From Pseudomonas sp. B21-028 (GTDB lineage Bacteria > Pseudomonadota > Gammaproteobacteria > Pseudomonadales > Pseudomonadaceae): 64,000 nt of DNA. Below, one piece after another: positions 1 to 64,000 of the stretch. Positions within the stretch are counted from its first letter, which is position 1; each line of letters opens with the position of its first letter. Below the pieces are notes generated by a model. It did not search any database and had not been told where the DNA came from. It saw nothing but the letters and a program-made list of their open reading frames with translations. Position numbers and translations under genes: made by a program. The DNA is taken from positions 1-64,000 of the forward strand of contig NZ_CP087184.1 in the NCBI RefSeq assembly GCF_024749045.1, given 5' to 3'.

Positions 1-1521
1 ATGTCCGTGTCAGTGGAACTTTGGCAGCAGTGCGTGGAGCTTTTGCGCGATGAGCTGCCTGCCCAACAATTCAACACTTGGATCCGCCCACTACAGGTCG
101 AAGCCGAAGGCGACGAGTTGCGCGTCTATGCACCGAACCGTTTCGTTCTCGACTGGGTCAACGAAAAGTACCTGGGCCGGGTCATGGAGCTGCTCGACGA
201 GCATGGCAATGGCATGGCGCCTGCGCTGTCCTTATTAATAGGCAGCAAGCGCAGCTCGGCCCCGCGCGCGGCCCCGAATGCACCGCTCGCTGCCGCGGCT
301 TCCCAGGCCCAGGCTGCCGTGGCGCCGGCGAATCCGGTTGTCTCGACCCCCGCGCCAAGCAAAAGAAGCCCACAAAAGGTGTCCGAGGTCAGTGAAGAGC
401 CTTCCCGGGACAGCTTCGACCCCATGGCGGGCGCCAGTAGCCAACAGGCACCGGTACGCGCGGAGCAACGCACCGTGCAGGTCGAAGGTGCGCTCAAGCA
501 CACCAGCTATCTGAACCGCACCTTTACCTTCGAGAACTTCGTCGAAGGCAAGTCCAACCAGTTGGCCCGGGCAGCAGCCTGGCAGGTGGCGGACAACCCC
601 AAGCATGGCTACAACCCGCTGTTCCTGTATGGCGGTGTGGGCCTGGGTAAAACCCACTTGATGCATGCTGTGGGTAACCACTTATTAAAGAAGAACCCGA
701 ATGCCAAGGTCGTGTACCTGCATTCCGAGCGCTTCGTGGCCGATATGGTCAAGGCGCTGCAACTGAACGCCATCAATGAATTCAAGCGTTTCTACCGTTC
801 GGTGGACGCACTGCTGATCGACGACATTCAGTTCTTTGCCCGCAAGGAGCGTTCCCAGGAAGAGTTTTTCCACACCTTCAACGCGTTGCTTGAAGGCGGA
901 CAGCAGGTCATTCTCACCAGTGACCGTTATCCAAAGGAAATCGAAGGCCTGGAAGAGCGCCTGAAATCGCGTTTCGGCTGGGGCCTGACGGTAGCCGTCG
1001 AGCCGCCGGAGCTGGAAACCCGGGTGGCGATCCTGATGAAAAAAGCCGATCAGGCCAAGGTCGAGCTGCCTCACGACGCCGCGTTCTTCATCGCCCAGCG
1101 TATCCGTTCGAACGTGCGCGAGCTTGAAGGTGCGCTCAAGCGGGTGATCGCGCATTCCCACTTCATGGGGCGCGATATCACCATCGAGCTGATCCGTGAG
1201 TCCTTGAAGGACCTCCTGGCGCTTCAGGACAAGCTTGTTTCTGTGGATAACATTCAGCGAACTGTTGCTGAATACTACAAAATCAAGATATCCGACCTGC
1301 TCTCCAAACGCCGTTCGCGTTCGGTGGCCCGGCCGCGCCAGGTGGCCATGGCCTTGTCCAAGGAGCTGACCAACCACAGCCTGCCGGAAATCGGCGATGT
1401 GTTTGGCGGACGCGACCACACCACCGTGTTGCACGCCTGTCGAAAGATCAACGAACTTAAGGAATCCGACGCGGACATCCGCGAGGACTACAAGAACCTG
1501 CTGCGTACACTGACCACTTGA
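1..1521 (+). CDS. dnaA: Chromosomal replication initiator protein DnaA
   Basis: Initiator ATPase that binds DnaA boxes at oriC and opens the duplex. The 506-residue product has the N-terminal helicase-loading domain I, a long Ala/Pro-rich linker (about residues 85-165), an AAA+ domain with Walker [10 protein letters not shown] near residue 211 and Walker [10 protein letters not shown] near 271, and a C-terminal helix-turn-helix ending in the [12 protein letters not shown] signature near 471. Length is normal for Pseudomonas. The window begins exactly at its ATG, so its promoter and the main oriC lie outside. It heads the dnaA-dnaN-recF-gyrB cluster. A perfect DnaA box lies inside the gene at 1242-1250. 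Confidence 0.99.
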
Positions 1522-1560
1522 TGACCACCAGCGCAGCTTATTAAGGCAAGGGACTAGACC

Positions 1561-2664
1561 ATGCATTTCACCATTCAACGCGAAGCCCTGTTGAAACCCC
1601 TGCAACTGGTCGCAGGCGTCGTCGAACGCCGCCAGACCTTGCCGGTACTTTCCAACGTGCTGCTGGTTGTCGAAGGCCAGCAACTGTCGCTGACCGGTAC
1701 CGACCTGGAAGTCGAGCTGGTCGGTCGTGTGCAGCTTGAAGAGCCGGCCGATCCGGGTTCTATCACCGTGCCGGCGCGCAAGCTGATGGACATCTGCAAG
1801 AGCCTGCCCAACGATGCGCTGATCGACATCAAGGTCGATGAGCAGAAGCTCGTGGTCAAGGCCGGGCGCAGCCGTTTCACCCTGTCGACCCTGCCCGCCA
1901 ATGACTTCCCGACCGTGGAAGAAGGCCCGGGCTCGCTGACCTGCAGCCTCGAACAAAGCAGGCTGCGCCGCTTGATTGAGCGCACCAGCTTCGCCATGGC
2001 CCAGCAGGACGTGCGTTACTACCTCAACGGCATGCTGCTGGAAGTGTCCGCCGGCGTTATCCGTGCTGTTGCCACCGACGGTCACCGCCTGGCGATGTGC
2101 TCGATGCAGGCCGATATCGGTCAGCCGGATCGCCATCAGGTGATCGTGCCCCGTAAAGGTATCCTGGAATTGGCGCGCCTGCTGACCGAGCCGGACGGCA
2201 ACGTCAGCATCGTGTTGGGCCAGCACCATATCCGCGCCACCACCGGGGAGTTCACCTTCACCTCGAAGCTGGTAGACGGCAAGTTCCCCGACTATGAGCG
2301 TGTGCTGCCCAAAGGTGGCGACAAACTGGTACTGGGTGACCGCCAGGCACTGCGCGAGGCCTTCAGCCGTACCGCGATCCTGTCCAACGAGAAGTACCGC
2401 GGCATCCGCCTGCAACTGGCCAGCGGTCAGTTGAAAATCCAGGCGAACAACCCTGAACAGGAAGAAGCGGAAGAAGAAGTAGGCGTTGATTACAACGGCG
2501 GCTCCCTGGAGATCGGTTTCAACGTCAGCTACCTGCTCGACGTGCTGGGCGTGATGACCACTGAGCAGGTACGCCTGATCCTGTCGGACTCCAACAGCAG
2601 TGCCTTGGTGCAGGAATCCGATAACGACGATTCGGCCTACGTTGTCATGCCGATGCGCCTGTAA
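1561..2664 (+). CDS. dnaN: DNA polymerase III beta subunit (sliding clamp)
   Basis: Ring-shaped processivity clamp that tethers polymerase III to DNA. The 367-residue product begins MHFTIQREALLKPLQ and ends with the YVVMPMRL tail typical of the family. It carries the three-fold repeated clamp fold at the usual length. It follows dnaA after 39 bases, too short for an independent oriC, and is probably co-transcribed with recF 17 bases downstream. Confidence 0.99.
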   Translation: MHFTIQREALLKPLQLVAGVVERRQTLPVLSNVLLVVEGQQLSLTGTDLEVELVGRVQLEEPADPGSITVPARKLMDICKSLPNDALIDIKVDEQKLVVKAGRSRFTLSTLPANDFPTVEEGPGSLTCSLEQSRLRRLIERTSFAMAQQDVRYYLNGMLLEVSAGVIRAVATDGHRLAMCSMQADIGQPDRHQVIVPRKGILELARLLTEPDGNVSIVLGQHHIRATTGEFTFTSKLVDGKFPDYERVLPKGGDKLVLGDRQALREAFSRTAILSNEKYRGIRLQLASGQLKIQANNPEQEEAEEEVGVDYNGGSLEIGFNVSYLLDVLGVMTTEQVRLILSDSNSSALVQESDNDDSAYVVMPMRL

Positions 2665-2681
2665 TAATCAGCAGAAGCTAG

Positions 2682-6208
<3,527 letters not shown>

Positions 6209-6227
6209 TCCCTCGCAGTGCAGCCAC

Positions 6228-6261
6228 AAAAAAGCCAACGCTCACGCGTTGGCTTTTTTTT
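6228..6261 (+). terminator. Rho-independent terminator after gyrB
   Basis: The stem GCCAACGC/GCGTTGGC has a TCAC loop and is flanked by A-rich sequence upstream and a run of eight T downstream. It closes the dnaA-gyrB transcription unit. Confidence 0.92.
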
Positions 6262-6397
6262 ACGCTTGAAAAATGTTCCGCCTTCAGACTGCACAGTCGA
6301 AAATCGGGTAACGCAGTAACACTTAGGAACAAACCTTTAATTCTCAATCACTTGGATATCACCCCTGGACCCCGGCACCACGGGGCCTCAGGTTTTC

Positions 6398-6413
6398 TGG
6401 CGTAAAACTTGCG
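6398..6413 (+). promoter_or_regulatory. Likely sigma-54 (-24/-12) promoter of the GABA permease gene
   Basis: TGGCGTA-AAAC-TTGCG matches the TGGCAYR-N4-TTGCW consensus. The invariant GG (6399-6400) and GC (6411-6412) are separated by exactly 10 bases. It sits about 95 bases before the permease ATG in a gene-free stretch. RpoN control of amino-acid and GABA uptake is common in Pseudomonas; control here is inferred. Confidence 0.7.
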
Positions 6414-6506
6414 TGCTAAATAAACAACACCTCGTTTCTTTAAATTTACAAAAAGAGACGGTGGTACGAGGCGGTACGAATAAATTCAAGACCAAGGGTA
6501 GTCTCA

Positions 6507-7901
6507 ATGAGTGGTACGCAAACTTCCAACAATCTGGAGCAAGGGCTCAAGCCCCGTCATGTGACGATGCTCTCCATCGCCGGCGTGATTGGTGCCGGAC
6601 TATTCGTAGGTTCCGGTCACGCTATCGCGGCAGCCGGGCCGGCAGTGCTGTTGGCCTATGCCGCCGCCGGGGCATTGGTGGTGTTGGTGATGCGGATGCT
6701 GGGCGAAATGGCGGTGGCTTCGCCGGACACCGGTTCGTTCTCGACTTACGCTGATCGTGCGATTGGTCATTGGGCCGGTTTCACCATCGGTTGGCTCTAC
6801 TGGTGGTTCTGGGTGCTGGTGATTCCCCTGGAGGCCAATGCCGCGGCGACCATCCTGCATGCCTGGTTTCCGAACGTGGCCATCTGGGTGTTCACCCTGG
6901 TCATCACGTTGCTGCTGACCATCACCAACCTGTTCAGTGTGAAGAACTATGGGGAGTTCGAGTTCTGGTTCGCCTTGGTCAAGGTCATAGCGATCATCGG
7001 CTTCGTCATCCTTGGCACGTTGGCGATCTTTGGGCTGTTGCCCACCAGCCAGGTCAGCGGTGTTTCGCATCTGTTTGACACCCAAGGCTTCCTGCCAAAT
7101 GGCATGGGCGCGGTGTTGGGGGCGATTCTGACCACCATGTTCTCGTTCATGGGCACCGAGATCGTGACCATCGCGGCGGCCGAATCGAAGAACCCGGGGC
7201 AGCAGATTTCCAAGGCCACCAACTCGGTGATCTGGCGGATCGGCTTGTTCTATCTCGTGTCGATTTTCATGGTCGTATCCCTGGTGCCATGGAATGACCC
7301 GCTGCTTGCCAGCGTGGGCTCCTATCAGACCGTGCTGGAACGCATGGGCATTCCGAATGCCAAGCTGATCGTCGATATCGTGGTGCTGGTGGCGGTGACC
7401 AGTTGCCTGAACTCGGCGCTCTACACGGCCTCGCGCATGATGTTTTCGTTGGGCAAGCGCGGCGATGCGCCGGCCGTTTCCCAGCGCACCAACAAGAGCG
7501 GCACACCTTACTGGGCAGTGATGCTCTCGACCGCTGCCGCGTTCCTGGCGGTGTTCGCCAACTACGTGGCGCCGGCGGCGGTGTTCGAATTTTTGTTGGC
7601 CAGCTCCGGTGCCATCGCATTGCTGGTGTATCTGGTGATTGCGTTCTCGCAGTTGCGCATGCGCAAACAACGCATGGCGCGAGGGGAGAAAATTGCCTTC
7701 AGCATGTGGCTTTTCCCGGGCTTGACCTACGCGGTGATCATTTTCATCGTCGTGGCCTTGACCATCATGCTGTTCCAGGAGGCCCACCGGGTGGAGATCC
7801 TGGCAACTGGGCTGTTGAGCCTGCTGGTGGTGGTGTCCGGACTGCTGGTGCAGCGCCGCCGGATTGCAAAAGCAGGAAGCCTGGTACAGGCGCACGGCTG
7901 A
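6507..7901 (+). CDS. gabP: GABA permease-like amino acid transporter (APC family)
   Basis: Proton-coupled inner-membrane amino-acid permease of the AAT/GabP branch of the APC superfamily. The 464-residue protein has about 12 hydrophobic segments. It starts with the LKPRHVTMLSIAGVIGAGLFVGSG signature of TM1, followed by the GEMAVASPDTGSFSTYA region. Later comes SFMGTEIVTIAAAESKNP, the consensus amphipathic loop of GABA/aromatic permeases. The start ATG has AAGGG about 9 bases upstream. The gene stands alone behind a putative sigma-54 promoter. GABA is the best substrate guess; other amino acids cannot be excluded from sequence alone. Confidence 0.75.
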   Translation: MSGTQTSNNLEQGLKPRHVTMLSIAGVIGAGLFVGSGHAIAAAGPAVLLAYAAAGALVVLVMRMLGEMAVASPDTGSFSTYADRAIGHWAGFTIGWLYWWFWVLVIPLEANAAATILHAWFPNVAIWVFTLVITLLLTITNLFSVKNYGEFEFWFALVKVIAIIGFVILGTLAIFGLLPTSQVSGVSHLFDTQGFLPNGMGAVLGAILTTMFSFMGTEIVTIAAAESKNPGQQISKATNSVIWRIGLFYLVSIFMVVSLVPWNDPLLASVGSYQTVLERMGIPNAKLIVDIVVLVAVTSCLNSALYTASRMMFSLGKRGDAPAVSQRTNKSGTPYWAVMLSTAAAFLAVFANYVAPAAVFEFLLASSGAIALLVYLVIAFSQLRMRKQRMARGEKIAFSMWLFPGLTYAVIIFIVVALTIMLFQEAHRVEILATGLLSLLVVVSGLLVQRRRIAKAGSLVQAHG

Positions 7902-7936
7902 TTGATTGTTCCCACGCTCTGCGTGGGAACAATCAA
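7902..7936. repeat. Perfect 16-bp inverted repeat between convergent genes
   Basis: Two perfect 16-base arms (TTGATTGTTCCCACGC and its complement) flank a TCT loop and fill the whole gap between the permease stop and the stop of the convergent response regulator. The core GTTCCCACGC-TCT-GCGTGGGAAC resembles a palindrome dispersed in fluorescent pseudomonads. It could serve as a bidirectional terminator although it lacks a T tract. Confidence 0.75.
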
Positions 7937-7937
7937 C

Positions 7938-8672
7938 TTAACTCGCCTCCGACGCTTCGCTTCCAGCCGCCACACTCTCCAACCGATACCCATACCCATA
8001 AATCGTCAACAACTGCCAGCCTCGATCCGCCGTCAGGCCAAGCTTGTTGCGCAGTCGATAGATGTGGGTGTCGAGCGGGCGGGACGACGTCATTTCTTCG
8101 TGGGTCCAGAATCGTTCGTAGAAATACTCCCGGGACAATGGACGACCCAGGTTGGCAAACAGGCAGCGGGCCAAGCGGTATTCCCGTTCGGTCAGGCTGA
8201 TGGGGATACCGGCGCGGGTGACGGTCAGCTCGGCGTCGTCAAAGGCCAGGTCGTTGAACACCAGCACTTCGCTGGCCGGCGCGCGTTGCAGGTTATGGCG
8301 ACGCAATACTGCAGTGACCCTGGCCTTGAGCTCGTTGGGCCTGAAGGGTTTGCTGACGTAATCGTCGGCCCCGGCGTTGAGAGCCTGGACGATGTCGTGT
8401 TCGCCGTCGCGGCTGGTGAGCATGATGGCGGCCGGTGGCGCGTCCATGTGCTCGCGGGTCCAGCGCAACAGTGACAGACCACTGATATCGGGCAGTTGCC
8501 AATCGAGGATCAGCAGGTCGAAGGTCTCCCGACGCAGTTGCCGCAACAGGTCCTCGCCGCGTTCGAAACTGTGCAGGGTCCAGGCCTGCTCGCCCCTGCC
8601 GGGGATCTGTTGCAGTGTCTGTTCCACCCGGCGCAACTCGGCCGGTTCGTCATCCAGTATGGCGACACGCAT
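7938..8672 (-). CDS. OmpR/PhoB-family DNA-binding response regulator
   Basis: Two-component output protein of 244 aa. It has an N-terminal receiver with the acidic pair DD at residues 7-8, phosphoacceptor D57 in LLILDWQLPD and the conserved K in SKPF. A C-terminal winged helix follows (LTEREYRLARCLF, LDTHIYRLRNKLGL, TIYGYGYRLE). I start at MRVAILDDE (8672) rather than at an upstream ATG because the receiver fold begins there. The neighbouring divergent kinase gene at 8887 is the probable partner. The intergenic region holds a perfect 7-3-7 palindrome. Confidence 0.9.
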   Translation of the reverse strand: MRVAILDDEPAELRRVEQTLQQIPGRGEQAWTLHSFERGEDLLRQLRRETFDLLILDWQLPDISGLSLLRWTREHMDAPPAAIMLTSRDGEHDIVQALNAGADDYVSKPFRPNELKARVTAVLRRHNLQRAPASEVLVFNDLAFDDAELTVTRAGIPISLTEREYRLARCLFANLGRPLSREYFYERFWTHEEMTSSRPLDTHIYRLRNKLGLTADRGWQLLTIYGYGYRLESVAAGSEASEAS

Positions 8673-8751
8673 GGGCGCGATTCCTTGATCTCGAAGGTAA
8701 CGGACATCATCAGGGGGAGCACGCAAACTGTCAGCTTCGTTGCCGATCCCC

Positions 8752-8768
8752 TGTCGCAGGCTGCGACA
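8752..8768. promoter_or_regulatory. Palindromic operator candidate between response regulator and kinase genes
   Basis: TGTCGCA-GGC-TGCGACA is a perfect 7-bp inverted repeat with a 3-base centre. It lies midway between the divergent response regulator and histidine kinase genes. A regulatory role is inferred from position and symmetry only. Confidence 0.4.
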
Positions 8769-8886
8769 ATACCGGCTCACGGCGGAGAGGGAAAGGCAGC
8801 AGCGCGCCACCCATCGAGTCCGCTATAGTCTTGGGCTTCGCATCAACCATGAAGCCAATCCTCTCTCGTGTTCGGTCAGGGTATCT

Positions 8887-10425
8887 ATGAGTCATCCGCG
8901 TCGCAATGAAAGCCGTGAACCCACCCAGGCCCAGCGATTGTTTCGACAGTTGGTGCGTGAGTGGTTGTGGATAAGTCTGCTGCTGTTACCGGTGACGGCG
9001 CTGCTGTCGTTCAGTGCCCAATCGGCCCGCCATGGATCGAGCGCCGTATTATCGGTGTGCCTGGTGGCTTGCGTACTGGGATTGCTACTGCTGCGCCCTC
9101 ACCTGGCCCTGTGGACAATGGTGGGCGGCATGGCGGCGGCATTGTCGATCAGTGCGGTGCTGGCGTTAGAGGGCTGGTGGTGGTCGCCGATGGCGAGTGT
9201 GCTAGGAATGCTGCTCGGCTACCTGATCTGGAACTGGCGACGCCTGAGTGTGGTACTGGCCTATTTTGGCTGGGAACTGGCGCGCCTGGACGCGGAGCCG
9301 AAAGTATTTCCGGAGCGCCGACGTACCTCTTACACCGGCAGTGACCGCTTGCAGGGTCAGATCATGGCCCTGGAACAAGCCATGGGTAGAACCCGCGACA
9401 CCCGCCGCTTCATTGCTGATGGCCTGGAATACTTGCCTGTCGCGACCATGATCAGCGATCCGCAAGGCCGGATCCTGCTCGGTAACCGCAGGGCCCGGGA
9501 TCTGTTCGGCCATGTCCTGGCAGGCGGCGATGTGCTGGAACAGCTCGTGCAACTGGGGTATCCGGCGCTGGAGCGCGAGCCCCATCACCGGTTATCCACA
9601 TTGCCCTTGGTGGAGTTTCGCGATACTCGCGAACGCAGCCTGCGTCTTGAGCGTGCCCCGCTCATGCCGGTGGACGGCGATACGCCCATTGGCTGGTTGC
9701 TGAGCCTCATCGACCTGAGCGCCGAGCGAGAAGCCGAAGAGCAGCGCAGCGTGATGCTGCGTTTTCTCTCTCATGACCTGCGTGCGCCTCACTCGGCGAT
9801 CCTGGCGTTACTCGACGTGCAGCGGCACCAGGCCGGTGGGAATGAGCGACTGTTCGACCAGATTGAGCGTCAGGTCCGTCGAGCCCTGGATTTGACGGAA
9901 GGCTTCGTGCAATTGGCCAAGGCGGAATCCGAGGCGTACCAATTCCAGCCGACCCTGTTCGCCATGCTGATCCTGGATGTGCTGGACCAGGTATTGCCCA
10001 TCGCCCAGGCCAAGCGCATCCAACTGAGTCATGCCGTGGATGATGAAGAAGCGATGGTGAGGGCGGACCAGTCCCTGCTGACCCGTGCGCTGTTCAATCT
10101 TCTGGAAAACGCCATCAAGTACAGCTCGCCTGACAGCTGCATTTCACTGGCGGTTCGTTGCGCGGAGGGTTGGTTGATCTGCGAGGTCGGCGATCAGGGT
10201 AAAGGCATCAGTGCCGAGGAATTGCCCGATCTGTTCAGCCAATACCGGCGGTTCTCGTCGGCCCACGGCGTTGACGGGATTGGCTTGGGATTGTCGATGG
10301 TCAAAGCCGTGGTTGATCGCCATGACGGGCACATTGAATGTCACAGCGTGGTCGGTAAAGGCACGACGTTCAGTTTGCGGCTCCCCTTGCTGGGGGCAGA
10401 ATCGAAAGATCACAGCGTTCTATAA
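8887..10425 (+). CDS. Sensor histidine kinase with CHASE2-type membrane module but no CHASE2 domain
   Basis: Membrane histidine kinase, 512 aa from ATG 8887. Residues about 20-120 hold three to four hydrophobic segments. The final part (LRPHLALWTMVGGMAAALS...YLIWNWRRLSVVL) resembles the three-helix module that follows periplasmic CHASE2 domains, but no CHASE2 domain precedes it. A PAS-like region covers about 175-280. The H-box is FLSHDLRAPHS with H296, followed by N-box LFNLLENAIKYSSP, G1 VGDQGKGIS and G2 GIGLGLSMV. It is divergent from the likely cognate OmpR-type regulator. The signal is unknown. Confidence 0.88.
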   Translation: MSHPRRNESREPTQAQRLFRQLVREWLWISLLLLPVTALLSFSAQSARHGSSAVLSVCLVACVLGLLLLRPHLALWTMVGGMAAALSISAVLALEGWWWSPMASVLGMLLGYLIWNWRRLSVVLAYFGWELARLDAEPKVFPERRRTSYTGSDRLQGQIMALEQAMGRTRDTRRFIADGLEYLPVATMISDPQGRILLGNRRARDLFGHVLAGGDVLEQLVQLGYPALEREPHHRLSTLPLVEFRDTRERSLRLERAPLMPVDGDTPIGWLLSLIDLSAEREAEEQRSVMLRFLSHDLRAPHSAILALLDVQRHQAGGNERLFDQIERQVRRALDLTEGFVQLAKAESEAYQFQPTLFAMLILDVLDQVLPIAQAKRIQLSHAVDDEEAMVRADQSLLTRALFNLLENAIKYSSPDSCISLAVRCAEGWLICEVGDQGKGISAEELPDLFSQYRRFSSAHGVDGIGLGLSMVKAVVDRHDGHIECHSVVGKGTTFSLRLPLLGAESKDHSVL

Positions 10426-10578
10426 AAATGCCGCGGGCAATAAACCGATTGAGCGCTATAAAAACTTATGCACGTTCCAGGCGGTTTTATGTTTTTAAGA
10501 AATATGTATATAAAACATGGTGTTACAAGATAAAAGCTGTGTTTTTAGAGAAAACGGTACACAGCTTATCCACAGATA
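10426..10578. other. AT-rich gap with inverted repeat and DnaA box
   Basis: This 150-base gap between the convergent kinase and acyltransferase genes is much more AT-rich than its surroundings. It contains AAGCTGTGT (10534-10542) and its perfect complement ACACAGCTT (10559-10567), the second arm overlapping a perfect DnaA box TTATCCACA (10566-10574). Read on the minus strand the hairpin is followed by TTTTATC and may be a weak terminator for the acyltransferase gene. Confidence 0.5.
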
Positions 10579-11358
10579 TCAGACAGCAAGTTGGTCTGTA
10601 GCCGCCGGCGTTGTGGGGGCCGGGGGCAGCGAGCCCATGTCCCGCTGGGTCTGTTCGTTCCAGGCCTGGACCCGGTCGTTGAGCTCGGCAATGGCGCGGG
10701 GGCCGCTGCCTTGGGCATACATCGGCTCACCGATCACCACGGTGATCACCCCAGGGGTCCGGATCCAGCCGGCTTTGGGCCAAAATTTCCCGGCATTGTG
10801 TGCAATCGGCAATACAGGCAGATCGGCATTCACCGCCAACGCAGAACCGCTGCGGGAAAACTTGCCGACCGTGCCATAGGGAACGCGGGTGCCTTCAGGG
10901 AAGATCAGCACCCAGACGTTGTCCTTGAGCAATTCGTCGCCCTTCTGGGCCACCTGCTTGAGCGCAGCCTTGGGGTTGTCGCGATCGATGGCGATCGGAC
11001 GCAGCATCGCCATGGCCCAACCGAAGAACGGCACGAACAGAAGTTCACGCTTGAGCACCTGGCTCAACGGCTCGAAATAGGCCGACAGGAAAAATGTTTC
11101 CCAGGTGCTCTGGTGGTTCGACTGGATCACGCAGGGCCGGTCCGGCACGTTCTCGGCGCCCTTCACTTCATAGCGAATGCCCAGGAACACTTTGCTCAAC
11201 CACAGTGCGCAACGGCACCAGTACACATTGATGAAGCGGTAGCGCGCCTTAAACGGCATGAAAGGCGCGACAAAGAAACTCAAGGAGCACCACAGCAAGG
11301 AACTGGTGCCCAACAGCAGGTAAAAGAGAAAAGATCTGATGGCCTGCAATATCGACAT
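10579..11358 (-). CDS. plsC: 1-acyl-sn-glycerol-3-phosphate acyltransferase (PlsC/LptA-type)
   Basis: Inner-membrane acyltransferase that converts lysophosphatidic acid to phosphatidic acid. The 259-residue product starts MSILQAIRSFLFYLLLG, a membrane anchor. It has motif I as NHQSTWE (H-X4-E instead of the commoner H-X4-D), the substrate-binding FPEGTR block, and a late VLPIAHNAG motif. I chose 11358 rather than the upstream ATG at 11412 because it matches the family N-terminus. It lies downstream of gmhB on the same strand, the gene order of P. aeruginosa PA0005-PA0006. Confidence 0.92.
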   Translation of the reverse strand: MSILQAIRSFLFYLLLGTSSLLWCSLSFFVAPFMPFKARYRFINVYWCRCALWLSKVFLGIRYEVKGAENVPDRPCVIQSNHQSTWETFFLSAYFEPLSQVLKRELLFVPFFGWAMAMLRPIAIDRDNPKAALKQVAQKGDELLKDNVWVLIFPEGTRVPYGTVGKFSRSGSALAVNADLPVLPIAHNAGKFWPKAGWIRTPGVITVVIGEPMYAQGSGPRAIAELNDRVQAWNEQTQRDMGSLPPAPTTPAATDQLAV

Positions 11359-11438
11359 AGCGGCATTTACCGTTGCGGGCAATGCCCGCCTGTTCAAGCG
11401 CTTCCCGAACAATCCTTGGTCAGGATGTCTTGGGAGCT

Positions 11439-11972
11439 CTAATTGTGGATAAGTTCAGCGGCAATCGCCGCCAGGTCGTCAAAAATCAAGGTGCCTACCG
11501 GTAGGGTCTTGCCCAGAGTCTTTTCGCCTTTCCCGGTCTTTACCAAAACTGGCTGACAATCGACGGCCTTGGCCGCCTCCAGGTCACCGAGGCTGTCGCC
11601 GACGAACCAGACGCCCGTCAGCGGCACAGCATAATGCTCGGCTATGGCCTTCAACATGCCCGGTTTGGGTTTGCGGCAATCGCAACCTTCATCCGGCCCA
11701 TGGGGGCAATAGACGATCAGTCCGACTTCGCCGCCCTGCTCGGCCACCAGGGCGCGCAAGCGCTCATGCATGGCGTCGAGGACCGCGAGGTCATAGTAAC
11801 CGCGAGCAATGCCCGACTGGTTGGTGGCAACCGCCACCGTCCAGCCGGCCTTGCTCAACTGCGCGATGGCTTCGATCGAGCCGGGGAGTGGCAACCACTC
11901 CTCCACCGATTTGATGTAAGCGTCGGAGTCGTGATTGATCACCCCGTCCCGATCGAGAATCAGCAGTTTCAA
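11439..11972 (-). CDS. gmhB: D-glycero-beta-D-manno-heptose 1,7-bisphosphate 7-phosphatase
   Basis: HAD-superfamily phosphatase in ADP-heptose synthesis for the LPS inner core. The 177-residue product starts MKLLILDRDGVINHDSD with the DXD nucleophile motif. It has the ATNQSG threonine motif II equivalent, the zinc-binding CPHGPDEGCDCRKPKPGM segment (Cys/His set) and the late VGDSLGDLEAA acid motif. It is three bases downstream of glyS on the same strand and is probably co-transcribed with glyQS. A DnaA box overlaps its last codons (11444-11452). Confidence 0.96.
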   Translation of the reverse strand: MKLLILDRDGVINHDSDAYIKSVEEWLPLPGSIEAIAQLSKAGWTVAVATNQSGIARGYYDLAVLDAMHERLRALVAEQGGEVGLIVYCPHGPDEGCDCRKPKPGMLKAIAEHYAVPLTGVWFVGDSLGDLEAAKAVDCQPVLVKTGKGEKTLGKTLPVGTLIFDDLAAIAAELIHN

Positions 11973-11975
11973 GGC

Positions 11976-14030
11976 TTACCCCAGCAGCGAAATGTCGGCG
12001 ACGCCGAGGAACAGCCCACGCAGGCGCGCCAGCAGCGCGTAGCGGTTGGCCCGTACGCTGGCGTCTTCGGCATTGACCATCACCGCTTCGAAAAACGCAT
12101 CCACCGGTTCACGCAGTGCCGCCAGGCGTGCCAGGGTTTCGCTGTACTGGCGTGCCGCGGCCATCGGCTGGACGGCCTGGTCTGCCTGCTGGATCGCCGA
12201 ATACAGGGAGAACTCATTGGCGTTGTCGAAGTACTTGGCTTCTACGGTGGCCGCGATATTGCCTTCGGCCTTGCTCAACAGGTTCGACACACGTTTGTTC
12301 ACCGCCGCCAGGGCTGCCGCTTCCGGCAGTTTGCGGAAAGCCTGGACGGCTTGCACGCGCTGGTCGAAGTCCAGGGCCGAACCTGGCTTCAGGGCACGCA
12401 CCGACAGGTAGGTGGCGACGTCGACGCCTTCGTCTTCATAGCGCGCACGCAGACGGTCGAAGATGAACTCCAGCACCGCATCGGCCAGGCCGGCGGCCTT
12501 GACCTTGCTGCCGAACGCGTTGACGGCGAAGGCCACCGCATCGTTCAGGTCCAGGTCCAGTTGCTTGTCGATGAGGATCCGCAACACGCCCAGCGCCGCG
12601 CGACGCAGGGCATAGGGGTCTTTGCTGCCGGTGGGCAGCATGCCGATCCCGAAGATACCGACCAGGGTGTCGAGCTTGTCGGCGATCGCCACGGCCGCAC
12701 CGGTCAGGGTGGTCGGCAGCTCGGCGCCGGCGCCACGGGGCATGTACTGCTCGTTCAGCGCCAGGGCGACGTCTTGCGGCTCACCGTCGTTGAGGGCGTA
12801 GTAGTAACCGGCGATACCTTGCATCTCCGGGAACTCACCGACCATCTCGGTGGACAAGTCGCACTTGGACAGGATGCCGGCACGGGCCGCGCGCTGGGGG
12901 TCGCCGCCGATGCGTGGGGCGATGAACGCCGCCAGCTTCGACACACGCTCGGCCTTGTCATAGACGCTGCCGAGTTTTTCCTGGAACACCACGTTTTTCA
13001 GGCGCTCGTTGAAGCTTTCCAGCGGTTGCTTCTTGTCTTGCTTGAAGAAGAACTCGGCATCGGTCAGGCGCGGGCGAACGACTTTTTCGTTACCGGCGAT
13101 GATTTGCTGCGGGTCCTTGCTTTCGATGTTGGCGACCGTGATGAAACGCGGCAGCAACTTGCCTTCGGCGTCCAGCAGGCAGAAATACTTCTGGTTGTCC
13201 TGCATGGTGGTGATCAGCGCTTCCTGCGGCACTTCAAGGAAACGTTCCTCGAACGAGCACACCAGCGGCACTGGCCATTCCACCAGCGCGGTCACTTCGT
13301 CCAGCAGGCTTGGCGGCACGATGGCAGTGCCTTCCTGGCGGGTCGCCAGCTCTTCGGTGCGCTTGCTGATCAGCTCGCGACGCTCGTTGGCGTCGGCCAA
13401 TACGTAGGCAGCACGCAGGTCGGCCAGGTAGTTGGCTGGCGAGGTGATGCGCACGCTTTCCGGGTGGTGGAAGCGGTGACCGCGGGAATCGCGGCCAGCC
13501 TTCTGGGCCAGGATCGTGCAGTCGATGACCTGGTCGCCGAGCAGCATGACCAGCCATTGAGTCGGACGCACGAACTCTTCCTTGCGCGCGGCCCAGCGCA
13601 TGCGCTTGGGAATCGGCAAGTCATTGAGAGAGTCTTCGACGATGGTCGGCAGCAGGCTGGCGGTCGGCTTGCCCTTGATGCTCTGGCTATAGCGCAGCTT
13701 CGGGCCGCTCTGGTCGATTTCGCTCAAGTCCACGCCACACTTCTTGGCGAAGCCCAGGGCGGCCTGGGTCGGATTGCCGTCGGCGTCGAACGCGGCCTGA
13801 CGTGGCGGGCCGTCGAGGTTGATGCTGCGGTCCGGCTGCTGGGTCGCGAGGCCGGTGATCAACACGGCCAGGCGGCGCGGCGCGGCGTAGACGTGCTTGG
13901 TTTCGAAGTTCAGGCCGGCGGTTTGCAGGCCTTTTTCGATACCGGCCAGGAACGCGTCGGCCAGGGTATTCAGGGCTTTGGGTGGCAGTTCTTCGGTGCC
14001 CAGTTCAACCAGAAAATCTTGAGCACTCAT
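11976..14030 (-). CDS. glyS: Glycine--tRNA ligase beta subunit
   Basis: Beta chain of the bacterial alpha2-beta2 glycyl-tRNA synthetase, providing the tRNA-binding part. The 684-residue product starts [20 protein letters not shown], the family N-terminus. It contains the HD-like region and the C-terminal anticodon-binding DALR-type domain. Its ATG overlaps the glyQ stop as ATGA (14027-14030), indicating translational coupling. Confidence 0.98.
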
Positions 14031-14980
14031 TGTGCAGCCTCCAGCTTAGCCAACACTTCATCACGCAGGTCCGGGGTCGCCATCGGGAAGCCCAGCTTGG
14101 CACGGGCCATCAGGTAGGCTTGCGCGACGGAACGCGCCAGGGTGCGCACACGCAGGATGTATTGCTGGCGCGCGGTCACGGAAATCGCCCGGCGTGCGTC
14201 CAGCAGGTTGAAGGTATGGGACGCCTTCAACACCATTTCATAGCTCGGCAACGGCAGCGGCTGGTCCAGCTCGATCAGGCGCTTGGCTTCGCTTTCATAG
14301 AAGTCGAACAGTTCGAACAGCTTGTCGACGTTGGCGTGTTCGAAGTTGTAGGTCGACTGTTCCACTTCGTTCTGGTGGAACACGTCGCCGTAGGTCACCT
14401 TGCCGAACGGGCCGTCTGCCCACACCAGGTCGTAGACCGAATCCACGCCTTGCAGGTACATGGCCAGGCGTTCCAGGCCGTAGGTGATCTCGCCGGTCAC
14501 CGGGTAGCACTCGATGCCGCCCGCCTGCTGGAAGTAAGTGAACTGGGTCACTTCCATGCCGTTGAGCCAGACTTCCCAGCCCAGGCCCCAGGCGCCCAGG
14601 GTCGGCGATTCCCAGTTGTCCTCGACGAAACGGATGTCATGCACCAGCGGGTCGAGGCCCACGCGCTTGAGGGAGCCCAGGTACAGTTCCTGGAAGTTTT
14701 CCGGGTTCGGTTTCAGGACCACCTGGAACTGGTAGTAGTGCTGCAGACGGTTCGGGTTTTCGCCGTAGCGGCCATCAGTCGGGCGGCGGCTGGGCTGCAC
14801 GTAGGCGGCGTTCCAGGTTTCCGGGCCGATGGCACGCAGAAACGTGGCAGTGTGGAAAGTGCCGGCGCCTACTTCCATATCGTAGGGCTGAAGTACCACG
14901 CAACCTTGCTCGGCCCAGTATTGCTGGAGGGCGAGGATCAAGTCTTGGAAGGTACGCACGGCTGGCGTAGGCTGGCTCAC
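14027..14980 (-). CDS. glyQ: Glycine--tRNA ligase alpha subunit
   Basis: Catalytic class II synthetase chain forming glycyl-adenylate. The 317-residue product has the family start [18 protein letters not shown], then [19 protein letters not shown], the [19 protein letters not shown] block and [13 protein letters not shown] chose GTG at 14980 with AGGTGA upstream; the open frame continues far upstream but that part lies over the divergent tag gene. It is the first gene of the glyQ-glyS-gmhB-plsC run. Confidence 0.97.
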
Positions 14981-15061
14981 GAAATTCACCTGTTTCTTGG
15001 GCTGCGATTTAAAGAGCGGGAGTATACCCGATTCGTTCATGCGCACGCCCCCTGGAGCCTT

Positions 15062-15619
15062 ATGCCACGCTGCTTTTGGTGTTCCGAAGATCCGTTGTAC
15101 ATGGCCTATCACGATCAGGAGTGGGGGACGCCGCTGCGCGATGCGCAGGGTTTGTTCGAGTTGCTTTTGCTCGAAGGGTTCCAGGCCGGGCTGTCCTGGA
15201 TCACCGTGCTGCGCAAACGCGCCCATTACCGCGAGGTGCTGTACAACTTCGACGTACAGCGGTTGGCGCAGATGAGCGATGCCGAAATCGAGGACCTGAT
15301 GCAGGACCCCGGCATCATCCGCAACCGCCTCAAGCTCAAGGCCGCGCGCCGCAACGCCCAGGCCTGGTTGGCGCTGGAAAACCCGGTGGCGTTCCTCTGG
15401 TCGTTCGTCGGCGACAGACCCATCATCAACCATTTCAGGGACCGCACCGAAGTGCCGGCCATCACGCCCGAAGCCGTGCAGATGAGCAAGGGCCTGAAAA
15501 AGGCCGGCTTCACCTTCGTCGGGCCGACCATTTGCTACGCCTTCATGCAGGCCTCGGGCATGGTGATGGACCACACCCAGGACTGCGACCGCTACGCCGA
15601 GCTGGCAAACGGCGGTTAG
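15062..15619 (+). CDS. tag: DNA-3-methyladenine glycosylase I
   Basis: Base-excision repair enzyme that removes 3-methyladenine. The 185-residue product starts [22 protein letters not shown], with the N-terminal Cys and the DQEWG motif of the Tag family. It has the [20 protein letters not shown] helix-hairpin region. The zinc-binding set is completed by the C-terminal HTQDCDRY motif. I chose ATG 15062 over the much longer open frame, which runs antisense to glyQ. It is divergent from glyQ and followed 42 bases later by the acyltransferase gene. Confidence 0.95.
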
Positions 15620-15661
15620 AATAGCCGGCTCGCAACACGCCCATGAATTCAGGAGTGACCT

Positions 15662-16549
15662 GTGGATAAGTTGAAAGGCGCCTTGCTGGTCGGCGCTCTG
15701 CGGTTGTTTGCGCTGCTGCCCTGGCGAGCGGTGCAGGCGGTGGGGTCGGCCATCGGCTGGCTCATGTGGAAACTGCCCAACCGCTCCCGCGACGTGGTGC
15801 GGATCAACCTCGCCAAGTGCTTTCCCGAGATGGACCCGGCCGAGCGCGAGCGCTTGGTGGGCCAGAGCCTCAAGGACATCGGCAAGTCCCTGACCGAAAG
15901 CGCCTGCGCCTGGATCTGGCCGGCCCAGCGCTCCATCGAACTGGTGCGTGAAGTCGAGGGCCTGGAAGTATTGAAAGAAGCGTTGGCGTCCGGAAAAGGC
16001 GTGGTGGGCATCACCAGCCACCTGGGCAACTGGGAAGTGCTCAACCACTTCTATTGCAGCCAGTGCAAACCGATCATTTTCTACCGTCCGCCCAAGCTCA
16101 AGGCGGTGGATGAACTGCTGCAGAAGCAACGGGTGCAACTGGGCAACAAGGTCGCGGCGTCCACCAAGGAAGGCATCCTCAGCGTCATCAAGGAAGTGCG
16201 CAAGGGCGGCCAAGTGGGTATACCCGCCGACCCGGAACCGGCCGAATCCGCCGGCATCTTCGTGCCCTTTTTCGCCACCCAGGCCCTGACCAGCAAGTTC
16301 GTACCGAACATGCTCGCCGGCGGCAAGGCCGTCGGCGTCTTCCTCCATGCCCTGCGCCTGCCGGACGGCTCCGGCTACAAAGTCATCCTCGAAGCCGCCC
16401 CCGAGGCCATGTACAGCACCGACACCGCAACCGCCTGCGCCGCCATGAGCCAGGTGGTGGAGCGTTACGTACGGGCGTACCCGAGCCAATACATGTGGAG
16501 CATGAAACGCTTCAAGAAACGCCCGCCGGGCGAGGCGCGGTGGTACTGA
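15662..16549 (+). CDS. Lipid A biosynthesis lauroyl/acyl transferase (LpxL/HtrB family)
   Basis: Inner-membrane late acyltransferase that adds a secondary acyl chain to lipid A. The 295-residue product starts at GTG 15662 and has an N-terminal hydrophobic anchor. The catalytic motif HLGNWE (H-X4-E) lies in [12 protein letters not shown], followed by [21 protein letters not shown], the equivalent of the family DQ-rich segment. It matches the position of P. aeruginosa PA0011, next to tag. The start codon overlaps a perfect DnaA box (15661-15669). Confidence 0.9.
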
Positions 16550-16621
16550 AGGCCCGCCACTTCATAAGATCGGCCCCACCGGGATTTATGGTGAATGCAG
16601 AGTCTGCGAACACTCAAGAAC

Positions 16622-16718
16622 CCCTGTGGGAGCCGAGTTTGCTCGCGATGACGGCGACACATTCAACATCGGTGCAAGCAGACCCACCGCCATCGCGAGC
16701 AAGCTCAGCTCCCACAGG
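16622..16718. repeat. REP pair, family A
   Basis: CCTGTGGGAGCCGAGTTTGC and, after about 50 bases, the inverted copy GCAAGCTCAGCTCCCACAGG. Each copy ends inward in a CGCGAT half. This inverted arrangement of two REPs is typical of a Pseudomonas BIME. Confidence 0.85.
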
Positions 16719-16759
16719 GATTTGTAATGGATGCAATGTCTATGAACAACCCGGAAAAA

Positions 16760-16871
16760 CTGTTGGAGCGAGCCTGCTCGCGATTGCGCACTGACAAGCC
16801 CCCCATACCTGACTGACCCAACCTCCTGTGGCGAGGGAGCTTGCTCCCGCTGGACTGCACAGCAGTCCCAA
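16760..16871. repeat. Degenerate family A REP followed by a family B REP
   Basis: GTTGGAGCGAGCCTGCTCGC at about 16762 is a decayed family A unit. TCCTGTGGCGAGGGAGCTTGC at about 16826, running to CAGCAGTCCC, is a family B unit. With the pair at 16622 these account for most of the 416-base gap between the LpxL-like and VOC genes. Confidence 0.75.
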
Positions 16872-16966
16872 TTGCCTGAAGCCCTCCCCCAGCCAACCGA
16901 TTCTCCAAGCACAATAAAGCTCAATAGCCTAACCTCCCCTATCTCCAACCAGCCAAGGAAGCGCCA

Positions 16967-17320
16967 ATGGGCATTCGAGGTAACGACCGCCAGATCGATA
17001 ACATCGAGTTCAATGTCAGCGATATCGGCCGAAGCAAAGCCTTCTATGGAAGCGTATTCGGCTGGCGTTTCGTCGACTATGGCCCAACCTATACCGAATT
17101 CAGCGACGGTCGCCTGACCGGCGGGTTCACCACCGGTGAACCTGTGCGCCCAGGCGGCCCGTTGATCATCCTGTACGCCGATGATCTCGAAGCGACCCAA
17201 CTCAGGCTCAAGACCGCAGGCGCCACCATCAGTCGTGACGTATTCGCCTTTCCAGGCGGTCAACGTTTCCACTTCATCGATCCGGACGGCTATGAACTGG
17301 CGGTGTGGTCGGCTGCCTGA
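16967..17320 (+). CDS. VOC-family (glyoxalase/bleomycin-resistance/dioxygenase fold) protein
   Basis: Small 117-residue vicinal-oxygen-chelate protein. It has two beta-alpha-beta-beta-beta halves: QIDNIEFNVSDIGRSKAFYGSVFGW early, and FPGGQRFHFIDPDGYELAVWS at the end, which carries the metal-binding His/Glu region. The VOC fold is clear but the substrate is not recognisable. REP elements flank it on both sides, so it appears to be a single-gene unit. Confidence 0.8.
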   Translation: MGIRGNDRQIDNIEFNVSDIGRSKAFYGSVFGWRFVDYGPTYTEFSDGRLTGGFTTGEPVRPGGPLIILYADDLEATQLRLKTAGATISRDVFAFPGGQRFHFIDPDGYELAVWSAA

Positions 17321-17397
17321 TTACTCTGTCGAGCAAAGCCCCTCGCCACGTCATCCCATCTGACCTGAGGTGCCCCCAAATGGGCCCAAGGCTCACC

Positions 17398-17443
17398 CTT
17401 GTGGCGAGGGGATTTATCCCCGCTGGACTGCGCAGCAGTCCCA
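17398..17443. repeat. REP, family B
   Basis: CTTGTGGCGAGGGGATTTATCCCCGCTGG followed by ACTGCGCAGCAGTCC. It is the same family as the units at 53.8, 59.8 and 61.0 kb. Confidence 0.8.
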
Positions 17444-17620
17444 ATCCGCCCAAGTCACCATTTCCTATGGACAATCCCTACCCACGCCCCGGTGTTTATC
17501 CCTTCACCCAAACCCTTCCACCAACCCACACATCCTTGCGCCTTTACCTACAACTACGCCAGAATCCGCCCGCTTGTGCGCCTTGCCCCCGGGTTCTATC
17601 GTCTTCCTGCCACTGCTCAT

Positions 17621-17815
17621 CAGTGGTCGGGTTTAGTAGCCCGTGGTTTCCCGCAAGATGCATGAGCTCCATTCAGGCAGGTATTTCCCATCCCTGTTCT
17701 TGATGGTGGCTGTGCGCAGGGCGCTTCGGCGCGCCGGCAATGCTGGAATCCCCGGTCTACTAACCTGCGTACAGCCGCCACCCTTCTTTTAGTAGGGAAG
17801 AGGTCGCGGCCTCAC
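17621..17815 (+). ncRNA. Structured leader candidate upstream of the DUF6124 gene
   Basis: The stretch can fold into a CGGG-loop-CCCG hairpin (17628-17643) whose loop exposes TTAGTAG. A long stem follows: GGTGGC TGTGCGCAGG (17705-17720) with CCTGCGTACA (17764-17773) and GCCACC (17777-17782). Inside that stem is GCGC-TTCG-GCGC. CTACTAA (17757-17763) can pair with either TTAGTAG at 17633 or a second copy at 17789-17795. A GAGG...CCTC hairpin ends just before the ribosome site. Pairings were found by eye; cis-regulation is inferred. Confidence 0.5.
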
Positions 17816-17830
17816 TGAGGATTCCAGCTT

Positions 17831-18187
17831 ATGTTCAAAGTAACTCCAAACCCTCCGGAAACGGAGCAAGCCTCCCCGCGCACAAAATCCAGGACCAAAA
17901 AGCTCGAAGAAGCCGCAGAGCGCGCCCTGGATTTCTATCTCTCACCCAAAGAGACGAAACCCGACGATCCCCAACCGGGCCAGATATTCACAATCGTAAA
18001 AGACATCGACAACGAATCCCTGCTCGCCAACCTCAGCGAAACCCTGGCCTCGGCTGACGCCATGGTCAACGACCTCGCCTTCGAACTGGAAGGCTCACGC
18101 CGTCATGTGGCGCTCGGTATTCAGCAACTGATCGAGCTGGGTTCGTTGCTGGCAAATCGGGTGCTGGATAACGTTGAGTCGCGATAG
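17831..18187 (+). CDS. DUF6124-family protein
   Basis: A 118-residue protein starting MFKVTPNPPETE, a start seen in a Pseudomonas-restricted family of unknown function (DUF6124/DUF3077-like). A charged, Lys/Glu-rich N-terminus is followed by a predicted helical C-terminal half (NESLLANLSETLASADAMV, HVALGIQQLIELG) that looks like a helix bundle. There is no signal peptide, membrane segment or catalytic motif. The ribosome site TGAGGA lies about 10 bases upstream. The long structured leader sets it apart from its neighbours. Confidence 0.75.
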   Translation: MFKVTPNPPETEQASPRTKSRTKKLEEAAERALDFYLSPKETKPDDPQPGQIFTIVKDIDNESLLANLSETLASADAMVNDLAFELEGSRRHVALGIQQLIELGSLLANRVLDNVESR

Positions 18188-18213
18188 CAGGTAAACATTC
18201 GCGCAATCAATAA

Positions 18214-18244
18214 AAGCGAACCCGACACCGCATGTCGGGTTTGC
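18214..18244 (+). terminator. Hairpin downstream of the DUF6124 gene
   Basis: GCGAACCCGACA and TGTCGGGTTTGC form a 12-bp stem with one G-T pair and a CCGCA loop. There is no long T tract, so termination may be weak. Confidence 0.6.
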
Positions 18245-18280
18245 ATCACTTTGCTGGATTGTCGCTATCTTCAATCGTTG

Positions 18281-18295
18281 TACGAAGAATTCGTA
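18281..18295. promoter_or_regulatory. Palindromic operator candidate upstream of the SDR gene
   Basis: TACGAA-GAA-TTCGTA is a perfect 6-3-6 inverted repeat, 59 bases before the ATG. The size and spacing suit a dimeric repressor. No regulator gene is adjacent. Confidence 0.35.
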
Positions 18296-18354
18296 AATAC
18301 CGCCTCGCCAACATCGCACAGCCCTCTGGTCCATTAACTCAAGGAGTCCCTCCC

Positions 18355-19143
18355 ATGAAAATCGACTTCACCGGCCGTTACGTTTTAGTCACCGGTTCCA
18401 CCAGCGGCATCGGTTTTGCCACAGCCAAAGGCTTTCTCGAAGCCGGCGCCCACGTGGTCATCAACGGTCGCAGCGAGAGCGGCGTGCAGGACGCATTGCA
18501 GCGCTTGGGCGAGCTTGCTTCCAAAGCCGAAGGCTTTGTGGGCGACCTCAGCAACGCGTCAGGCTGCCAGGCATTGGTCGCCAAGTACCCGCGTTTTGAT
18601 GTGGTCATCAACAACCTGGGCATCTTCAAGCTGGAAGATTTCTTCGATACGCCGGACAGCGAATGGCAACGCTTCTTCGAAACCAACGTGATGTCCGGCG
18701 TGCGTGTGTCCAGGGCTTATGCGCAGGGCATGGTCGAGCGTGGTTGGGGGCGGATTGTGTTTGTCTCGTCGGAATCTGGCGTGAATATTCCTGCTGACAT
18801 GATTCATTACGGTTTCACCAAGACCGCCCAACTCTCCATTGCTCGCGGCCTGGCCAAGCGCCTTGCCGGCACGGGGGTTACGGTGAATTCGGTGCTGCCT
18901 GGGCCGACGCTGTCCGAAGGTGTCGCCCAGATGCTTCAAGCGGACGTCGAGCGTACAGGGGAAAGCCTGGAAAAGGTGGCGGCGGATTTCGTCAATGAGC
19001 ATCGCAGTACCTCGATCATCCAGCGCGCGGCGCGGGTCGAGGAAGTGGCCAACATGATCATCTATGCCAGCTCGGAGCAGGCCTCGGCGACCACGGGTGC
19101 GGCGCTGCGGGTCGATGGAGGTGTGGTGGACAGCATTGTCTAG
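18355..19143 (+). CDS. SDR-family NAD(P)-dependent oxidoreductase
   Basis: Classical short-chain dehydrogenase of 262 aa. The N-terminal cofactor motif is TGSTSGIGFA (TGxxxGxG), followed by a DLS acidic turn and the NNLG equivalent of the NNAG motif. The catalytic Ser is in VFVSSESG, and the Tyr and Lys are in MIHYGFTKTAQ (Y-x3-K), so the active site looks intact. LPGPT follows. The start ATG 18355 has AAGGAG upstream. The substrate is unknown. A palindrome lies in its promoter region and a strong hairpin terminator follows. Confidence 0.9.
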   Translation: MKIDFTGRYVLVTGSTSGIGFATAKGFLEAGAHVVINGRSESGVQDALQRLGELASKAEGFVGDLSNASGCQALVAKYPRFDVVINNLGIFKLEDFFDTPDSEWQRFFETNVMSGVRVSRAYAQGMVERGWGRIVFVSSESGVNIPADMIHYGFTKTAQLSIARGLAKRLAGTGVTVNSVLPGPTLSEGVAQMLQADVERTGESLEKVAADFVNEHRSTSIIQRAARVEEVANMIIYASSEQASATTGAALRVDGGVVDSIV

Positions 19144-19204
19144 CGGGTGTAGCGGTAAACCTGTGGATAACTTTCCCCGTCAAGGATCGATTGAGCCGTA
19201 GTGA

Positions 19205-19244
19205 CAAACGCCGCTTGCTCCTTGGGGACAAGCGGCGTTTTCTT
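19205..19244 (+). terminator. Bidirectional terminator between the SDR gene and the repeat-protein gene
   Basis: AAACGCCGCTTG and CAAGCGGCGTTT form a 12-bp perfect stem with an 11-base loop. A TTTTCTT tail lies on the plus strand. It separates the two convergent genes. Confidence 0.85.
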
Positions 19245-19297
19245 GAAAGCAACATTTGGCTGATCCGAACGGGCCTTCAGGGCGATGAGGGATTTAA

Positions 19298-19663
19298 TCA
19301 GGCTGTCCTGTTTTGCAGCCGATCCGAGCCCCCTTCAGCCACACGGTTTTCGATCAGTCGGTCCGAGCCCCCTTCGGCTACGCGGTTTTCGATCAGTCGG
19401 TCCGAACCGCCTTCAGCCACCCGGTTTTCGATCAGCCGATCCGAGCCACCTTCAGCCACCCGGTTTTCGATCAGCCGATCCGAGCCGCCTTCAGCCACCC
19501 GGTTTTCGATCAATCGATCCGAGCCCCCTTCGGCCACCCGGTTTTCGATCAATCGATCCGAACCGCCCTCTGCAACCGTAGGTTGAACAAGAGAGGCAGC
19601 AAACGCATTGCCGAGCGACAGTGCCAGAAGCGAGCCAACGAGTGTTTTGCGGAAAGTGTTCAT
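19298..19663 (-). CDS. Secreted tandem-repeat protein, seven units of VAEGGSDRLIENR
   Basis: A 121-residue protein with an N-terminal signal peptide (MNTFRKTLVGSLLALSLGNAFA, cut near AFA-AS). The rest is six identical 13-residue units VAEGGSDRLIENR plus a seventh ending VAEGGSDRLQNRTA. No known domain is evident. Similar Pseudomonas repeats carry vague labels such as phage infection protein; I do not adopt a function. The ATG has AAGGA about 7 bases upstream and lies 31 bases after ohr on the same strand with no clear terminator between, so co-transcription with ohr is plausible. The copies differ only by synonymous codons. Confidence 0.82.
   Translation of the reverse strand: MNTFRKTLVGSLLALSLGNAFAASLVQPTVAEGGSDRLIENRVAEGGSDRLIENRVAEGGSDRLIENRVAEGGSDRLIENRVAEGGSDRLIENRVAEGGSDRLIENRVAEGGSDRLQNRTA
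19308..19575 (-). repeat. 39-bp tandem coding repeat
   Basis: About seven head-to-tail units of 39 bases encode the 13-residue repeat. Differences between units fall at synonymous positions (for example GGG/GGC/GGT, GAT/GAC, CGA/CGG, TTG/CTG, GCC/GCT). Confidence 0.92.
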
Positions 19664-19694
19664 GTTCTGATCCTTTTATTTGTAGGGAAGTGAG

Positions 19695-20114
19695 TCAGAC
19701 GGCGACGTGCAAGCGGACGTCGACGTTGCCGCGGGTCGCTTTGGAGTACGGGCAGACTTGGTGAGCGGCGTCGACCAGCGCTTGAGCATCGGTTTGATCC
19801 AGGCCCGGCAGGCTGATGTGCAAGTCGATGTCCAGACCGAAACCACCAGGAATCTGGCCGATGCCAACGTGTGCCGTGATCGAAGCGTCAGCAGGAATGC
19901 TGCGTTTGCTTTGGCTGGCGACAAACTTCAGTGCGCCAATGAAGCAAGCCGAGTAGCCCGCTGCGAACAGTTGCTCTGGGTTGGTGGCTTCGCCGCCAGC
20001 TCCACCCAAGGCCTTTGGTGTGGCCAGTTTCACGTCGAGAATCTTGTCGCTGGAAACAGCACGGCCATCACGGCCACCGGTAGAGGTTGCGACTGCGGTG
20101 TAGAGAACGTTCAT
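19695..20114 (-). CDS. ohr: Organic hydroperoxide resistance protein (Ohr)
   Basis: Thiol peroxidase of the Ohr/OsmC family that reduces organic hydroperoxides using lipoylated proteins. The 139-residue product starts MNVLYTAVATSTGGRDGRA. It has the two catalytic cysteines in the contexts AGYSACFIGAL and AHQVCPYSKATRGN, and the family Arg and Glu residues. The upstream region contains two GCGC-centred palindromic sites that could bind OhrR. No ohrR gene lies in this window. The downstream repeat-protein gene follows after 31 bases. Confidence 0.96.
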   Translation of the reverse strand: MNVLYTAVATSTGGRDGRAVSSDKILDVKLATPKALGGAGGEATNPEQLFAAGYSACFIGALKFVASQSKRSIPADASITAHVGIGQIPGGFGLDIDLHISLPGLDQTDAQALVDAAHQVCPYSKATRGNVDVRLHVAV

Positions 20115-20168
20115 GGTATTTCCTCTTAGCTTGATGATCTGATTTGTCTATTTTGATTTGCACTAAAT

Positions 20169-20223
20169 GTTTGTGCGCTAACCAGTTGCGATAAAATTAA
20201 CGCTCAAATAGTTTGCGCGCAAT
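20169..20223 (-). promoter_or_regulatory. Putative OhrR-type operator region of ohr
   Basis: TTGCGCGCAA (20213-20222) is a perfect palindrome, and TTGTGCGCTAA (20171-20181) is a related site about four helical turns away. Both lie in the AT-rich region before ohr. Assignment to OhrR is inferred from position. Confidence 0.4.
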
Positions 20224-20344
20224 GCAAATTTTCAAAATTCTTCTCGATTACTTATAACCCTATGATCTGTAAGAAAATTTATTTTCAGATGACGAGGAAG
20301 GACGTCCAGAGACGCACTAGAGAAAGGAGGGTGAGCCTGTCGAC

Positions 20345-20370
20345 ATAAAAAAACCGCCGATTAGGCGGTT
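20345..20370 (-). terminator. Terminator after the diguanylate cyclase gene
   Basis: AACCGCC-GATTA-GGCGGTT stem. On the minus strand it is followed by a run of seven T, just downstream of the cyclase stop. Confidence 0.88.
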
Positions 20371-20398
20371 CTGGTTCCTGCGCCGGGCAAATCCAACG

Positions 20399-21526
20399 CT
20401 ACAGGGCCACCGCCACCTGATTGCGCCCCAACGCCTTCGCCCGATACAACGCCTTATCCGCATTATTCATCAAGCTATGCAGATCCTTATGCCCAGCCTC
20501 CGTCGACGCGACGCCGAGGCTGGCCGTTATCCCGTGGACAGGCTCGATCATCAACCCGCCAATGGTCTGGATCAGTTCTTCTGCAATCCTGATGGCGACC
20601 TCAATGGAAGTATCCGGAAGCAAAATCGCGAACTCCTCCCCACCCAGCCGACCGTGAATGTCAGTCGCACGGAAGGACGAACTGATGACCACACCCATCT
20701 GGCGCAACACCTGATCCCCAACCTGATGACCATAGGTGTCGTTGATCTGCTTGAAGTGGTCCATGTCCAGCATCACCGCACATAACCCCAGCCGGTTGGT
20801 TTTACAGTCGTTGTAGAGCCGTTGGGCATGTTCGAAAAAAGCCCGCCGACTCTTCAGGCCGGTCAGTTCATCGGTCTGGGCTGCGCGGGTAGAAATACTG
20901 TTCGCCTGCTCCATTTCACGGGTCAGTCGGAAAGCGGTTTCCAGTGCCTGGGACATTTTGTGTGTAGCGCGGGCGACAAAGGCCGCGAACACCAGAATCG
21001 AGACTGCCATGCCAACCTGGATCGGGGACGGTTGGAACAACAGCCAGGCGGTGCACGGCAACAGCACCAGGCCAATGGAGACGAGCGTCATGTCGCGGTA
21101 GGCCGAGTAGCAAGACACCGCGCTGACGGACATGCCGACTGTAAAGAGCATGACCAATGCCTGAGCCAAGAGATCGTCCGCCGGCATGACCGCCAATGCG
21201 CCTCCTCCCCAGATGCTGGCGGACAACACCAGCGTGACCCAGTATTTGCGTTCCCAGCGTTGAGGCGTGCGTTTGCTTTCGTCGCTACGCACATAGGCAA
21301 CGAATAACGATACGCGCAGCAGAGTCGATCCACTCAGGATAGCCAGCCACCAGAAGATGACACTGTGGTCAAAGCGATCCCAGCACAGCCAACAGAGCAT
21401 GATGGCCGCGAGGTAGCTGCCAAAAACCGCCGAAACCGATTGGCGAAAGAGTTGCTGCAGCCGGTCGGTTCGCACCTGCTCGGCGATGAACAAATCCTGG
21501 TCATCCCGAGATCCTAGGCAACCCAT
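20399..21526 (-). CDS. Membrane diguanylate cyclase (GGDEF domain)
   Basis: Synthesises cyclic-di-GMP from GTP. The 375-residue product has about five to six hydrophobic segments in residues 30-190 and a C-terminal GGDEF domain starting DELTGLKSRRAFFEH. The active-site loop is GGEEF. Five residues upstream is an inhibitory I-site RATD (RxxD), so product inhibition is likely. I start at MGCLGSRDDQD (21526), with AGGTGA upstream, rather than at the earlier ATG at 21616. The sensor part is an uncharacterised membrane module. Confidence 0.9.
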   Translation of the reverse strand: MGCLGSRDDQDLFIAEQVRTDRLQQLFRQSVSAVFGSYLAAIMLCWLCWDRFDHSVIFWWLAILSGSTLLRVSLFVAYVRSDESKRTPQRWERKYWVTLVLSASIWGGGALAVMPADDLLAQALVMLFTVGMSVSAVSCYSAYRDMTLVSIGLVLLPCTAWLLFQPSPIQVGMAVSILVFAAFVARATHKMSQALETAFRLTREMEQANSISTRAAQTDELTGLKSRRAFFEHAQRLYNDCKTNRLGLCAVMLDMDHFKQINDTYGHQVGDQVLRQMGVVISSSFRATDIHGRLGGEEFAILLPDTSIEVAIRIAEELIQTIGGLMIEPVHGITASLGVASTEAGHKDLHSLMNNADKALYRAKALGRNQVAVAL

Positions 21527-21655
21527 ATGATTCACCTGATCGTGACGCAACTGAAAAGAACGATTGTGGCACCTCGCCAGCAACGCAAACAACCGAGTTG
21601 AGTTCGTTGCTGGCAAATTGGCTGTTGATAGCGTTGAGCAGGTGAACCCGTTAAA

Positions 21656-21685
21656 GAAAAACCCGACGCTTTACGTCGGGTTTTT
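21656..21685 (-). terminator. Terminator after the DUF1311 gene
   Basis: AAACCCGACG and CGTCGGGTTT form a stem with a short CTTTA loop, flanked by A and T runs, downstream of the minus-strand gene at 21769. Confidence 0.88.
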
Positions 21686-21768
21686 CGGTACGACTTTTCG
21701 CTTGTCCTATCGCTTCTTCTTAGCAATAGATGTCTGCCGCTCTTGGAAGACTGCTACCGGTTTACGGG

Positions 21769-22143
21769 TTACTCGACTTGCGAGAGCTTGGCATCGTCGC
21801 AACCGGCAGCACGGCACTCGCGCTCGACAGCTTTGAGTATGACGATACGCGCTTCGGTCTTCTCGTTGGCACAGTCCAGGTAGAGCAGGCCATCGTTGGA
21901 ACAAGCGTTGTCACGAATTTTGATCCATTGGATTTGAGCGGCCTTCACTTTTTTCTTTTGATCCGGGTTCAGGGCACTCATCGTCTTCTTGTATTGATCA
22001 TTGATTTCCTGATCCGACTGAACCATTTTCAGCGACGCGCAATAGGTTCTGTCATAGGCGTTTCTAGGGTTATCGCAACTCATCGCAGAGGCCGATGCGG
22101 ATGCCATTGCCAGCAATGCGCCAACCAACAAAGACTTGATCAC
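21769..22143 (-). CDS. Periplasmic lysozyme-inhibitor LprI-like protein (DUF1311)
   Basis: A 124-residue exported protein with a signal peptide MIKSLLVGALLAMASASASA. The mature part has six cysteines. The central helix region QEINDQYKKTMSALNPDQKKKVKAAQIQWIKIRDNAC is typical of DUF1311, which includes lysozyme-inhibitor LprI. The family call is firm; lysozyme inhibition is inferred. It is monocistronic with its own terminator. Confidence 0.82.
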   Translation of the reverse strand: MIKSLLVGALLAMASASASAMSCDNPRNAYDRTYCASLKMVQSDQEINDQYKKTMSALNPDQKKKVKAAQIQWIKIRDNACSNDGLLYLDCANEKTEARIVILKAVERECRAAGCDDAKLSQVE

Positions 22144-22205
22144 TTACTTCTCTCCCTGAATGCCCTCTATTCATTAGAGGTCGCTGCGGGAATTTATCAT
22201 GAGTG

Positions 22206-22248
22206 CAAAAAAAACGGGCCTGCATTCCCACGCAGTCCCGTTTTTTTC
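22206..22248 (-). terminator. Terminator after metQ
   Basis: AAACGGG...CCCGTTT stem with an inner TGC/GCA pairing and long A and T runs, 15 bases beyond the metQ stop. Confidence 0.85.
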
Positions 22249-22262
22249 ATCACCCGATCAGA

Positions 22263-23033
22263 TCAAAACGCCGGCAAAACCGCGCCTTTGTATTTCTCCA
22301 GAATAAACGCCTTCACTTCCGGGCTATGCAGCGCAGCCGCCAGCTTCTTCATCGCCTCGCTTTCCTTGTCGTCCTCACGGGCTACCAGAATGTTCACGTA
22401 AGGCGAGTCGCTGCCTTCGATCACCAGGGCATCCTTGGACGGATCCAGCTTGGCTTCCAGCGCATAGTTGGTGTTGATCAGCGCCAGGTCCACCTGAGTC
22501 AGCACACGCGGAATGGTCGCCGCTTCCAGTTCACGGAATTTCAGATCCTTCGAGTTCTCCACAATGTCCTTGGTGGTCGACAAGATGTTGTTCGAATCCT
22601 TCAGCTTGATTACCCCAGCCTTCGCCAGCAGCAACAGCGCACGGCCGCCATTGGTAGCGTCGTTGGGGATGATCACGGTGGCACCACCTGGCAGTTCTTC
22701 AAGTTTCTTGTACTTGCTCGAGTAGGCGCCCAGGGGTTCCAGGTGCACGCCGGCGACGCTCACCAGATGAGTGCCCTTGGCCTTGTTGAACTCATCCAGG
22801 TACGGCTGGTGCTGGAAGAAGTTGGCGTCCAGGCGCTTTTCGGCGACCTGTACGTTCGGCTGGATATAGTCGGTGAAGACTTTGACCTTGAGGTCCACGC
22901 CTTCTTTGGCCAGGGCCGGTTTGACGAACTCAAGGATCTCCGCGTGAGGCACCGGCGTTGCCGCAACGGTCAGGGTGTCGGCGTGGGCGGAAAATGCTGC
23001 GGCGGCAGCGAAGGCAACCAGTAACTTCTTCAT
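22263..23033 (-). CDS. metQ: D/L-methionine ABC transporter substrate-binding lipoprotein-type protein
   Basis: NlpA-family periplasmic methionine-binding protein of 256 aa. It has an N-terminal signal MKKLLVAFAAAAAFSAHA without a clear lipobox, so it may be soluble. Family segments PVPHAEILEFVKP, VFTDYIQPN, DANFFQHQPYLDEFN and DLALINTNYAL are all present. It is the last gene of metN-metI-metQ. Confidence 0.95.
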   Translation of the reverse strand: MKKLLVAFAAAAAFSAHADTLTVAATPVPHAEILEFVKPALAKEGVDLKVKVFTDYIQPNVQVAEKRLDANFFQHQPYLDEFNKAKGTHLVSVAGVHLEPLGAYSSKYKKLEELPGGATVIIPNDATNGGRALLLLAKAGVIKLKDSNNILSTTKDIVENSKDLKFRELEAATIPRVLTQVDLALINTNYALEAKLDPSKDALVIEGSDSPYVNILVAREDDKESEAMKKLAAALHSPEVKAFILEKYKGAVLPAF

Positions 23034-23111
23034 TCAGCTAACTCCTTGTGGGGCGCCCGCTCTCGGCGCCTGCCAGCGAATGGCTGGCTCATGGTTTATG
23101 GGCACGAGGCC

Positions 23112-23786
23112 TTATTTTCTAGAGAAATGCACAACCAGCTTGTCGCCTACGGTTTGCAGGACCTGGACCAGCACCAGCAGCAGTACCACCGTGACCACCA
23201 TGACATCGGTCTGGAAACGCTGGTAACCGAACCGGATCGCCAGGTCGCCCAAGCCACCAGCGCCCACCACACCGGCCATGGCCGTGTAGGACACCAGCGT
23301 AATCGCTGTCACCGTAATCGCTGCAAAGATGCCCGGACGGGCTTCCGGCAGCAAGGCGTTGACGATGATCTGTCGGGTGGTTGCGCCCATGGCCTGGGTC
23401 GCTTCAATGATGCCGCGGTCGACTTCGCGCAGGGCGGTTTCCACCAGGCGGGCGAAGAACGGTGTCGCGCCGACCACCAGCGGTGGGATCGCGCCAGCCA
23501 CGCCCAACGAGGTGCCGGTAATCAATACCGTGAACGGAATCATCACGATCAACAGAATGATAAACGGCAGCGAGCGCAGGATGTTGACGATCAGCGACAA
23601 CAGCGCATAAACGCCGCGGGCCTCGAGCAACTGGCGTGGGCTGCACAGGAACAGCAGCACCCCCAGCGGCAGGCCGAGCAGCACGGTGAACAACAGCGAG
23701 CCGAACAGCATCAGGAAGGTGTCGCCGGTCGCCAGCCAGATTTCCAGCCAGTCGATGTTGGAGAAGAATGAACTCAACAGTTCCAT
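23112..23786 (-). CDS. metI: Methionine ABC transporter permease
   Basis: Inner-membrane permease of 224 aa with about five membrane segments. It carries the BPD-transporter EAA loop as ETALREVDRGIIEATQAMGA. The start codon overlaps the metN stop by one base (TGATG). It forms the MetNI channel energised by MetN. Confidence 0.95.
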   Translation of the reverse strand: MELLSSFFSNIDWLEIWLATGDTFLMLFGSLLFTVLLGLPLGVLLFLCSPRQLLEARGVYALLSLIVNILRSLPFIILLIVMIPFTVLITGTSLGVAGAIPPLVVGATPFFARLVETALREVDRGIIEATQAMGATTRQIIVNALLPEARPGIFAAITVTAITLVSYTAMAGVVGAGGLGDLAIRFGYQRFQTDVMVVTVVLLLVLVQVLQTVGDKLVVHFSRK

Positions 23787-24793
23787 CAGCGCAGCACCTC
23801 CATGTGAACATCGGCCGCGGTGAAGCGGGCAAACGCCGCCTCCATGTCACCGCCGGTGATGGCGAGGGTCAGTTGCCCATAGGGGGTGTCTTTGATGCGG
23901 TCGATACGGCCGGCCAGGATGCTGTAGTCCACACCGGTTTCCCGGGCGACGGTGCCGAGCAAGGGTGCGTAGGTCGCATCGCCCTGGAAGGTCAGACGCA
24001 CGATGCGCCCGGGTACGTGGGCAAAATCGTCGCGCTGTTCGCTCTCGTCGATCTGCTCGTCTTCCTGGACGAAACGCTTGGTGGTCGGGTGCTTGGGATG
24101 CAGGAACACGTCGGCCACCGGACCTTGCTCGACGATGACGCCGGCGTCCATCACCGCCACTTCATCGCAGACCCGGCGGATCACGTCCATTTCATGGGTG
24201 ATCAACACGATGGTCAGCTTCAGCTCGCGGTTGATTTCGGCCAGCAGTTGCAGCACCGATGCGGTGGTCTGCGGGTCGAGCGCACTGGTGGCCTCGTCAC
24301 ACAGCAAAATCTTGGGCTTGGTTGCCAGGGCGCGGGCAATGCCGACGCGCTGCTTCTGGCCGCCGGACAACTGCGCCGGGTACTTCCTGGCGTGGTCAGA
24401 CAGACCTACACGGGCCAGCAACTCGGCTACCCGCCGGTCAATGTCGTTGCGGGACAACTCGCCCGCCAAGGTCAGAGGCAGGGCCACGTTGTCGGCCACG
24501 GTCTTGGAGGCCAACAGGTTGAAGTGTTGGAAAATCATCCCGACCTGTTGACGGAAGCGTCGCAGGCCCGTGGCGTCCAGGGCGGTGATTTCTTCACCGT
24601 CGACGATGATCTTGCCGCCGCTGGCGTCTTCCAGTCGATTGATCAGACGCAGCAGGGTACTTTTTCCTGCACCGGAGTGGCCGATCAGGCCGAAGACCTG
24701 ACCGTTCTCGATCGTCAGGCTGGTCGGGTGCAGCGCGGGAATATCCTTACCGGCGACGCGGTAGGTTTTATGGACGTTTTGAAACTCAATCAC
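23786..24793 (-). CDS. metN: Methionine ABC transporter ATP-binding protein
   Basis: ABC ATPase of 335 aa starting [21 protein letters not shown]. Walker A is GHSGAGKST, the signature [15 protein letters not shown] and Walker [13 protein letters not shown]. The C-terminal part (about 255-335) is the NIL/C2 domain that senses methionine and inhibits transport in this family. It is first in the operon, with a TTGCCA-TT-TGGCAA palindrome about 100 bases upstream. Confidence 0.96.
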
Positions 24794-25451
24794 GTAGCGA
24801 ACCTTGTGGGGCGCGTTGGAAAAGGGGGGCGGTTAGCCGGGGCGCATTTTAGCCTGTCTGTATAGAGGCCATTAGCATTTATTTCGCAATCTGGTTGCCA
24901 TTTGGCAATAACGCGATCGAAGGTCTGCAAGCCTGGCCGTCAGTCCTTGGTGCCTATCCTAGCCACCGTCGGGGGCCGATGGTCATGCAGCGGTCGCCTG
25001 GCCTGACAGGCAAACGATCGTTCATCGGTCCTGCTCAAGAGCATTTAAAGTTAGTTGTTAAATATATCCACATACTCGGTTTCATTTCGAATAAGTCCTT
25101 TCAGCTATCCACGGGCACCGTCAATCCATGATGTGATGCCTAACCACCAAGGCCCATCGCCTCAGACCAGCCCGGAATGGGTCGACCGTTATCAAGGCGT
25201 GGATACGCGCCAGAGATGGAGGACCGAGAGCCTGCGCGATGGCATCTGACCGCTGAAGTTTTGCCAACCCAACGTTGATGCTCATCTTTGCCGGGTTGGC
25301 GCTGGCCGGAAACTCCAGGCGCGTTCCGAGGGAACGGCTCGAACCCTCATCAGTCACTACATAAGCCACTCCCAAATGCCTGGGCGCCACCGCCCGGCGC
25401 TTGTCCGCAAGCCCTGCGTGAAAAGGGATCGAAACGAGGAGTTTATGTCTG
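24794..25451. other. Long gene-free region between metN and katE
   Basis: About 650 bases with no ORF that looks real. The first 100 bases are AT-rich and hold the metN upstream palindrome. Bases 25020-25110 are AT-rich and could carry the katE promoter. The remainder is GC-rich with no recognised repeat or RNA family. Confidence 0.55.
24895..24908. promoter_or_regulatory. Palindromic operator candidate upstream of metNIQ
   Basis: TTGCCA-TT-TGGCAA is a perfect 6-2-6 inverted repeat, 102 bases before metN, in an AT-rich stretch. The binding protein is unknown. Confidence 0.35.
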
Positions 25452-27590
25452 ATGAATACCAAGCAGCCTGCAACCGGCAAGAGCCAACTGGCCGGGACCG
25501 ACACCCTGGATCGCGGCAACACCAACGCCAAGCTTGAGAGCCTGGAGCCGTTTCGCTCCGATGCCACCGAGCAGGCCCTGCGCACCAATCAGGGTGTGAA
25601 GATCGCCGACAACCAGAACACTCTCCGCGCCGGCGCCCGTGGGCCCTCGCTGCTGGAAGACTTCATCATGCGTGAAAAGATCACGCATTTTGACCATGAG
25701 CGTATTCCTGAGCGCATCGTGCACGCCCGCGGTACCGGGGCCCACGGTTACTTTCAAAGTTACGAAGCGCATTCGGCGCTGACCAAGGCCGGCTTCCTAC
25801 AGGACCCAAGCAAAAAGACTCCGGTGTTCGTGCGCTTTTCCACCGTGCAAGGGCCGCGGGGTTCTGGTGACACGGTGCGTGACGTGCGTGGTTTTGCGGT
25901 GAAGTTCTTTACCGACGAAGGCAACTTCGACCTGGTAGGCAACAACATGCCGGTCTTTTTCATACAGGATGCGGTGAAGTTTCCGGACTTTGTCCACGCG
26001 GTAAAACCCGAACCCCACAACGAGATTCCTACCGGCGGCTCGGCCCACGATACCTTCTGGGATTTTGTCTCGCTGGTGCCGGAATCGGCTCACATGGTGA
26101 TCTGGGCGATGTCCGACCGGGCCATTCCAAAAAGCCTGCGGAGCATGCAAGGCTTCGGCGTGCATACGTTCCGCATGATCAACGCCGAAGGCCGCAGCAG
26201 TTTCGTCAAGTTCCATTGGCGACCCAAGGTCGGTACGTGTTCATTGGTGTGGGACGAAGCCCAGAAGTTGGCCGGTAAAGATACGGACTACCACCGTCGC
26301 GATCTGTGGGAAGCGATCGAGATGGGGGATTACCCGGAGTGGGAGTTCGGTGTGCAGATCGTCGCCGAGGAAGACGAGCACAAATTCGATTTCGACCTGC
26401 TCGACCCGACCAAGATCATTCCTGAAGAACTCGTGCCCATCACGCCCCTGGGCAAGATGGTGCTGAACCGCAACCCGGATAACTTCTTCGCCGAAGTCGA
26501 GCAAGTCGCCTTCTGCCCCGGGCATATCGTGCCGGGCATCGACTTTTCCAACGACCCGTTGCTGCAAGGCCGGCTCTTTTCCTACACCGATACGCAAATC
26601 AGCCGACTTGGTGGGCCGAATTTTCATGAGCTGCCGATCAACCGGGCGATCACCCCGGTGCACAACGGCCAGCGCGACGCCATGCACCGCACCACCATCG
26701 ACAAGGGGCGGACCTCCTACGAGCCCAACTCCATCGACGGTGGCTGGCCGAAGGAAACCCCGCCCGGTCCGCAAGACGGTGGTTTTGAAAGCTATCCGGA
26801 GCGTATCGACGCCTACAAGATCCGCCAGCGCAGTGACTCGTTCAGCGACCATTTTTCCCAGGCGCGGCTGTTCTACAAGAGCATGAGTGTCCACGAACAG
26901 GAGCACATCATCGCGGCCTACAGTTTCGAGTTGGGCAAGGTCGAGCGGGAGTACATCAGGGCGCGGCAGGTTAACGAGATCCTCGCCAACATCGATTTGG
27001 AGCTGGCGGCGCGGGTGGCGAAAAACCTTGGGTTGCCAGCGCCCACCGCGTGCACCGTGGATGTGCCGACCCCTTCGCTGGAAACATCTCCAGCCTTGAG
27101 CCAGGCGAACCTGCTGTCTGGCGATATCAAGACGCGCAAAGTCGCGGTGCTGGTGGCGAACGGTGTCGATGGGGCGATCATCGATGCGCTCAAGCAGGCG
27201 CTGAAGGCCGAGGGCGCCCATGCAAAAATCCTCGGGCCGACCTCGGCGCCAGTCATGACCGCCGCTGGGCAAACGCTGCCGGTGGACGCGTCCATGGAAG
27301 GGTTGCCGTCCATTGCGTTTGACGCAGTGTTCGTACCGGGTGGCGCGCAATCGATCCAGGCCCTGAGCGGCGATGGCGTTGCGCTGCATTACCTGCTGGA
27401 GGCCTACAAACACCTGAAGGCTATTGCCCTCAACGGCGAAGCCAGGCAATTGCTGGCGCTGTTGAAACTGGACGTGGACGCGGGGCTGATTCCGGATGCG
27501 GATGCCGGCAAGTTCGCGGATTTCTTTGCGGCGATTGCCCAGCATCGGGTTTGGGCGCGGGAGCCCAAGGCCAAGGGGATTCCGGCTTGA
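25452..27590 (+). CDS. katE: Large-subunit catalase HPII
   Basis: Monofunctional haem catalase degrading hydrogen peroxide, 712 aa. The N-terminal extension of large-subunit catalases is present. The catalytic His lies in [14 protein letters not shown], the Asn in [10 protein letters not shown], and the proximal Tyr in [15 protein letters not shown]. Residues from about 560 form the DJ-1/type-1 glutamine-amidotransferase-like C-terminal domain typical of HPII. The ATG has GAGGAG about 10 bases upstream. Another ATG at 25445 lies in a different frame and is not used. It is likely a stationary-phase gene, inferred from the family. Confidence 0.97.
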
Positions 27591-27624
27591 TGACCGTCTG
27601 AAAAAGGCTTGTTGCCTGTCAGGA

Positions 27625-27656
27625 CGCTATCGCGAGCAAGCTACGCTCCCACAGGA
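27625..27656. repeat. REP single unit, family A
   Basis: GCTATCGCGAGCAAGCTACGCTCCCACAGG, one unit just after katE. Confidence 0.75.
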
Positions 27657-27697
27657 TTCTATGTCGGATACAAAATTTGTATTCACAACACATCCAA

Positions 27698-27789
27698 TGT
27701 GGGAGCGAGCCTGCTCGCGATAGTGGTGGGTCAGCTTGCGGGTATGTTAGATGTGCTGACGCCATCGCGAGCAGGCTCGCTCCCACAGG
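27698..27789. repeat. REP pair, family A
   Basis: TGTGGGAGCGAGCCTGCTCG and the inverted copy CGAGCAGGCTCGCTCCCACA about 50 bases apart, in a BIME-like arrangement. Confidence 0.88.
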
Positions 27790-27829
27790 GCCGATGGCGT
27801 ATGCAAATATCGCGAACAGTCCCAATCCA

Positions 27830-27858
27830 ATGTGGGAGCGAGCCTGCTCGCGATGCTT
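27830..27858. repeat. REP single unit, family A
   Basis: ATGTGGGAGCGAGCCTGCTC GCGAT abuts the stop codon of the minus-strand lipoprotein gene. Confidence 0.8.
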
Positions 27859-28572
27859 TTAGGATTTACGCGGAGTCAGCACCAGCTGTGCCGGCACGCT
27901 GCGCAGGATCTGTTTGCGAAGCTTCAGATCAAACCCCGTATCCAGCTTCTTGACCCGCTTGGTCAGCAGGTTCGCCAGCCACGGATAATCGTCGGTACGC
28001 GGCGCCTGGACGGTGACATCACACTGAAAATTCACCACATCAGCGGCAATGGCATCCAGTTGCCGACGCATTTGCTGGATATCGTTGATATTGAGCTGAA
28101 TCGTGGTGCTCTCGGCGCTCGGATCGATCACCTTGGCGGCCGGTTTGGTTTCGGCAGCCTGGAGAGCCGCTTCGGCTTTATCCAGCTCGACCTTACGAGC
28201 CTCGGCTATTGCGTCATTGAATTCACCGGTCAGCGCTGGTGCCTTGGGCATCAGGGCGCGGGCACGGCTCAGGGCGGTGGCGGCGGCGTTTACATCGCCT
28301 TTTTGCAGATCGATCTGGCTGCGGCGCAGATACGCCTCGGCCAGTTGCCGCTGATAGGGCTCCAGCGTCGGGTCGTTCGGCGTCTGGGCCTGCAGTGCGG
28401 CCAGCTGATCTTCAGCGGTGGCCAACTCATTGCCGGCCAGGCTTTGTTCCAACTGCGCAATGGCCGGGCCCCGGGTGTCGGGTGCTTCGGTCACTGGCGG
28501 CGAACTGGTGCAAGCCCCCAGCAGCAAGGAAAATGCGACAAGGAGCAGATAACGGGAGGCGAACGGCTTCAT
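27859..28572 (-). CDS. Predicted lipoprotein of unknown function, TPR-like (PA5502-type)
   Basis: A 237-residue protein with a lipoprotein signal (MKPFASRYLLLVAFSLLLGAC, lipobox LGAC). A helical TPR-like region follows (LEPYQRQLAEAYLRRSQIDLQKGDVNAAATALSRARAL), then an Ala/Lys-rich segment and a conserved end. I start at MKPFAS (28572); the open frame continues upstream over znuB. It sits beyond znuB as in P. aeruginosa, but a role in zinc uptake is not established. Confidence 0.75.
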   Translation of the reverse strand: MKPFASRYLLLVAFSLLLGACTSSPPVTEAPDTRGPAIAQLEQSLAGNELATAEDQLAALQAQTPNDPTLEPYQRQLAEAYLRRSQIDLQKGDVNAAATALSRARALMPKAPALTGEFNDAIAEARKVELDKAEAALQAAETKPAAKVIDPSAESTTIQLNINDIQQMRRQLDAIAADVVNFQCDVTVQAPRTDDYPWLANLLTKRVKKLDTGFDLKLRKQILRSVPAQLVLTPRKS

Positions 28573-28610
28573 TTCCTGCGACTCTCTATTTGCGCAAAAA
28601 GCGAGCAAGT

Positions 28611-29399
28611 CTACACCCCTCGGCGGGGCAGGACAAAACTCAGCAGAAACAATGCCGCGGCGCTGACCACGATCGACGGCCCGGCCGGGGTGTCCTTGAA
28701 CCACGACAAGGCCAGCCCGCCACACACCGCAAGCATGCCCAGCAGGCTCGCGCCGAGGGCCATCTGCTCCGGCGAGCGGGCGTGACGTTGTGCCGCGGCC
28801 GCCGGGATGATCAGCAATGAAGTAATCAGCAATACACCGACAATTTTCATCGCCACGGCAATCACCACCGCGATCAGCAGCATCAGCGCCAACCGCAGCC
28901 CCGTTACGGGCAGGCCTTCGACCCGGGCCAGTTCTTCGTGGACGGTGACGGCCAGCAACGGTCGCCAGAGCGCCACCAGCAACAGCAGCACAGCCGCGCT
29001 GCCACCCAGGATCCAGGCCAGGTCCGTCGGACTGATGGCCAGCAGGTCACCGAACAGGTAGGCCATCAAGTCGATCCGCACTTCACGCATGAAACTCAGC
29101 ACCACCAGCCCAAGGGACAGGGTACTGGGCGCGAGGATACCCAGCAGTGTATCGGACGCCAGCGGCTGGCGCTGTTGCAAGGTCACCAGTACCACCGCCA
29201 GCAACAGACAGCCGACGGTCACCGCCACCGTTGGGCTGACGTCCAGCAGGAACCCCAGCGCTACACCCAGCAAGGCGGCGTGGGACAAGGTATCGCCGAA
29301 ATAGGCCATGCGCCGCCAGACCACGAATGAGCCCAGGGGACCGGCCACCAGCGCGAGGGCCAGGCCTGCAAGCAGGGCGTACATCAGAAAATCAGCCAT
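28611..29399 (-). CDS. znuB: Zinc ABC transporter permease
   Basis: Inner-membrane permease of the ABC-3 metal transporter family, 262 aa, starting [20 protein letters not shown]. It has about eight hydrophobic segments and the family motifs [15 protein letters not shown] and [10 protein letters not shown]. Its start overlaps the znuC end by 8 bases (29392-29399), indicating coupled translation. Confidence 0.95.
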
Positions 29400-30174
29400 G
29401 CTTGCAGCCATCTCCATGAACATGGGGGGTAACAGGTGCACCGATGACCACCGAACCGTGCAGGTCATGGGCGTGGTCATGGTGGTGGTGATAGATCGCC
29501 AGGCTGGGTGCGTTCTTGCCGAACAGCTCGACGAATGCCGGGTCGCCGCTGACCTGCTCGGGATGCCCGGAACAGCAGACATGCCGATTGAGGCAGACCA
29601 CCTGGTCGGTGGTACTCATGACCAGGTGAAGATCATGGGAGACCATCAGCACGCCGCAGCCATGGCGGTCGCGCAGGCGGGTGATCAAGCTGTACAGCTC
29701 GGCCTGTCCCGCCACATCGACCCCTTGTACCGGCTCGTCGAGCACCAGCAGCTCGGGCTCGCGCAGCAAGGCACGGGCCAGTAGCACGCGCTGCATTTCA
29801 CCGCCGGAGATGCTTTGCACCGGGTTGTCGATCACGTGTTCGGCGCCGACTTCGTTGAGTGCCGCCAGGGCCCGCCCGCGATCCACGCCAGGCACCAGGC
29901 GCAGGAAACGCAGGACCGACAGGGGCAGCGTCGGGTCTACATGGAGTTTTTGTGGCATATAGCCGACCCGCAGCTTCGGTTTGCGCCAGACACTGCCGCT
30001 GTCCGGCTTGAGCAAACCCAGCACGGCGCGCACCAGGGTGGTCTTGCCGGCGCCGTTGGGACCGATCAGGGTGACGATCTGCCCCGGCTCGACGCTCAGG
30101 TGGATGTTGTCCAGCACGTTCTGCCCGGCGAACGTCACGGCCACCTGCTCGAGGCGGATCAAGGCATTGCTCAT
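29392..30174 (-). CDS. znuC: Zinc ABC transporter ATP-binding protein with His-rich tail
   Basis: ABC ATPase of 260 aa with Walker [10 protein letters not shown], signature [16 protein letters not shown] and Walker [13 protein letters not shown]. The C-terminus carries two His-rich clusters ([13 protein letters not shown] and [10 protein letters not shown]), probably zinc-binding. Its ATG overlaps the zur stop by one base. Confidence 0.95.
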
Positions 30175-30656
30175 CAGGCCCCCTGGCAACCGGAGCAGAG
30201 ACCGACCACTTCGACGGTCTGGCTGTCGACCATGAAACCGACCTCCTTGGCACTGGCGACGATGGCATCGCTGATGGACTTCTGTTCCAGCTCGATGGCG
30301 GCGTGGCATTCGCGGCAGATCAGGAACTGGCCTTGATGGGCGTGCTCGGGATGGTTGCAGCCGACGAAGGCGTTCAGGGAGGAAATGCGATGCACCAGGC
30401 CGTTTTCCAGGAGGAAGTCCAGCGCCCGATAGACTGTCGGCGGCGCGGCGCGGCGGCCATCCTGTTCGCTGAGCACCGCCAGAATGTCGTAGGCACCCAA
30501 CGGCTTGTGGCTTTGCCAGACCAGTTCCAGCACGCGCCGCCGCAAGGCGGTCAGGCGCAGCCCCTGCCGTGCACAGATGGCATCGGCCTCGGACAGCGCG
30601 CTGTGCACGCAGTGGGAGTGATCGTGGGGACGACTGGCGAGGGGTGTAATAGGCAT
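30174..30656 (-). CDS. zur: Zinc uptake transcriptional repressor (Fur family)
   Basis: Zinc-responsive Fur-family repressor of 160 aa. It has a winged helix ([47 protein letters not shown]), a C-terminal dimerisation part with [17 protein letters not shown] and a final CSGC. These supply the CxxC/CxxC structural zinc site. It is first in zur-znuC-znuB and divergent from znuA, the usual arrangement for joint control. Confidence 0.93.
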
Positions 30657-30722
30657 GGGCAGCGACGAGTTCAGTGAGAGACGTTATTATGTTACCCGTT
30701 CTCGCCTCTTCGAGTGGTCATC

Positions 30723-31646
30723 GTGTCCCGATTTTTTTTGCTCTTTGTCGCTTTTGTCGCAAGTTTTCTGCTGATCGGTTCGGCCCAGGCCGAGGTCAAG
30801 GTCCTCACCAGCATCAAGCCGTTGCAGCTGATTGCCGCTGCGGTGCAGGACGGCGTGGCCGTTCCCGAGGTATTGCTGCCTCCCGGTGCTTCGCCTCACC
30901 ACTACGCCTTGCGCCCATCCGACGTACGCAAGGTGCAGTCGGTGGATCTGCTGTACTGGATCGGCCCGGACATGGAAGGTTTCCTGCCGCGAGTGTTGAA
31001 CGGTCGTACGCTGCCTTCCGTCGCGGTACAGGATCTGCCGGGGCTCAAGTTGCGGCATTTTACCGAGGACAGCCAATCCCATATCGACGAGGATGCCGAC
31101 GAGCATGACCATGACCATCGTCCTGGCACCATCGATGCCCATTTATGGCTTTCACCGATCAATGCGCGGGTGATCGCCGCCAGAATGGCCGCTGACCTGA
31201 GCGCTGCCGACCCGGCCAATGCCGAACGCTATCAAAGCAACCTCAAGGGCTTCAACCAGCGGCTCGATGCCTTGGACACACGTCTCAAGTCCCGCCTGGC
31301 CGGGATTGCGGGCAAGCCCTACTTCGTGTTCCACGAAGCGTTCGATTATTTCGAGGACACCTATGGCCTCAAGCACGCCGGGGTGTTTGCCGTGGCCGCC
31401 GAAGTCCAGCCCGGCGCCCAGCATGTGGCGGCGATGCGTACGCGTTTGCAGGCGGTGGGCAAGACGTGCGTGTTCAGCGAACCACCCCTGCGCCCGCGCC
31501 TGGCGGAAACCCTGGTGGCCGGGTTGCCAGTGAAGCTGGCGGAGCTGGATGCGCTGGGCGGCTACACCCCGGCGACGGCGCAGGGGTATGAGCAGTTGTT
31601 GGAAAAACTGGGGAATGATTTGGCGGGGTGCCTGGAGTCGTTGTAA
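30723..31646 (+). CDS. znuA: Zinc ABC transporter periplasmic substrate-binding protein
   Basis: Cluster A-I periplasmic zinc-binding protein. A signal peptide (SRFFLLFVAFVASFLLIGSAQA) precedes the mature start EVKVLTSIKPLQ. Zinc ligands occur in PGASPHHYALRPSD, the DAHLWLSP segment and HEAFDYFEDTYGL. A His/Asp-rich flexible loop (DEDADEHDHDHRPG) is present as in other ZnuA proteins. GTG at 30723 fits the signal peptide best; GTG 30714 in the same frame is the alternative. The 57-66 bases between zur and znuA are AT-rich and probably hold the shared Zur operator. Confidence 0.93.
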   Translation: MSRFFLLFVAFVASFLLIGSAQAEVKVLTSIKPLQLIAAAVQDGVAVPEVLLPPGASPHHYALRPSDVRKVQSVDLLYWIGPDMEGFLPRVLNGRTLPSVAVQDLPGLKLRHFTEDSQSHIDEDADEHDHDHRPGTIDAHLWLSPINARVIAARMAADLSAADPANAERYQSNLKGFNQRLDALDTRLKSRLAGIAGKPYFVFHEAFDYFEDTYGLKHAGVFAVAAEVQPGAQHVAAMRTRLQAVGKTCVFSEPPLRPRLAETLVAGLPVKLAELDALGGYTPATAQGYEQLLEKLGNDLAGCLESL

Positions 31647-31668
31647 CGCTTGATTGGCGACGATCCCG

Positions 31669-31733
31669 ATCGCGGGCAAGCCTTGCTCCCACAGAGTAAA
31701 CACAGACCTGTGGGAGCAAGGCTTGCCCGCGAT
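31669..31733. repeat. REP pair, family A variant (terminator-like)
   Basis: ATCGCGGGCAAGCCTTGCTC... and its near-perfect inverse with only about 17 bases between. It lies between the convergent znuA and thrB ends and may act as a bidirectional terminator. Confidence 0.85.
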
Positions 31734-31737
31734 GCTT

Positions 31738-32688
31738 TTACAGGGCAAAAGGCAGCGGTGTATGAACGTCCTGCCGCTGCGCCAACCGCTGCTGAAACTC
31801 CATCGGATCGTGAATCAGCACATCCTGTCCGGCAAAGGATTCGGCGGCGATCAAGCGCGACAGCCAGAACCGCACGCACGCCACGCGCAGCAGGGTCGGC
31901 CATAGCTCGGCCTCGGCGGCGGTGAAGGGCCGCAGAGCGGCATAGGCGCCCAACAGCGCCCGCGCCCTTGGGCCATCGAGCACACCGTCGTCATCCGAAC
32001 ACCAGTCGTTCAGGGCAATGGCGACGTCATACAGCATCGGCCCGGAGCAGGCGTTGTAGAAGTCGATCAGCCCGGTCAGGTGCGTGCCTTCGAACATGGC
32101 GTTATCACGGAACAGGTCCGCGTGGATGTTGGCGCGGGGCAGCGCGAGGATGTCGTTCTTCTGCAGGGAGATTTCGTCCAGCGCCTCCTGCAGCAGCCGA
32201 CGAGGTTCGGTCTCGAGGTGTGACAGCAGCTTCGCGCCCTCCTCTTGCATCCAGTCCAGGCCGCGATCGGTCTTGCGCTTGATCATGTTGTCCCGGGTGG
32301 CGAGGTGCAGATGCGCCAGCAACTCGCCGACCTGGGCGCAATGCTGGGCATTGGCCTGCTTGATATGCTTGCCGGCCAGGCGTGGTTGCAGCAATGCAGG
32401 TTTGCCGGCCAACTCCCTGAGCGCAACGCCGTCGGTGGTGCGCAAGGCATAAGGCACCGGCAGGTCGGCCTCATGCAGCACGTCCAGCAGTTCGATGAAG
32501 AACGGCATTTCCTGCACCGGACCGCGTTCCACCAGAGTCAGGACGAACTCGCCCTGCTCCAGGCTGATAAAGAAATTGGTGTTTTCGCTGCCAGCGGCGA
32601 TCCCCTGGAAATCAAGCAGGCGGCCGAGCCCGTAAGGGGCAAGAAAGGTTTCCAGCTCGGGCCGAGCCAGGGGCGTGAACACAGACAT
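31738..32688 (-). CDS. thrB: Homoserine kinase
   Basis: Phosphorylates homoserine in threonine synthesis. The 316-residue product starts MSVFTPLARPELETFLAPYGLG and belongs to the APH-type (choline-kinase-like) ThrB family. It has the catalytic loop ALPRANIHADLFRDNAMF and the metal-binding GLIDFYNACSG motif. I chose 32688; the frame extends 23 codons further upstream without support. Confidence 0.94.
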   Translation of the reverse strand: MSVFTPLARPELETFLAPYGLGRLLDFQGIAAGSENTNFFISLEQGEFVLTLVERGPVQEMPFFIELLDVLHEADLPVPYALRTTDGVALRELAGKPALLQPRLAGKHIKQANAQHCAQVGELLAHLHLATRDNMIKRKTDRGLDWMQEEGAKLLSHLETEPRRLLQEALDEISLQKNDILALPRANIHADLFRDNAMFEGTHLTGLIDFYNACSGPMLYDVAIALNDWCSDDDGVLDGPRARALLGAYAALRPFTAAEAELWPTLLRVACVRFWLSRLIAAESFAGQDVLIHDPMEFQQRLAQRQDVHTPLPFAL

Positions 32689-32743
32689 GGTTAAAACTGC
32701 CAATACGGGCGCCCTTGAGCGGGCGCCGGTTGAAATTAGGAAA

Positions 32744-33034
32744 CTATTTCCACTCAAAGATCTTCCATGACGGGATCAGCATATCCGGTTGGTCCGAACG
32801 GATGAAGTTTGCATCAGTGCCATCGGCGCGTACCAGGAAATAAGGCTTGCCGTGCTTGGGCGTGACCTTGATCGCATACAGGAAGCCGTTTTGCCGGTAC
32901 TCCTGGATGGTGTTGTCGCCTTCCGTGCGAATGGTGACGTCCGGGTCCGCCGAAGGTGCGTCGTCCGCCGCCATGACGGCAAGCGGGGTGATCGCAAACA
33001 AGCCAGCCAGTAACAGGCGATTTAGTGTGCGCAT
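32744..33034 (-). CDS. DUF2782-family exported protein
   Basis: A 96-residue protein with a signal peptide (MRTLNRLLLAGLFAITPLAVMA). The mature core TIRTEGDNTIQEYRQNGFLYAIKVTPKHGKPYFLV matches DUF2782, a small periplasmic family of unknown role. It is conserved between thrB and polA in Pseudomonas. Confidence 0.85.
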   Translation of the reverse strand: MRTLNRLLLAGLFAITPLAVMAADDAPSADPDVTIRTEGDNTIQEYRQNGFLYAIKVTPKHGKPYFLVRADGTDANFIRSDQPDMLIPSWKIFEWK

Positions 33035-33108
33035 GATAACCTTGTCCCTTTGTCGTCAACGGTCCCGCTATTCTAGCCCCGGACCCGCCGAAAAGGTTGA
33101 TCCTGCTC

Positions 33109-35877
33109 ATGAGCCAAGCCCCCCTCGTCCTGGTGGACGGTTCTTCTTATCTGTACCGCGCATTTCACGCGCTGCCACCGCTGACCACGTCCAAAGGCCT
33201 GCCGACCGGTGCGGTCAAGGGCGTACTGAACATGCTCAAGAGCCTACGCAAGCAGTATCCGGACAGCCCGTTTGCCGTGGTGTTCGACGCCAAGGGTGGG
33301 ACGTTTCGCGATACGCTGTACGCCGAGTACAAGGCCAATCGTCCGAGCATGCCCGACGACATGCGCGTGCAAATCGAGCCGCTGCATGCCAGCGTCAAGG
33401 CCCTGGGCTTCCCGCTGCTGTGCGTGGACAACGTCGAAGCCGACGACGTGATCGGCACGCTGGCCCGCAGCAGCGCCGCAGCCGACCGTCCGGTGGTGAT
33501 CTCCACCGGTGACAAGGACATGGCTCAATTGGTCGACGGGCACATTACCTTGGTCAATACCATGACCGGTAGCTCGCTGGACGTGGCTGGCGTAAAGGAG
33601 AAATTTGGTGTCGCTCCGGAGCAGATCATCGATTATCTGGCACTGATGGGCGATTCTTCCGACAACATCCCGGGCGTTCCGGGGATCGGGCCAAAGACTG
33701 CCTCCGGTTTGCTGGTGGGGGTCAACGGCGGCCTGACCGAGCTGTATGCGCAACTGGACATCGTGCCCACGTTGCCGATTCGCGGCGCCAAGACGCTGCC
33801 GGCCAAGCTCGAAGAACACAAGGAAATGGCATTTCTTTCCTACGAACTGGCAACCATCAAGATCGATGTGCCGCTGGATGTTGGCCTCGACGACCTGCAA
33901 ATGGGTCCACCGGACCACGAGAAACTTGCCGAGCTGTACACCCTGCTGGAGTTCAAGAGCTGGTTCGAAGAAAACCAGCGGGACGCCAAGCGGGTCGGCC
34001 AGGAGATCGTCGAAGTGGCCGACGAGCAGCCCGGTGGCGCCGAGGCGAAGTACGAAGTCATCCTTGATCAGGCGCGCTTCGATGCCTGGCTGGCCAAGCT
34101 CGAGCAAGCGCCGTTGTTTGCGTTCGTGACGGAAACCAACGGTGACGATCCCCAGCATGCGCAACTGGTCGGGTTGTCGTTTGCCGTGGCGGCCCATGAA
34201 GCGGCCTACATTCCGCTGACCCATTCCTACATGGGCGTGCCGGAGCAGCTGGATCGCGACACGGTGCTCAAGGCCCTCAAGCCCCTGCTGGAAAACCCCG
34301 ACAAGCTCAAGGTCGGCCAGCACGCCAAGTTTGAGACCAACATCCTGGCCAACTGCGCCATTGGTGGCGATCAGAACAACGGCATCCTGGTCCAGGGCGT
34401 TGCCTTCGACACCATGCTCGAATCCTACGTGCTGGACTCCACCGCGACCCGTCACGACATGGACAGCCTGGCACTCAAGTACCTGGGCCAGAGCAAGACC
34501 GATTTCCAGGACATCGCCGGCAAAGGGGTCAAACAGCTGACCTTCGACCAGATCTCCCTGGAACTGGCCGGCCCGTACGCCGCCGAAGATGCCGACGTGG
34601 CCTTCCGTCTGCACCAGGCCCTGCAGGAAAAACTCGCGGCGATCCCAAGCCTGGGCAAGGTGCTCAATGAGATCGAAATGCCGCTGATGCCGGTGCTGGC
34701 GCGCATCGAGCGCCAGGGTGCGTTGGTGGATGCCAACTTACTGGGCGCGCAGAGCGTCGAGCTGGGCGAGAAACTGGTGGCCTTGGAGCGTGAGGCGTTC
34801 GCCATCGCCGGCGAGGAATTCAACCTCGGCTCGCCGAAGCAATTGGGCGTCATCCTGTACGAAAAACTCGGTTTGCCGGTGCTCAGCAAAACCGCCAAGG
34901 GCCAGGCATCCACCGCCGAAGCGGTGCTCGCCGAACTGGCCGAGCAGGATTACCCGCTGCCCAAGGTGCTGATGCAGTACCGCTCGCTGAGCAAGCTCAA
35001 GAGTACCTACACCGATCGCCTGCCGGAGCAGATCAACAGCCGCACCGGCCGCGTCCACACCAATTATCAACAAGCCGTTGCCGCGACCGGGCGGCTGTCG
35101 TCCATCGATCCGAACCTGCAGAACATTCCGATCCGTACCGCCGAGGGTCGACGGATCCGGCAGGCGTTTGTGGCGCCGAAAGGCTACAAACTGCTGGCGG
35201 CGGACTATTCGCAGATCGAATTGAGGATCATGGCTCACCTGGCCAAGGATGAAGGTCTGCTCCATGCGTTCCGCAACGACCTGGACGTGCACCGGGCCAC
35301 TGCCGCCGAAGTTTTCGGCGTCGAGCTGGAGGCCGTCAGCCATGACCAGCGCCGCAGCGCCAAGGCGATCAACTTCGGTCTGATCTACGGCATGAGCGCC
35401 TTTGGTCTGGCCAAACAGATCGGTGTCGATCGCAAGCAGTCCCAGGCCTACATCGACCGCTACTTCGCCCGCTACCCGGGTGTGCTGGAGTACATGGAGC
35501 GCACCCGCGCCCAGGCCGCCGAACAGGGGTTTGTCGAAACCATTTTCGGCCGCCGGTTGTACCTGCCGGACATCAACGCGAAGAACCCGGCGCTGCGCAA
35601 GGGAGCTGAACGCACGGCGATCAACGCACCGATGCAAGGCACCGCTGCCGACATCATCAAGAAAGCGATGGTGGCCGTGGATCGCTGGTTGTCGACCTCA
35701 GGGCTGGATGCCCGGGTCATTCTGCAGGTGCACGACGAACTGGTGCTGGAAGTGCGGGAAGATCTGGTCGAACAGGTCAGCAAGGACATTCGCCAGCACA
35801 TGAGCGCCGCCGCTGCGCTGGACGTGCCGCTGCTGGTGGAAGTGGGTGTGGGCAACAACTGGGATGAGGCGCACTGA
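33109..35877 (+). CDS. polA: DNA polymerase I, with altered proofreading residues
   Basis: Repair and Okazaki-fragment polymerase of 922 aa. It has an N-terminal 5'-3' exonuclease (FDAKGGTFRDTLYAEYKANR, VEADDVIGTLA, STGDKDMAQLV), a central 3'-5' exonuclease-like domain, and a C-terminal family A polymerase. The polymerase has DYSQIELR near residue 700 and HDELVLEV near 875, both intact. In the central domain the E. coli D355 position is V340 (FAFVTETNG) and the D424 position is E409 (KFETNIL); E342, Y490 and D494 remain. I start at ATG 33109; TTG 33097 is possible. Confidence 0.98.
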   Translation: MSQAPLVLVDGSSYLYRAFHALPPLTTSKGLPTGAVKGVLNMLKSLRKQYPDSPFAVVFDAKGGTFRDTLYAEYKANRPSMPDDMRVQIEPLHASVKALGFPLLCVDNVEADDVIGTLARSSAAADRPVVISTGDKDMAQLVDGHITLVNTMTGSSLDVAGVKEKFGVAPEQIIDYLALMGDSSDNIPGVPGIGPKTASGLLVGVNGGLTELYAQLDIVPTLPIRGAKTLPAKLEEHKEMAFLSYELATIKIDVPLDVGLDDLQMGPPDHEKLAELYTLLEFKSWFEENQRDAKRVGQEIVEVADEQPGGAEAKYEVILDQARFDAWLAKLEQAPLFAFVTETNGDDPQHAQLVGLSFAVAAHEAAYIPLTHSYMGVPEQLDRDTVLKALKPLLENPDKLKVGQHAKFETNILANCAIGGDQNNGILVQGVAFDTMLESYVLDSTATRHDMDSLALKYLGQSKTDFQDIAGKGVKQLTFDQISLELAGPYAAEDADVAFRLHQALQEKLAAIPSLGKVLNEIEMPLMPVLARIERQGALVDANLLGAQSVELGEKLVALEREAFAIAGEEFNLGSPKQLGVILYEKLGLPVLSKTAKGQASTAEAVLAELAEQDYPLPKVLMQYRSLSKLKSTYTDRLPEQINSRTGRVHTNYQQAVAATGRLSSIDPNLQNIPIRTAEGRRIRQAFVAPKGYKLLAADYSQIELRIMAHLAKDEGLLHAFRNDLDVHRATAAEVFGVELEAVSHDQRRSAKAINFGLIYGMSAFGLAKQIGVDRKQSQAYIDRYFARYPGVLEYMERTRAQAAEQGFVETIFGRRLYLPDINAKNPALRKGAERTAINAPMQGTAADIIKKAMVAVDRWLSTSGLDARVILQVHDELVLEVREDLVEQVSKDIRQHMSAAAALDVPLLVEVGVGNNWDEAH

Positions 35878-35892
35878 GGCGTGACGAACTTC

Positions 35893-35938
35893 CGGGGGCT
35901 GCTTTGCAGCCCTGCGGGGGATACATCCCCTCGCCAGA
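35893..35938. repeat. Degenerate REP, family B
   Basis: GGGCTGCTTTGCAGCCCTGCGGGGGATACATCCCCTCGCCA, an inverted decayed family B unit immediately after polA. It may also act as its terminator. Confidence 0.6.
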
Positions 35939-36002
35939 GTTGAATGTCATTGCCTGCGAGGGGCGGGTAAGAAATTTCCTAAGGGCATTTCAAAAATAAT
36001 CT

Positions 36003-36030
36003 GAACTAAACCCATGAAATGCCACTCAGA
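36003..36030 (+). promoter_or_regulatory. AlgU (sigma-22) promoter of the ErsA-type sRNA
   Basis: -35 GAACTA (36003-36008), a 17-base spacer and -10 TCAGA (36026-36030) match the AlgU consensus GAACTT-N16/17-TCTGA with two substitutions. ErsA is known to be AlgU-dependent in P. aeruginosa. Confidence 0.72.
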
Positions 36031-36036
36031 GATTCT

Positions 36037-36167
36037 GAATGGCTGGTGAAGCCCTTCAATGCTCCTATGTTGTGTTAAGTGTTGGCAGATATCTGGACCC
36101 CGCCCTAGCGGTCCGGAACTTGGACCCCGAACTTCCCCCTCCCCATACGAAGTCCGGGGTTTTTTTT
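36037..36167 (+). ncRNA. ersA: ErsA-type small RNA (positional homologue of Spot 42)
   Basis: It lies between polA and engB, the ErsA position in Pseudomonas (Spot 42 in enterics). A start about 7 bases past the AlgU -10 and an end in the T tract give about 131 nt, the known ErsA size. It contains a hairpin GGACC...GCGGTCC (about 36092-36113). The terminal stem is CCCCGAACTT (36125-36134) with AAGTCCGGGG (36150-36159), whose loop exposes a C-rich CCCCCTCCCC stretch, then eight T. ErsA is an Hfq-dependent post-transcriptional regulator in P. aeruginosa; targets here are unknown. Confidence 0.82.
36125..36167 (+). terminator. Rho-independent terminator of the ErsA-type sRNA
   Basis: A 10-bp stem with one A-C mismatch, a C-rich loop of about 15 bases, and eight T. 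It directly precedes the 3' end of the opposing engB gene. Confidence 0.88.
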
Positions 36168-36181
36168 GCCTGCGATTTGGC

Positions 36182-36823
36182 TTATTCGGCCTCTTCGCTG
36201 CCCTTGTCCGCCAGTTCCATCCAGTCGGCCAGCACGGTGTAGGCTTCTTCCAGGCCCATACGCTTGGGGGCCGAGAACAGCTGGATGGTGATCGCCTCGC
36301 CCCAGCCTTTGCGGATTTCCGACTGTACTTTGAGCAACGTGTTCTTGGCCGCACCGTAGGTGAGCTTGTCCGCCTTGGTCAGCAGGATGTGCATGGGCAT
36401 GCCGCTGGCAACCGCCCAGTCGAGCATCAGCGTGTCGAAGTCGGTCATCGGATGGCGGATGTCCATCATCAGGATCAGCCCTTTCAAACTCTCGCGGCTA
36501 CCCAGATAGGCTTCCAGGTGACGCTGCCAGTGTTGCTTGAGCGGAATCGGCACCTTGGCGTAACCGTAGCCGGGCAGGTCGACCAAACGGCGTTCATCGT
36601 CTAGCTTGAAGAAGTTCAACAGCTGCGTGCGACCTGGGGTTTTCGAGGTGCGTGCCAGGCTTGCATGGGTCAAGGTGTTCAATGCGCTGGATTTACCGGC
36701 GTTGGAACGCCCGGCAAACGCCACTTCGTAGCCTTCGTCGTCGGGGCATTGATCGACTTTGGCGGCGCTGAGCATGAAGGTGGACTGTTGGCACAGGCCA
36801 AGGATGGGGTTCTTCAGTTGCAT
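36182..36823 (-). CDS. engB: Ribosome biogenesis GTP-binding protein EngB/YsxC
   Basis: Essential GTPase for large-subunit assembly, 213 aa. G1 is GRSNAGKSS, the switch region [13 protein letters not shown]3 [11 protein letters not shown] and G4 LTKADKL. The start [11 protein letters not shown] (36823) fits the family; an upstream ATG adds 42 non-conserved residues. It is divergent from the cytochrome genes. Confidence 0.96.
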
Positions 36824-37014
36824 GGGATTTCCGATGTGGGCGGCGTCGGGAATGGACGCGGCAAGCTGTGTCGTTTCCGTTTCAGTGACGCCAGTATATA
36901 ATGCCGCAGATTTTGTGTGCGCTTTGTCCCAGCGAAGGATGAGGCTCACGAGAGCGATCGACCTAAATTGCGCATCAGAACGCAGCTTGCTCTCAACCCT
37001 GAAAAGGTCGTTTT

Positions 37015-37305
37015 ATGACGAAATGGCTGCTAGCTGCCGGCGTCCTGATGCCGCTTTACAGCGCTCAGGCTACACAGGATCCGGAAGCTGTGTACAACCG
37101 TGTTTGTGGTGCCTGTCATTCCGGCCAACTGCCAACGGCGCCCCGCAAGGGCGATCAGGAAGCTTGGACGCCGAGGTTGGCGAAAGGTATGGGGACGCTG
37201 GTGCAACACGTGACCCAGGGTTTCAAGGCGATGCCGCCGCGTGGTTTGTGCATGGACTGCAGTGCCGAGGATTACCAAGCCATCATCCAGTGGATGAGCG
37301 AGTGA
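37015..37305 (+). CDS. Small monohaem cytochrome c (c5-type)
   Basis: A 96-residue exported cytochrome with a signal peptide ending near SAQA. One haem-binding motif CGACH lies near residue 31, and a distal Met is likely in FKAMPPRGLC. A second Cys pair (CMDC) follows, as in cytochrome c5. It lies 46 bases before the cytochrome c4 gene and probably forms an operon with it, as PA5491-PA5490 in P. aeruginosa. Confidence 0.88.
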   Translation: MTKWLLAAGVLMPLYSAQATQDPEAVYNRVCGACHSGQLPTAPRKGDQEAWTPRLAKGMGTLVQHVTQGFKAMPPRGLCMDCSAEDYQAIIQWMSE

Positions 37306-37351
37306 ACCCGGTCCATAACTCTTTAACCCTTAGCCGTAGTTGGATTAGCTG

Positions 37352-37963
37352 ATGAACAAACTGATCGTGAGTCTGCTGTTGACCTTGGGGATATCCGGCG
37401 TAGCCCACGCCGCTGGCGATGCCGCCGCCGGCCAGGCAAAAGCCGCCGTATGCGGGGCCTGCCATGGGCCGGATGGCAACAGTGCAGCGCCAAACTTTCC
37501 GAAACTGGCGGGTCAGGGCGAACGCTACCTGACCAAGCAGTTGCACGACATCAAGTCGGGCAAGCGTACCGTTCTGGAAATGACCGGCCTGCTGACCAAC
37601 CTGAGCGATCAGGACCTGTCGGACATCGCCGCCTATTTCGCCAGCCAGAAGGGCAGCGTCGGCGCCGCCGACCAGAAACTCGTGGCCCGCGGTGAGAAGC
37701 TGTTCCGTGGCGGTGACCTGGACAAGGGCCTGCCGGCCTGCACCGGTTGCCATTCGCCGAACGGTGCCGGCAACGCCGCTGCCGGCTTCCCGCATCTGGG
37801 CGGTCAACACGCCCAGTACGTGGCCAAGCAACTGACCGATTTCCGCAAGGAAGAAGGCGGTCGTGCCAACGACGGCGATGCGATGACCATGCGCACCATC
37901 GCTCGCAAGTTGAGCGACGAAGACATCGCAGCCGTCGCCAGCTATATCCAGGGCCTGCACTGA
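37352..37963 (+). CDS. cc4: Dihaem cytochrome c4
   Basis: Periplasmic electron carrier to terminal oxidases, 203 aa. A signal peptide ends at VAHA. Two homologous cytochrome domains carry CGACH and CTGCH haem motifs, with axial-Met segments in VLEMTGL and DAMTMRTIA. Length and two-domain layout are those of cytochrome c4. A strong terminator follows. Confidence 0.94.
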   Translation: MNKLIVSLLLTLGISGVAHAAGDAAAGQAKAAVCGACHGPDGNSAAPNFPKLAGQGERYLTKQLHDIKSGKRTVLEMTGLLTNLSDQDLSDIAAYFASQKGSVGAADQKLVARGEKLFRGGDLDKGLPACTGCHSPNGAGNAAAGFPHLGGQHAQYVAKQLTDFRKEEGGRANDGDAMTMRTIARKLSDEDIAAVASYIQGLH

Positions 37964-38039
37964 GGTCTTTGAGCGGCGTTGCGAGGGGTGTACACCGCTT
38001 GTAACGTTAACGCTCGATTAATCTGTCGATGCAAGCATC

Positions 38040-38067
38040 AAAAGGGTGGCTTTGGCCGCCCTTTTTT
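38040..38067 (+). terminator. Terminator after the cytochrome operon
   Basis: AAAGGGTGGC-TTTG-GCCGCCCTTTTTT: a 9-10-bp stem with one mismatch, then six T. Confidence 0.88.
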
Positions 38068-38089
38068 GTGGCCGCTGCCGTTACACTAA

Positions 38090-38117
38090 GAACTTGAACC
38101 CGCCATGGTCTGTCTGA
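38090..38117 (+). promoter_or_regulatory. Consensus AlgU promoter upstream of dsbA
   Basis: GAACTT (38090-38095), a 17-base spacer and TCTGA (38113-38117) match the AlgU/sigma-22 consensus perfectly. The dsbA ATG is 43 bases downstream. dsbA is a reported AlgU-dependent gene in P. aeruginosa. Confidence 0.8.
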
Positions 38118-38159
38118 AGACACATCTCGCGAGGCCACCTATTTGTCCAGGAGTAAAGC

Positions 38160-38804
38160 ATGCGTAATCTGATCATCAGCGCCGCGCTCGTCGCCGCCAG
38201 CCTGTTCGGCATCGGCGCTCAAGCCAACGCCGAGGAATCGAAGGCCCCTTACGTCGAATTGAGCAACCCGGTTCCGGTGGCCGTGCCCGGCAAGATCGAA
38301 GTGGTGGAGCTGTTCTGGTATGGCTGCCCGCATTGCTACGCTTTTGAGCCAGTGATCAATCCATGGGTCGATAAGCTGCCCTCGGACGTGAACTTCGTCC
38401 GCATCCCCGCCATGTTCGGCGGCCCATGGGATGCCCATGGCCAGATGTTCCTGACTCTCGAGGCCATGGGTGTCGAGCACAAGGTTCACGCGGCGGTGTT
38501 CAACGCCATCCAGAAAGAACATAAGAAGCTGACCGACAAAAATGACATGGCAGACTTCCTGGCAACCCAGGGCGTAGACAAGGAGAAATTCCTGGCGACC
38601 TTCGACTCCTTCGCCGTGAAGGGCCAAATCGTCAAAGCCAAGGAGCTGGCGAAGAAGTACGAGATCACTGGCGTACCGACCATGATCGTCAACGGCAAAT
38701 ACCGCTTTGACATCGGCTCTGCCGGCGGCGCAGACCAAGCCTTGCAACTGGCTGACACGCTGATCGCCAAAGAGCGAGCAGCCACCAAGGCTGCTGCCAA
38801 CTAA
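38160..38804 (+). CDS. dsbA: Thiol:disulfide interchange protein DsbA
   Basis: Periplasmic oxidase that introduces disulfides into exported proteins. The 214-residue product has a signal peptide ending near AQANA, the thioredoxin-fold active site FWYGCPHCYAFEP (CPHC) and the cis-proline loop ITGVPTMIVNG. Length is normal. It is preceded by a consensus AlgU promoter and followed closely by an EEP-family gene. Confidence 0.97.
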   Translation: MRNLIISAALVAASLFGIGAQANAEESKAPYVELSNPVPVAVPGKIEVVELFWYGCPHCYAFEPVINPWVDKLPSDVNFVRIPAMFGGPWDAHGQMFLTLEAMGVEHKVHAAVFNAIQKEHKKLTDKNDMADFLATQGVDKEKFLATFDSFAVKGQIVKAKELAKKYEITGVPTMIVNGKYRFDIGSAGGADQALQLADTLIAKERAATKAAAN

Positions 38805-38819
38805 GCGCGGCCCCACGCC

Positions 38820-39698
38820 ATGGCTCGCTGGAGCACCGAACGCATCGTTGGCCTGCATGAGCCGCGGGTCAACGAGCATCATGTCGCGTCCACGGGCCTG
38901 CCCGCCGACAATCGTCTGCGACTGCTCAGCTTCAACATCCAGGTAGGCATCAGCACCGAACGCTACCGACATTACCTGACCCGGGGCTGGCAACATCTGC
39001 TGCCCCACACCGGACGCGCCGGTAACCTGCAGAAAATCGGTGATCTGCTGAAGGACTTCGACCTGGTGGCCTTGCAAGAGGCCGATGGCGGCAGTCTGAG
39101 GTCGGGCTACGTCAACCAGGTGGAGCACCTGGCCCAACTGGGTGCGTTTCCCTACTGGTATCAACAACTCAATCGCAACCTCGGCCGTCTCGCCCAGCAC
39201 AGCAATGGTGTGTTGAGTCGCCTGCGCCCGTGGGCGATCGAAGACCATCCGCTGCCAGGCCCCAAAGGGCGCGGAGCGATCCTGGCGCGCTTCGGCGAAG
39301 GTCCGGAGGCACTGGTCGTGGTCATGATGCACCTGGCCCTCGGGGCGCGTACCCGGACGATGCAACTGGCCTATATCCGGGAGTTGATTGGTGGGTACAA
39401 GCACCAGGTGCTGATGGGCGACATGAACACACACGCCAACGACCTGTTGCAGACCTCGCCCCTGCGCGACCTCGGCCTGCTCGCGCCCCAACTCGAAGCA
39501 ACATTCCCCAGCTGGCGCCCCCAGCGCTGCCTGGACCATATTCTGCTGAGCCCGACCCTGACCCTCGAACGTGTCGAGGTCCTGGCCCAGCCCATTTCCG
39601 ATCACCTGCCGGTTGCAGTCGAAATTCGTTTACCGGGTTCGCTCACGGCCGACGCATTTCCTGTGCTGAGTTCTGCCCCTTGCGGACCCGATGAATGA
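38820..39698 (+). CDS. Endonuclease/exonuclease/phosphatase (EEP) family protein
   Basis: A 292-residue EEP-fold hydrolase: RLLSFNIQVGIS, the metal-binding Glu in DLVALQEADGG, the MMHLALG His region, MGDMNTHAND (D-x-N) and a final DHILLSP...SDHLPV (SDH). The catalytic set appears complete, but the substrate (nucleic acid, phosphoinositide or other) cannot be told. There is no signal peptide. It starts 15 bases after dsbA and overlaps the next gene by 4 bases (ATGA). It corresponds in position to PA5488. Confidence 0.85.
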   Translation: MARWSTERIVGLHEPRVNEHHVASTGLPADNRLRLLSFNIQVGISTERYRHYLTRGWQHLLPHTGRAGNLQKIGDLLKDFDLVALQEADGGSLRSGYVNQVEHLAQLGAFPYWYQQLNRNLGRLAQHSNGVLSRLRPWAIEDHPLPGPKGRGAILARFGEGPEALVVVMMHLALGARTRTMQLAYIRELIGGYKHQVLMGDMNTHANDLLQTSPLRDLGLLAPQLEATFPSWRPQRCLDHILLSPTLTLERVEVLAQPISDHLPVAVEIRLPGSLTADAFPVLSSAPCGPDE

Positions 39699-41728
39699 GC
39701 GACGACGCCGAACGCTGGAGAGAGAAGTACCTCAAGAGCATTGAACAGCAGGAAAAGCTCGAGCGCCGCTGGGATGCCCGGCTCGACTTGCTGCGTCGTG
39801 GCCTGGTGCGCAGTACCCTGGCCGCCGAGGGTACGGACCGGGCCGTTGATCAGTGCATGAAAGAGATGCGCGAAGTGGTGCGCACCGATGACATGGATGC
39901 CGCCCTCGCCGCCCTGTTGCCACGCCTGGAAAAAGCCGTGCTGGATTCCGAGCAGCGTCGCGAGACCCGGGTCGAACAGATGAGCACCGCACTGACCGCG
40001 CTGGTCGCTCAGCTACAGACCCTGCCGCTGCCCAAAGAAGTCCGTCGGCCGCTGAAAAGGTTTGCCAAGCATCTGGAGGCGCGGGTCGACCAGACCCGGG
40101 AAATTCCCCTGTTGCTCAGCGAGTTGAGCGATTTGCAGGGCAAGGCGCTGAGTGCATTGGAGACGCCTGTCGAGGAGAGCCGCCCCGGCCTGCTGCAACG
40201 GCTGTTTGGTGGTCATGGTCACGAAGAGACGGCCCCTCGGCCCCACGTACCCGCCCCGGACAGCGGTGCGCCCGTGCCCCCGACGCCCCCGACCGAAGCG
40301 CCACCGCCAGCGTCGATGCAGCTGACGACCGTTTCTGCCCCTGTCTTGCCGACGGTGGAACGGGCCCGGCCCGTCGATGAAACGCTCGAACCGGTTGCCT
40401 TCATTCCGCCCATGGTTGAATTCGCGCCGAAGTCAGCGGCCGATAACGCGGCACCGCTCCTCGAGTCGGAGGAAGCCGACGGGCCCGCACCGACTATCCC
40501 GGAGCCTGCGGTCGCCGCCGCGCAGGAGAATCCCGACGAGCTGGTACCCGAAGCGCCACTACCAGTGCTGGAAGAAGCACCGTCTCTCGAGATAGAACCT
40601 GAGGAGCCTTCGACAACCGTCGAGCCACTGCCCGCCGATCCGGATGAGGCCCATTACGCCCTGCCCGACTCCCCGGAACCGTCCTACAGTTCGGTGGCGA
40701 AGCACATCGAAGACACTCTGCTGGGCCTTCTGGGTGACCTGACCCTGCCCGAGCGGCATCGCCCTCAAGCCGAGGCCATGGGCGAGCGTCTTCGAAATGG
40801 TTTGAACTGGTATGAATTGCTGCCGATTCTCGACGATTTCGCAACGCTCATGCTGGCTATCACCGACAGCGGCCAGCTTGAATTCGAAGCGTATCTGCAA
40901 CGCCTCAATGATCGGCTGGAGTCGTTCCAGAGCAGCTTGCGCGCTGCCAGTGCAGGCCATGCGGACAATCTCTCGGCCGCCAGGGAGATGGACACCCAGA
41001 TTCGCGAACAGGTCGATGGTCTGCAAAGCAGCATGCAGGAAGCCGACGACCTGGAAGGTCTCAAGCAGGTGCTGGAGAACCATCTGGAAGGTCTGCTCGG
41101 GACGATGGACCAGCATCAGAAGCAGCGTGATCAGCGCGAGCAGGAGGTTTCCAGCCGCCTCAAGAGCCTGGCCGAGCGCGTCGCGGTGATGGAGCAGGAA
41201 GCCCAGGTCGTGCGCGAGAACCTTGAAGAGCAACGACAAAAGGCCTTGATTGATCCGCTCACCGGCTTGCCCAACCGCGCTGCCTGGACCGAGCGTCTCG
41301 AACACGAGGTCGCTCAGTGGCAGCGACACGGCAACAGCTTGCTGCTGGCGATGCTCGACCTCGATCACTTCAAACGCATCAATGACAACTACGGTCACCT
41401 GGCCGGCGACCGGGTGTTGAAGATCATCGCTACCGTGCTGCGTAAACGCCTGCGGGGCAGCGACTTCATCGCTCGTTTTGGCGGAGAGGAGTTCGTCCTG
41501 CTCGTGCCTGACACACCTTTGGCATCGGGCGCCAAACTGGCTGAGGGCCTGCGGGCGGCTATCGAAGCTTGCCCGTTTCACTTCAAGGGCGAACCGGTGA
41601 CGATTACCGTGTCCATGGGCATGACCGCCTTCAAGCCGGGTGAGTACAGCGATCATGTGCTTAAAAGAGCCGATCAGGCGCTATATCGGGCAAAAACTGC
41701 CGGGCGTAACCGAGTGGAACTGGGCTGA
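39695..41728 (+). CDS. Diguanylate cyclase with long coiled-coil N-terminus (DgcH/PA5487-like)
   Basis: Cyclic-di-GMP synthase of 677 aa. Residues 1-165 are charged and helical, 170-330 form a Pro/Glu/Ala-rich disordered linker, and 340-510 are again helical and coiled-coil. The C-terminal GGDEF domain starts IDPLTGLPNRAAWTERLEH. The active loop is FGGEEF, with an I-site RGSD five residues before it. There is no membrane segment or signal peptide, so it is probably cytoplasmic. It matches PA5487 (DgcH) by position and architecture. Confidence 0.9.
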   Translation: MSDDAERWREKYLKSIEQQEKLERRWDARLDLLRRGLVRSTLAAEGTDRAVDQCMKEMREVVRTDDMDAALAALLPRLEKAVLDSEQRRETRVEQMSTALTALVAQLQTLPLPKEVRRPLKRFAKHLEARVDQTREIPLLLSELSDLQGKALSALETPVEESRPGLLQRLFGGHGHEETAPRPHVPAPDSGAPVPPTPPTEAPPPASMQLTTVSAPVLPTVERARPVDETLEPVAFIPPMVEFAPKSAADNAAPLLESEEADGPAPTIPEPAVAAAQENPDELVPEAPLPVLEEAPSLEIEPEEPSTTVEPLPADPDEAHYALPDSPEPSYSSVAKHIEDTLLGLLGDLTLPERHRPQAEAMGERLRNGLNWYELLPILDDFATLMLAITDSGQLEFEAYLQRLNDRLESFQSSLRAASAGHADNLSAAREMDTQIREQVDGLQSSMQEADDLEGLKQVLENHLEGLLGTMDQHQKQRDQREQEVSSRLKSLAERVAVMEQEAQVVRENLEEQRQKALIDPLTGLPNRAAWTERLEHEVAQWQRHGNSLLLAMLDLDHFKRINDNYGHLAGDRVLKIIATVLRKRLRGSDFIARFGGEEFVLLVPDTPLASGAKLAEGLRAAIEACPFHFKGEPVTITVSMGMTAFKPGEYSDHVLKRADQALYRAKTAGRNRVELG

Positions 41729-41832
41729 GGTCAATTGTTCCATTTTGTTTAATCGCGCAAAGCAAGCCGGACCCTTGCACAGTGATACGTTACACTGTTG
41801 CATTATTCGTCATTCGTAAACGCCTTCGCGCC

Positions 41833-42612
41833 ATGAAAACTGTCTCGATCATTATCTTTCTGCTGGCCCTGGCCGGTTGCGCCAGCGGCCCGCGGCTCGA
41901 TACCAGCCACCCGTCGGCGAACCAGGACAGCCGTATCCAGTTCGTCGTGGTGCATTACACCTCGGCTTCCCTGGAGCGGTCCCTGGCGCTGCTGACCCAT
42001 GGCGAAGTCAGTGCCCATTACCTGATCGGCGACGACAAGAACGCGACCATCTACAAGCTGGTGGATGAAAGTCGACGCGCCTGGCACGCCGGGGATAGCG
42101 AATGGCAGGGTCGAACCTGGCTCAACTCCAGCTCCATCGGCATCGAGATCGTCAACCCGGGGTACGTCGACACCCTCACCGGGCGTCTCTGGTATCCCTA
42201 TAGCGAAGCCCAGGTCCAATCCTTGATCGCACTGCTCAAGGACATCACCCGGCGCAACGCGATCAACCCGATCAACATCATCGGACACAGCGACATCGCC
42301 CCCCTGCGCAAGCTTGATCCGGGTCCGTTGTTCCCCTGGAAGCGCCTGGCGGAAGCGGGTCTGGGGGTCTGGCCGGACGAACAGGCAGTCGCGAACCAGC
42401 AGGCTTTTTTCATGACGCAGCTGCCGAGCGCCACCTGGTTTCAGACGGAGTTGGCCCGCCTCGGTTATCCGACACCCCGCACCGGCGACTGGGACGTGGC
42501 TACCCACCATGTGCTCGCTGCCTTCCAGATGCGTTATCGACCGACCCGGTTCGACGGTACGCCGGACGCGCAAACTGCGGCGATCCTGCAGGTACTCAAC
42601 CAGACAAAATAA
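41833..42612 (+). CDS. ampDh2: N-acetylmuramoyl-L-alanine amidase lipoprotein (AmpDh2-like)
   Basis: Periplasmic zinc amidase that cleaves peptide from murein, 259 aa. A lipoprotein signal (lipobox LAGC at the end of MKTVSIIIFLLALAGC) precedes an Amidase_2 domain. The zinc ligands are His in FVVVHYTS, His in IIGHSDIAP and Asp in KLDPGPLFPW. A C-terminal peptidoglycan-binding domain follows (FQTELARLGYPTPRTG...AAFQMRYRP). I start at 41833; an earlier ATG at 41782 would bury the signal. It is the positional homologue of PA5485. Confidence 0.9.
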   Translation: MKTVSIIIFLLALAGCASGPRLDTSHPSANQDSRIQFVVVHYTSASLERSLALLTHGEVSAHYLIGDDKNATIYKLVDESRRAWHAGDSEWQGRTWLNSSSIGIEIVNPGYVDTLTGRLWYPYSEAQVQSLIALLKDITRRNAINPINIIGHSDIAPLRKLDPGPLFPWKRLAEAGLGVWPDEQAVANQQAFFMTQLPSATWFQTELARLGYPTPRTGDWDVATHHVLAAFQMRYRPTRFDGTPDAQTAAILQVLNQTK

Positions 42613-42688
42613 TGACGCTTGTCTGACGATAAGGGCCAAATCCAAATCAGCGGCTATAACTCATTGGTAACTTTCGGATTACCAATCG

Positions 42689-44302
42689 ATGAAGGCTGCC
42701 CGTGAAACTCTGCAAAGCTGGCTCCATCGCCCTCTTTTCCTGGCGATGATGGCGGCTGTCCTGAGTACGCTGCTGTTGCTGGCGGGGAGTCTGTTCGTTG
42801 TCATGCAGCAGACCCAGCAGCGCGAAAGCGACCAGATGAACGCCCAGGGTGAACGCTTCCTGCAAAGGCTGGAACAGCTTTTCGGGCAATTGCGCGAAAG
42901 CCTCGATGACCTGCAGAACCAACCGCTGCGCGGGTGCGACGAGGAGATGATCGCGACCTTGCAACAGGTCAGCTTCAACTACCGCTTCGTCTACGAGGCG
43001 GTGTATATCGACAGTCGCGGTGCCTGCTCCAGCCGTCCACGCCAGAGCGGATTGTCCCTTGCCCGTGCGCCCGACTTGCGGGGGCCGACCTACAGTTACT
43101 GGCTGAACACCACCACTGAGCCCGACGAAAACCGCGCGGCATTGATGTTGGGGCGTGGCAATTTTCGGGTCGCCACCTCCAGAGGGCATCTGACCGACGT
43201 GGTGGACCTGTCGCCCGGCAGCAGCCTGCTGGTGGTCCTGGATCATGGCCAGCGCGCCATTCCCGTGCTGGGTACCGATCAATATTGGCCGCCCACCGAG
43301 CCTTGGCCGCCGAAAAACCGCAATGCCTTGCAGGTGACAGCGAACCGGTTGATCTATCGCATGCAGACCGACAGTCCGGAATATCAACTGGTGCTGATAG
43401 CCCAGCGCAACAGCTTTCATATTCCGGCCAATGCCTGGTGGATGCTGCCCACCAGCCTGATATTGGGCCTGGGGATCGGCTTCCTGGTATTTCTCCTGGC
43501 CCGCCAGCGCCAATCCATGGATGTCGAGTTGCACGGGGCCATCCGGCGCGGTGAGTTCCAAGTGCTGTATCAGCCGATTTTCGACCTGCGCAGCCGCAAC
43601 TGTGTCGGTGCCGAAGCCTTGTTGCGCTGGCGACGACCGGACGGCACCTTGACCAGCCCGGATCTGTTCATCCCGATGGCGGAAGATACCGGGCAGATCC
43701 GCCAGATTACCGACTTCGTCTTGCAGCGGCTGTTTGACCAGTTGGGCCAGCTGCTGCGGGCCAATCCGCAGCTTTATATTTCGGTGAACCTGGCGGCATG
43801 CGACGTGATGGTGCCGCGCATCGGCGAAGTGATCGCCCGGTTGCTGGCGCGGCATCGCGTGTCGGCGCGGCAGATTGCCTTTGAAGTGACGGAGCGCGGG
43901 CTGATCGATGTGCTGGTTGCCAGGGATAACCTGCAAGCGCTACGTGATGTGGGCCATCAGGTGCTGATCGACGACTTCGGCACTGGTTATTGCAGCCTGG
44001 CTTACCTGCAAACCCTGCCGGTGGACTGCCTGAAGATCGACAAGGCCTTTATCGATGCCCTCGGCCACGACGCCGCCAGCAGCGGCGTGGCGCCGCACAT
44101 CATTCGCATGGCCCATGCGCTGGAGCTCAAGGTGATTGCCGAAGGTATCGAACACGAGGCTCAGGCGTCATACCTGCGTAGCGAAGGTGTCACGTTCGGC
44201 CAGGGTTGGCTGTTTGCCCATGCCCTCAGTGCCGTGCAGCTCATTGAGCTGATTACCCGCGGGCGGCGACTGCTTGGACGGCGCCTGGATGACGAGGCTT
44301 AG
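42689..44302 (+). CDS. CSS-motif EAL phosphodiesterase
   Basis: Membrane cyclic-di-GMP phosphodiesterase of 537 aa. A TM helix at about 16-40 is followed by a periplasmic CSS-motif sensor (Cys83 in RGCDEEM, Cys113-Ser-Ser in GACSS), a second TM near 250-275 and a cytoplasmic EAL domain. Catalytic motifs GAEALLRW, ISVNLAA, EVTE, IDDFGTGYCSL, LKIDKAFI, VIAEGIE and FGQGW are all present, so activity is expected. In enterics the CSS cysteines are oxidised by DsbA and control activity; dsbA lies 4 kb upstream here. Its TAG stop overlaps the end of a MITE-like element. Confidence 0.92.
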   Translation: MKAARETLQSWLHRPLFLAMMAAVLSTLLLLAGSLFVVMQQTQQRESDQMNAQGERFLQRLEQLFGQLRESLDDLQNQPLRGCDEEMIATLQQVSFNYRFVYEAVYIDSRGACSSRPRQSGLSLARAPDLRGPTYSYWLNTTTEPDENRAALMLGRGNFRVATSRGHLTDVVDLSPGSSLLVVLDHGQRAIPVLGTDQYWPPTEPWPPKNRNALQVTANRLIYRMQTDSPEYQLVLIAQRNSFHIPANAWWMLPTSLILGLGIGFLVFLLARQRQSMDVELHGAIRRGEFQVLYQPIFDLRSRNCVGAEALLRWRRPDGTLTSPDLFIPMAEDTGQIRQITDFVLQRLFDQLGQLLRANPQLYISVNLAACDVMVPRIGEVIARLLARHRVSARQIAFEVTERGLIDVLVARDNLQALRDVGHQVLIDDFGTGYCSLAYLQTLPVDCLKIDKAFIDALGHDAASSGVAPHIIRMAHALELKVIAEGIEHEAQASYLRSEGVTFGQGWLFAHALSAVQLIELITRGRRLLGRRLDDEA

Positions 44303-44441
44303 CCTCTGTACGAAAAGCCTTGAGACTCGTTCATGCTGCGTTGAAAACAGCCTCGGAATGCTCATGTACTCCAGTACACTGCGCTTCCTCGGCTGTTTTC
44401 GCCTTGCCTGACCTTCGTCTCAAGACTTTTCGTACAGAGCC
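44302..44441. mobile_element. MITE-like palindromic element
   Basis: A 140-bp element. Left end CCTCTGTACGAAAAGCCTTG (44303 on) and right end CAAGACTTTTCGTACAGAGC form about 25-bp imperfect terminal inverted repeats. Inside, GAAAACAGCC (44343-44352) and GGCTGTTTTC (44391-44400) form an inner stem around a GTACTCCAGTAC tip. TA flanks both sides (44300-44301 and 44442-44443), the duplication expected for IS630/Tc1-type MITEs. It encodes no protein. Confidence 0.7.
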
Positions 44442-44456
44442 TAGACGCGTACGGCC

Positions 44457-46247
44457 TCAAACCGTCAGTGCCATGTAGAACTGCGTGCCCTGCCCCGGTC
44501 TTGAATAAACACCCATGCGCCCGCCATGGAGCTGCACGATCTCCTTGCACAGGGCCAGCCCGAGGCCTGCGCCGCCTTTCTTGCGTCCGACCTGGACGAA
44601 AGGCTCGAAGATCCGCCCCTGTTGCCCATAGGCAATGCCTTCGCCATTGTCCTCAACGCTGATGATCACTCGCTCGCCGTGGCGCCGGCCCTGGAGGCGG
44701 ATCTGGCCGTTGTCGCCGGTGTGGCGCATGGCATTGTCGATCAGGTTATCGAGCACCCGCTCCAGCTGCGCCGCATCGGCGTGCAGGCGTGGCAGCGGGC
44801 CCTGGATCGCCACGAGCAACTCGATGCCCTTGGCTTGGGCCTGGGCGGCAAATCGCAAGCGGGCCGCTTCCAGCAGGTCTTCGATGGAGCAAGGGGCCAG
44901 GGTCAGCTTTTGCAAGCCGTTCTGGTAGCGCGAGAAGTTCAGCAGGTCATTGATGAGCTGCATCAACCGCTGCATTTCTTCATTGACGGTGTCGAGCAGG
45001 TCCGCTTCGCGGGAGTCTTCAGGGAAATGGACGCGCTCGCGCAACAGGCCGAACGCCATGTGCATGCCGGTCACCGGCGTGCGCAGCTCGTGGGAAGCCC
45101 GCAGCACGAACTCACTGCGTACCCGTTCGAAGGCACGTTGTTCGGTGACGTCGTGCAGCACCATCACAGCCCCGAGAATATGCCCCTGGGTATGGCTGAC
45201 AGGCGTAAGGCTGTAAGTCAGCAGTCGGGATTCGCCATCCACGTCAATGCTCAGATCGTCCGGTGCGCGCTCCAGTGTCCCGCCGCGCAGTACCAGGTGC
45301 AATTCCTCATCCAGATCAGAGCGTCCAAGTGCCTCGCCCAAGCCCTGGCCCAGGCGCTCCTCGTCCCAGCCCAGTTGTCGCTGAGCCACCGGGTTCAGGT
45401 GCTCCAGCCGGCCCTGGCGGTCGATCATCAGCAAGCCATCGTCGATGCTGTCCAGTACCGCTTGCAAGCGCTGCTGGCCGGCCAGCAGCTCATCGACATT
45501 GGTGGCCTGGTGCTCTCGCAGTGCCTGGGCCATGATTCCGAAACGACGCGTCAGCAGGTTCAGTTCAGGGGAGGAGGAAATCGGCAGCGTCACTTCGAAA
45601 TTGCCCTGGCCGATATCGTCCGCAGCCGAAACCAGCGCCTCGATCGGCGTTCCGAAACGCCGGGCGATGCCATGGGCCGTGATGAAACCGATGACCAGTA
45701 CCGCCACCGCCACCAGGCCCAGCAGGCCGGAGATCAGTAATGCCCGGTCACGGGAGTGGGTCTGGGTGTCGCTGATGTTGTTCAAGGCGTGCCGATACCC
45801 TTCGATCAGGCCGTTACGCAATACATTGAATTTCTCGGTGAGGTCCTGGATGCCCGTGAGTTGAGATGGCTGCTGGCGGGAGGTTGTAAAGGCCTCAAGA
45901 AACCCAAGGTAGTCGGCCTTGGCCCGGGTGAAGTTGGCCGTCGGCTCGTCCAGGCCCTGTTCGTGCGCAATGCCCTCCTCCAGCAGGCCGAAATATTTCC
46001 GCTTGGAATCTTCCAGCGCGGCCAGGTCGGGCTTGTCATTGAGCATGATCATCAACTGGTCGCCCAGGGTCTGGCGCAGCTTGAGGCCCAGGTCCAGGAG
46101 GATGAAGTTGTCGCGTACCGATTGTTCCTGGGTATTGACCATTTGCATCACGCTGACCAAACCAAGCAGCAATCCCAGCAAAGCCACGGTTATCAGGGCC
46201 GAGATACTGAGAAACAGTCGAGTGCGCAGCTTCATCGCCAGTTTCAT
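44457..46247 (-). CDS. kinB: Alginate biosynthesis sensor kinase KinB
   Basis: Membrane sensor kinase paired with AlgB, 596 aa. It has two N-terminal TM helices around a periplasmic helical sensor, a HAMP (ARRFGTPIEALVSAADDIGQG), a PAS domain (LDSIDDGLLMIDRQGRLEHLN), an H-box ASHELRTPVTGMH, N-box LDNLIDNAMRHT, G1 VEDNGEGIAYG and G2 GGAGLGLALC. I start at MKLAMKLRTRLF (46247); ATG 46235 is the alternative. In P. aeruginosa KinB acts as an AlgB phosphatase and restrains alginate and RhlR-linked traits. Confidence 0.93.
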   Translation of the reverse strand: MKLAMKLRTRLFLSISALITVALLGLLLGLVSVMQMVNTQEQSVRDNFILLDLGLKLRQTLGDQLMIMLNDKPDLAALEDSKRKYFGLLEEGIAHEQGLDEPTANFTRAKADYLGFLEAFTTSRQQPSQLTGIQDLTEKFNVLRNGLIEGYRHALNNISDTQTHSRDRALLISGLLGLVAVAVLVIGFITAHGIARRFGTPIEALVSAADDIGQGNFEVTLPISSSPELNLLTRRFGIMAQALREHQATNVDELLAGQQRLQAVLDSIDDGLLMIDRQGRLEHLNPVAQRQLGWDEERLGQGLGEALGRSDLDEELHLVLRGGTLERAPDDLSIDVDGESRLLTYSLTPVSHTQGHILGAVMVLHDVTEQRAFERVRSEFVLRASHELRTPVTGMHMAFGLLRERVHFPEDSREADLLDTVNEEMQRLMQLINDLLNFSRYQNGLQKLTLAPCSIEDLLEAARLRFAAQAQAKGIELLVAIQGPLPRLHADAAQLERVLDNLIDNAMRHTGDNGQIRLQGRRHGERVIISVEDNGEGIAYGQQGRIFEPFVQVGRKKGGAGLGLALCKEIVQLHGGRMGVYSRPGQGTQFYMALTV

Positions 46248-46257
46248 AAGGTGCCGC

Positions 46258-47604
46258 TCACAGGTTGTATTGCTTGCGTTTGCGATACAGCGTGGAAGCA
46301 TCGATGCCCAGGGTCTTGGCCGCCTGGTCCAGTGTATCGGCCGTGGCCAGCACGGCGCCGATGTGGGCCTTTTCCAGTTCGTCGAGGCTCAGCGCGGCGC
46401 CGATTCTTGGTGCGTTGTTGACCGGTTGCTCGGCCATGCCCAAATGACTGATCTCGACTTTTTCCTGGGGACAAATGATGCTGGCGCGCTCCACCACGTT
46501 ACGCAGCTCCCGGATGTTGCCCGGCCAGCGATAGCCTAGCAGCGCTTCACGGGCCTCATCGCTGAATCCCCGGGCCGGACGGGCATATTCCTTGACGAAG
46601 CGGGCCAGGAAGCGGTCTGCCAGGGTCAGGATGTCTTCGGCGCGCTCGCGCAGCGGCGGCAAGTGCAGGGTAATGACGTTCAACCGGTACAGCAGGTCCT
46701 CCCGAAAACGTCCGTCGCGGACCATGTCTTCGAGGTTCAGGTTGGTCGCGGCAAGGATTCGTACATCGGCTCGGCGGGTGACCGGGTCGCCGACCCGTTC
46801 GTATTCCTTGTCTTGGATGAAACGCAACAACTTCGGCTGTAACGTCAAGGGAAAATCGCCGATTTCGTCGAGAAACAGCGTTCCGCCGTCCGCCTGGTTG
46901 ACCCGTCCCAGCGTGCTCTCGCTGGCGCCGGTGAACGCGCCGCGGCTGTGACCGAACAACTCGCTTTCCATCAGCTCGGTCGTCAGCGACGGACAATTGA
47001 TGGTGACGCAGGATTTTTTTGCGCGTTTGCTCCAGCCATGGATCGCCCGGGCCAGTTCCCCCTTACCGGTACCGGACTCGCCAAGGATCAGGATATTGGC
47101 ATCGGTGCTGGCCACCTGGCGGGCGGTTTCCAAGACTACCTTCATCGCCGGACTGTGGGAGTCGAGGCCGTCCTTGGGTTTGCGCATTTCGCCTTCCAGT
47201 GCCTCCAGCCTTGCCGATAACTGGCGGACTTCCAGTTGCTTGGCGGTCGCCAGGCGCAACTGGTCCGGGCTGCATGGCTTGACCAGATAGTCGGCGGCAC
47301 CGGCCTGGATCGCGTCCACCGCGGTGTCGACCGCCGAGTGGGCGGTGACGATCACCACGCGCATCCAAGGTGCCTGGATGCGCATCTGGGCCAGTACATC
47401 GAGGCCGTTGTCCTCCCCCAGGCGAAGGTCGAGAAAACACAGGTCGAATACCTGGCGCTGCAACAAGGTATCGGCCTGTGCGGCGCTGTTGGCGGTGGCA
47501 ACGGTATAGCCTTCGTCTTCCAGGCAATAGCGGAACGTACGCAGGATGGCGGACTCATCGTCTACCAGCAGAATGCGGCCTTGATGCTCAGTGGCTGATT
47601 CCAT
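46258..47604 (-). CDS. algB: Alginate response regulator AlgB (NtrC family)
   Basis: A 448-residue activator. The receiver has D59 in DLCFLDLRLG. The sigma-54-type AAA+ domain has Walker A GESGTGKGE, the GAFTGA loop that contacts sigma-54, and DEIGDFPLTLQPKLLR. The C-terminal Fis-like HTH is LDQAAKTLGIDASTLYRKRKQYNL. It is directly upstream of kinB (10-base gap), forming the conserved algB-kinB operon. A sigma-54-type promoter for the divergent genes lies about 350 bases upstream. Confidence 0.95.
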   Translation of the reverse strand: MESATEHQGRILLVDDESAILRTFRYCLEDEGYTVATANSAAQADTLLQRQVFDLCFLDLRLGEDNGLDVLAQMRIQAPWMRVVIVTAHSAVDTAVDAIQAGAADYLVKPCSPDQLRLATAKQLEVRQLSARLEALEGEMRKPKDGLDSHSPAMKVVLETARQVASTDANILILGESGTGKGELARAIHGWSKRAKKSCVTINCPSLTTELMESELFGHSRGAFTGASESTLGRVNQADGGTLFLDEIGDFPLTLQPKLLRFIQDKEYERVGDPVTRRADVRILAATNLNLEDMVRDGRFREDLLYRLNVITLHLPPLRERAEDILTLADRFLARFVKEYARPARGFSDEAREALLGYRWPGNIRELRNVVERASIICPQEKVEISHLGMAEQPVNNAPRIGAALSLDELEKAHIGAVLATADTLDQAAKTLGIDASTLYRKRKQYNL

Positions 47605-48041
47605 TTTTCCTACGCTCCTTTAATGAATGATGTTGGTTAGTGTCAGAAAAATCGGGCAAGTTGCATGGTCGATTCTGAGGGAATATTACCTATAGAAAAC
47701 ACCGCAGTGAGCTGTAGAAGCCTAAAGACCTGATTTACGTGTATTTTTTTCGTCTCGTTCGCGATGAGCGGTCAGGCCTGCTCATTCCGACCGCCGTTTT
47801 CCAACAGCAATTCAAAAAGAATCTGCTCGCCTTTCTTTCCTTCATTCGTGCAATACGCACGACTTCGCCCAGGGCCATCGTGCAGGATGCGATTTCGTTG
47901 TTTGATTGATCAATCATAAGTAACTGATTGTTAAAGGTTTTTTATCGTTAAATTTTTGGCATGCCGTCTGCAATGGTTTGGTCATCGTGGCGTTTAGAGC
48001 GCCTAACCAGATCACCACCCGGGGTGGGGAGGAATTCCAGG
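47605..48041. other. Regulatory region between algB and the small envelope-gene cluster
   Basis: A 437-base gap, AT-rich at both ends. It holds the algB upstream region, a short AT-rich stretch at 47915-47955 and a likely sigma-54 promoter at 47957-47973. Short ORFs here have no ribosome site or protein-like composition. Confidence 0.6.
47957..47973 (+). promoter_or_regulatory. Likely sigma-54 promoter of the 48042 gene
   Basis: TGGCATG-CCGT-CTGCAA, with GG (47958-47959) and GC (47970-47971) exactly 10 bases apart, matches the -24/-12 pattern. It lies about 70 bases before the ATG at 48042. Control by an NtrC-type activator is inferred. Confidence 0.6.
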
Positions 48042-48329
48042 ATGAATTTGCAACGTGCCGCCCGATTACCCATCACCTCCCTGCAGATTCAGCAGGGCTT
48101 ATGGGCTGTTCTGGCATTGCTGATAACCCTTGTGGTGGGTCAGCAACTGCTCCTTTGGCATTACAGCCAGCAGCCCGAGCCAGCACCGGTATCGATTCAT
48201 CACGCTACTCAAACCCACTTCAGCGCCGTAAGCAGCGTAGCGGAAGCATCCGCTTCGATGCGGATGATGGATGTCGATCAGATTCAGTCGGTGACCGACA
48301 TGCCCCGCCAGGAACGCTGGGTGTTTTAA
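48042..48329 (+). CDS. Small single-pass membrane protein of unknown function (PA5482-like)
   Basis: A 95-residue protein. A short cytoplasmic N-terminus (MNLQRAARLPITSLQIQQG) is followed by one TM helix (LWAVLALLITLVVGQQLLLW) and a periplasmic tail rich in Ser, Ala and Met with MMDVDQIQSV. No domain is recognised. The ribosome site GGGGAGGAA lies just upstream. It heads a cluster with the DUF1328 and Ivy-like genes and has a likely sigma-54 promoter. Confidence 0.72.
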   Translation: MNLQRAARLPITSLQIQQGLWAVLALLITLVVGQQLLLWHYSQQPEPAPVSIHHATQTHFSAVSSVAEASASMRMMDVDQIQSVTDMPRQERWVF

Positions 48330-48388
48330 CGCGATGACCGTGCGTCCGACACGTCCGGAACCATTCCAACCAGTCCCTCACTAAATAG

Positions 48389-48574
<186 letters not shown>

Positions 48575-48576
48575 CC

Positions 48577-49041
48577 ATGAACGCTGCACTGAAAGGACTG
48601 GCCGCCGCTCTGCTACTGGGCGGCTGTGCCACGGCAATGGCTGCCAATGACGGACAGATGCGGGTGAATCAATTGCTTCAGGCTGACGCGCAATACCGTG
48701 AAACCTGGCAGCACGTCGTCAAGAAAGAAGAGCGTCTGCCGGAATGGGTCATGAATCTGACGGGCGATGCGGAACAAATGAACGCTGTCGAGGAAGATGG
48801 CGACAAATATCTGGTAGGCCCGCTGTGTGAAACCCACGCGACGTGCCGCAACGAGCGCCTGTTCGTCGCTTTCAGTTTCGACAAGGATGAGGCCTACGCC
48901 TTGCTGGTCGAGGTGCCCGCCGGGTTGCCCGCCGACAAGTCGCCGACCCGTCATGCCAACTACCGCTTCCTCGGCAATCCCGATGAAGGTATGCAAGAAC
49001 TGTTAATGGAACAACTCAAGAAAGATCCCAACTGGTACTGA
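48577..49041 (+). CDS. Ivy-family (inhibitor of vertebrate lysozyme) exported protein
   Basis: A 154-residue exported protein. The N-terminal signal contains LLLGGCATAMA, which could be a lipobox or a normal cleavage site. The mature part has the YRETWQHVV segment and the loop CETHATCRNERLFVAF. This loop corresponds to the inhibitory CKPHDC-type loop of Ivy, although the residues between the two Cys differ. Lysozyme inhibition is likely but not certain. Confidence 0.83.
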   Translation: MNAALKGLAAALLLGGCATAMAANDGQMRVNQLLQADAQYRETWQHVVKKEERLPEWVMNLTGDAEQMNAVEEDGDKYLVGPLCETHATCRNERLFVAFSFDKDEAYALLVEVPAGLPADKSPTRHANYRFLGNPDEGMQELLMEQLKKDPNWY

Positions 49042-49201
49042 ATCTGGATAACGGGAAAGACAATCCTTGTTTTTCCCTCTGCACAGCCCGAGGAGGGCCG
49101 TTGCATGACCAGGGGGCCGGGACGTTCTGACCGTTCAGGGTCGGAGTGACCTACGGGCACAAGGGGTGCCTGCGAAAGGGCCGGGTCAGGAAAAAGCTGC
49201 G

Positions 49202-49242
49202 ACGCAGGTTCGCGAAACCGCAACGGCTTGGCGAACCTGCGT
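49202..49242. repeat. Perfect 12-bp inverted repeat upstream of gltP
   Basis: ACGCAGGTTCGC and GCGAACCTGCGT separated by 17 bases. There is no T tract, and it is not one of the REP families in this window. Confidence 0.7.
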
Positions 49243-49542
49243 AGAGCTTAACCAGCAAGAAGCCCATTCCAGAGCGGCCGACTCTTCAGCCTGCATGACC
49301 GCCAGCCCGACGCGGCATGTTGCCCCGTCACTTCGATCTTTTTACTGACGTCTGACCGTATATCGGAGAGCCTTCCAGCCATCGCTGCTGCCCTCGGCTC
49401 ACCTGTGGATACCCGTTTCATCGGTTTTCCAGGCAGATGAAATAACGCCAGGCTACGCTGAAACCGCCGGTTCACGGCATTTATGCCAGATGAAATGTCG
49501 CATTTGAACCGCTTGGGACGCGGGTTTTGTTTTGAAAATCTC

Positions 49543-49557
49543 ATGCCGATTCGGCAT
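49543..49557. promoter_or_regulatory. Palindromic operator candidate upstream of gltP
   Basis: ATGCCG-ATT-CGGCAT is a perfect 6-3-6 inverted repeat about 190 bases before the gltP ATG, adjacent to AT-rich sequence. Confidence 0.35.
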
Positions 49558-49744
49558 AGGGTAGGCGTTTACGGCATTAGACGAGCCCCCCTCGCATCGC
49601 AATAGTTGCGCCTTTTTTCGCCCGCCAGTAAGCCGCCAGCGTGCGCTCGGGGTGACCTTATACGGGGGCGGGAGCACGACTCATATCGCCATGGCGGTTC
49701 GATTTGCGCTTCTGTCCGAGTCCAAACGAAGTAAGGGTAATGAT

Positions 49745-51076
49745 ATGAAGAAGGCAAAGTTAAGCCTCGCCTGGCAGATCCTCATCGGTCTCGTGCTCGG
49801 TATTGCACTGGGCGCGCTGCTCAACCACTTCAGTGCCGAGAAGGCCTGGTGGATCAGCAACGTGCTGCAACCAGCGGGCGATATCTTTATCCGTCTGATC
49901 AAGATGATCGTGATCCCGATCGTGATTTCCTCGCTGATCGTCGGCATTGCCGGGGTCGGTGACGCGAAGAAGCTCGGACGGATCGGCCTCAAGACGATCC
50001 TCTACTTTGAAATCGTCACCACCATCGCCATTGTCGTCGGGCTGCTGCTGGCAAACTTCTTCCATCCGGGCAGCGGCATCGACATGAGCACCCTGGGCAC
50101 GGTGGATATCTCCAAGTACCAGGCCACGGCCGCCGAAGTGCAGCACGAGCATGCTTTTGTCCAGACCATTCTCAACCTGATCCCGTCGAACATCTTCGCG
50201 GCGCTGACCCGCGGCGAGATGCTGCCGATCATTTTCTTCTCCGTATTGTTCGGCCTGGGTCTTTCCAGCCTGCAATCGGACCTGCGCGAGCCGCTGGTGA
50301 AGATGTTCCAGGGCGTGTCCGAAAGCATGTTCAAGGTCACCCACATGATCATGCAGTACGCGCCGATCGGCGTTTTCGCGCTGATCGCGGTGACCGTGGC
50401 CAACTTCGGCTTCGCTTCCCTGCTGCCGTTGGCGAAACTGGTGATCCTGGTTTACGTCGCCATCGCTTTCTTCGCTTTCGTGGTCCTGGGCCTGATCGCC
50501 CGCCTGTTCGGCTTCTCGGTGCTCAAGCTGATGCGCATCTTCAAGGACGAACTGGTACTGGCCTACTCCACCGCCAGCTCCGAAACCGTGTTGCCACGCG
50601 TGATCGAGAAGATGGAGGCCTACGGAGCTCCGAAAGCCATCTGCAGCTTCGTGGTGCCTACCGGTTACTCGTTCAACCTCGATGGTTCGACGCTGTACCA
50701 GAGCATCGCGGCGATTTTCATTGCCCAGCTGTATGGCATCGATCTGTCCATCAGCCAGCAATTGCTGCTGGTGCTGACGCTGATGGTCACCTCCAAGGGC
50801 ATCGCCGGCGTGCCGGGCGTGTCCTTCGTGGTCCTGCTGGCGACCCTGGGCAGTGTCGGTATCCCGCTGGAAGGCCTGGCCTTCATCGCCGGTGTCGACC
50901 GCGTCATGGACATGGCCCGTACCGCATTGAACGTGATCGGCAACGCCCTGGCCGTGCTGGTAATCTCGCGCTGGGAAGGCATGTACGATGACGCCAAGGG
51001 CCAGCGCTACTGGAATTCCCTACCGCACTGGCGCAGCAAGGAGCCGCTGCCGGCCGGCGAACCTTCCAGTCGCTGA
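49745..51076 (+). CDS. gltP: Glutamate/aspartate:proton symporter (DAACS family)
   Basis: Inner-membrane dicarboxylic amino-acid carrier of 443 aa. It has the LIKMIVIPIVISSLIVGIAG segment, the TASSETVLPRV serine-rich hairpin HP1 and the PTGYSFNLDGSTLY TM7 motif. SKGIAGVPG HP2 and the VDRVMDMARTALNVIGNALA TM8 substrate site follow. ATG 49745 follows AAGGG. It matches PA5479 (gltP) in position. A REP pair follows. Confidence 0.94.
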   Translation: MKKAKLSLAWQILIGLVLGIALGALLNHFSAEKAWWISNVLQPAGDIFIRLIKMIVIPIVISSLIVGIAGVGDAKKLGRIGLKTILYFEIVTTIAIVVGLLLANFFHPGSGIDMSTLGTVDISKYQATAAEVQHEHAFVQTILNLIPSNIFAALTRGEMLPIIFFSVLFGLGLSSLQSDLREPLVKMFQGVSESMFKVTHMIMQYAPIGVFALIAVTVANFGFASLLPLAKLVILVYVAIAFFAFVVLGLIARLFGFSVLKLMRIFKDELVLAYSTASSETVLPRVIEKMEAYGAPKAICSFVVPTGYSFNLDGSTLYQSIAAIFIAQLYGIDLSISQQLLLVLTLMVTSKGIAGVPGVSFVVLLATLGSVGIPLEGLAFIAGVDRVMDMARTALNVIGNALAVLVISRWEGMYDDAKGQRYWNSLPHWRSKEPLPAGEPSSR

Positions 51077-51104
51077 TCCGAAATGTTGGTGAGGGGCAAA
51101 AATA

Positions 51105-51200
51105 CCTGTGGGAGCAAAGCTTGCTCGCGATAGCAATCTGTCAGCCACATTGAGCCAGCAGTTTTTTCGCTGATCGCGAGCAAGCTTGGCTCCCACAGGG
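51105..51200. repeat. REP pair, family A
   Basis: CCTGTGGGAGCAAAGCTTGC and the inverted copy GCAAGCTTGGCTCCCACAGG about 55 bases apart. Confidence 0.88.
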
Positions 51201-51221
51201 AATGCTCTGTGTACCCTGTCG

Positions 51222-51246
51222 AACCCCGGAGAAATCCGGGGTTTGT
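51222..51246 (+). terminator. Hairpin downstream of gltP
   Basis: AACCCCGGA-GAAA-TCCGGGGTT stem, with a GAAA-type loop and only TTT following. It lies beyond the REP pair and before the next gene. Confidence 0.65.
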
Positions 51247-51298
51247 CGTTTCTGCCGGCCCCGCTATCATTCGCGGCATCTTCCGGGGGATTTAACCG

Positions 51299-52528
51299 AT
51301 GCTCAATGGCCTGTGGCTTGGCTTCTTTATCGTGGCGGCCGTCTCGGCGCTGATGCAGTGGCTGGTGGGTGGCAACGCCGGCATCTTCGCTGCGATGGTG
51401 GAAAGCATCTTCGCCATGGCCAAGCTGTCGGTGGAGGTGATGGTCCTGCTGTTCGGCACCTTGACCCTGTGGCTGGGATTCCTGCGGATCGCCGAAAAAG
51501 CCGGCATCGTCGACTGGCTGGCCAAGGCCCTCGGCCCGCTGTTCCTGCGGTTGATGCCGGAAGTGCCGCCGGGCCATCCGGCCATTGGCCTGATCACCCT
51601 CAACTTCGCCGCTAACGGCCTGGGCCTGGACAACGCCGCCACCCCCATCGGCCTGAAGGCCATGCGCGCCCTGCAGGATCTGAACCCCAGCCCGACCATC
51701 GCCAGCAACGCGCAGATCCTGTTCCTGGTGCTCAATGCCTCGTCGTTGACGCTGCTGCCGGTGACGATCTTCATGTACCGCGCCCAGCAAGGCGCGCCGG
51801 ACCCGACCCTGGTGTTCCTGCCGATCCTGCTCGCCACCAGTTGCTCGACCCTGGTAGGGCTGCTGTCGGTGGCCTTCATGCAGCGCCTGCGCCTGTGGGA
51901 TCCGGTGGTGCTGGCCTACCTGATTCCCGGTGCGCTGGCGCTGGGCGGGTTCATGGCGTTGCTGGCCACGCTCTCGGCCACTGCCCTGGCGGGCCTGTCC
52001 TCGATCCTCGGCAACCTGACGCTGTTCGGTCTGATCATCCTGTTCCTGGTGGTGGGCGCCCTGCGCAAGGTCAAGGTGTACGAAGCGTTCGTCGAGGGTG
52101 CCAAGGAAGGCTTCGACGTTGCCAAGAGCCTGCTGCCGTACCTGGTGGCGATGCTGTGTGCGGTCGGCGTGCTACGGGCTTCGGGGGCACTGGATTTCGG
52201 TCTGGACGGTCTCCGGCATCTGGTGCAGTGGGCCGGCTGGGACACCCGTTTCGTCGACGCCTTGCCGACGGCCATGGTCAAACCGTTCTCCGGCAGCGCC
52301 GCCCGGGCGATGCTGATCGAAACCATGAAGACTTCCGGCGTGGACAGTTTCCCGGCCCTGGTGGCGGCGACCGTCCAGGGCAGCACCGAGACTACGTTCT
52401 ATGTACTGGCGGTGTACTTCGGTGCCGTTGGCATCCAGCGAGCGCGGCACGCGGTGGGCTGTGCGCTGCTGGCGGAGCTGGCCGGCGTGCTGGGAGCCAT
52501 CGGGGTCTGCTACTGGTTCTTTGGCTGA
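51299..52528 (+). CDS. Fused SpmA/SpmB-like nucleoside-recognition (Gate) membrane protein
   Basis: A 409-residue protein with about ten hydrophobic segments in two homologous halves. The N-terminal half has FGTLTLWLGFLRIAEKAGIVDWL and NFAANGLGLDNAATPIGLKAM, a SpmA-like Gate domain. The C-terminal half has GAKEGFDVAKSLLPYLVAML and TVQGSTETTFYVLAVYFGAVG, a SpmB-like part. This corresponds to PA5478-type proteins. The transported substrate, if any, is unknown. ATG 51299 has a GGGGGA ribosome site. Confidence 0.85.
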   Translation: MLNGLWLGFFIVAAVSALMQWLVGGNAGIFAAMVESIFAMAKLSVEVMVLLFGTLTLWLGFLRIAEKAGIVDWLAKALGPLFLRLMPEVPPGHPAIGLITLNFAANGLGLDNAATPIGLKAMRALQDLNPSPTIASNAQILFLVLNASSLTLLPVTIFMYRAQQGAPDPTLVFLPILLATSCSTLVGLLSVAFMQRLRLWDPVVLAYLIPGALALGGFMALLATLSATALAGLSSILGNLTLFGLIILFLVVGALRKVKVYEAFVEGAKEGFDVAKSLLPYLVAMLCAVGVLRASGALDFGLDGLRHLVQWAGWDTRFVDALPTAMVKPFSGSAARAMLIETMKTSGVDSFPALVAATVQGSTETTFYVLAVYFGAVGIQRARHAVGCALLAELAGVLGAIGVCYWFFG

Positions 52529-52588
52529 CAACGAGTTTCTGTGGGGGCGGGCTTGCCTTAATGCCAGTCTGCCAAGCCACAAACCTGG

Positions 52589-52680
52589 TGTGGGAGCGAA
52601 GCTTGCTCGCGATTGCGGTAAGTCAGTCAGCAACCATGTGACGGGTCTGTCGCTATCGCGAGCAAGCTTTGCTCCCACGG
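52589..52680. repeat. REP pair, family A
   Basis: TGTGGGAGCGAAGCTTGCTC and the inverted copy GAGCAAGCTTTGCTCCCAC about 50 bases apart, between convergent genes. Confidence 0.88.
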
Positions 52681-52729
52681 GTTTTGCGTCGTTTGATCTT
52701 TAACTGACTGGTATCAGGGCTTGCCTTGC

Positions 52730-53737
52730 TCATTCGGTTACGTTGAACCGCAGCACCCCGATCATCTGCCCGTTTTCCGTCAGCACCCGTACCTGCCATT
52801 TGCCCGCCGGCTTGTCCGGGAAGTTCTGCTTGTGGGTCCAGGCGCGGTAGCCTTCCTTGCGTCCACCGTGAATATCCAAAGCGATGCGGTCCACTTCTTT
52901 GCCGTTGAATTGCCAGACGTGATAGATCCGCTCATCCAGCCCGCGCGGTGCATTGATGGCGGTATAGGCATACAGGCCGTTGCCGCGGATCTGCGCGGCG
53001 CTGACTTCCTTAAGGCTGTCGCCGGGTGTGCGATCCTCCAACTGGGTGCTGATCGCCACTTCGTTCATCCACAGCGTGGCCGGTGGTACCCATGAGCGCA
53101 GCAGCCATCCGGCGGCGCCAATGCCCAGGGTGATGCACAGAATCGCCAGGGCGTTGCGCACGGTGCGGATCGGAAAGATCGAGGCCAGGCTCGGAAACGA
53201 CAACAGCATGGAGATGCCCAGCGCCAGTTTGAAGCTCTGGTCGGTGGTCAGGTGCATGATGATCGGCAGCGCGGTGAGCAGGGCGGCGAACAGCGTCAGC
53301 GTGTGCAACGCCAGGAACGCCCAGCGTCGGGGCGCCAACCATTTGTAATACAGCGGATCGGTGATCGAAATCAGCCCTGAGGCCCCTAGCAATCCGGTGA
53401 AAATCAGCTGGCTGCTGTTCCAGGTGGTGGTGACCAGGAAAAACGGCAGGACAAAAAACAGGCTTTCCTGGTGAATCATCTGCGTGGCGTAACGCAGCAA
53501 CGGCTGCGGTATTTCCCGTTTGAAAATCCGCGTGAACAGCCGGGTCAGGCTGTTCTCCAGCATCAGCCAGAGCCAGCTCACCAGCATCAGGATGGCGATC
53601 CAGGTTGCCAGGCCCTGTTGGCGGTCCACCAGTACGAAACTGCCGGCGCCGGAGATGAAACCGCCGAGCGCAATGACCCCTGGGTAGCGCTTCATCAATT
53701 CAAGGATGCGCTGGATGTAATGGGTCAGGGTCTGCAT
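52730..53737 (-). CDS. Membrane protein with DUF5924 and DUF2914 regions
   Basis: A 335-residue protein with about seven hydrophobic helices in residues 15-225. The C-terminal soluble part starts near MNEVAISTQLEDRTPGDS and contains RIYHVWQFNGKEVDRIALDI and a GKWQVRVLTENGQMIGVLRF end, the DUF2914 pattern. Function is unknown; the DUF2914 beta-fold is probably periplasmic. It is the positional homologue of PA5477. Confidence 0.8.
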   Translation of the reverse strand: MQTLTHYIQRILELMKRYPGVIALGGFISGAGSFVLVDRQQGLATWIAILMLVSWLWLMLENSLTRLFTRIFKREIPQPLLRYATQMIHQESLFFVLPFFLVTTTWNSSQLIFTGLLGASGLISITDPLYYKWLAPRRWAFLALHTLTLFAALLTALPIIMHLTTDQSFKLALGISMLLSFPSLASIFPIRTVRNALAILCITLGIGAAGWLLRSWVPPATLWMNEVAISTQLEDRTPGDSLKEVSAAQIRGNGLYAYTAINAPRGLDERIYHVWQFNGKEVDRIALDIHGGRKEGYRAWTHKQNFPDKPAGKWQVRVLTENGQMIGVLRFNVTE

Positions 53738-53820
53738 TGGGCGGTTTCACAGTAAGTTGTAGGAAATATCCCTGACAGAGTATCGTCCGGACACCTGCAT
53801 GGCGAGGTTCGCATCGGCTC

Positions 53821-53956
53821 TTGTGGCGAGGGGATTCATCCCCGCTGGGCTGCGAAGCAGCCCTTAAAACCTGGCGCCTCGGTGTGCCTGACTGATCGAG
53901 TTGTCTGATTTGGGGCCGCTCCGCAGCCCATCGGGGATGAATCCCCTCGCCACAGG
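53821..53956. repeat. REP pair, family B
   Basis: TTGTGGCGAGGGGATTCATC...CAGCCC and the inverted copy ending GGATGAATCCCCTCGCCACA, with about 50 bases between them. Confidence 0.88.
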
Positions 53957-53967
53957 AGCCCGGCAGG

Positions 53968-55344
53968 TCAGGTCTTGCGACGCAACCGCCACACCAGCAA
54001 CCCCAACAGCAACAACCCCAGCAAACCGCCGCCCCCCCACACCAACTCATCGTCGCTGAGCAGCGGTTTCTCGATGCGCAGGTAGCCCGGGTCCTTGAGC
54101 AGTTCGCGCAGGGCCTGGTTGGCCTGTTCCAGGCTCACTGCCTGCAAGCGCACGGCCGGGTTGGCGAAGCGGCCGTCTTCGTAGTCGCCCAGGGCGCCCC
54201 AGTAATAATCGGCCAGCGCACTGTTACCTTGAACCGCCCAGGTCTGGTGGGCAATGGCTGCGCGTTTGATGCGCATGAAGCTGTCGGGGTCCAGCCCGTC
54301 CTTGAGCAACGTCATGCGCAATTCTTCGAGGGCCTGTTCGGCTTGCGGCAGGTCTTCGCGGGCCAGGTCCGCGTTCAGGCTGAGGAAGCCGACGCCGCCG
54401 AACACCTCCCGCTCCACCCACGGCCCATAGGACAGGCCGCGGGCCAGGCGCAGCTGGCGATAGAGGGCCCAGTCCAGATAATTCTTGAGCAGGTCGAAGG
54501 TTTCGTCGTGTTGCTGTTCCAGCACTGGCTCGGGGAACAACCAGTGCAGCTTGGCGCCATCGCCCACCAGGCTGCGGATCAGGTTGCGCTTGGTCACGGC
54601 GCTGTAGCGGATCTGTGGCAATGCCTCGTGGGCGGTGGGCTCGACCGGTTTGAGTTTGCCGTAGGTGCGCTCCAGGTAGGCCGGCAGCAAGCGATCGAGG
54701 TCGCCGACCACGATCAGCGTCATGTTGTTCGGTGCATACCAGGCTTTGCGAACCTGTTCGAGGCGGGCGAGGGTGTGGTGCTCGACTTCGGCCCGTTCCG
54801 CGCAACGCAAGCCCAACTCCACTGCCAACTGGTTACTGGCCTTGTGTCCCAGGTCCTGGCGGTCGAGCCAGCGTTGCAGGTGGGTGTAGTGGCCGCCGTC
54901 CTCGCGTTCGACCACCCGTTTCGCCGCCTCCAGGGCCTTCTCGTCGATGCGGGTGCGGGTCAGCACCGCCAGCAGCAGGTCGAGGATCTTGCGCTGATTG
55001 CTCGCCGGTGCCTCGATGACAAAGGTGGTGTCGGCATTGCTGGTGAAGGCATTCCACTCGCCACCCAGCGCCTGCATCCGTTCTTCCAGGACGCCTTCGC
55101 CGCCCTCATCGATGCCGCTGAATAGCGCATGCTCGAGCAGGTGCGGCAGTTCCTTGTCGGCGCAGCTGAAGTCGTCCAGGCCTACGCCGACCACCAGCCG
55201 GATGGCGACGTGACCGCGTTCGCTGCCGGGCTTGAGCAGCAGCTGCATGCCATTGGGCAGCGTGTAGCCTTCGACCTGGAACCGGTCCAGGGCCACCGCG
55301 GGTAGCGCACCGAACAAGAAAAGAGTGAATAACAGACCACGCAT
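53968..55344 (-). CDS. M16-family zinc metallopeptidase-like protein, membrane-anchored
   Basis: A 458-residue exported protein with a signal peptide (MRGLLFTLFLFGALPAVA) and an M16 N-terminal domain. The inverted zinc motif is HLLEH (in ELPHLLEHALFSGI), with the third-ligand Glu probably in EAAKRVVERE. The second M16 domain covers about 200-400. A C-terminal TM helix (GLLGLLLLGLLVWRLRRKT) suggests anchoring in the inner membrane. The start at 55344 is set by the signal peptide; upstream sequence is open but lies over the next gene's end. Confidence 0.87.
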   Translation of the reverse strand: MRGLLFTLFLFGALPAVALDRFQVEGYTLPNGMQLLLKPGSERGHVAIRLVVGVGLDDFSCADKELPHLLEHALFSGIDEGGEGVLEERMQALGGEWNAFTSNADTTFVIEAPASNQRKILDLLLAVLTRTRIDEKALEAAKRVVEREDGGHYTHLQRWLDRQDLGHKASNQLAVELGLRCAERAEVEHHTLARLEQVRKAWYAPNNMTLIVVGDLDRLLPAYLERTYGKLKPVEPTAHEALPQIRYSAVTKRNLIRSLVGDGAKLHWLFPEPVLEQQHDETFDLLKNYLDWALYRQLRLARGLSYGPWVEREVFGGVGFLSLNADLAREDLPQAEQALEELRMTLLKDGLDPDSFMRIKRAAIAHQTWAVQGNSALADYYWGALGDYEDGRFANPAVRLQAVSLEQANQALRELLKDPGYLRIEKPLLSDDELVWGGGGLLGLLLLGLLVWRLRRKT

Positions 55345-55402
55345 AAACGGCTTCCTGGCGACTGACAGTCCAACCCTACTGACTGAACAATGCGCCAGAT
55401 GT

Positions 55403-57061
55403 TCAAGGCGAATGGGTGATGTCGGATATTTCATCCGCCGCCAGGGCACCGATTTCGGCGGTTTCCAGCACCACATAGGCGCTGCCGCAGAACAGCGAGT
55501 TGAGACGCCGCATGTCGGCAATCAGCTCCAGGTGCAGGGAACTGGTTTCCAGGCTCTGGACGATCTTGCGCTGCAAGCGGCTGACATGGGCATGGGCCAT
55601 CCGTCTCTCCTGGGCACGAAAGCGCCGTTTCTCGCGCAGCAACTGACGGGCGCTTTCCCGATCGCCACTGAGGAACACCGACAAGCCCAGCCGCAGGTTG
55701 GCGATCAAATGGCCGTGCAGCCCCGCCAGCTCCTCCAGGCCCACCTCGGAGAAGGACAGGCGCTGCGAGGTCTTCTGCTGCTGGACCTTGCGCAGCATGC
55801 GTTCGATGAGGTCGCTGCCGAGCTTCAGGTTGATCGCCAGCTCGATGATTTCCGCCCACCGACGGCTGTCCTGCTCACTGAGGTCTTCGCGGGGCATTTG
55901 GGCCATGTATAACTTGATGGCGCTGCACAGTATTTCGACGTCATCGCTTACGCGCCGCACCTCCTGGGTGAGCGCCGTCTGCTGGCCGCGCAGCACATCG
56001 AGCATGGCTTCGAGCATGTTTTCGATCAGGTCGCCGATGCGCAATGTCTCCCGGGCCGCATTCGCCAGGGCCAGGCTCGGTGTGGCGAGGGCCGTGGGAT
56101 CCAGGTGCCGGGGCTTGATCGTGCCATTGGTTTCCGCGCGCTCCGGCAGCAGCCAGGCACACAGCCTGGCCATCGGTGCGACGCTGGGCAGCAGCACCAG
56201 GCAGCGCACGGAGTTGTAGAGCAGGTGAAAACCGATGACGGTTTCCTGAGGGCTGAAGTCCAGGCTGTCCAGCCACCCCACCAGCGGGTCGAGCGCTGGA
56301 ATGATCAACAACAATCCGATCAGCTTGTACAGCAGGCTGCCCAGCGCCACCTGACGTCCAGCCGCGTTCTGCATGCTGGTGCTGAGGAACGCCAGCACGC
56401 CGCTGCCGATGTTGGCGCCGATCACCAGGCCGATGGCCACCGGCAGGCTGATCACCGCCGCGCCGGCCAGGGTTGCGGTCAGCAGCACGGCGGCCAGGCT
56501 CGAATAGGAAATCATGGCGAACAGCGCACCCACCAACGCATCGAGCAGGATGTCGCCGGTCAGCGAGGCGAAGATTACCTTCACGCCTTGGGCCTGGGTG
56601 ATGGGTGCGGCGGCTTCGACGATCAATTGCAGCGCGAGGATGATCAGGCCCAGGCCGATGGCGACACGGCCCATCTGCCCGACGCGGGTCTGCTTGCGCG
56701 ACAGGAAAAAAATCACCCCGAGGAAAATCAGCAGCGGCGACAACCACGACAAATCGAGGGTCAGCACCCGGGCCATCAACGCCGTGCCGACGTCGGCGCC
56801 GAGCATGGTCGCCAGGGCAGGGGTTAGCGCCATCAGCCCCTGGCCGACAAACGAGGTGACCAGCATGGCCGTGGCGTTGCTGCTCTGGACCATGGCGGTA
56901 ACCATGATGCCGGCGACAAATGCCAGCCAGCGCCGGGACATGTTCTGGCCGATGACGTGGCGCAGGTTGGAGCCATAGACCCGCAGGATGCCGGTACGGA
57001 CGATGTGCGTGCCCCAGATCAGCAGGGCCACGGCAGAGAGTAGATTCAGCAGGGTCAGCAT
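55403..57061 (-). CDS. Na/Pi cotransporter family protein with PhoU-like tail
   Basis: A 552-residue membrane protein. Residues 1-300 hold two inverted repeats of the Na/Pi cotransporter II fold, with QSSNATAML (first QSS motif) and YSSLAAVLL in the second. Residues about 330-550 form a helical PhoU-like domain (LIENMLEAMLDVL..., LIERMLRKVQQQKTSQRLSF). Phosphate is the family substrate; transport direction is unknown. Confidence 0.87.
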   Translation of the reverse strand: MLTLLNLLSAVALLIWGTHIVRTGILRVYGSNLRHVIGQNMSRRWLAFVAGIMVTAMVQSSNATAMLVTSFVGQGLMALTPALATMLGADVGTALMARVLTLDLSWLSPLLIFLGVIFFLSRKQTRVGQMGRVAIGLGLIILALQLIVEAAAPITQAQGVKVIFASLTGDILLDALVGALFAMISYSSLAAVLLTATLAGAAVISLPVAIGLVIGANIGSGVLAFLSTSMQNAAGRQVALGSLLYKLIGLLLIIPALDPLVGWLDSLDFSPQETVIGFHLLYNSVRCLVLLPSVAPMARLCAWLLPERAETNGTIKPRHLDPTALATPSLALANAARETLRIGDLIENMLEAMLDVLRGQQTALTQEVRRVSDDVEILCSAIKLYMAQMPREDLSEQDSRRWAEIIELAINLKLGSDLIERMLRKVQQQKTSQRLSFSEVGLEELAGLHGHLIANLRLGLSVFLSGDRESARQLLREKRRFRAQERRMAHAHVSRLQRKIVQSLETSSLHLELIADMRRLNSLFCGSAYVVLETAEIGALAADEISDITHSP

Positions 57062-57215
57062 GAGAGGCCCCCTGTTAGCGTCTCAAAGAGACAAGTTGTC
57101 GATGCCACATCGTTCTTCTTTGTACTTAAGCTGTAGTTGGCGAACGGTCCGAACGCCAGCATTGCACAGCTAAAGAATTGATTGAAACAAAACTGTCATG
57201 AAAAACATTGCAAGC

Positions 57216-57304
57216 CCTGTGGGAGCGAGCCTGCTCGCGATAGCGGTTTATCAATCGATACTGTTGTGACTGAAAGGACGCTATCGCGAGCAGGCTCCCA
57301 CAGG
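57216..57304. repeat. REP pair, family A
   Basis: CCTGTGGGAGCGAGCCTGCTC and the inverted copy GAGCAGGCTCCCACAGG about 45 bases apart. It accounts for much of the 320-base gap between the Na/Pi and TerC genes. Confidence 0.88.
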
Positions 57305-57336
57305 TTCGGGATCCAGGGCACTTTCCTGCGGGCATG

Positions 57337-57362
57337 AAAAAAGGGGCTCCCGAGAGCCCCTT
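57337..57362 (-). terminator. Terminator after terC
   Basis: GGGGCTC-CCGA-GAGCCCC stem. On the minus strand a run of six T follows. Confidence 0.9.
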
Positions 57363-57381
57363 CGTGCATTGCTCCGTCCCG

Positions 57382-58149
57382 TTACTGACCCGGAACGTCC
57401 TTGCGCAGTTTCACCGGGTCCTGCTGTTTGCGCTTGCGCGCAATCGCGGTGCGCATCTTGATGTTGATCGCCTCCACGGCCAGGGAGAACGCCATGGCGA
57501 AGTAGACATAGCCTTTGGGTACATGGACGTCGAACGACTCGGCGATCAGCACGGTACCGACCACCAGCAGGAACGACAGCGCCAGCATCTTCAGCGATGG
57601 ATGCTTGTCGATGAACTCGCTGATGGTACCCGAGGCCAGCATCATCACCAGCACGGCGACGATGATCGCCGCCACCATCACCGGCACATGGGAGACCATG
57701 CCGACGGCGGTGATGACCGAGTCCAGGGAGAACACGATGTCGATGATCGCGATCTGGATGATGGTGTAGAGGAAGTTGCCACCCTTGCCCGAAGGTTGAT
57801 CGTCGCTTTCGTCGTCGCCTTCCAGCGCGTGGTACATCTCCTGAGAGCTTTTCCACAGCAGGAACAGACCACCAAAGAACAGGATCAGGTCGCGACCGGA
57901 GATGCCTTGGCCGAACACTTCGAACAAATCGGCGGTCAGGCGCATGACCCAGGTGATGGACAGCAGCAACAGGATCCGCGTGATCATGGCCAGGGCCAGA
58001 CCGAAGATCCGGGTGCGCGCCTGCATGTGCTTGGGCATGCGGCTGACCAGGATCGAGATCATGATGATGTTATCGATGCCCAGGACGATTTCCAGGGCGG
58101 TCAGGGTAAAGAAGGCAACCCAGATTTCCGGGTTGGTCAGCCATTCCAT
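57382..58149 (-). CDS. TerC-family integral membrane protein
   Basis: A 255-residue protein with about seven TM helices. It has the TerC signatures TALEIVLGIDNIIMISIL and IIDIVFSLDSVITAVGM, each with the buried Asp of the LGIDN/SLDS motifs. The end IARKRKQQDPVKLRKDVPGQ is basic. TerC proteins are linked to tellurite resistance or to metal (manganese) export at membranes. No yybP-ykoY-like leader fits in the 76-base gap upstream. It is possibly co-transcribed with the citrate transporter. Confidence 0.9.
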   Translation of the reverse strand: MEWLTNPEIWVAFFTLTALEIVLGIDNIIMISILVSRMPKHMQARTRIFGLALAMITRILLLLSITWVMRLTADLFEVFGQGISGRDLILFFGGLFLLWKSSQEMYHALEGDDESDDQPSGKGGNFLYTIIQIAIIDIVFSLDSVITAVGMVSHVPVMVAAIIVAVLVMMLASGTISEFIDKHPSLKMLALSFLLVVGTVLIAESFDVHVPKGYVYFAMAFSLAVEAINIKMRTAIARKRKQQDPVKLRKDVPGQ

Positions 58150-58225
58150 GTGAGTTCCTTTGAACGAGTGTTAGGCCGCGCCGCGCTTCGGATTCACCAA
58201 AGCGGCGACGCCGCGGATATTGCTT

Positions 58226-59533
58226 TTATAGAGTGCTGAACAGCGGAAAGATCCCCATCAGCAAGGCGGCGACCATTATGCACAGGCAAACCAGCACTGC
58301 CCACTTCAGGGTGAAACGCTGGTGATCGCCGAACTCGATCCCGGCCAGCGCCACCAGCAGGTAGGTGGACGGAACCAGCGGGCTCAACAGGTGGACGGGC
58401 TGGCCGACGATCGAGGCACGGGCCATTTCCACCGCAGTGATGCCGTAATGACTGGCGGCTTCGGCGAGAACCGGTAACACCCCGTAATAAAATGCGTCGT
58501 TAGACATGAAGAACGTAAAGGGCATGCTCGCCAGCGCGGTAATCACTGCCAGGTACGGGCCGAGGAAATCGGGGATCACCGCCAGCAGGCTCTTGGACAT
58601 GGCGTCGACCATGCCGGTACCGGACAGGATGCCGGTGAAGATACCCGCCGCGAAAATCAGCCCGACCACCGCCAATACGCTGCCGGCGTGCGCCGCAACG
58701 CGATCTTTCTGCTGTTGCAGGCATGGATAGTTGACGATCATCGCGATACTGAAGGCCACCATGAACAGCACCGGCAGCGGCAACAGGCCGGCGATCAGGG
58801 TGCACATCAGGACCAGAGTCAGGGCGCCGTTGAACCAGATCAGCTTTGGACGGCGGGCGTCGGGGAACTGGGACACGCTGATTTCGCTGTGGTCGATTTC
58901 ATCGTGGGCCAGGTGCAATTCACCCAGGCGTGCACGCTCACGCTTACCGTACATGTAGGCAATCGCCAGGATCGCCAACACGCCGAACGCCATTGCCGGG
59001 ATCATCGGCACGAAGATGTCGGACGGATCCACATGCAGCGCACTGGCCGCACGGGCCGTCGGGCCGCCCCAGGGGGTCATGTTCATCACGCCCCCGGCGA
59101 GGATGATCAGGCCGGCCATGATCCGAGGGCTCATGCCGATGCGGCTGTAGAGCGGCAGCATCGCGGCCACGCAGATCATGTAAGTGGTCGCGCCGTCACC
59201 ATCGAGGGAAACGACGAGCGCCAGAACGGCGGTACCGACCGAAACTTTCAGTGGGTCGCCCTTGACCAGTTTGAGGATCTTGCGCACGGCCGGGTCGAAC
59301 AGGCCGGAGTCGATCATCAGGGCGAAATAGAGGATCGCGAACATCAGCATCACCCCGGTCGGGGCGAGCTTGGTGATGCCTTCGAGCATCATCGGGCCGA
59401 TCTTCGGCGCAAAGCCACCGAACAGGGCGAACAGGATCGGGATGATGATCAGGGCGATCAGCGCGGACAGGCGCTTGGTCATGATCAGGAACATGAACGT
59501 GATGACCATGGCGAAGCCAAGGAAAGTCAGCAT
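58226..59533 (-). CDS. CitMHS-family citrate:cation symporter
   Basis: A 435-residue inner-membrane carrier with about 12 helices. It has SLDGDGATTYMICVAAMLPLY, GGVMNMTPWGGPTARAASAL and the FFMSNDAFYYGVLPVLAE motif, all characteristic of CitM/CitH metal-citrate transporters. It matches PA5476 (CitA) by position. It probably takes up Mg/Ca-citrate; which cation cannot be told from sequence. No citrate-sensing regulator gene is adjacent. Confidence 0.88.
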   Translation of the reverse strand: MLTFLGFAMVITFMFLIMTKRLSALIALIIIPILFALFGGFAPKIGPMMLEGITKLAPTGVMLMFAILYFALMIDSGLFDPAVRKILKLVKGDPLKVSVGTAVLALVVSLDGDGATTYMICVAAMLPLYSRIGMSPRIMAGLIILAGGVMNMTPWGGPTARAASALHVDPSDIFVPMIPAMAFGVLAILAIAYMYGKRERARLGELHLAHDEIDHSEISVSQFPDARRPKLIWFNGALTLVLMCTLIAGLLPLPVLFMVAFSIAMIVNYPCLQQQKDRVAAHAGSVLAVVGLIFAAGIFTGILSGTGMVDAMSKSLLAVIPDFLGPYLAVITALASMPFTFFMSNDAFYYGVLPVLAEAASHYGITAVEMARASIVGQPVHLLSPLVPSTYLLVALAGIEFGDHQRFTLKWAVLVCLCIMVAALLMGIFPLFSTL

Positions 59534-59801
59534 GGGAAATACTCCAGGCGTGGCACGGCGAGGTTAAGGCGAACCGGACAGGTCAGCGCAGAACGTGAGG
59601 TGCGGGACGGACGGATGGAGTGGATGCAGCGGGACGGGTAGCAGCGGACATCAGAATCACCATTGTTGTTGTTAAAAAGGCCAAGCGGATCGTGGAAATC
59701 CGTTTCTGGCCACCGGTCTTTTGCCGGTAGTGAGGTGATCCTAATCGCGCAAGCTTTCAGTCAGCTTTCGCAAGACAACCGGATGCGGTGTCGCGATATT
59801 T
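59534..59801. other. Upstream region of the citrate transporter gene
   Basis: About 270 bases without a gene, probably the promoter region of the minus-strand transporter. I see no sigma-54 pattern or clear palindrome. Confidence 0.45.
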
Positions 59802-59921
59802 CCTGTGGCGAGGGGATTTATCCCCGCTGGGGTTGCGCAGCGACCCCCCGACTCTGTGCCGCGACACATTTCGAGGGCGAGCGCTTCGCACTCGAGCGGG
59901 GATAAATCCCCTCGCCACCGG
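59802..59921. repeat. REP pair, family B
   Basis: CCTGTGGCGAGGGGATTTATC and the inverted copy GATAAATCCCCTCGCCACCGG about 75 bases apart. Confidence 0.88.
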
Positions 59922-59947
59922 TGTTCTGTTCTGAAGGACAGTCGGGT

Positions 59948-60274
59948 TTAGAACACCGAAAGATCCAACGGCCGCATCGCCCCCATCCAGATCGCATGGT
60001 CGGTATGGTCTGCCAGTTCATCGCCGGTGTTCGGGTGCAGAAAGATCACCAGCCCTTTGCGATAGAGCGCCAGCCACGGCAGCACCACGCCGATGTACTG
60101 CGGATCGAACGACAGCTGGCAGCTCCAGTCCGGATGGGGCCCGACCGGGCGCTCGTGGACACGGCCCATCTTCAGCGGGAACAGGCGCGACGCTTCCTCG
60201 CACAATGCCCGCGCCTGGTCGATGCTGCTGGCATCGAAGTAAACATGAGCGTGGTAGCCCTTGATCCGTTGCAT
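59948..60274 (-). CDS. DOPA 4,5-dioxygenase family protein
   Basis: A 108-residue protein of the small DOPA-dioxygenase-like family. It has an early YHAHVYFDASS His pair, GPHPDWSCQLSF and the conserved FLHPNTGDELADHTDHAIWMG segment. Possible metal ligands are the two His near the start and the later His residues. I start at MQRIKGY (60274) with AAGGAG well spaced; GTG 60280 adds two residues. The physiological substrate is unknown. Confidence 0.85.
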   Translation of the reverse strand: MQRIKGYHAHVYFDASSIDQARALCEEASRLFPLKMGRVHERPVGPHPDWSCQLSFDPQYIGVVLPWLALYRKGLVIFLHPNTGDELADHTDHAIWMGAMRPLDLSVF

Positions 60275-60348
60275 TGTCACTCCTTGCGAACCCTCGCCGT
60301 TTCCCGCAGGTCAGAGGCTTATACGCGGTAAAAAAGGGAAAAACAGCC

Positions 60349-61008
60349 ATGAAAAACGCCGAAACCCCGGTGATCAAACTGGTGCTCTATGGTGCCATGA
60401 GCAGCCTCGGCAGTGCGTTGATGGCTGAAATGCTGCGACGCCAGCACGAAGTCATTGCCGTCCTCGATGATCTCACGGCCCTGGCGCCGCGTCCGGGCCT
60501 GCGGACCAAGACCGGGGACCTCTATGATCCCGAGCGGGTCAAGCAAAGCGTGGCCGGTGCCGATGCGGTGATCTGTCTGCTGAACGCGCCAGGGCTGCCG
60601 ATGAACAGCGAGCACGTGGAGCGCACGCTGATTCCGGGCCCGGTGGAGCAGGTCCTGGCGGTGGATGCGTTGATCGCCGGCATGCAGGCGGTGAACATTC
60701 CCCGGTTGTTTCTGGTGGGCGATTTCGCCGTGCTCGACGAGGAGGAGGGCGAAGACGACTTGCAGCGTCATGCCGCCGAAGAAATCCTCGATGCCCTGCG
60801 CAACAGCACAGTGCAATGGACCCTCGTCAACTCGCCTTATGCTGTTGCCGGGTTGAGCATCGAGCATTTCACCCAAGTCAGTACCAGCCTGGAACCGGGC
60901 ATGGCCGAATCCCTGGAGCGGCTCAACCGGGTGGCGGTCGGCATTGCCGATGAGCTGCGCTTGAACCTGCATGTGGGCGAGCATGTCAGCTTCGTAGCCG
61001 CTACCTGA
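60349..61008 (+). CDS. Rossmann-fold NAD(P)-binding protein
   Basis: A 219-residue protein with an N-terminal dinucleotide fold (VIKLVLYGAMSSLGSALMAEMLRR, a modified GxxGxxG lacking the usual central Gly) and TKTGDLYDPERVKQSVAGADAVI. The later part WTLVNSPYAVAG resembles NmrA/YwnB-like NAD(P)H-binding proteins. Function is unknown. ATG 60349 has AAAGGGAA upstream. Divergent from the DOPA-dioxygenase-like gene with a 74-base gap. Confidence 0.78.
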   Translation: MKNAETPVIKLVLYGAMSSLGSALMAEMLRRQHEVIAVLDDLTALAPRPGLRTKTGDLYDPERVKQSVAGADAVICLLNAPGLPMNSEHVERTLIPGPVEQVLAVDALIAGMQAVNIPRLFLVGDFAVLDEEEGEDDLQRHAAEEILDALRNSTVQWTLVNSPYAVAGLSIEHFTQVSTSLEPGMAESLERLNRVAVGIADELRLNLHVGEHVSFVAAT

Positions 61009-61040
61009 CGACCGTGCGAAACCTGTGGTGAGGATTGCTG

Positions 61041-61136
61041 TTGTGGCGAGGGGATTTAATCCCCGCTGGGCTGCGAAGCCGCCCCAAAAAAGCAGGGCTG
61101 TTTCGCGCCCCGCGGGGATAAATCCCCTCGCCACAG
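61041..61136. repeat. REP pair, family B
   Basis: TTGTGGCGAGGGGATTTAATC and the inverted copy GGGATAAATCCCCTCGCCACA about 55 bases apart, between convergent genes. Confidence 0.88.
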
Positions 61137-61177
61137 TAGTTTTTCTTTGGCTATGGAAGTGCCTTCACTCGCAAATC

Positions 61178-62128
61178 TCAAACAGCGATGGACGGCAACG
61201 GCAACCCCGTGAGCGACTCGCCGCTGTTGGCCTGTTCTTCCATCAGCCAGTCCACGAACTGCCTGATCAATGCCCCCCGCCGTTTACGCTGGGGCAGGAC
61301 CACGTAATACCCCAGGCGCGACAGCACCGTCTCAGCGATTGGACGACACAGCAGGCCCTGGGCCAACAAGTTATCCACAAGGTGGCGCCAGCCGATGGCA
61401 ACTCCCTGGCCGCCAATTGCCGCCTGGATAAGCAAGGTGTAGTTGTCGAAACGCAGTTGCCCGGGCGCCGGTGGCGAGGTGATGCCCAGCTCGCGGAACA
61501 CGCCATTCCAGTCGAACCAGTGACTGCCGTTGCCGCCGCGCAGGTGCAAGAGCGGAAATTCCGACAAGGCCTGGGCGGACAAGGGCAGGGGACGTTCCTT
61601 GAGCAGCAACGGGCTGCACACCGGAAAGACCTCTTCGCTGAACAGCCAGCGACTTTCACCCTGTTTGAAGCGACCGTCGCCGAACAACACGGCAACGTCG
61701 ATATCGGAGCGCAACATGTTGTGGTTGCGCTCACTGGTCACCAGGCTGACGTCCACCTGGGGGTTGGCAGCGTGAAAACGATGTAATCGCGGCATTAACC
61801 AGTAGGCGGCGAAAGCGAAATCGGTGGCGACCTGCAACACCTCATGCTGATGTTGCGCAGTGATCGCACTCAATCCTGCGTCGATATTCTGCAATCCGGC
61901 CTGGACCTGTTCGAAGAGTGTCGTCCCAGCCTCGGTCAATTCGATGCCGCGGTAAATGCGATCGAACAACCGCGTGCCGAGCTGTTCCTCCAGGCGTTTG
62001 ATCTGCTGGCTGATGGCCGGTTGCGTGGTGCCCAGCTCGATCGCCGCGGCCGTAAAGCTTCGTTGCCTGGCCGCTGCTTCGAAGGCACGAAACAGATCCA
62101 GAGACAGGTCACCCAAGGCGTCATACAT
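61178..62128 (-). CDS. LysR-family regulator of choline-sulfate utilisation
   Basis: A 316-residue LysR regulator. The N-terminal winged helix is LDLFRAFEAAARQRSFTAAAIELGTTQPAISQQIKRLE; the effector domain covers about 95-300 (DIDVAVLFGDGRF, GGQGVAIGWRHLVDNLLAQG). It is divergent from betC with a 114-base gap, the standard layout of choline-sulfatase regulators. A role in betC control is inferred from context. Confidence 0.88.
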   Translation of the reverse strand: MYDALGDLSLDLFRAFEAAARQRSFTAAAIELGTTQPAISQQIKRLEEQLGTRLFDRIYRGIELTEAGTTLFEQVQAGLQNIDAGLSAITAQHQHEVLQVATDFAFAAYWLMPRLHRFHAANPQVDVSLVTSERNHNMLRSDIDVAVLFGDGRFKQGESRWLFSEEVFPVCSPLLLKERPLPLSAQALSEFPLLHLRGGNGSHWFDWNGVFRELGITSPPAPGQLRFDNYTLLIQAAIGGQGVAIGWRHLVDNLLAQGLLCRPIAETVLSRLGYYVVLPQRKRRGALIRQFVDWLMEEQANSGESLTGLPLPSIAV

Positions 62129-62242
62129 AAGCTGTGCTTATCCTAGTCATTATCCTGCATGGGCTTTACCCCAATAGGTTGGGGGGACATGCTCAATCGC
62201 AGCAATTTCGCATAACCGTTCACTATGGAATGCCGCGATTAC

Positions 62243-63757
62243 ATGAAGCGCAAGAACATTCTTTTCATCATGGCCGATCAGATGGCCGCGCCAATGTTGC
62301 CGATCTACGGTCCTTCGCCGATCAAGCTGCCGAATCTGTCGCGCCTGGCCGACCAGGGCGTGGTGTTCGACGCCGCGTATTGCAACAGCCCGCTGTGTGC
62401 GCCGTCGCGCTTTACCCTGGTGAGCGGCCAGTTGCCCAGCAAGATCGGCGCCTATGACAACGCCGCGGATTTTCCGGCCGACGTCCCGACGTACGCCCAT
62501 TACCTGCGGCGCCTCGGCTACCGCACGGCGCTCTCCGGCAAGATGCACTTCTGCGGGCCGGACCAGTTGCACGGCTATGAAGAGCGCCTGACCAGTGACA
62601 TTTACCCGGCCGACTACGGCTGGGCCGTGAACTGGGATGAGCCGGACGTGCGGCCGAGCTGGTATCACAACATGTCGTCGGTGCTCCAGGCCGGGCCTTG
62701 CGTGCGTACCAACCAGTTGGATTTCGATGAAGAAGTGGTGTTCAAGGCGCAGCAGTACCTGTTCGACCACATCCGTGAGGACGGCGACCAACCGTTCTGC
62801 CTGACCGTGTCGATGACTCACCCACACGACCCGTACACGATTCCCAAGGCTTTCTGGGATTTGTATGACGACAACGACATCCCGTTGCCGCAGACGCCGG
62901 CGCAAACCGAACTCGACCCACACTCCCAGCGCCTGTTGAAGGTCTATGATCTGTGGGACAAGCCGCTGCCTGTGGATAAGATTCGCGATGCCCGCCGAGC
63001 CTATTTCGGTGCTTGCAGCTACATCGACAGCAATGTGGGCAAGCTGCTGCAGACCCTTGAGGACACCGGTTTGATGGAGGACACGATCATTGTGTTCTCC
63101 GGCGATCATGGAGACATGCTCGGTGAAAAAGGGCTCTGGTACAAAATGCACTGGTTCGAGATGTCCGCACGGGTGCCGCTGTTGATCAGCGCTCCGGGTC
63201 AGTTCGCCAGCGGCCGGGTCAGCGCGGCGGTGTCCACCGCCGACTTGCTGCCCACCCTGGTGGAACTGGCCGGCGGCACGCTGGAGCCTGGTTTGCCGTT
63301 GGACGGCCGTTCGCTGGTGCCGCATCTGCAAGGGCAGGGCGGGCACGACGAGGTCTTCGGCGAATACATGGCTGAGGGCACCATCAGCCCGTTGATGATG
63401 ATCCGCCGCGGCCAATGGAAATTCATCTATAGCGAAGACGATCCGTGCCTGCTGTTCGATGTCCGTAACGACCCCAAGGAATTGGAAGATCTCAGCCAGT
63501 CACCGGAGCATCACGCCCTGTTCGTCGAGTTTCTCGCCGAAGCCAGGGCCAAATGGGACATCCCGACCATTCATCGACAGGTGCTCGCCAGCCAGCGACG
63601 CCGTCGTTTCGTCGCCCAGGCGCTGACCCTGGGCAAACTCAAGAGCTGGGATCACCAGCCGCTGGTGGATGCCAGTCAGCAATACATGCGCAACCACATC
63701 GACCTCGACGATCTGGAGCGCAAGGCCCGTTATCCACAACCCTGCCAAAACCAATAA
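62243..63757 (+). CDS. betC: Choline-sulfatase
   Basis: Hydrolyses choline-O-sulfate to choline and sulfate. The 504-residue type I sulfatase has the formylglycine signature CAPSR in CNSPLCAPSRFTLVSG, an early metal-binding segment ILFIMADQMAAPML (usual Asp-Asp replaced by Asp-Gln), and the late FSGDHGDMLGEKGLWYKMHWFE block. Choline-sulfatase C-terminal sequence is present. I start at MKRKNILF (62243); ATG 62225 is upstream but less likely. The choline-binding protein gene follows 19 bases later. Confidence 0.94.
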   Translation: MKRKNILFIMADQMAAPMLPIYGPSPIKLPNLSRLADQGVVFDAAYCNSPLCAPSRFTLVSGQLPSKIGAYDNAADFPADVPTYAHYLRRLGYRTALSGKMHFCGPDQLHGYEERLTSDIYPADYGWAVNWDEPDVRPSWYHNMSSVLQAGPCVRTNQLDFDEEVVFKAQQYLFDHIREDGDQPFCLTVSMTHPHDPYTIPKAFWDLYDDNDIPLPQTPAQTELDPHSQRLLKVYDLWDKPLPVDKIRDARRAYFGACSYIDSNVGKLLQTLEDTGLMEDTIIVFSGDHGDMLGEKGLWYKMHWFEMSARVPLLISAPGQFASGRVSAAVSTADLLPTLVELAGGTLEPGLPLDGRSLVPHLQGQGGHDEVFGEYMAEGTISPLMMIRRGQWKFIYSEDDPCLLFDVRNDPKELEDLSQSPEHHALFVEFLAEARAKWDIPTIHRQVLASQRRRRFVAQALTLGKLKSWDHQPLVDASQQYMRNHIDLDDLERKARYPQPCQNQ

Positions 63758-63776
63758 CGAACGTAAGGGGAAGCAC

Positions 63777-64000
63777 ATGCAAAAGTTATCCACAGTACTG
63801 GCCGCTGGGCTGTTGGCGTTGAGCAGTGCCTCGGCGTGGGCCGAGCAGAGCTGCGAGACGGTCAAGATGGCTGACCCGGGTTGGAGCGATATCGCGGCGA
63901 CCAATGCCATCACCGGTTTCCTGTTGGAGGGCATGGGCTACAAACCCAAGGTCGACACGCTTGCGGTGCCCATTACGTTCGGCGGTCTCAAGGAAGGCCA
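63777..64000 (+). CDS. choX: Choline ABC transporter substrate-binding protein (partial, 3' end outside window)
   Basis: The first 74 codons only. A signal peptide (MQKLSTVLAAGLLALSSASAWA) precedes EQSCETVKMADPGWSDIAATNAI, the start of the OpuAC/ProX-type choline-binding fold (ChoX/BetX). AAGGGG lies just upstream. It is 19 bases after betC, so betC-choX is probably an operon continuing into permease and ATPase genes beyond the window. A perfect DnaA box lies in its first codons (63786-63794). Confidence 0.85.
   Translation, partial: MQKLSTVLAAGLLALSSASAWAEQSCETVKMADPGWSDIAATNAITGFLLEGMGYKPKVDTLAVPITFGGLKEG

Follow-up and report, generated by a model that had tools for sequence, protein, structure and literature searches.

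A predicted exported tandem-repeat protein encoded directly behind ohr in Pseudomonas belongs to a family widespread in its genus and looks like a chimera with the leader of a secreted hydrolase

The question raised by this locus is why a gene for a protein built almost wholly of identical 13-residue units should lie directly behind a Pseudomonas gene for organic hydroperoxide resistance. The repeat-protein gene occupies positions 19298-19663 on the minus strand of the window, i.e., the whole 64,000-nucleotide stretch that was analyzed, and encodes 121 amino acids. Translation of this open reading frame bore out the anatomy described in a first-pass annotation: a 22-residue signal peptide (MNTFRKTLVGSLLALSLGNAFA; 19598-19663, minus strand) is followed by a 7-residue spacer, by six identical VAEGGSDRLIENR units of 39 bp each (19343-19576, minus strand), delimited by repeat finding and unit comparison, and by a variant seventh and last unit, VAEGGSDRLQNRTA, read from the sequence (19301-19342, minus strand). 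Tandem Repeats Finder reported a period of 39, 6.5 copies, 90% matches and no indels. The signal peptide, as judged by eye, is classical, with an AFA-type end and no lipobox cysteine, and it is on this visual reading that the prediction of a secreted protein, exported via Sec, rests.

The upstream gene (19695-20114, minus strand) encodes Ohr, the organic hydroperoxide resistance protein, and matched TIGR03561 at 186.3 bits against a cut-off of 88.85. It is one of four copies over that cut-off in the genome, which has one additional match below it; two further Ohr-type genes (2920741-2921127 and 2929655-2930041) lie 9 kb apart. The stop codon of ohr (19695-19697) is separated from the ATG of the repeat gene by 31 nucleotides, and this gap holds a ribosome-binding site for the repeat gene, AAGGA (19671-19675, minus strand). 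The spacing, the shared strand and the ribosome site were all read directly in the sequence and agree with the first-pass annotation, as does a terminator scan that placed no terminator-like site in the gap. The scan of 19100-20450 gave three sites against a shuffle mean of 1.7. A weak terminator-like site of six pairs falls within the signal-peptide codons of the repeat gene (19613-19597, minus strand), and a terminator-like site at 20350-20372 divides ohr from an upstream GGDEF gene. The probable end of the operon is a strong hairpin, AAACGCCGCTT...AAGCGGCGTTT (19206-19240, minus strand; -24.5 kcal/mol), 3' of the repeat gene. In the window this hairpin has a weak T-tail, which is why the terminator scan did not list it; the tail is long in five of seven other ohr-linked loci. 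Because this hairpin follows the repeat gene and a junction of 26-35 nucleotides recurs at nine loci, ohr and the repeat gene are likely to be co-transcribed. A simple scan found no sigma-70-like promoter in 19100-20450.

A second ohr in the same genome, at 1.9106 Mb, bears on how the operon may be controlled. It adjoins a MarR-type regulator gene, taken to be ohrR, and a gene for a secreted alpha/beta-hydrolase (Abhydrolase_3) lies downstream. The window ohr region and this second ohr region aligned at 76% from the promoter through the ohr stop codon, and the two genes have a promoter in common. The promoter element in the window, TTGCGCGCAAACTATT (20207-20222, minus strand), fits a pattern that occurs in the second ohr promoter and nowhere else genome-wide. 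That pattern, TTGCGCGCNAANNATT, was present in all ten promoters aligned (nine of the window type and the second ohr of this genome) and has exactly two occurrences in the 6.49-Mb genome, one before each of the two ohr genes; since it was drawn from the promoter alignment, the two sites are no test of it and it is its absence elsewhere that is informative. One account gives the OhrR core as AATT-N-AATT (PMC4999210). This core differs from TTGCGCGCAA, and the second ohr promoter has it in imperfect form; a predicted site in the window promoter, AATTTTGAAAATT (20227-20239, minus strand), fits it.

The pairing of ohr with the hydrolase gene recurs at other loci. Of 59 genomes, 40 had a hydrolase match at E 1e-100 or better, and in 20 of 30 fetched hydrolase loci an Ohr gene lay 23-51 nucleotides upstream. 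Two more loci, clipped by contig ends, have Ohr and fall outside the distance count, a third has a 67% Ohr with a gap of 41 nucleotides, and the seven that lack Ohr all have less similar hydrolases. The repeat protein has the same type of leader. A leader model was built from 16 hydrolase leaders, which match it by construction; the signal peptide of the window protein scored 38.8 bits against it and the nine ohr-linked repeat leaders scored 30.8-41.7 bits, compared with 14.6 bits for the best N-terminus, in a set of 394 signal-like ones, that is neither hydrolase nor ohr-linked repeat, and at most 3.5 bits for the leaders of other repeat-family members. Direct alignment of the repeat leader with the hydrolase leader of the same genome scored 75, whereas the best of 1000 shuffles scored 39.

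The window type of leader was found in nine distinct proteins, each with Ohr directly upstream, and within this one lineage the link to ohr is real. The Ohr proteins of these loci are 97-98% identical to that of the window, the ohr-to-repeat-gene junctions are those of 26-35 nucleotides noted above, and the orthologues have from 5 to 11 units. A match to residues 1-83 makes G152 a likely tenth. The ohr-hydrolase operon and the window operon are thus alike in promoter element (within this genome), in ohr, in junction length and in signal-peptide type; they differ in that the second product is an enzyme in one and a repeat array in the other. The repeat gene therefore looks like a chimera, in which the hydrolase body of a duplicated ohr operon was swapped for a repeat array. 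In the simplest history the promoter, ohr, junction and signal peptide would have been kept and the array would have come from the repeat family.

The first-pass annotation had proposed a peroxide-inducible operon that exports a repeat peptide, and this proposal stands in part. Co-transcription is likely, and the case for peroxide induction is better than could be known at the time because the promoter duplicates that of the MarR-adjacent ohr and the shared site is unique to the two; these arguments, drawn from sequence comparison, suggest induction by peroxide. What the proposal did not foresee is that the repeat family mostly sits outside ohr operons and that the leader of this copy appears to be borrowed.

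The homologue search that the first-pass annotation had advised uncovered a family of tandem-repeat proteins with predicted export that is widespread in Pseudomonas. Of the 199 genomes of the genus that were sampled, 190 had a match at E 0.001 or better and nine had none. In the order sample, 7 of 194 genomes matched, namely this genome, three others of the genus and three of a second genus in the same family, and the one match among 274 genomes of the class sample was this genome. Several repeat genes often occur in one genome. Here, a 13-unit gene at 2.227 Mb has the VAEGGSDRLIENR unit, other genes have the 13-residue units LAEDGYNSTPQGQ (E 4e-10) and VAEDGFDRTGGAT (E 3e-7), and a gene with LAADGADHVGAKG units, also of 13 residues, at an E value of only 0.012, was assigned by eye from its pattern. 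A search of this genome with the DNA pattern for AE[GDE]GxDR gave 29 matches, 27 in four repeat genes and two elsewhere, and the reversed control gave none. The 100 fetched loci gave 105 distinct proteins, and 786 of the 788 motif-to-motif spacings in these were 13 residues. VAEGGSDRLIENR made up 412 of 786 units in a census that used a motif filter (G5 fixed, positions 2-4 and 6-8 limited, each last unit dropped); because resemblance to the window unit decided which loci were fetched, all unit percentages lean to the window type. The relatives in the second genus have a similar leader, longer units (18-22 residues; VAENGSSQTVDRLHKQLG and VADNGSERTIDRLHKQMDEAR are examples), and a PtrA-like end, AESGGDTVYDAHLK. 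This neighboring genus has two such tandem repeat genes (L228 and L229), whose units are of 18 and 21/22 residues and which have the PtrA-like C-terminal motif AESGGD(T/I)V(Y/F)DAHLK. At locus L129, a repeat gene is broken within the array, where two frames overlap and one base is ambiguous; this may be either a real break or an assembly error.

The repeat family is apparently undescribed. Pfam and NCBIfam hold no model specific to it, searches of Pfam and PHROGs with the window protein gave weak, chance-like matches, and no solved structure was related to the protein at E 10. When seven relatives were scanned against Pfam, two had short hits over cut-off, to DUF6356 and SH3_16, which were taken for repeat artefacts; a TIGR03620 match of 33 bits against a cut-off of 220 was likewise dismissed as a repeat hit. 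No paper contained the repeat-motif strings in the literature searched, which covered text and not figures. A phage origin found no support, with no match in the phages collection and no relative among 15 pattern matches in viral_contigs. Plasmid copies are rare (2 of 72,556 records), and one of these, from another genus and annotated as a pentapeptide-repeat protein, is probably unrelated. A plasmid of Pseudomonas asturiensis carries a relative with VAADGADRVGANR units between methyltransferase and hypothetical genes, with glycosyltransferase genes farther out (L212).

Neighbors of the repeat genes were surveyed at the 100 loci with flanks of 1.5 or 4 kb; 36 neighbor clusters occurred in at least four loci, and 24 of these were identified with Pfam and 12 were not. 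No constant partner gene was seen across the 100 loci. Ohr was directly upstream in nine, a 49% Ohr lay about 3 kb away in one, and 90 had no Ohr in the flanks. Most relatives adjoin other genes and thus peroxide is not the general trigger of the family. The more frequent neighbors included a DUF1615 lipoprotein (37 loci), glutathione S-transferase (19), chorismate mutase (9), an RskA-type anti-sigma factor (9), cupin (7) and ecotin (6), together with a PqiC-like, paraquat-inducible-type lipoprotein at nine loci, six of which have MlaD and five PqiA. Redox and envelope genes recur near repeat genes, though the family is no general peroxide system.

Several individual loci deserve mention. PqiA, MlaD-domain and PqiC-like genes occur with glutathione S-transferase near the repeat genes at L104, L114, L124, L134, L137 and L138, the 13-unit gene of this genome is among those near paraquat-inducible-type genes and glutathione S-transferase, and the PqiC-like lipoprotein is present additionally at L002, L046 and L065. 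Ecotin, a periplasmic inhibitor of trypsin-type proteases, is encoded near repeat genes at L045, L047, L078, L087, L092 and L107, a group that includes the longest repeat gene, with 21 units. Given the arginine-rich repeats its proximity is suggestive, and it is local to one set of loci. The fifth, weakly matching repeat gene of this genome, with LAADGADHVGAKG units (about 2.4668 Mb; L233:4826-5446), is divergent from an adjoining OsmC-family gene, in a region where third-position GC is lower; this may be a second connection to the Ohr/OsmC superfamily, independent of the first.

The first-pass annotation had argued from synonymous differences among the 39-bp units for selection on the peptide over recent duplication alone. 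In the six identical units, 9 of the 39 columns are variable and all of the changes are synonymous, as it had seen; taken by itself the observation is circular because identity of the encoded peptide was the ground on which these units were picked. The comparison between units and between strains was therefore run as pN/pS, in uncorrected proportions, with every unit counted in 13-codon steps that began at the first motif and ran to the end. In the window array, including the shifted tail of unit 7, pS was 0.48 and pN 0.08. The larger set, which excluded strains Leaf48 and GD03944 as well as locus L105, comprised 41 genes and 344 units from 19 genomes with at least two loci. Within these genes pS was 0.440 and pN 0.055, a pN/pS of 0.125; a motif-filtered version lowered pN to 0.047. 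Values were similar between same-genome paralogues (25 pairs; pS 0.487, pN 0.059) and among the nine ohr-linked orthologues (36 pairs; pS 0.544, pN 0.066, pN/pS 0.12). The window gene and the 13-unit paralogue gave a pS of 0.69 and a pN of 0.055, and 10 of the 13 units of the paralogue encode the window 13-mer while differing from the window units at no fewer than 5 of 39 nucleotides. Among 385 units taken without a motif filter, A2, E3, G4, G5 and D7 were invariant, L9 was present in 99.7% and R13 in 98.7%. The repeat peptide is thus under purifying selection, and the sameness of the units goes beyond recent copying.

AlphaFold2 predicted no structure beyond the signal helix and no strands for the repeat protein (mean pLDDT 41), a low value that rests on a 16-row alignment of repeats and may reflect poor input. 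A long-unit relative from the neighboring genus was predicted to be weakly helical (pLDDT 48). A beta-solenoid fold was considered and received no support from the model. The mature chain is acidic (pI 4.7), 34% charged, and free of cysteine, histidine, methionine and aromatic residues. Our best guess from the models is that it is intrinsically disordered.

The nearest approach to a known family is to PtrA. The repeat protein scored 67.5 bits against NF041599, over the cut-off of 31, as a sum over seven short stretches of which the best reached 12.5 bits (model positions 13-30 of 46); the model as a whole spans a signal peptide and the motif. Other genomes have single matches that score as high as 86 bits and cover positions 1-45 or 1-46; this genome had no single-domain match at E 1e-4. 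Family membership was therefore rejected as a sum of short hits, and the resemblance, as read from these alignments, is one of a seven-residue motif. Thirty PtrA-type loci were fetched (L182-L211) and 27 were readable, three being clipped; the mature proteins begin with AEGG[GSA]DR in 26 of the 27 and with AESGGDR in one, which suggests that this N-terminal motif is itself functional. PtrA (PA2808) has been described as periplasmic and copper-induced (PMC7763554, PMC8872213, with the localization paper PMC3133295 as cited there). PtrA-type proteins and the repeat protein share the motif directly after the signal peptide and a place among exported, in the case of PtrA stress-induced, Pseudomonas proteins, but the former have one motif and a body whereas the latter has the motif with a five-residue linker seven times and no body.

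We tentatively propose, with somewhat less than even confidence, that the repeat protein is a disordered, multivalent, Sec-exported envelope protein made under organic-peroxide stress as the second cistron of an OhrR-type operon. An ohr operon would have been duplicated and its hydrolase body replaced by the array of another repeat-family member. Organic peroxide, through OhrR-type control, would induce ohr and the repeat gene together, and the product would be exported via Sec and presumably retained in the envelope. There it would display many copies of one motif, AEGGSDR with a short linker, at a strength tuned by unit number, and the motif may bind proteins of the envelope, lipids or material damaged by peroxide. 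A motif kept so strictly suggests a definite partner, and the PtrA-type N-termini point likewise. Counting against this proposal are the missing sigma-70-like promoter in 19100-20450, the weak terminator-like site in the leader, the mismatch to the OhrR core and the location of most relatives elsewhere. Hydrophilins and KGG-repeat stress proteins such as GsiB are glycine-rich, charged, repetitive, disordered, stress-linked and cytoplasmic. As proposed here, the repeat protein resembles the GsiB type in all but the last respect; it differs in its predicted export, in its repeats and in the strict identity of its units. Such near-complete conservation of most unit positions exceeds what would be required of a loose disordered protectant and favors either a precise partner or a released peptide.

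Release of a peptide is the main rival explanation: a trypsin-like cut after the last arginine of each unit of a multicopy precursor would yield identical 13-mers that signal to neighbors or a host. We consider this unlikely but worth serious attention, since unit identity is under purifying selection, Arg13 is nearly constant in the 385 units, the number of units changes and a signal peptide is present. Such a cut would also sever the internal Arg-Leu of each unit, however, several related unit types lack arginine at the joint (ends TGGAT, TPQGQ, VGAKG and HKQLG), and the 24 identified of the 36 neighbor clusters included no protease for processing, no exporter of peptides and no modifying enzyme. 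In the precursors of yeast alpha-factor and the fungal dikaritins, a signal peptide is followed by near-identical units that end in basic residues. The repeat protein shares this layout, but its gene has no recognized processing or modifying enzyme alongside, and cleavage is the rival and not the preferred reading.

Tandem repeats, length variation, predicted export and several copies per genome would also suit an adhesive, gel-forming or amyloid-like polymer of the outer surface or biofilm matrix. This is distinctly improbable for a chain that is 34% charged and lacks aromatic residues, a lipobox, any anchor sequence that could be seen and any predicted strand, solenoid or confident fold. Slightly less probable still is a diverged member of the PtrA copper-tolerance family that buffers periplasmic metal: the summed NF041599 score, the AEGG[GSA]DR start of mature PtrA-type proteins and the ending of neighboring-genus repeat proteins in AESGGDTVYDAH, like PtrA-type N-termini, speak for it, and the piecemeal score, the missing PtrA body and the lack of histidine, cysteine and methionine in the mature protein speak against it. 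We give very little credence to a selfish or neutral gene cassette that spreads by recombination and has no cellular job, for which the many unlinked insertion sites and the copy-number changes can be cited, in view of the pN/pS of about 0.12 with all units counted, the near-invariant 13-residue spacing and the retention of the ohr-linked copy at nine loci.

A wider idea, speculative and on balance unlikely, is that Pseudomonas has an as yet undescribed modular export code in which AE(G/D/N)GS(D/E)R with exchangeable linkers is tandem-amplified; a peroxide signal would then be converted into a multivalent ligand or a pool of 13-mers for a receptor in the envelope or on neighboring cells, with unit number setting the dose. 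If true, one motif would be amplified behind interchangeable leaders and promoters. Whichever reading holds, a strongly selected family that is present in nearly every sampled Pseudomonas genome, often in several copies, and for which the libraries searched have no model and the literature searched gave no motif hit, marks a genuine gap. Among its members the ohr-linked copy offers the best way in, as it has a likely inducer, organic hydroperoxide, and a defined operon, and with promoter and leader alike it allows a clean evolutionary contrast of an enzyme body with a repeat array. Together, these features make the function of the family directly testable.
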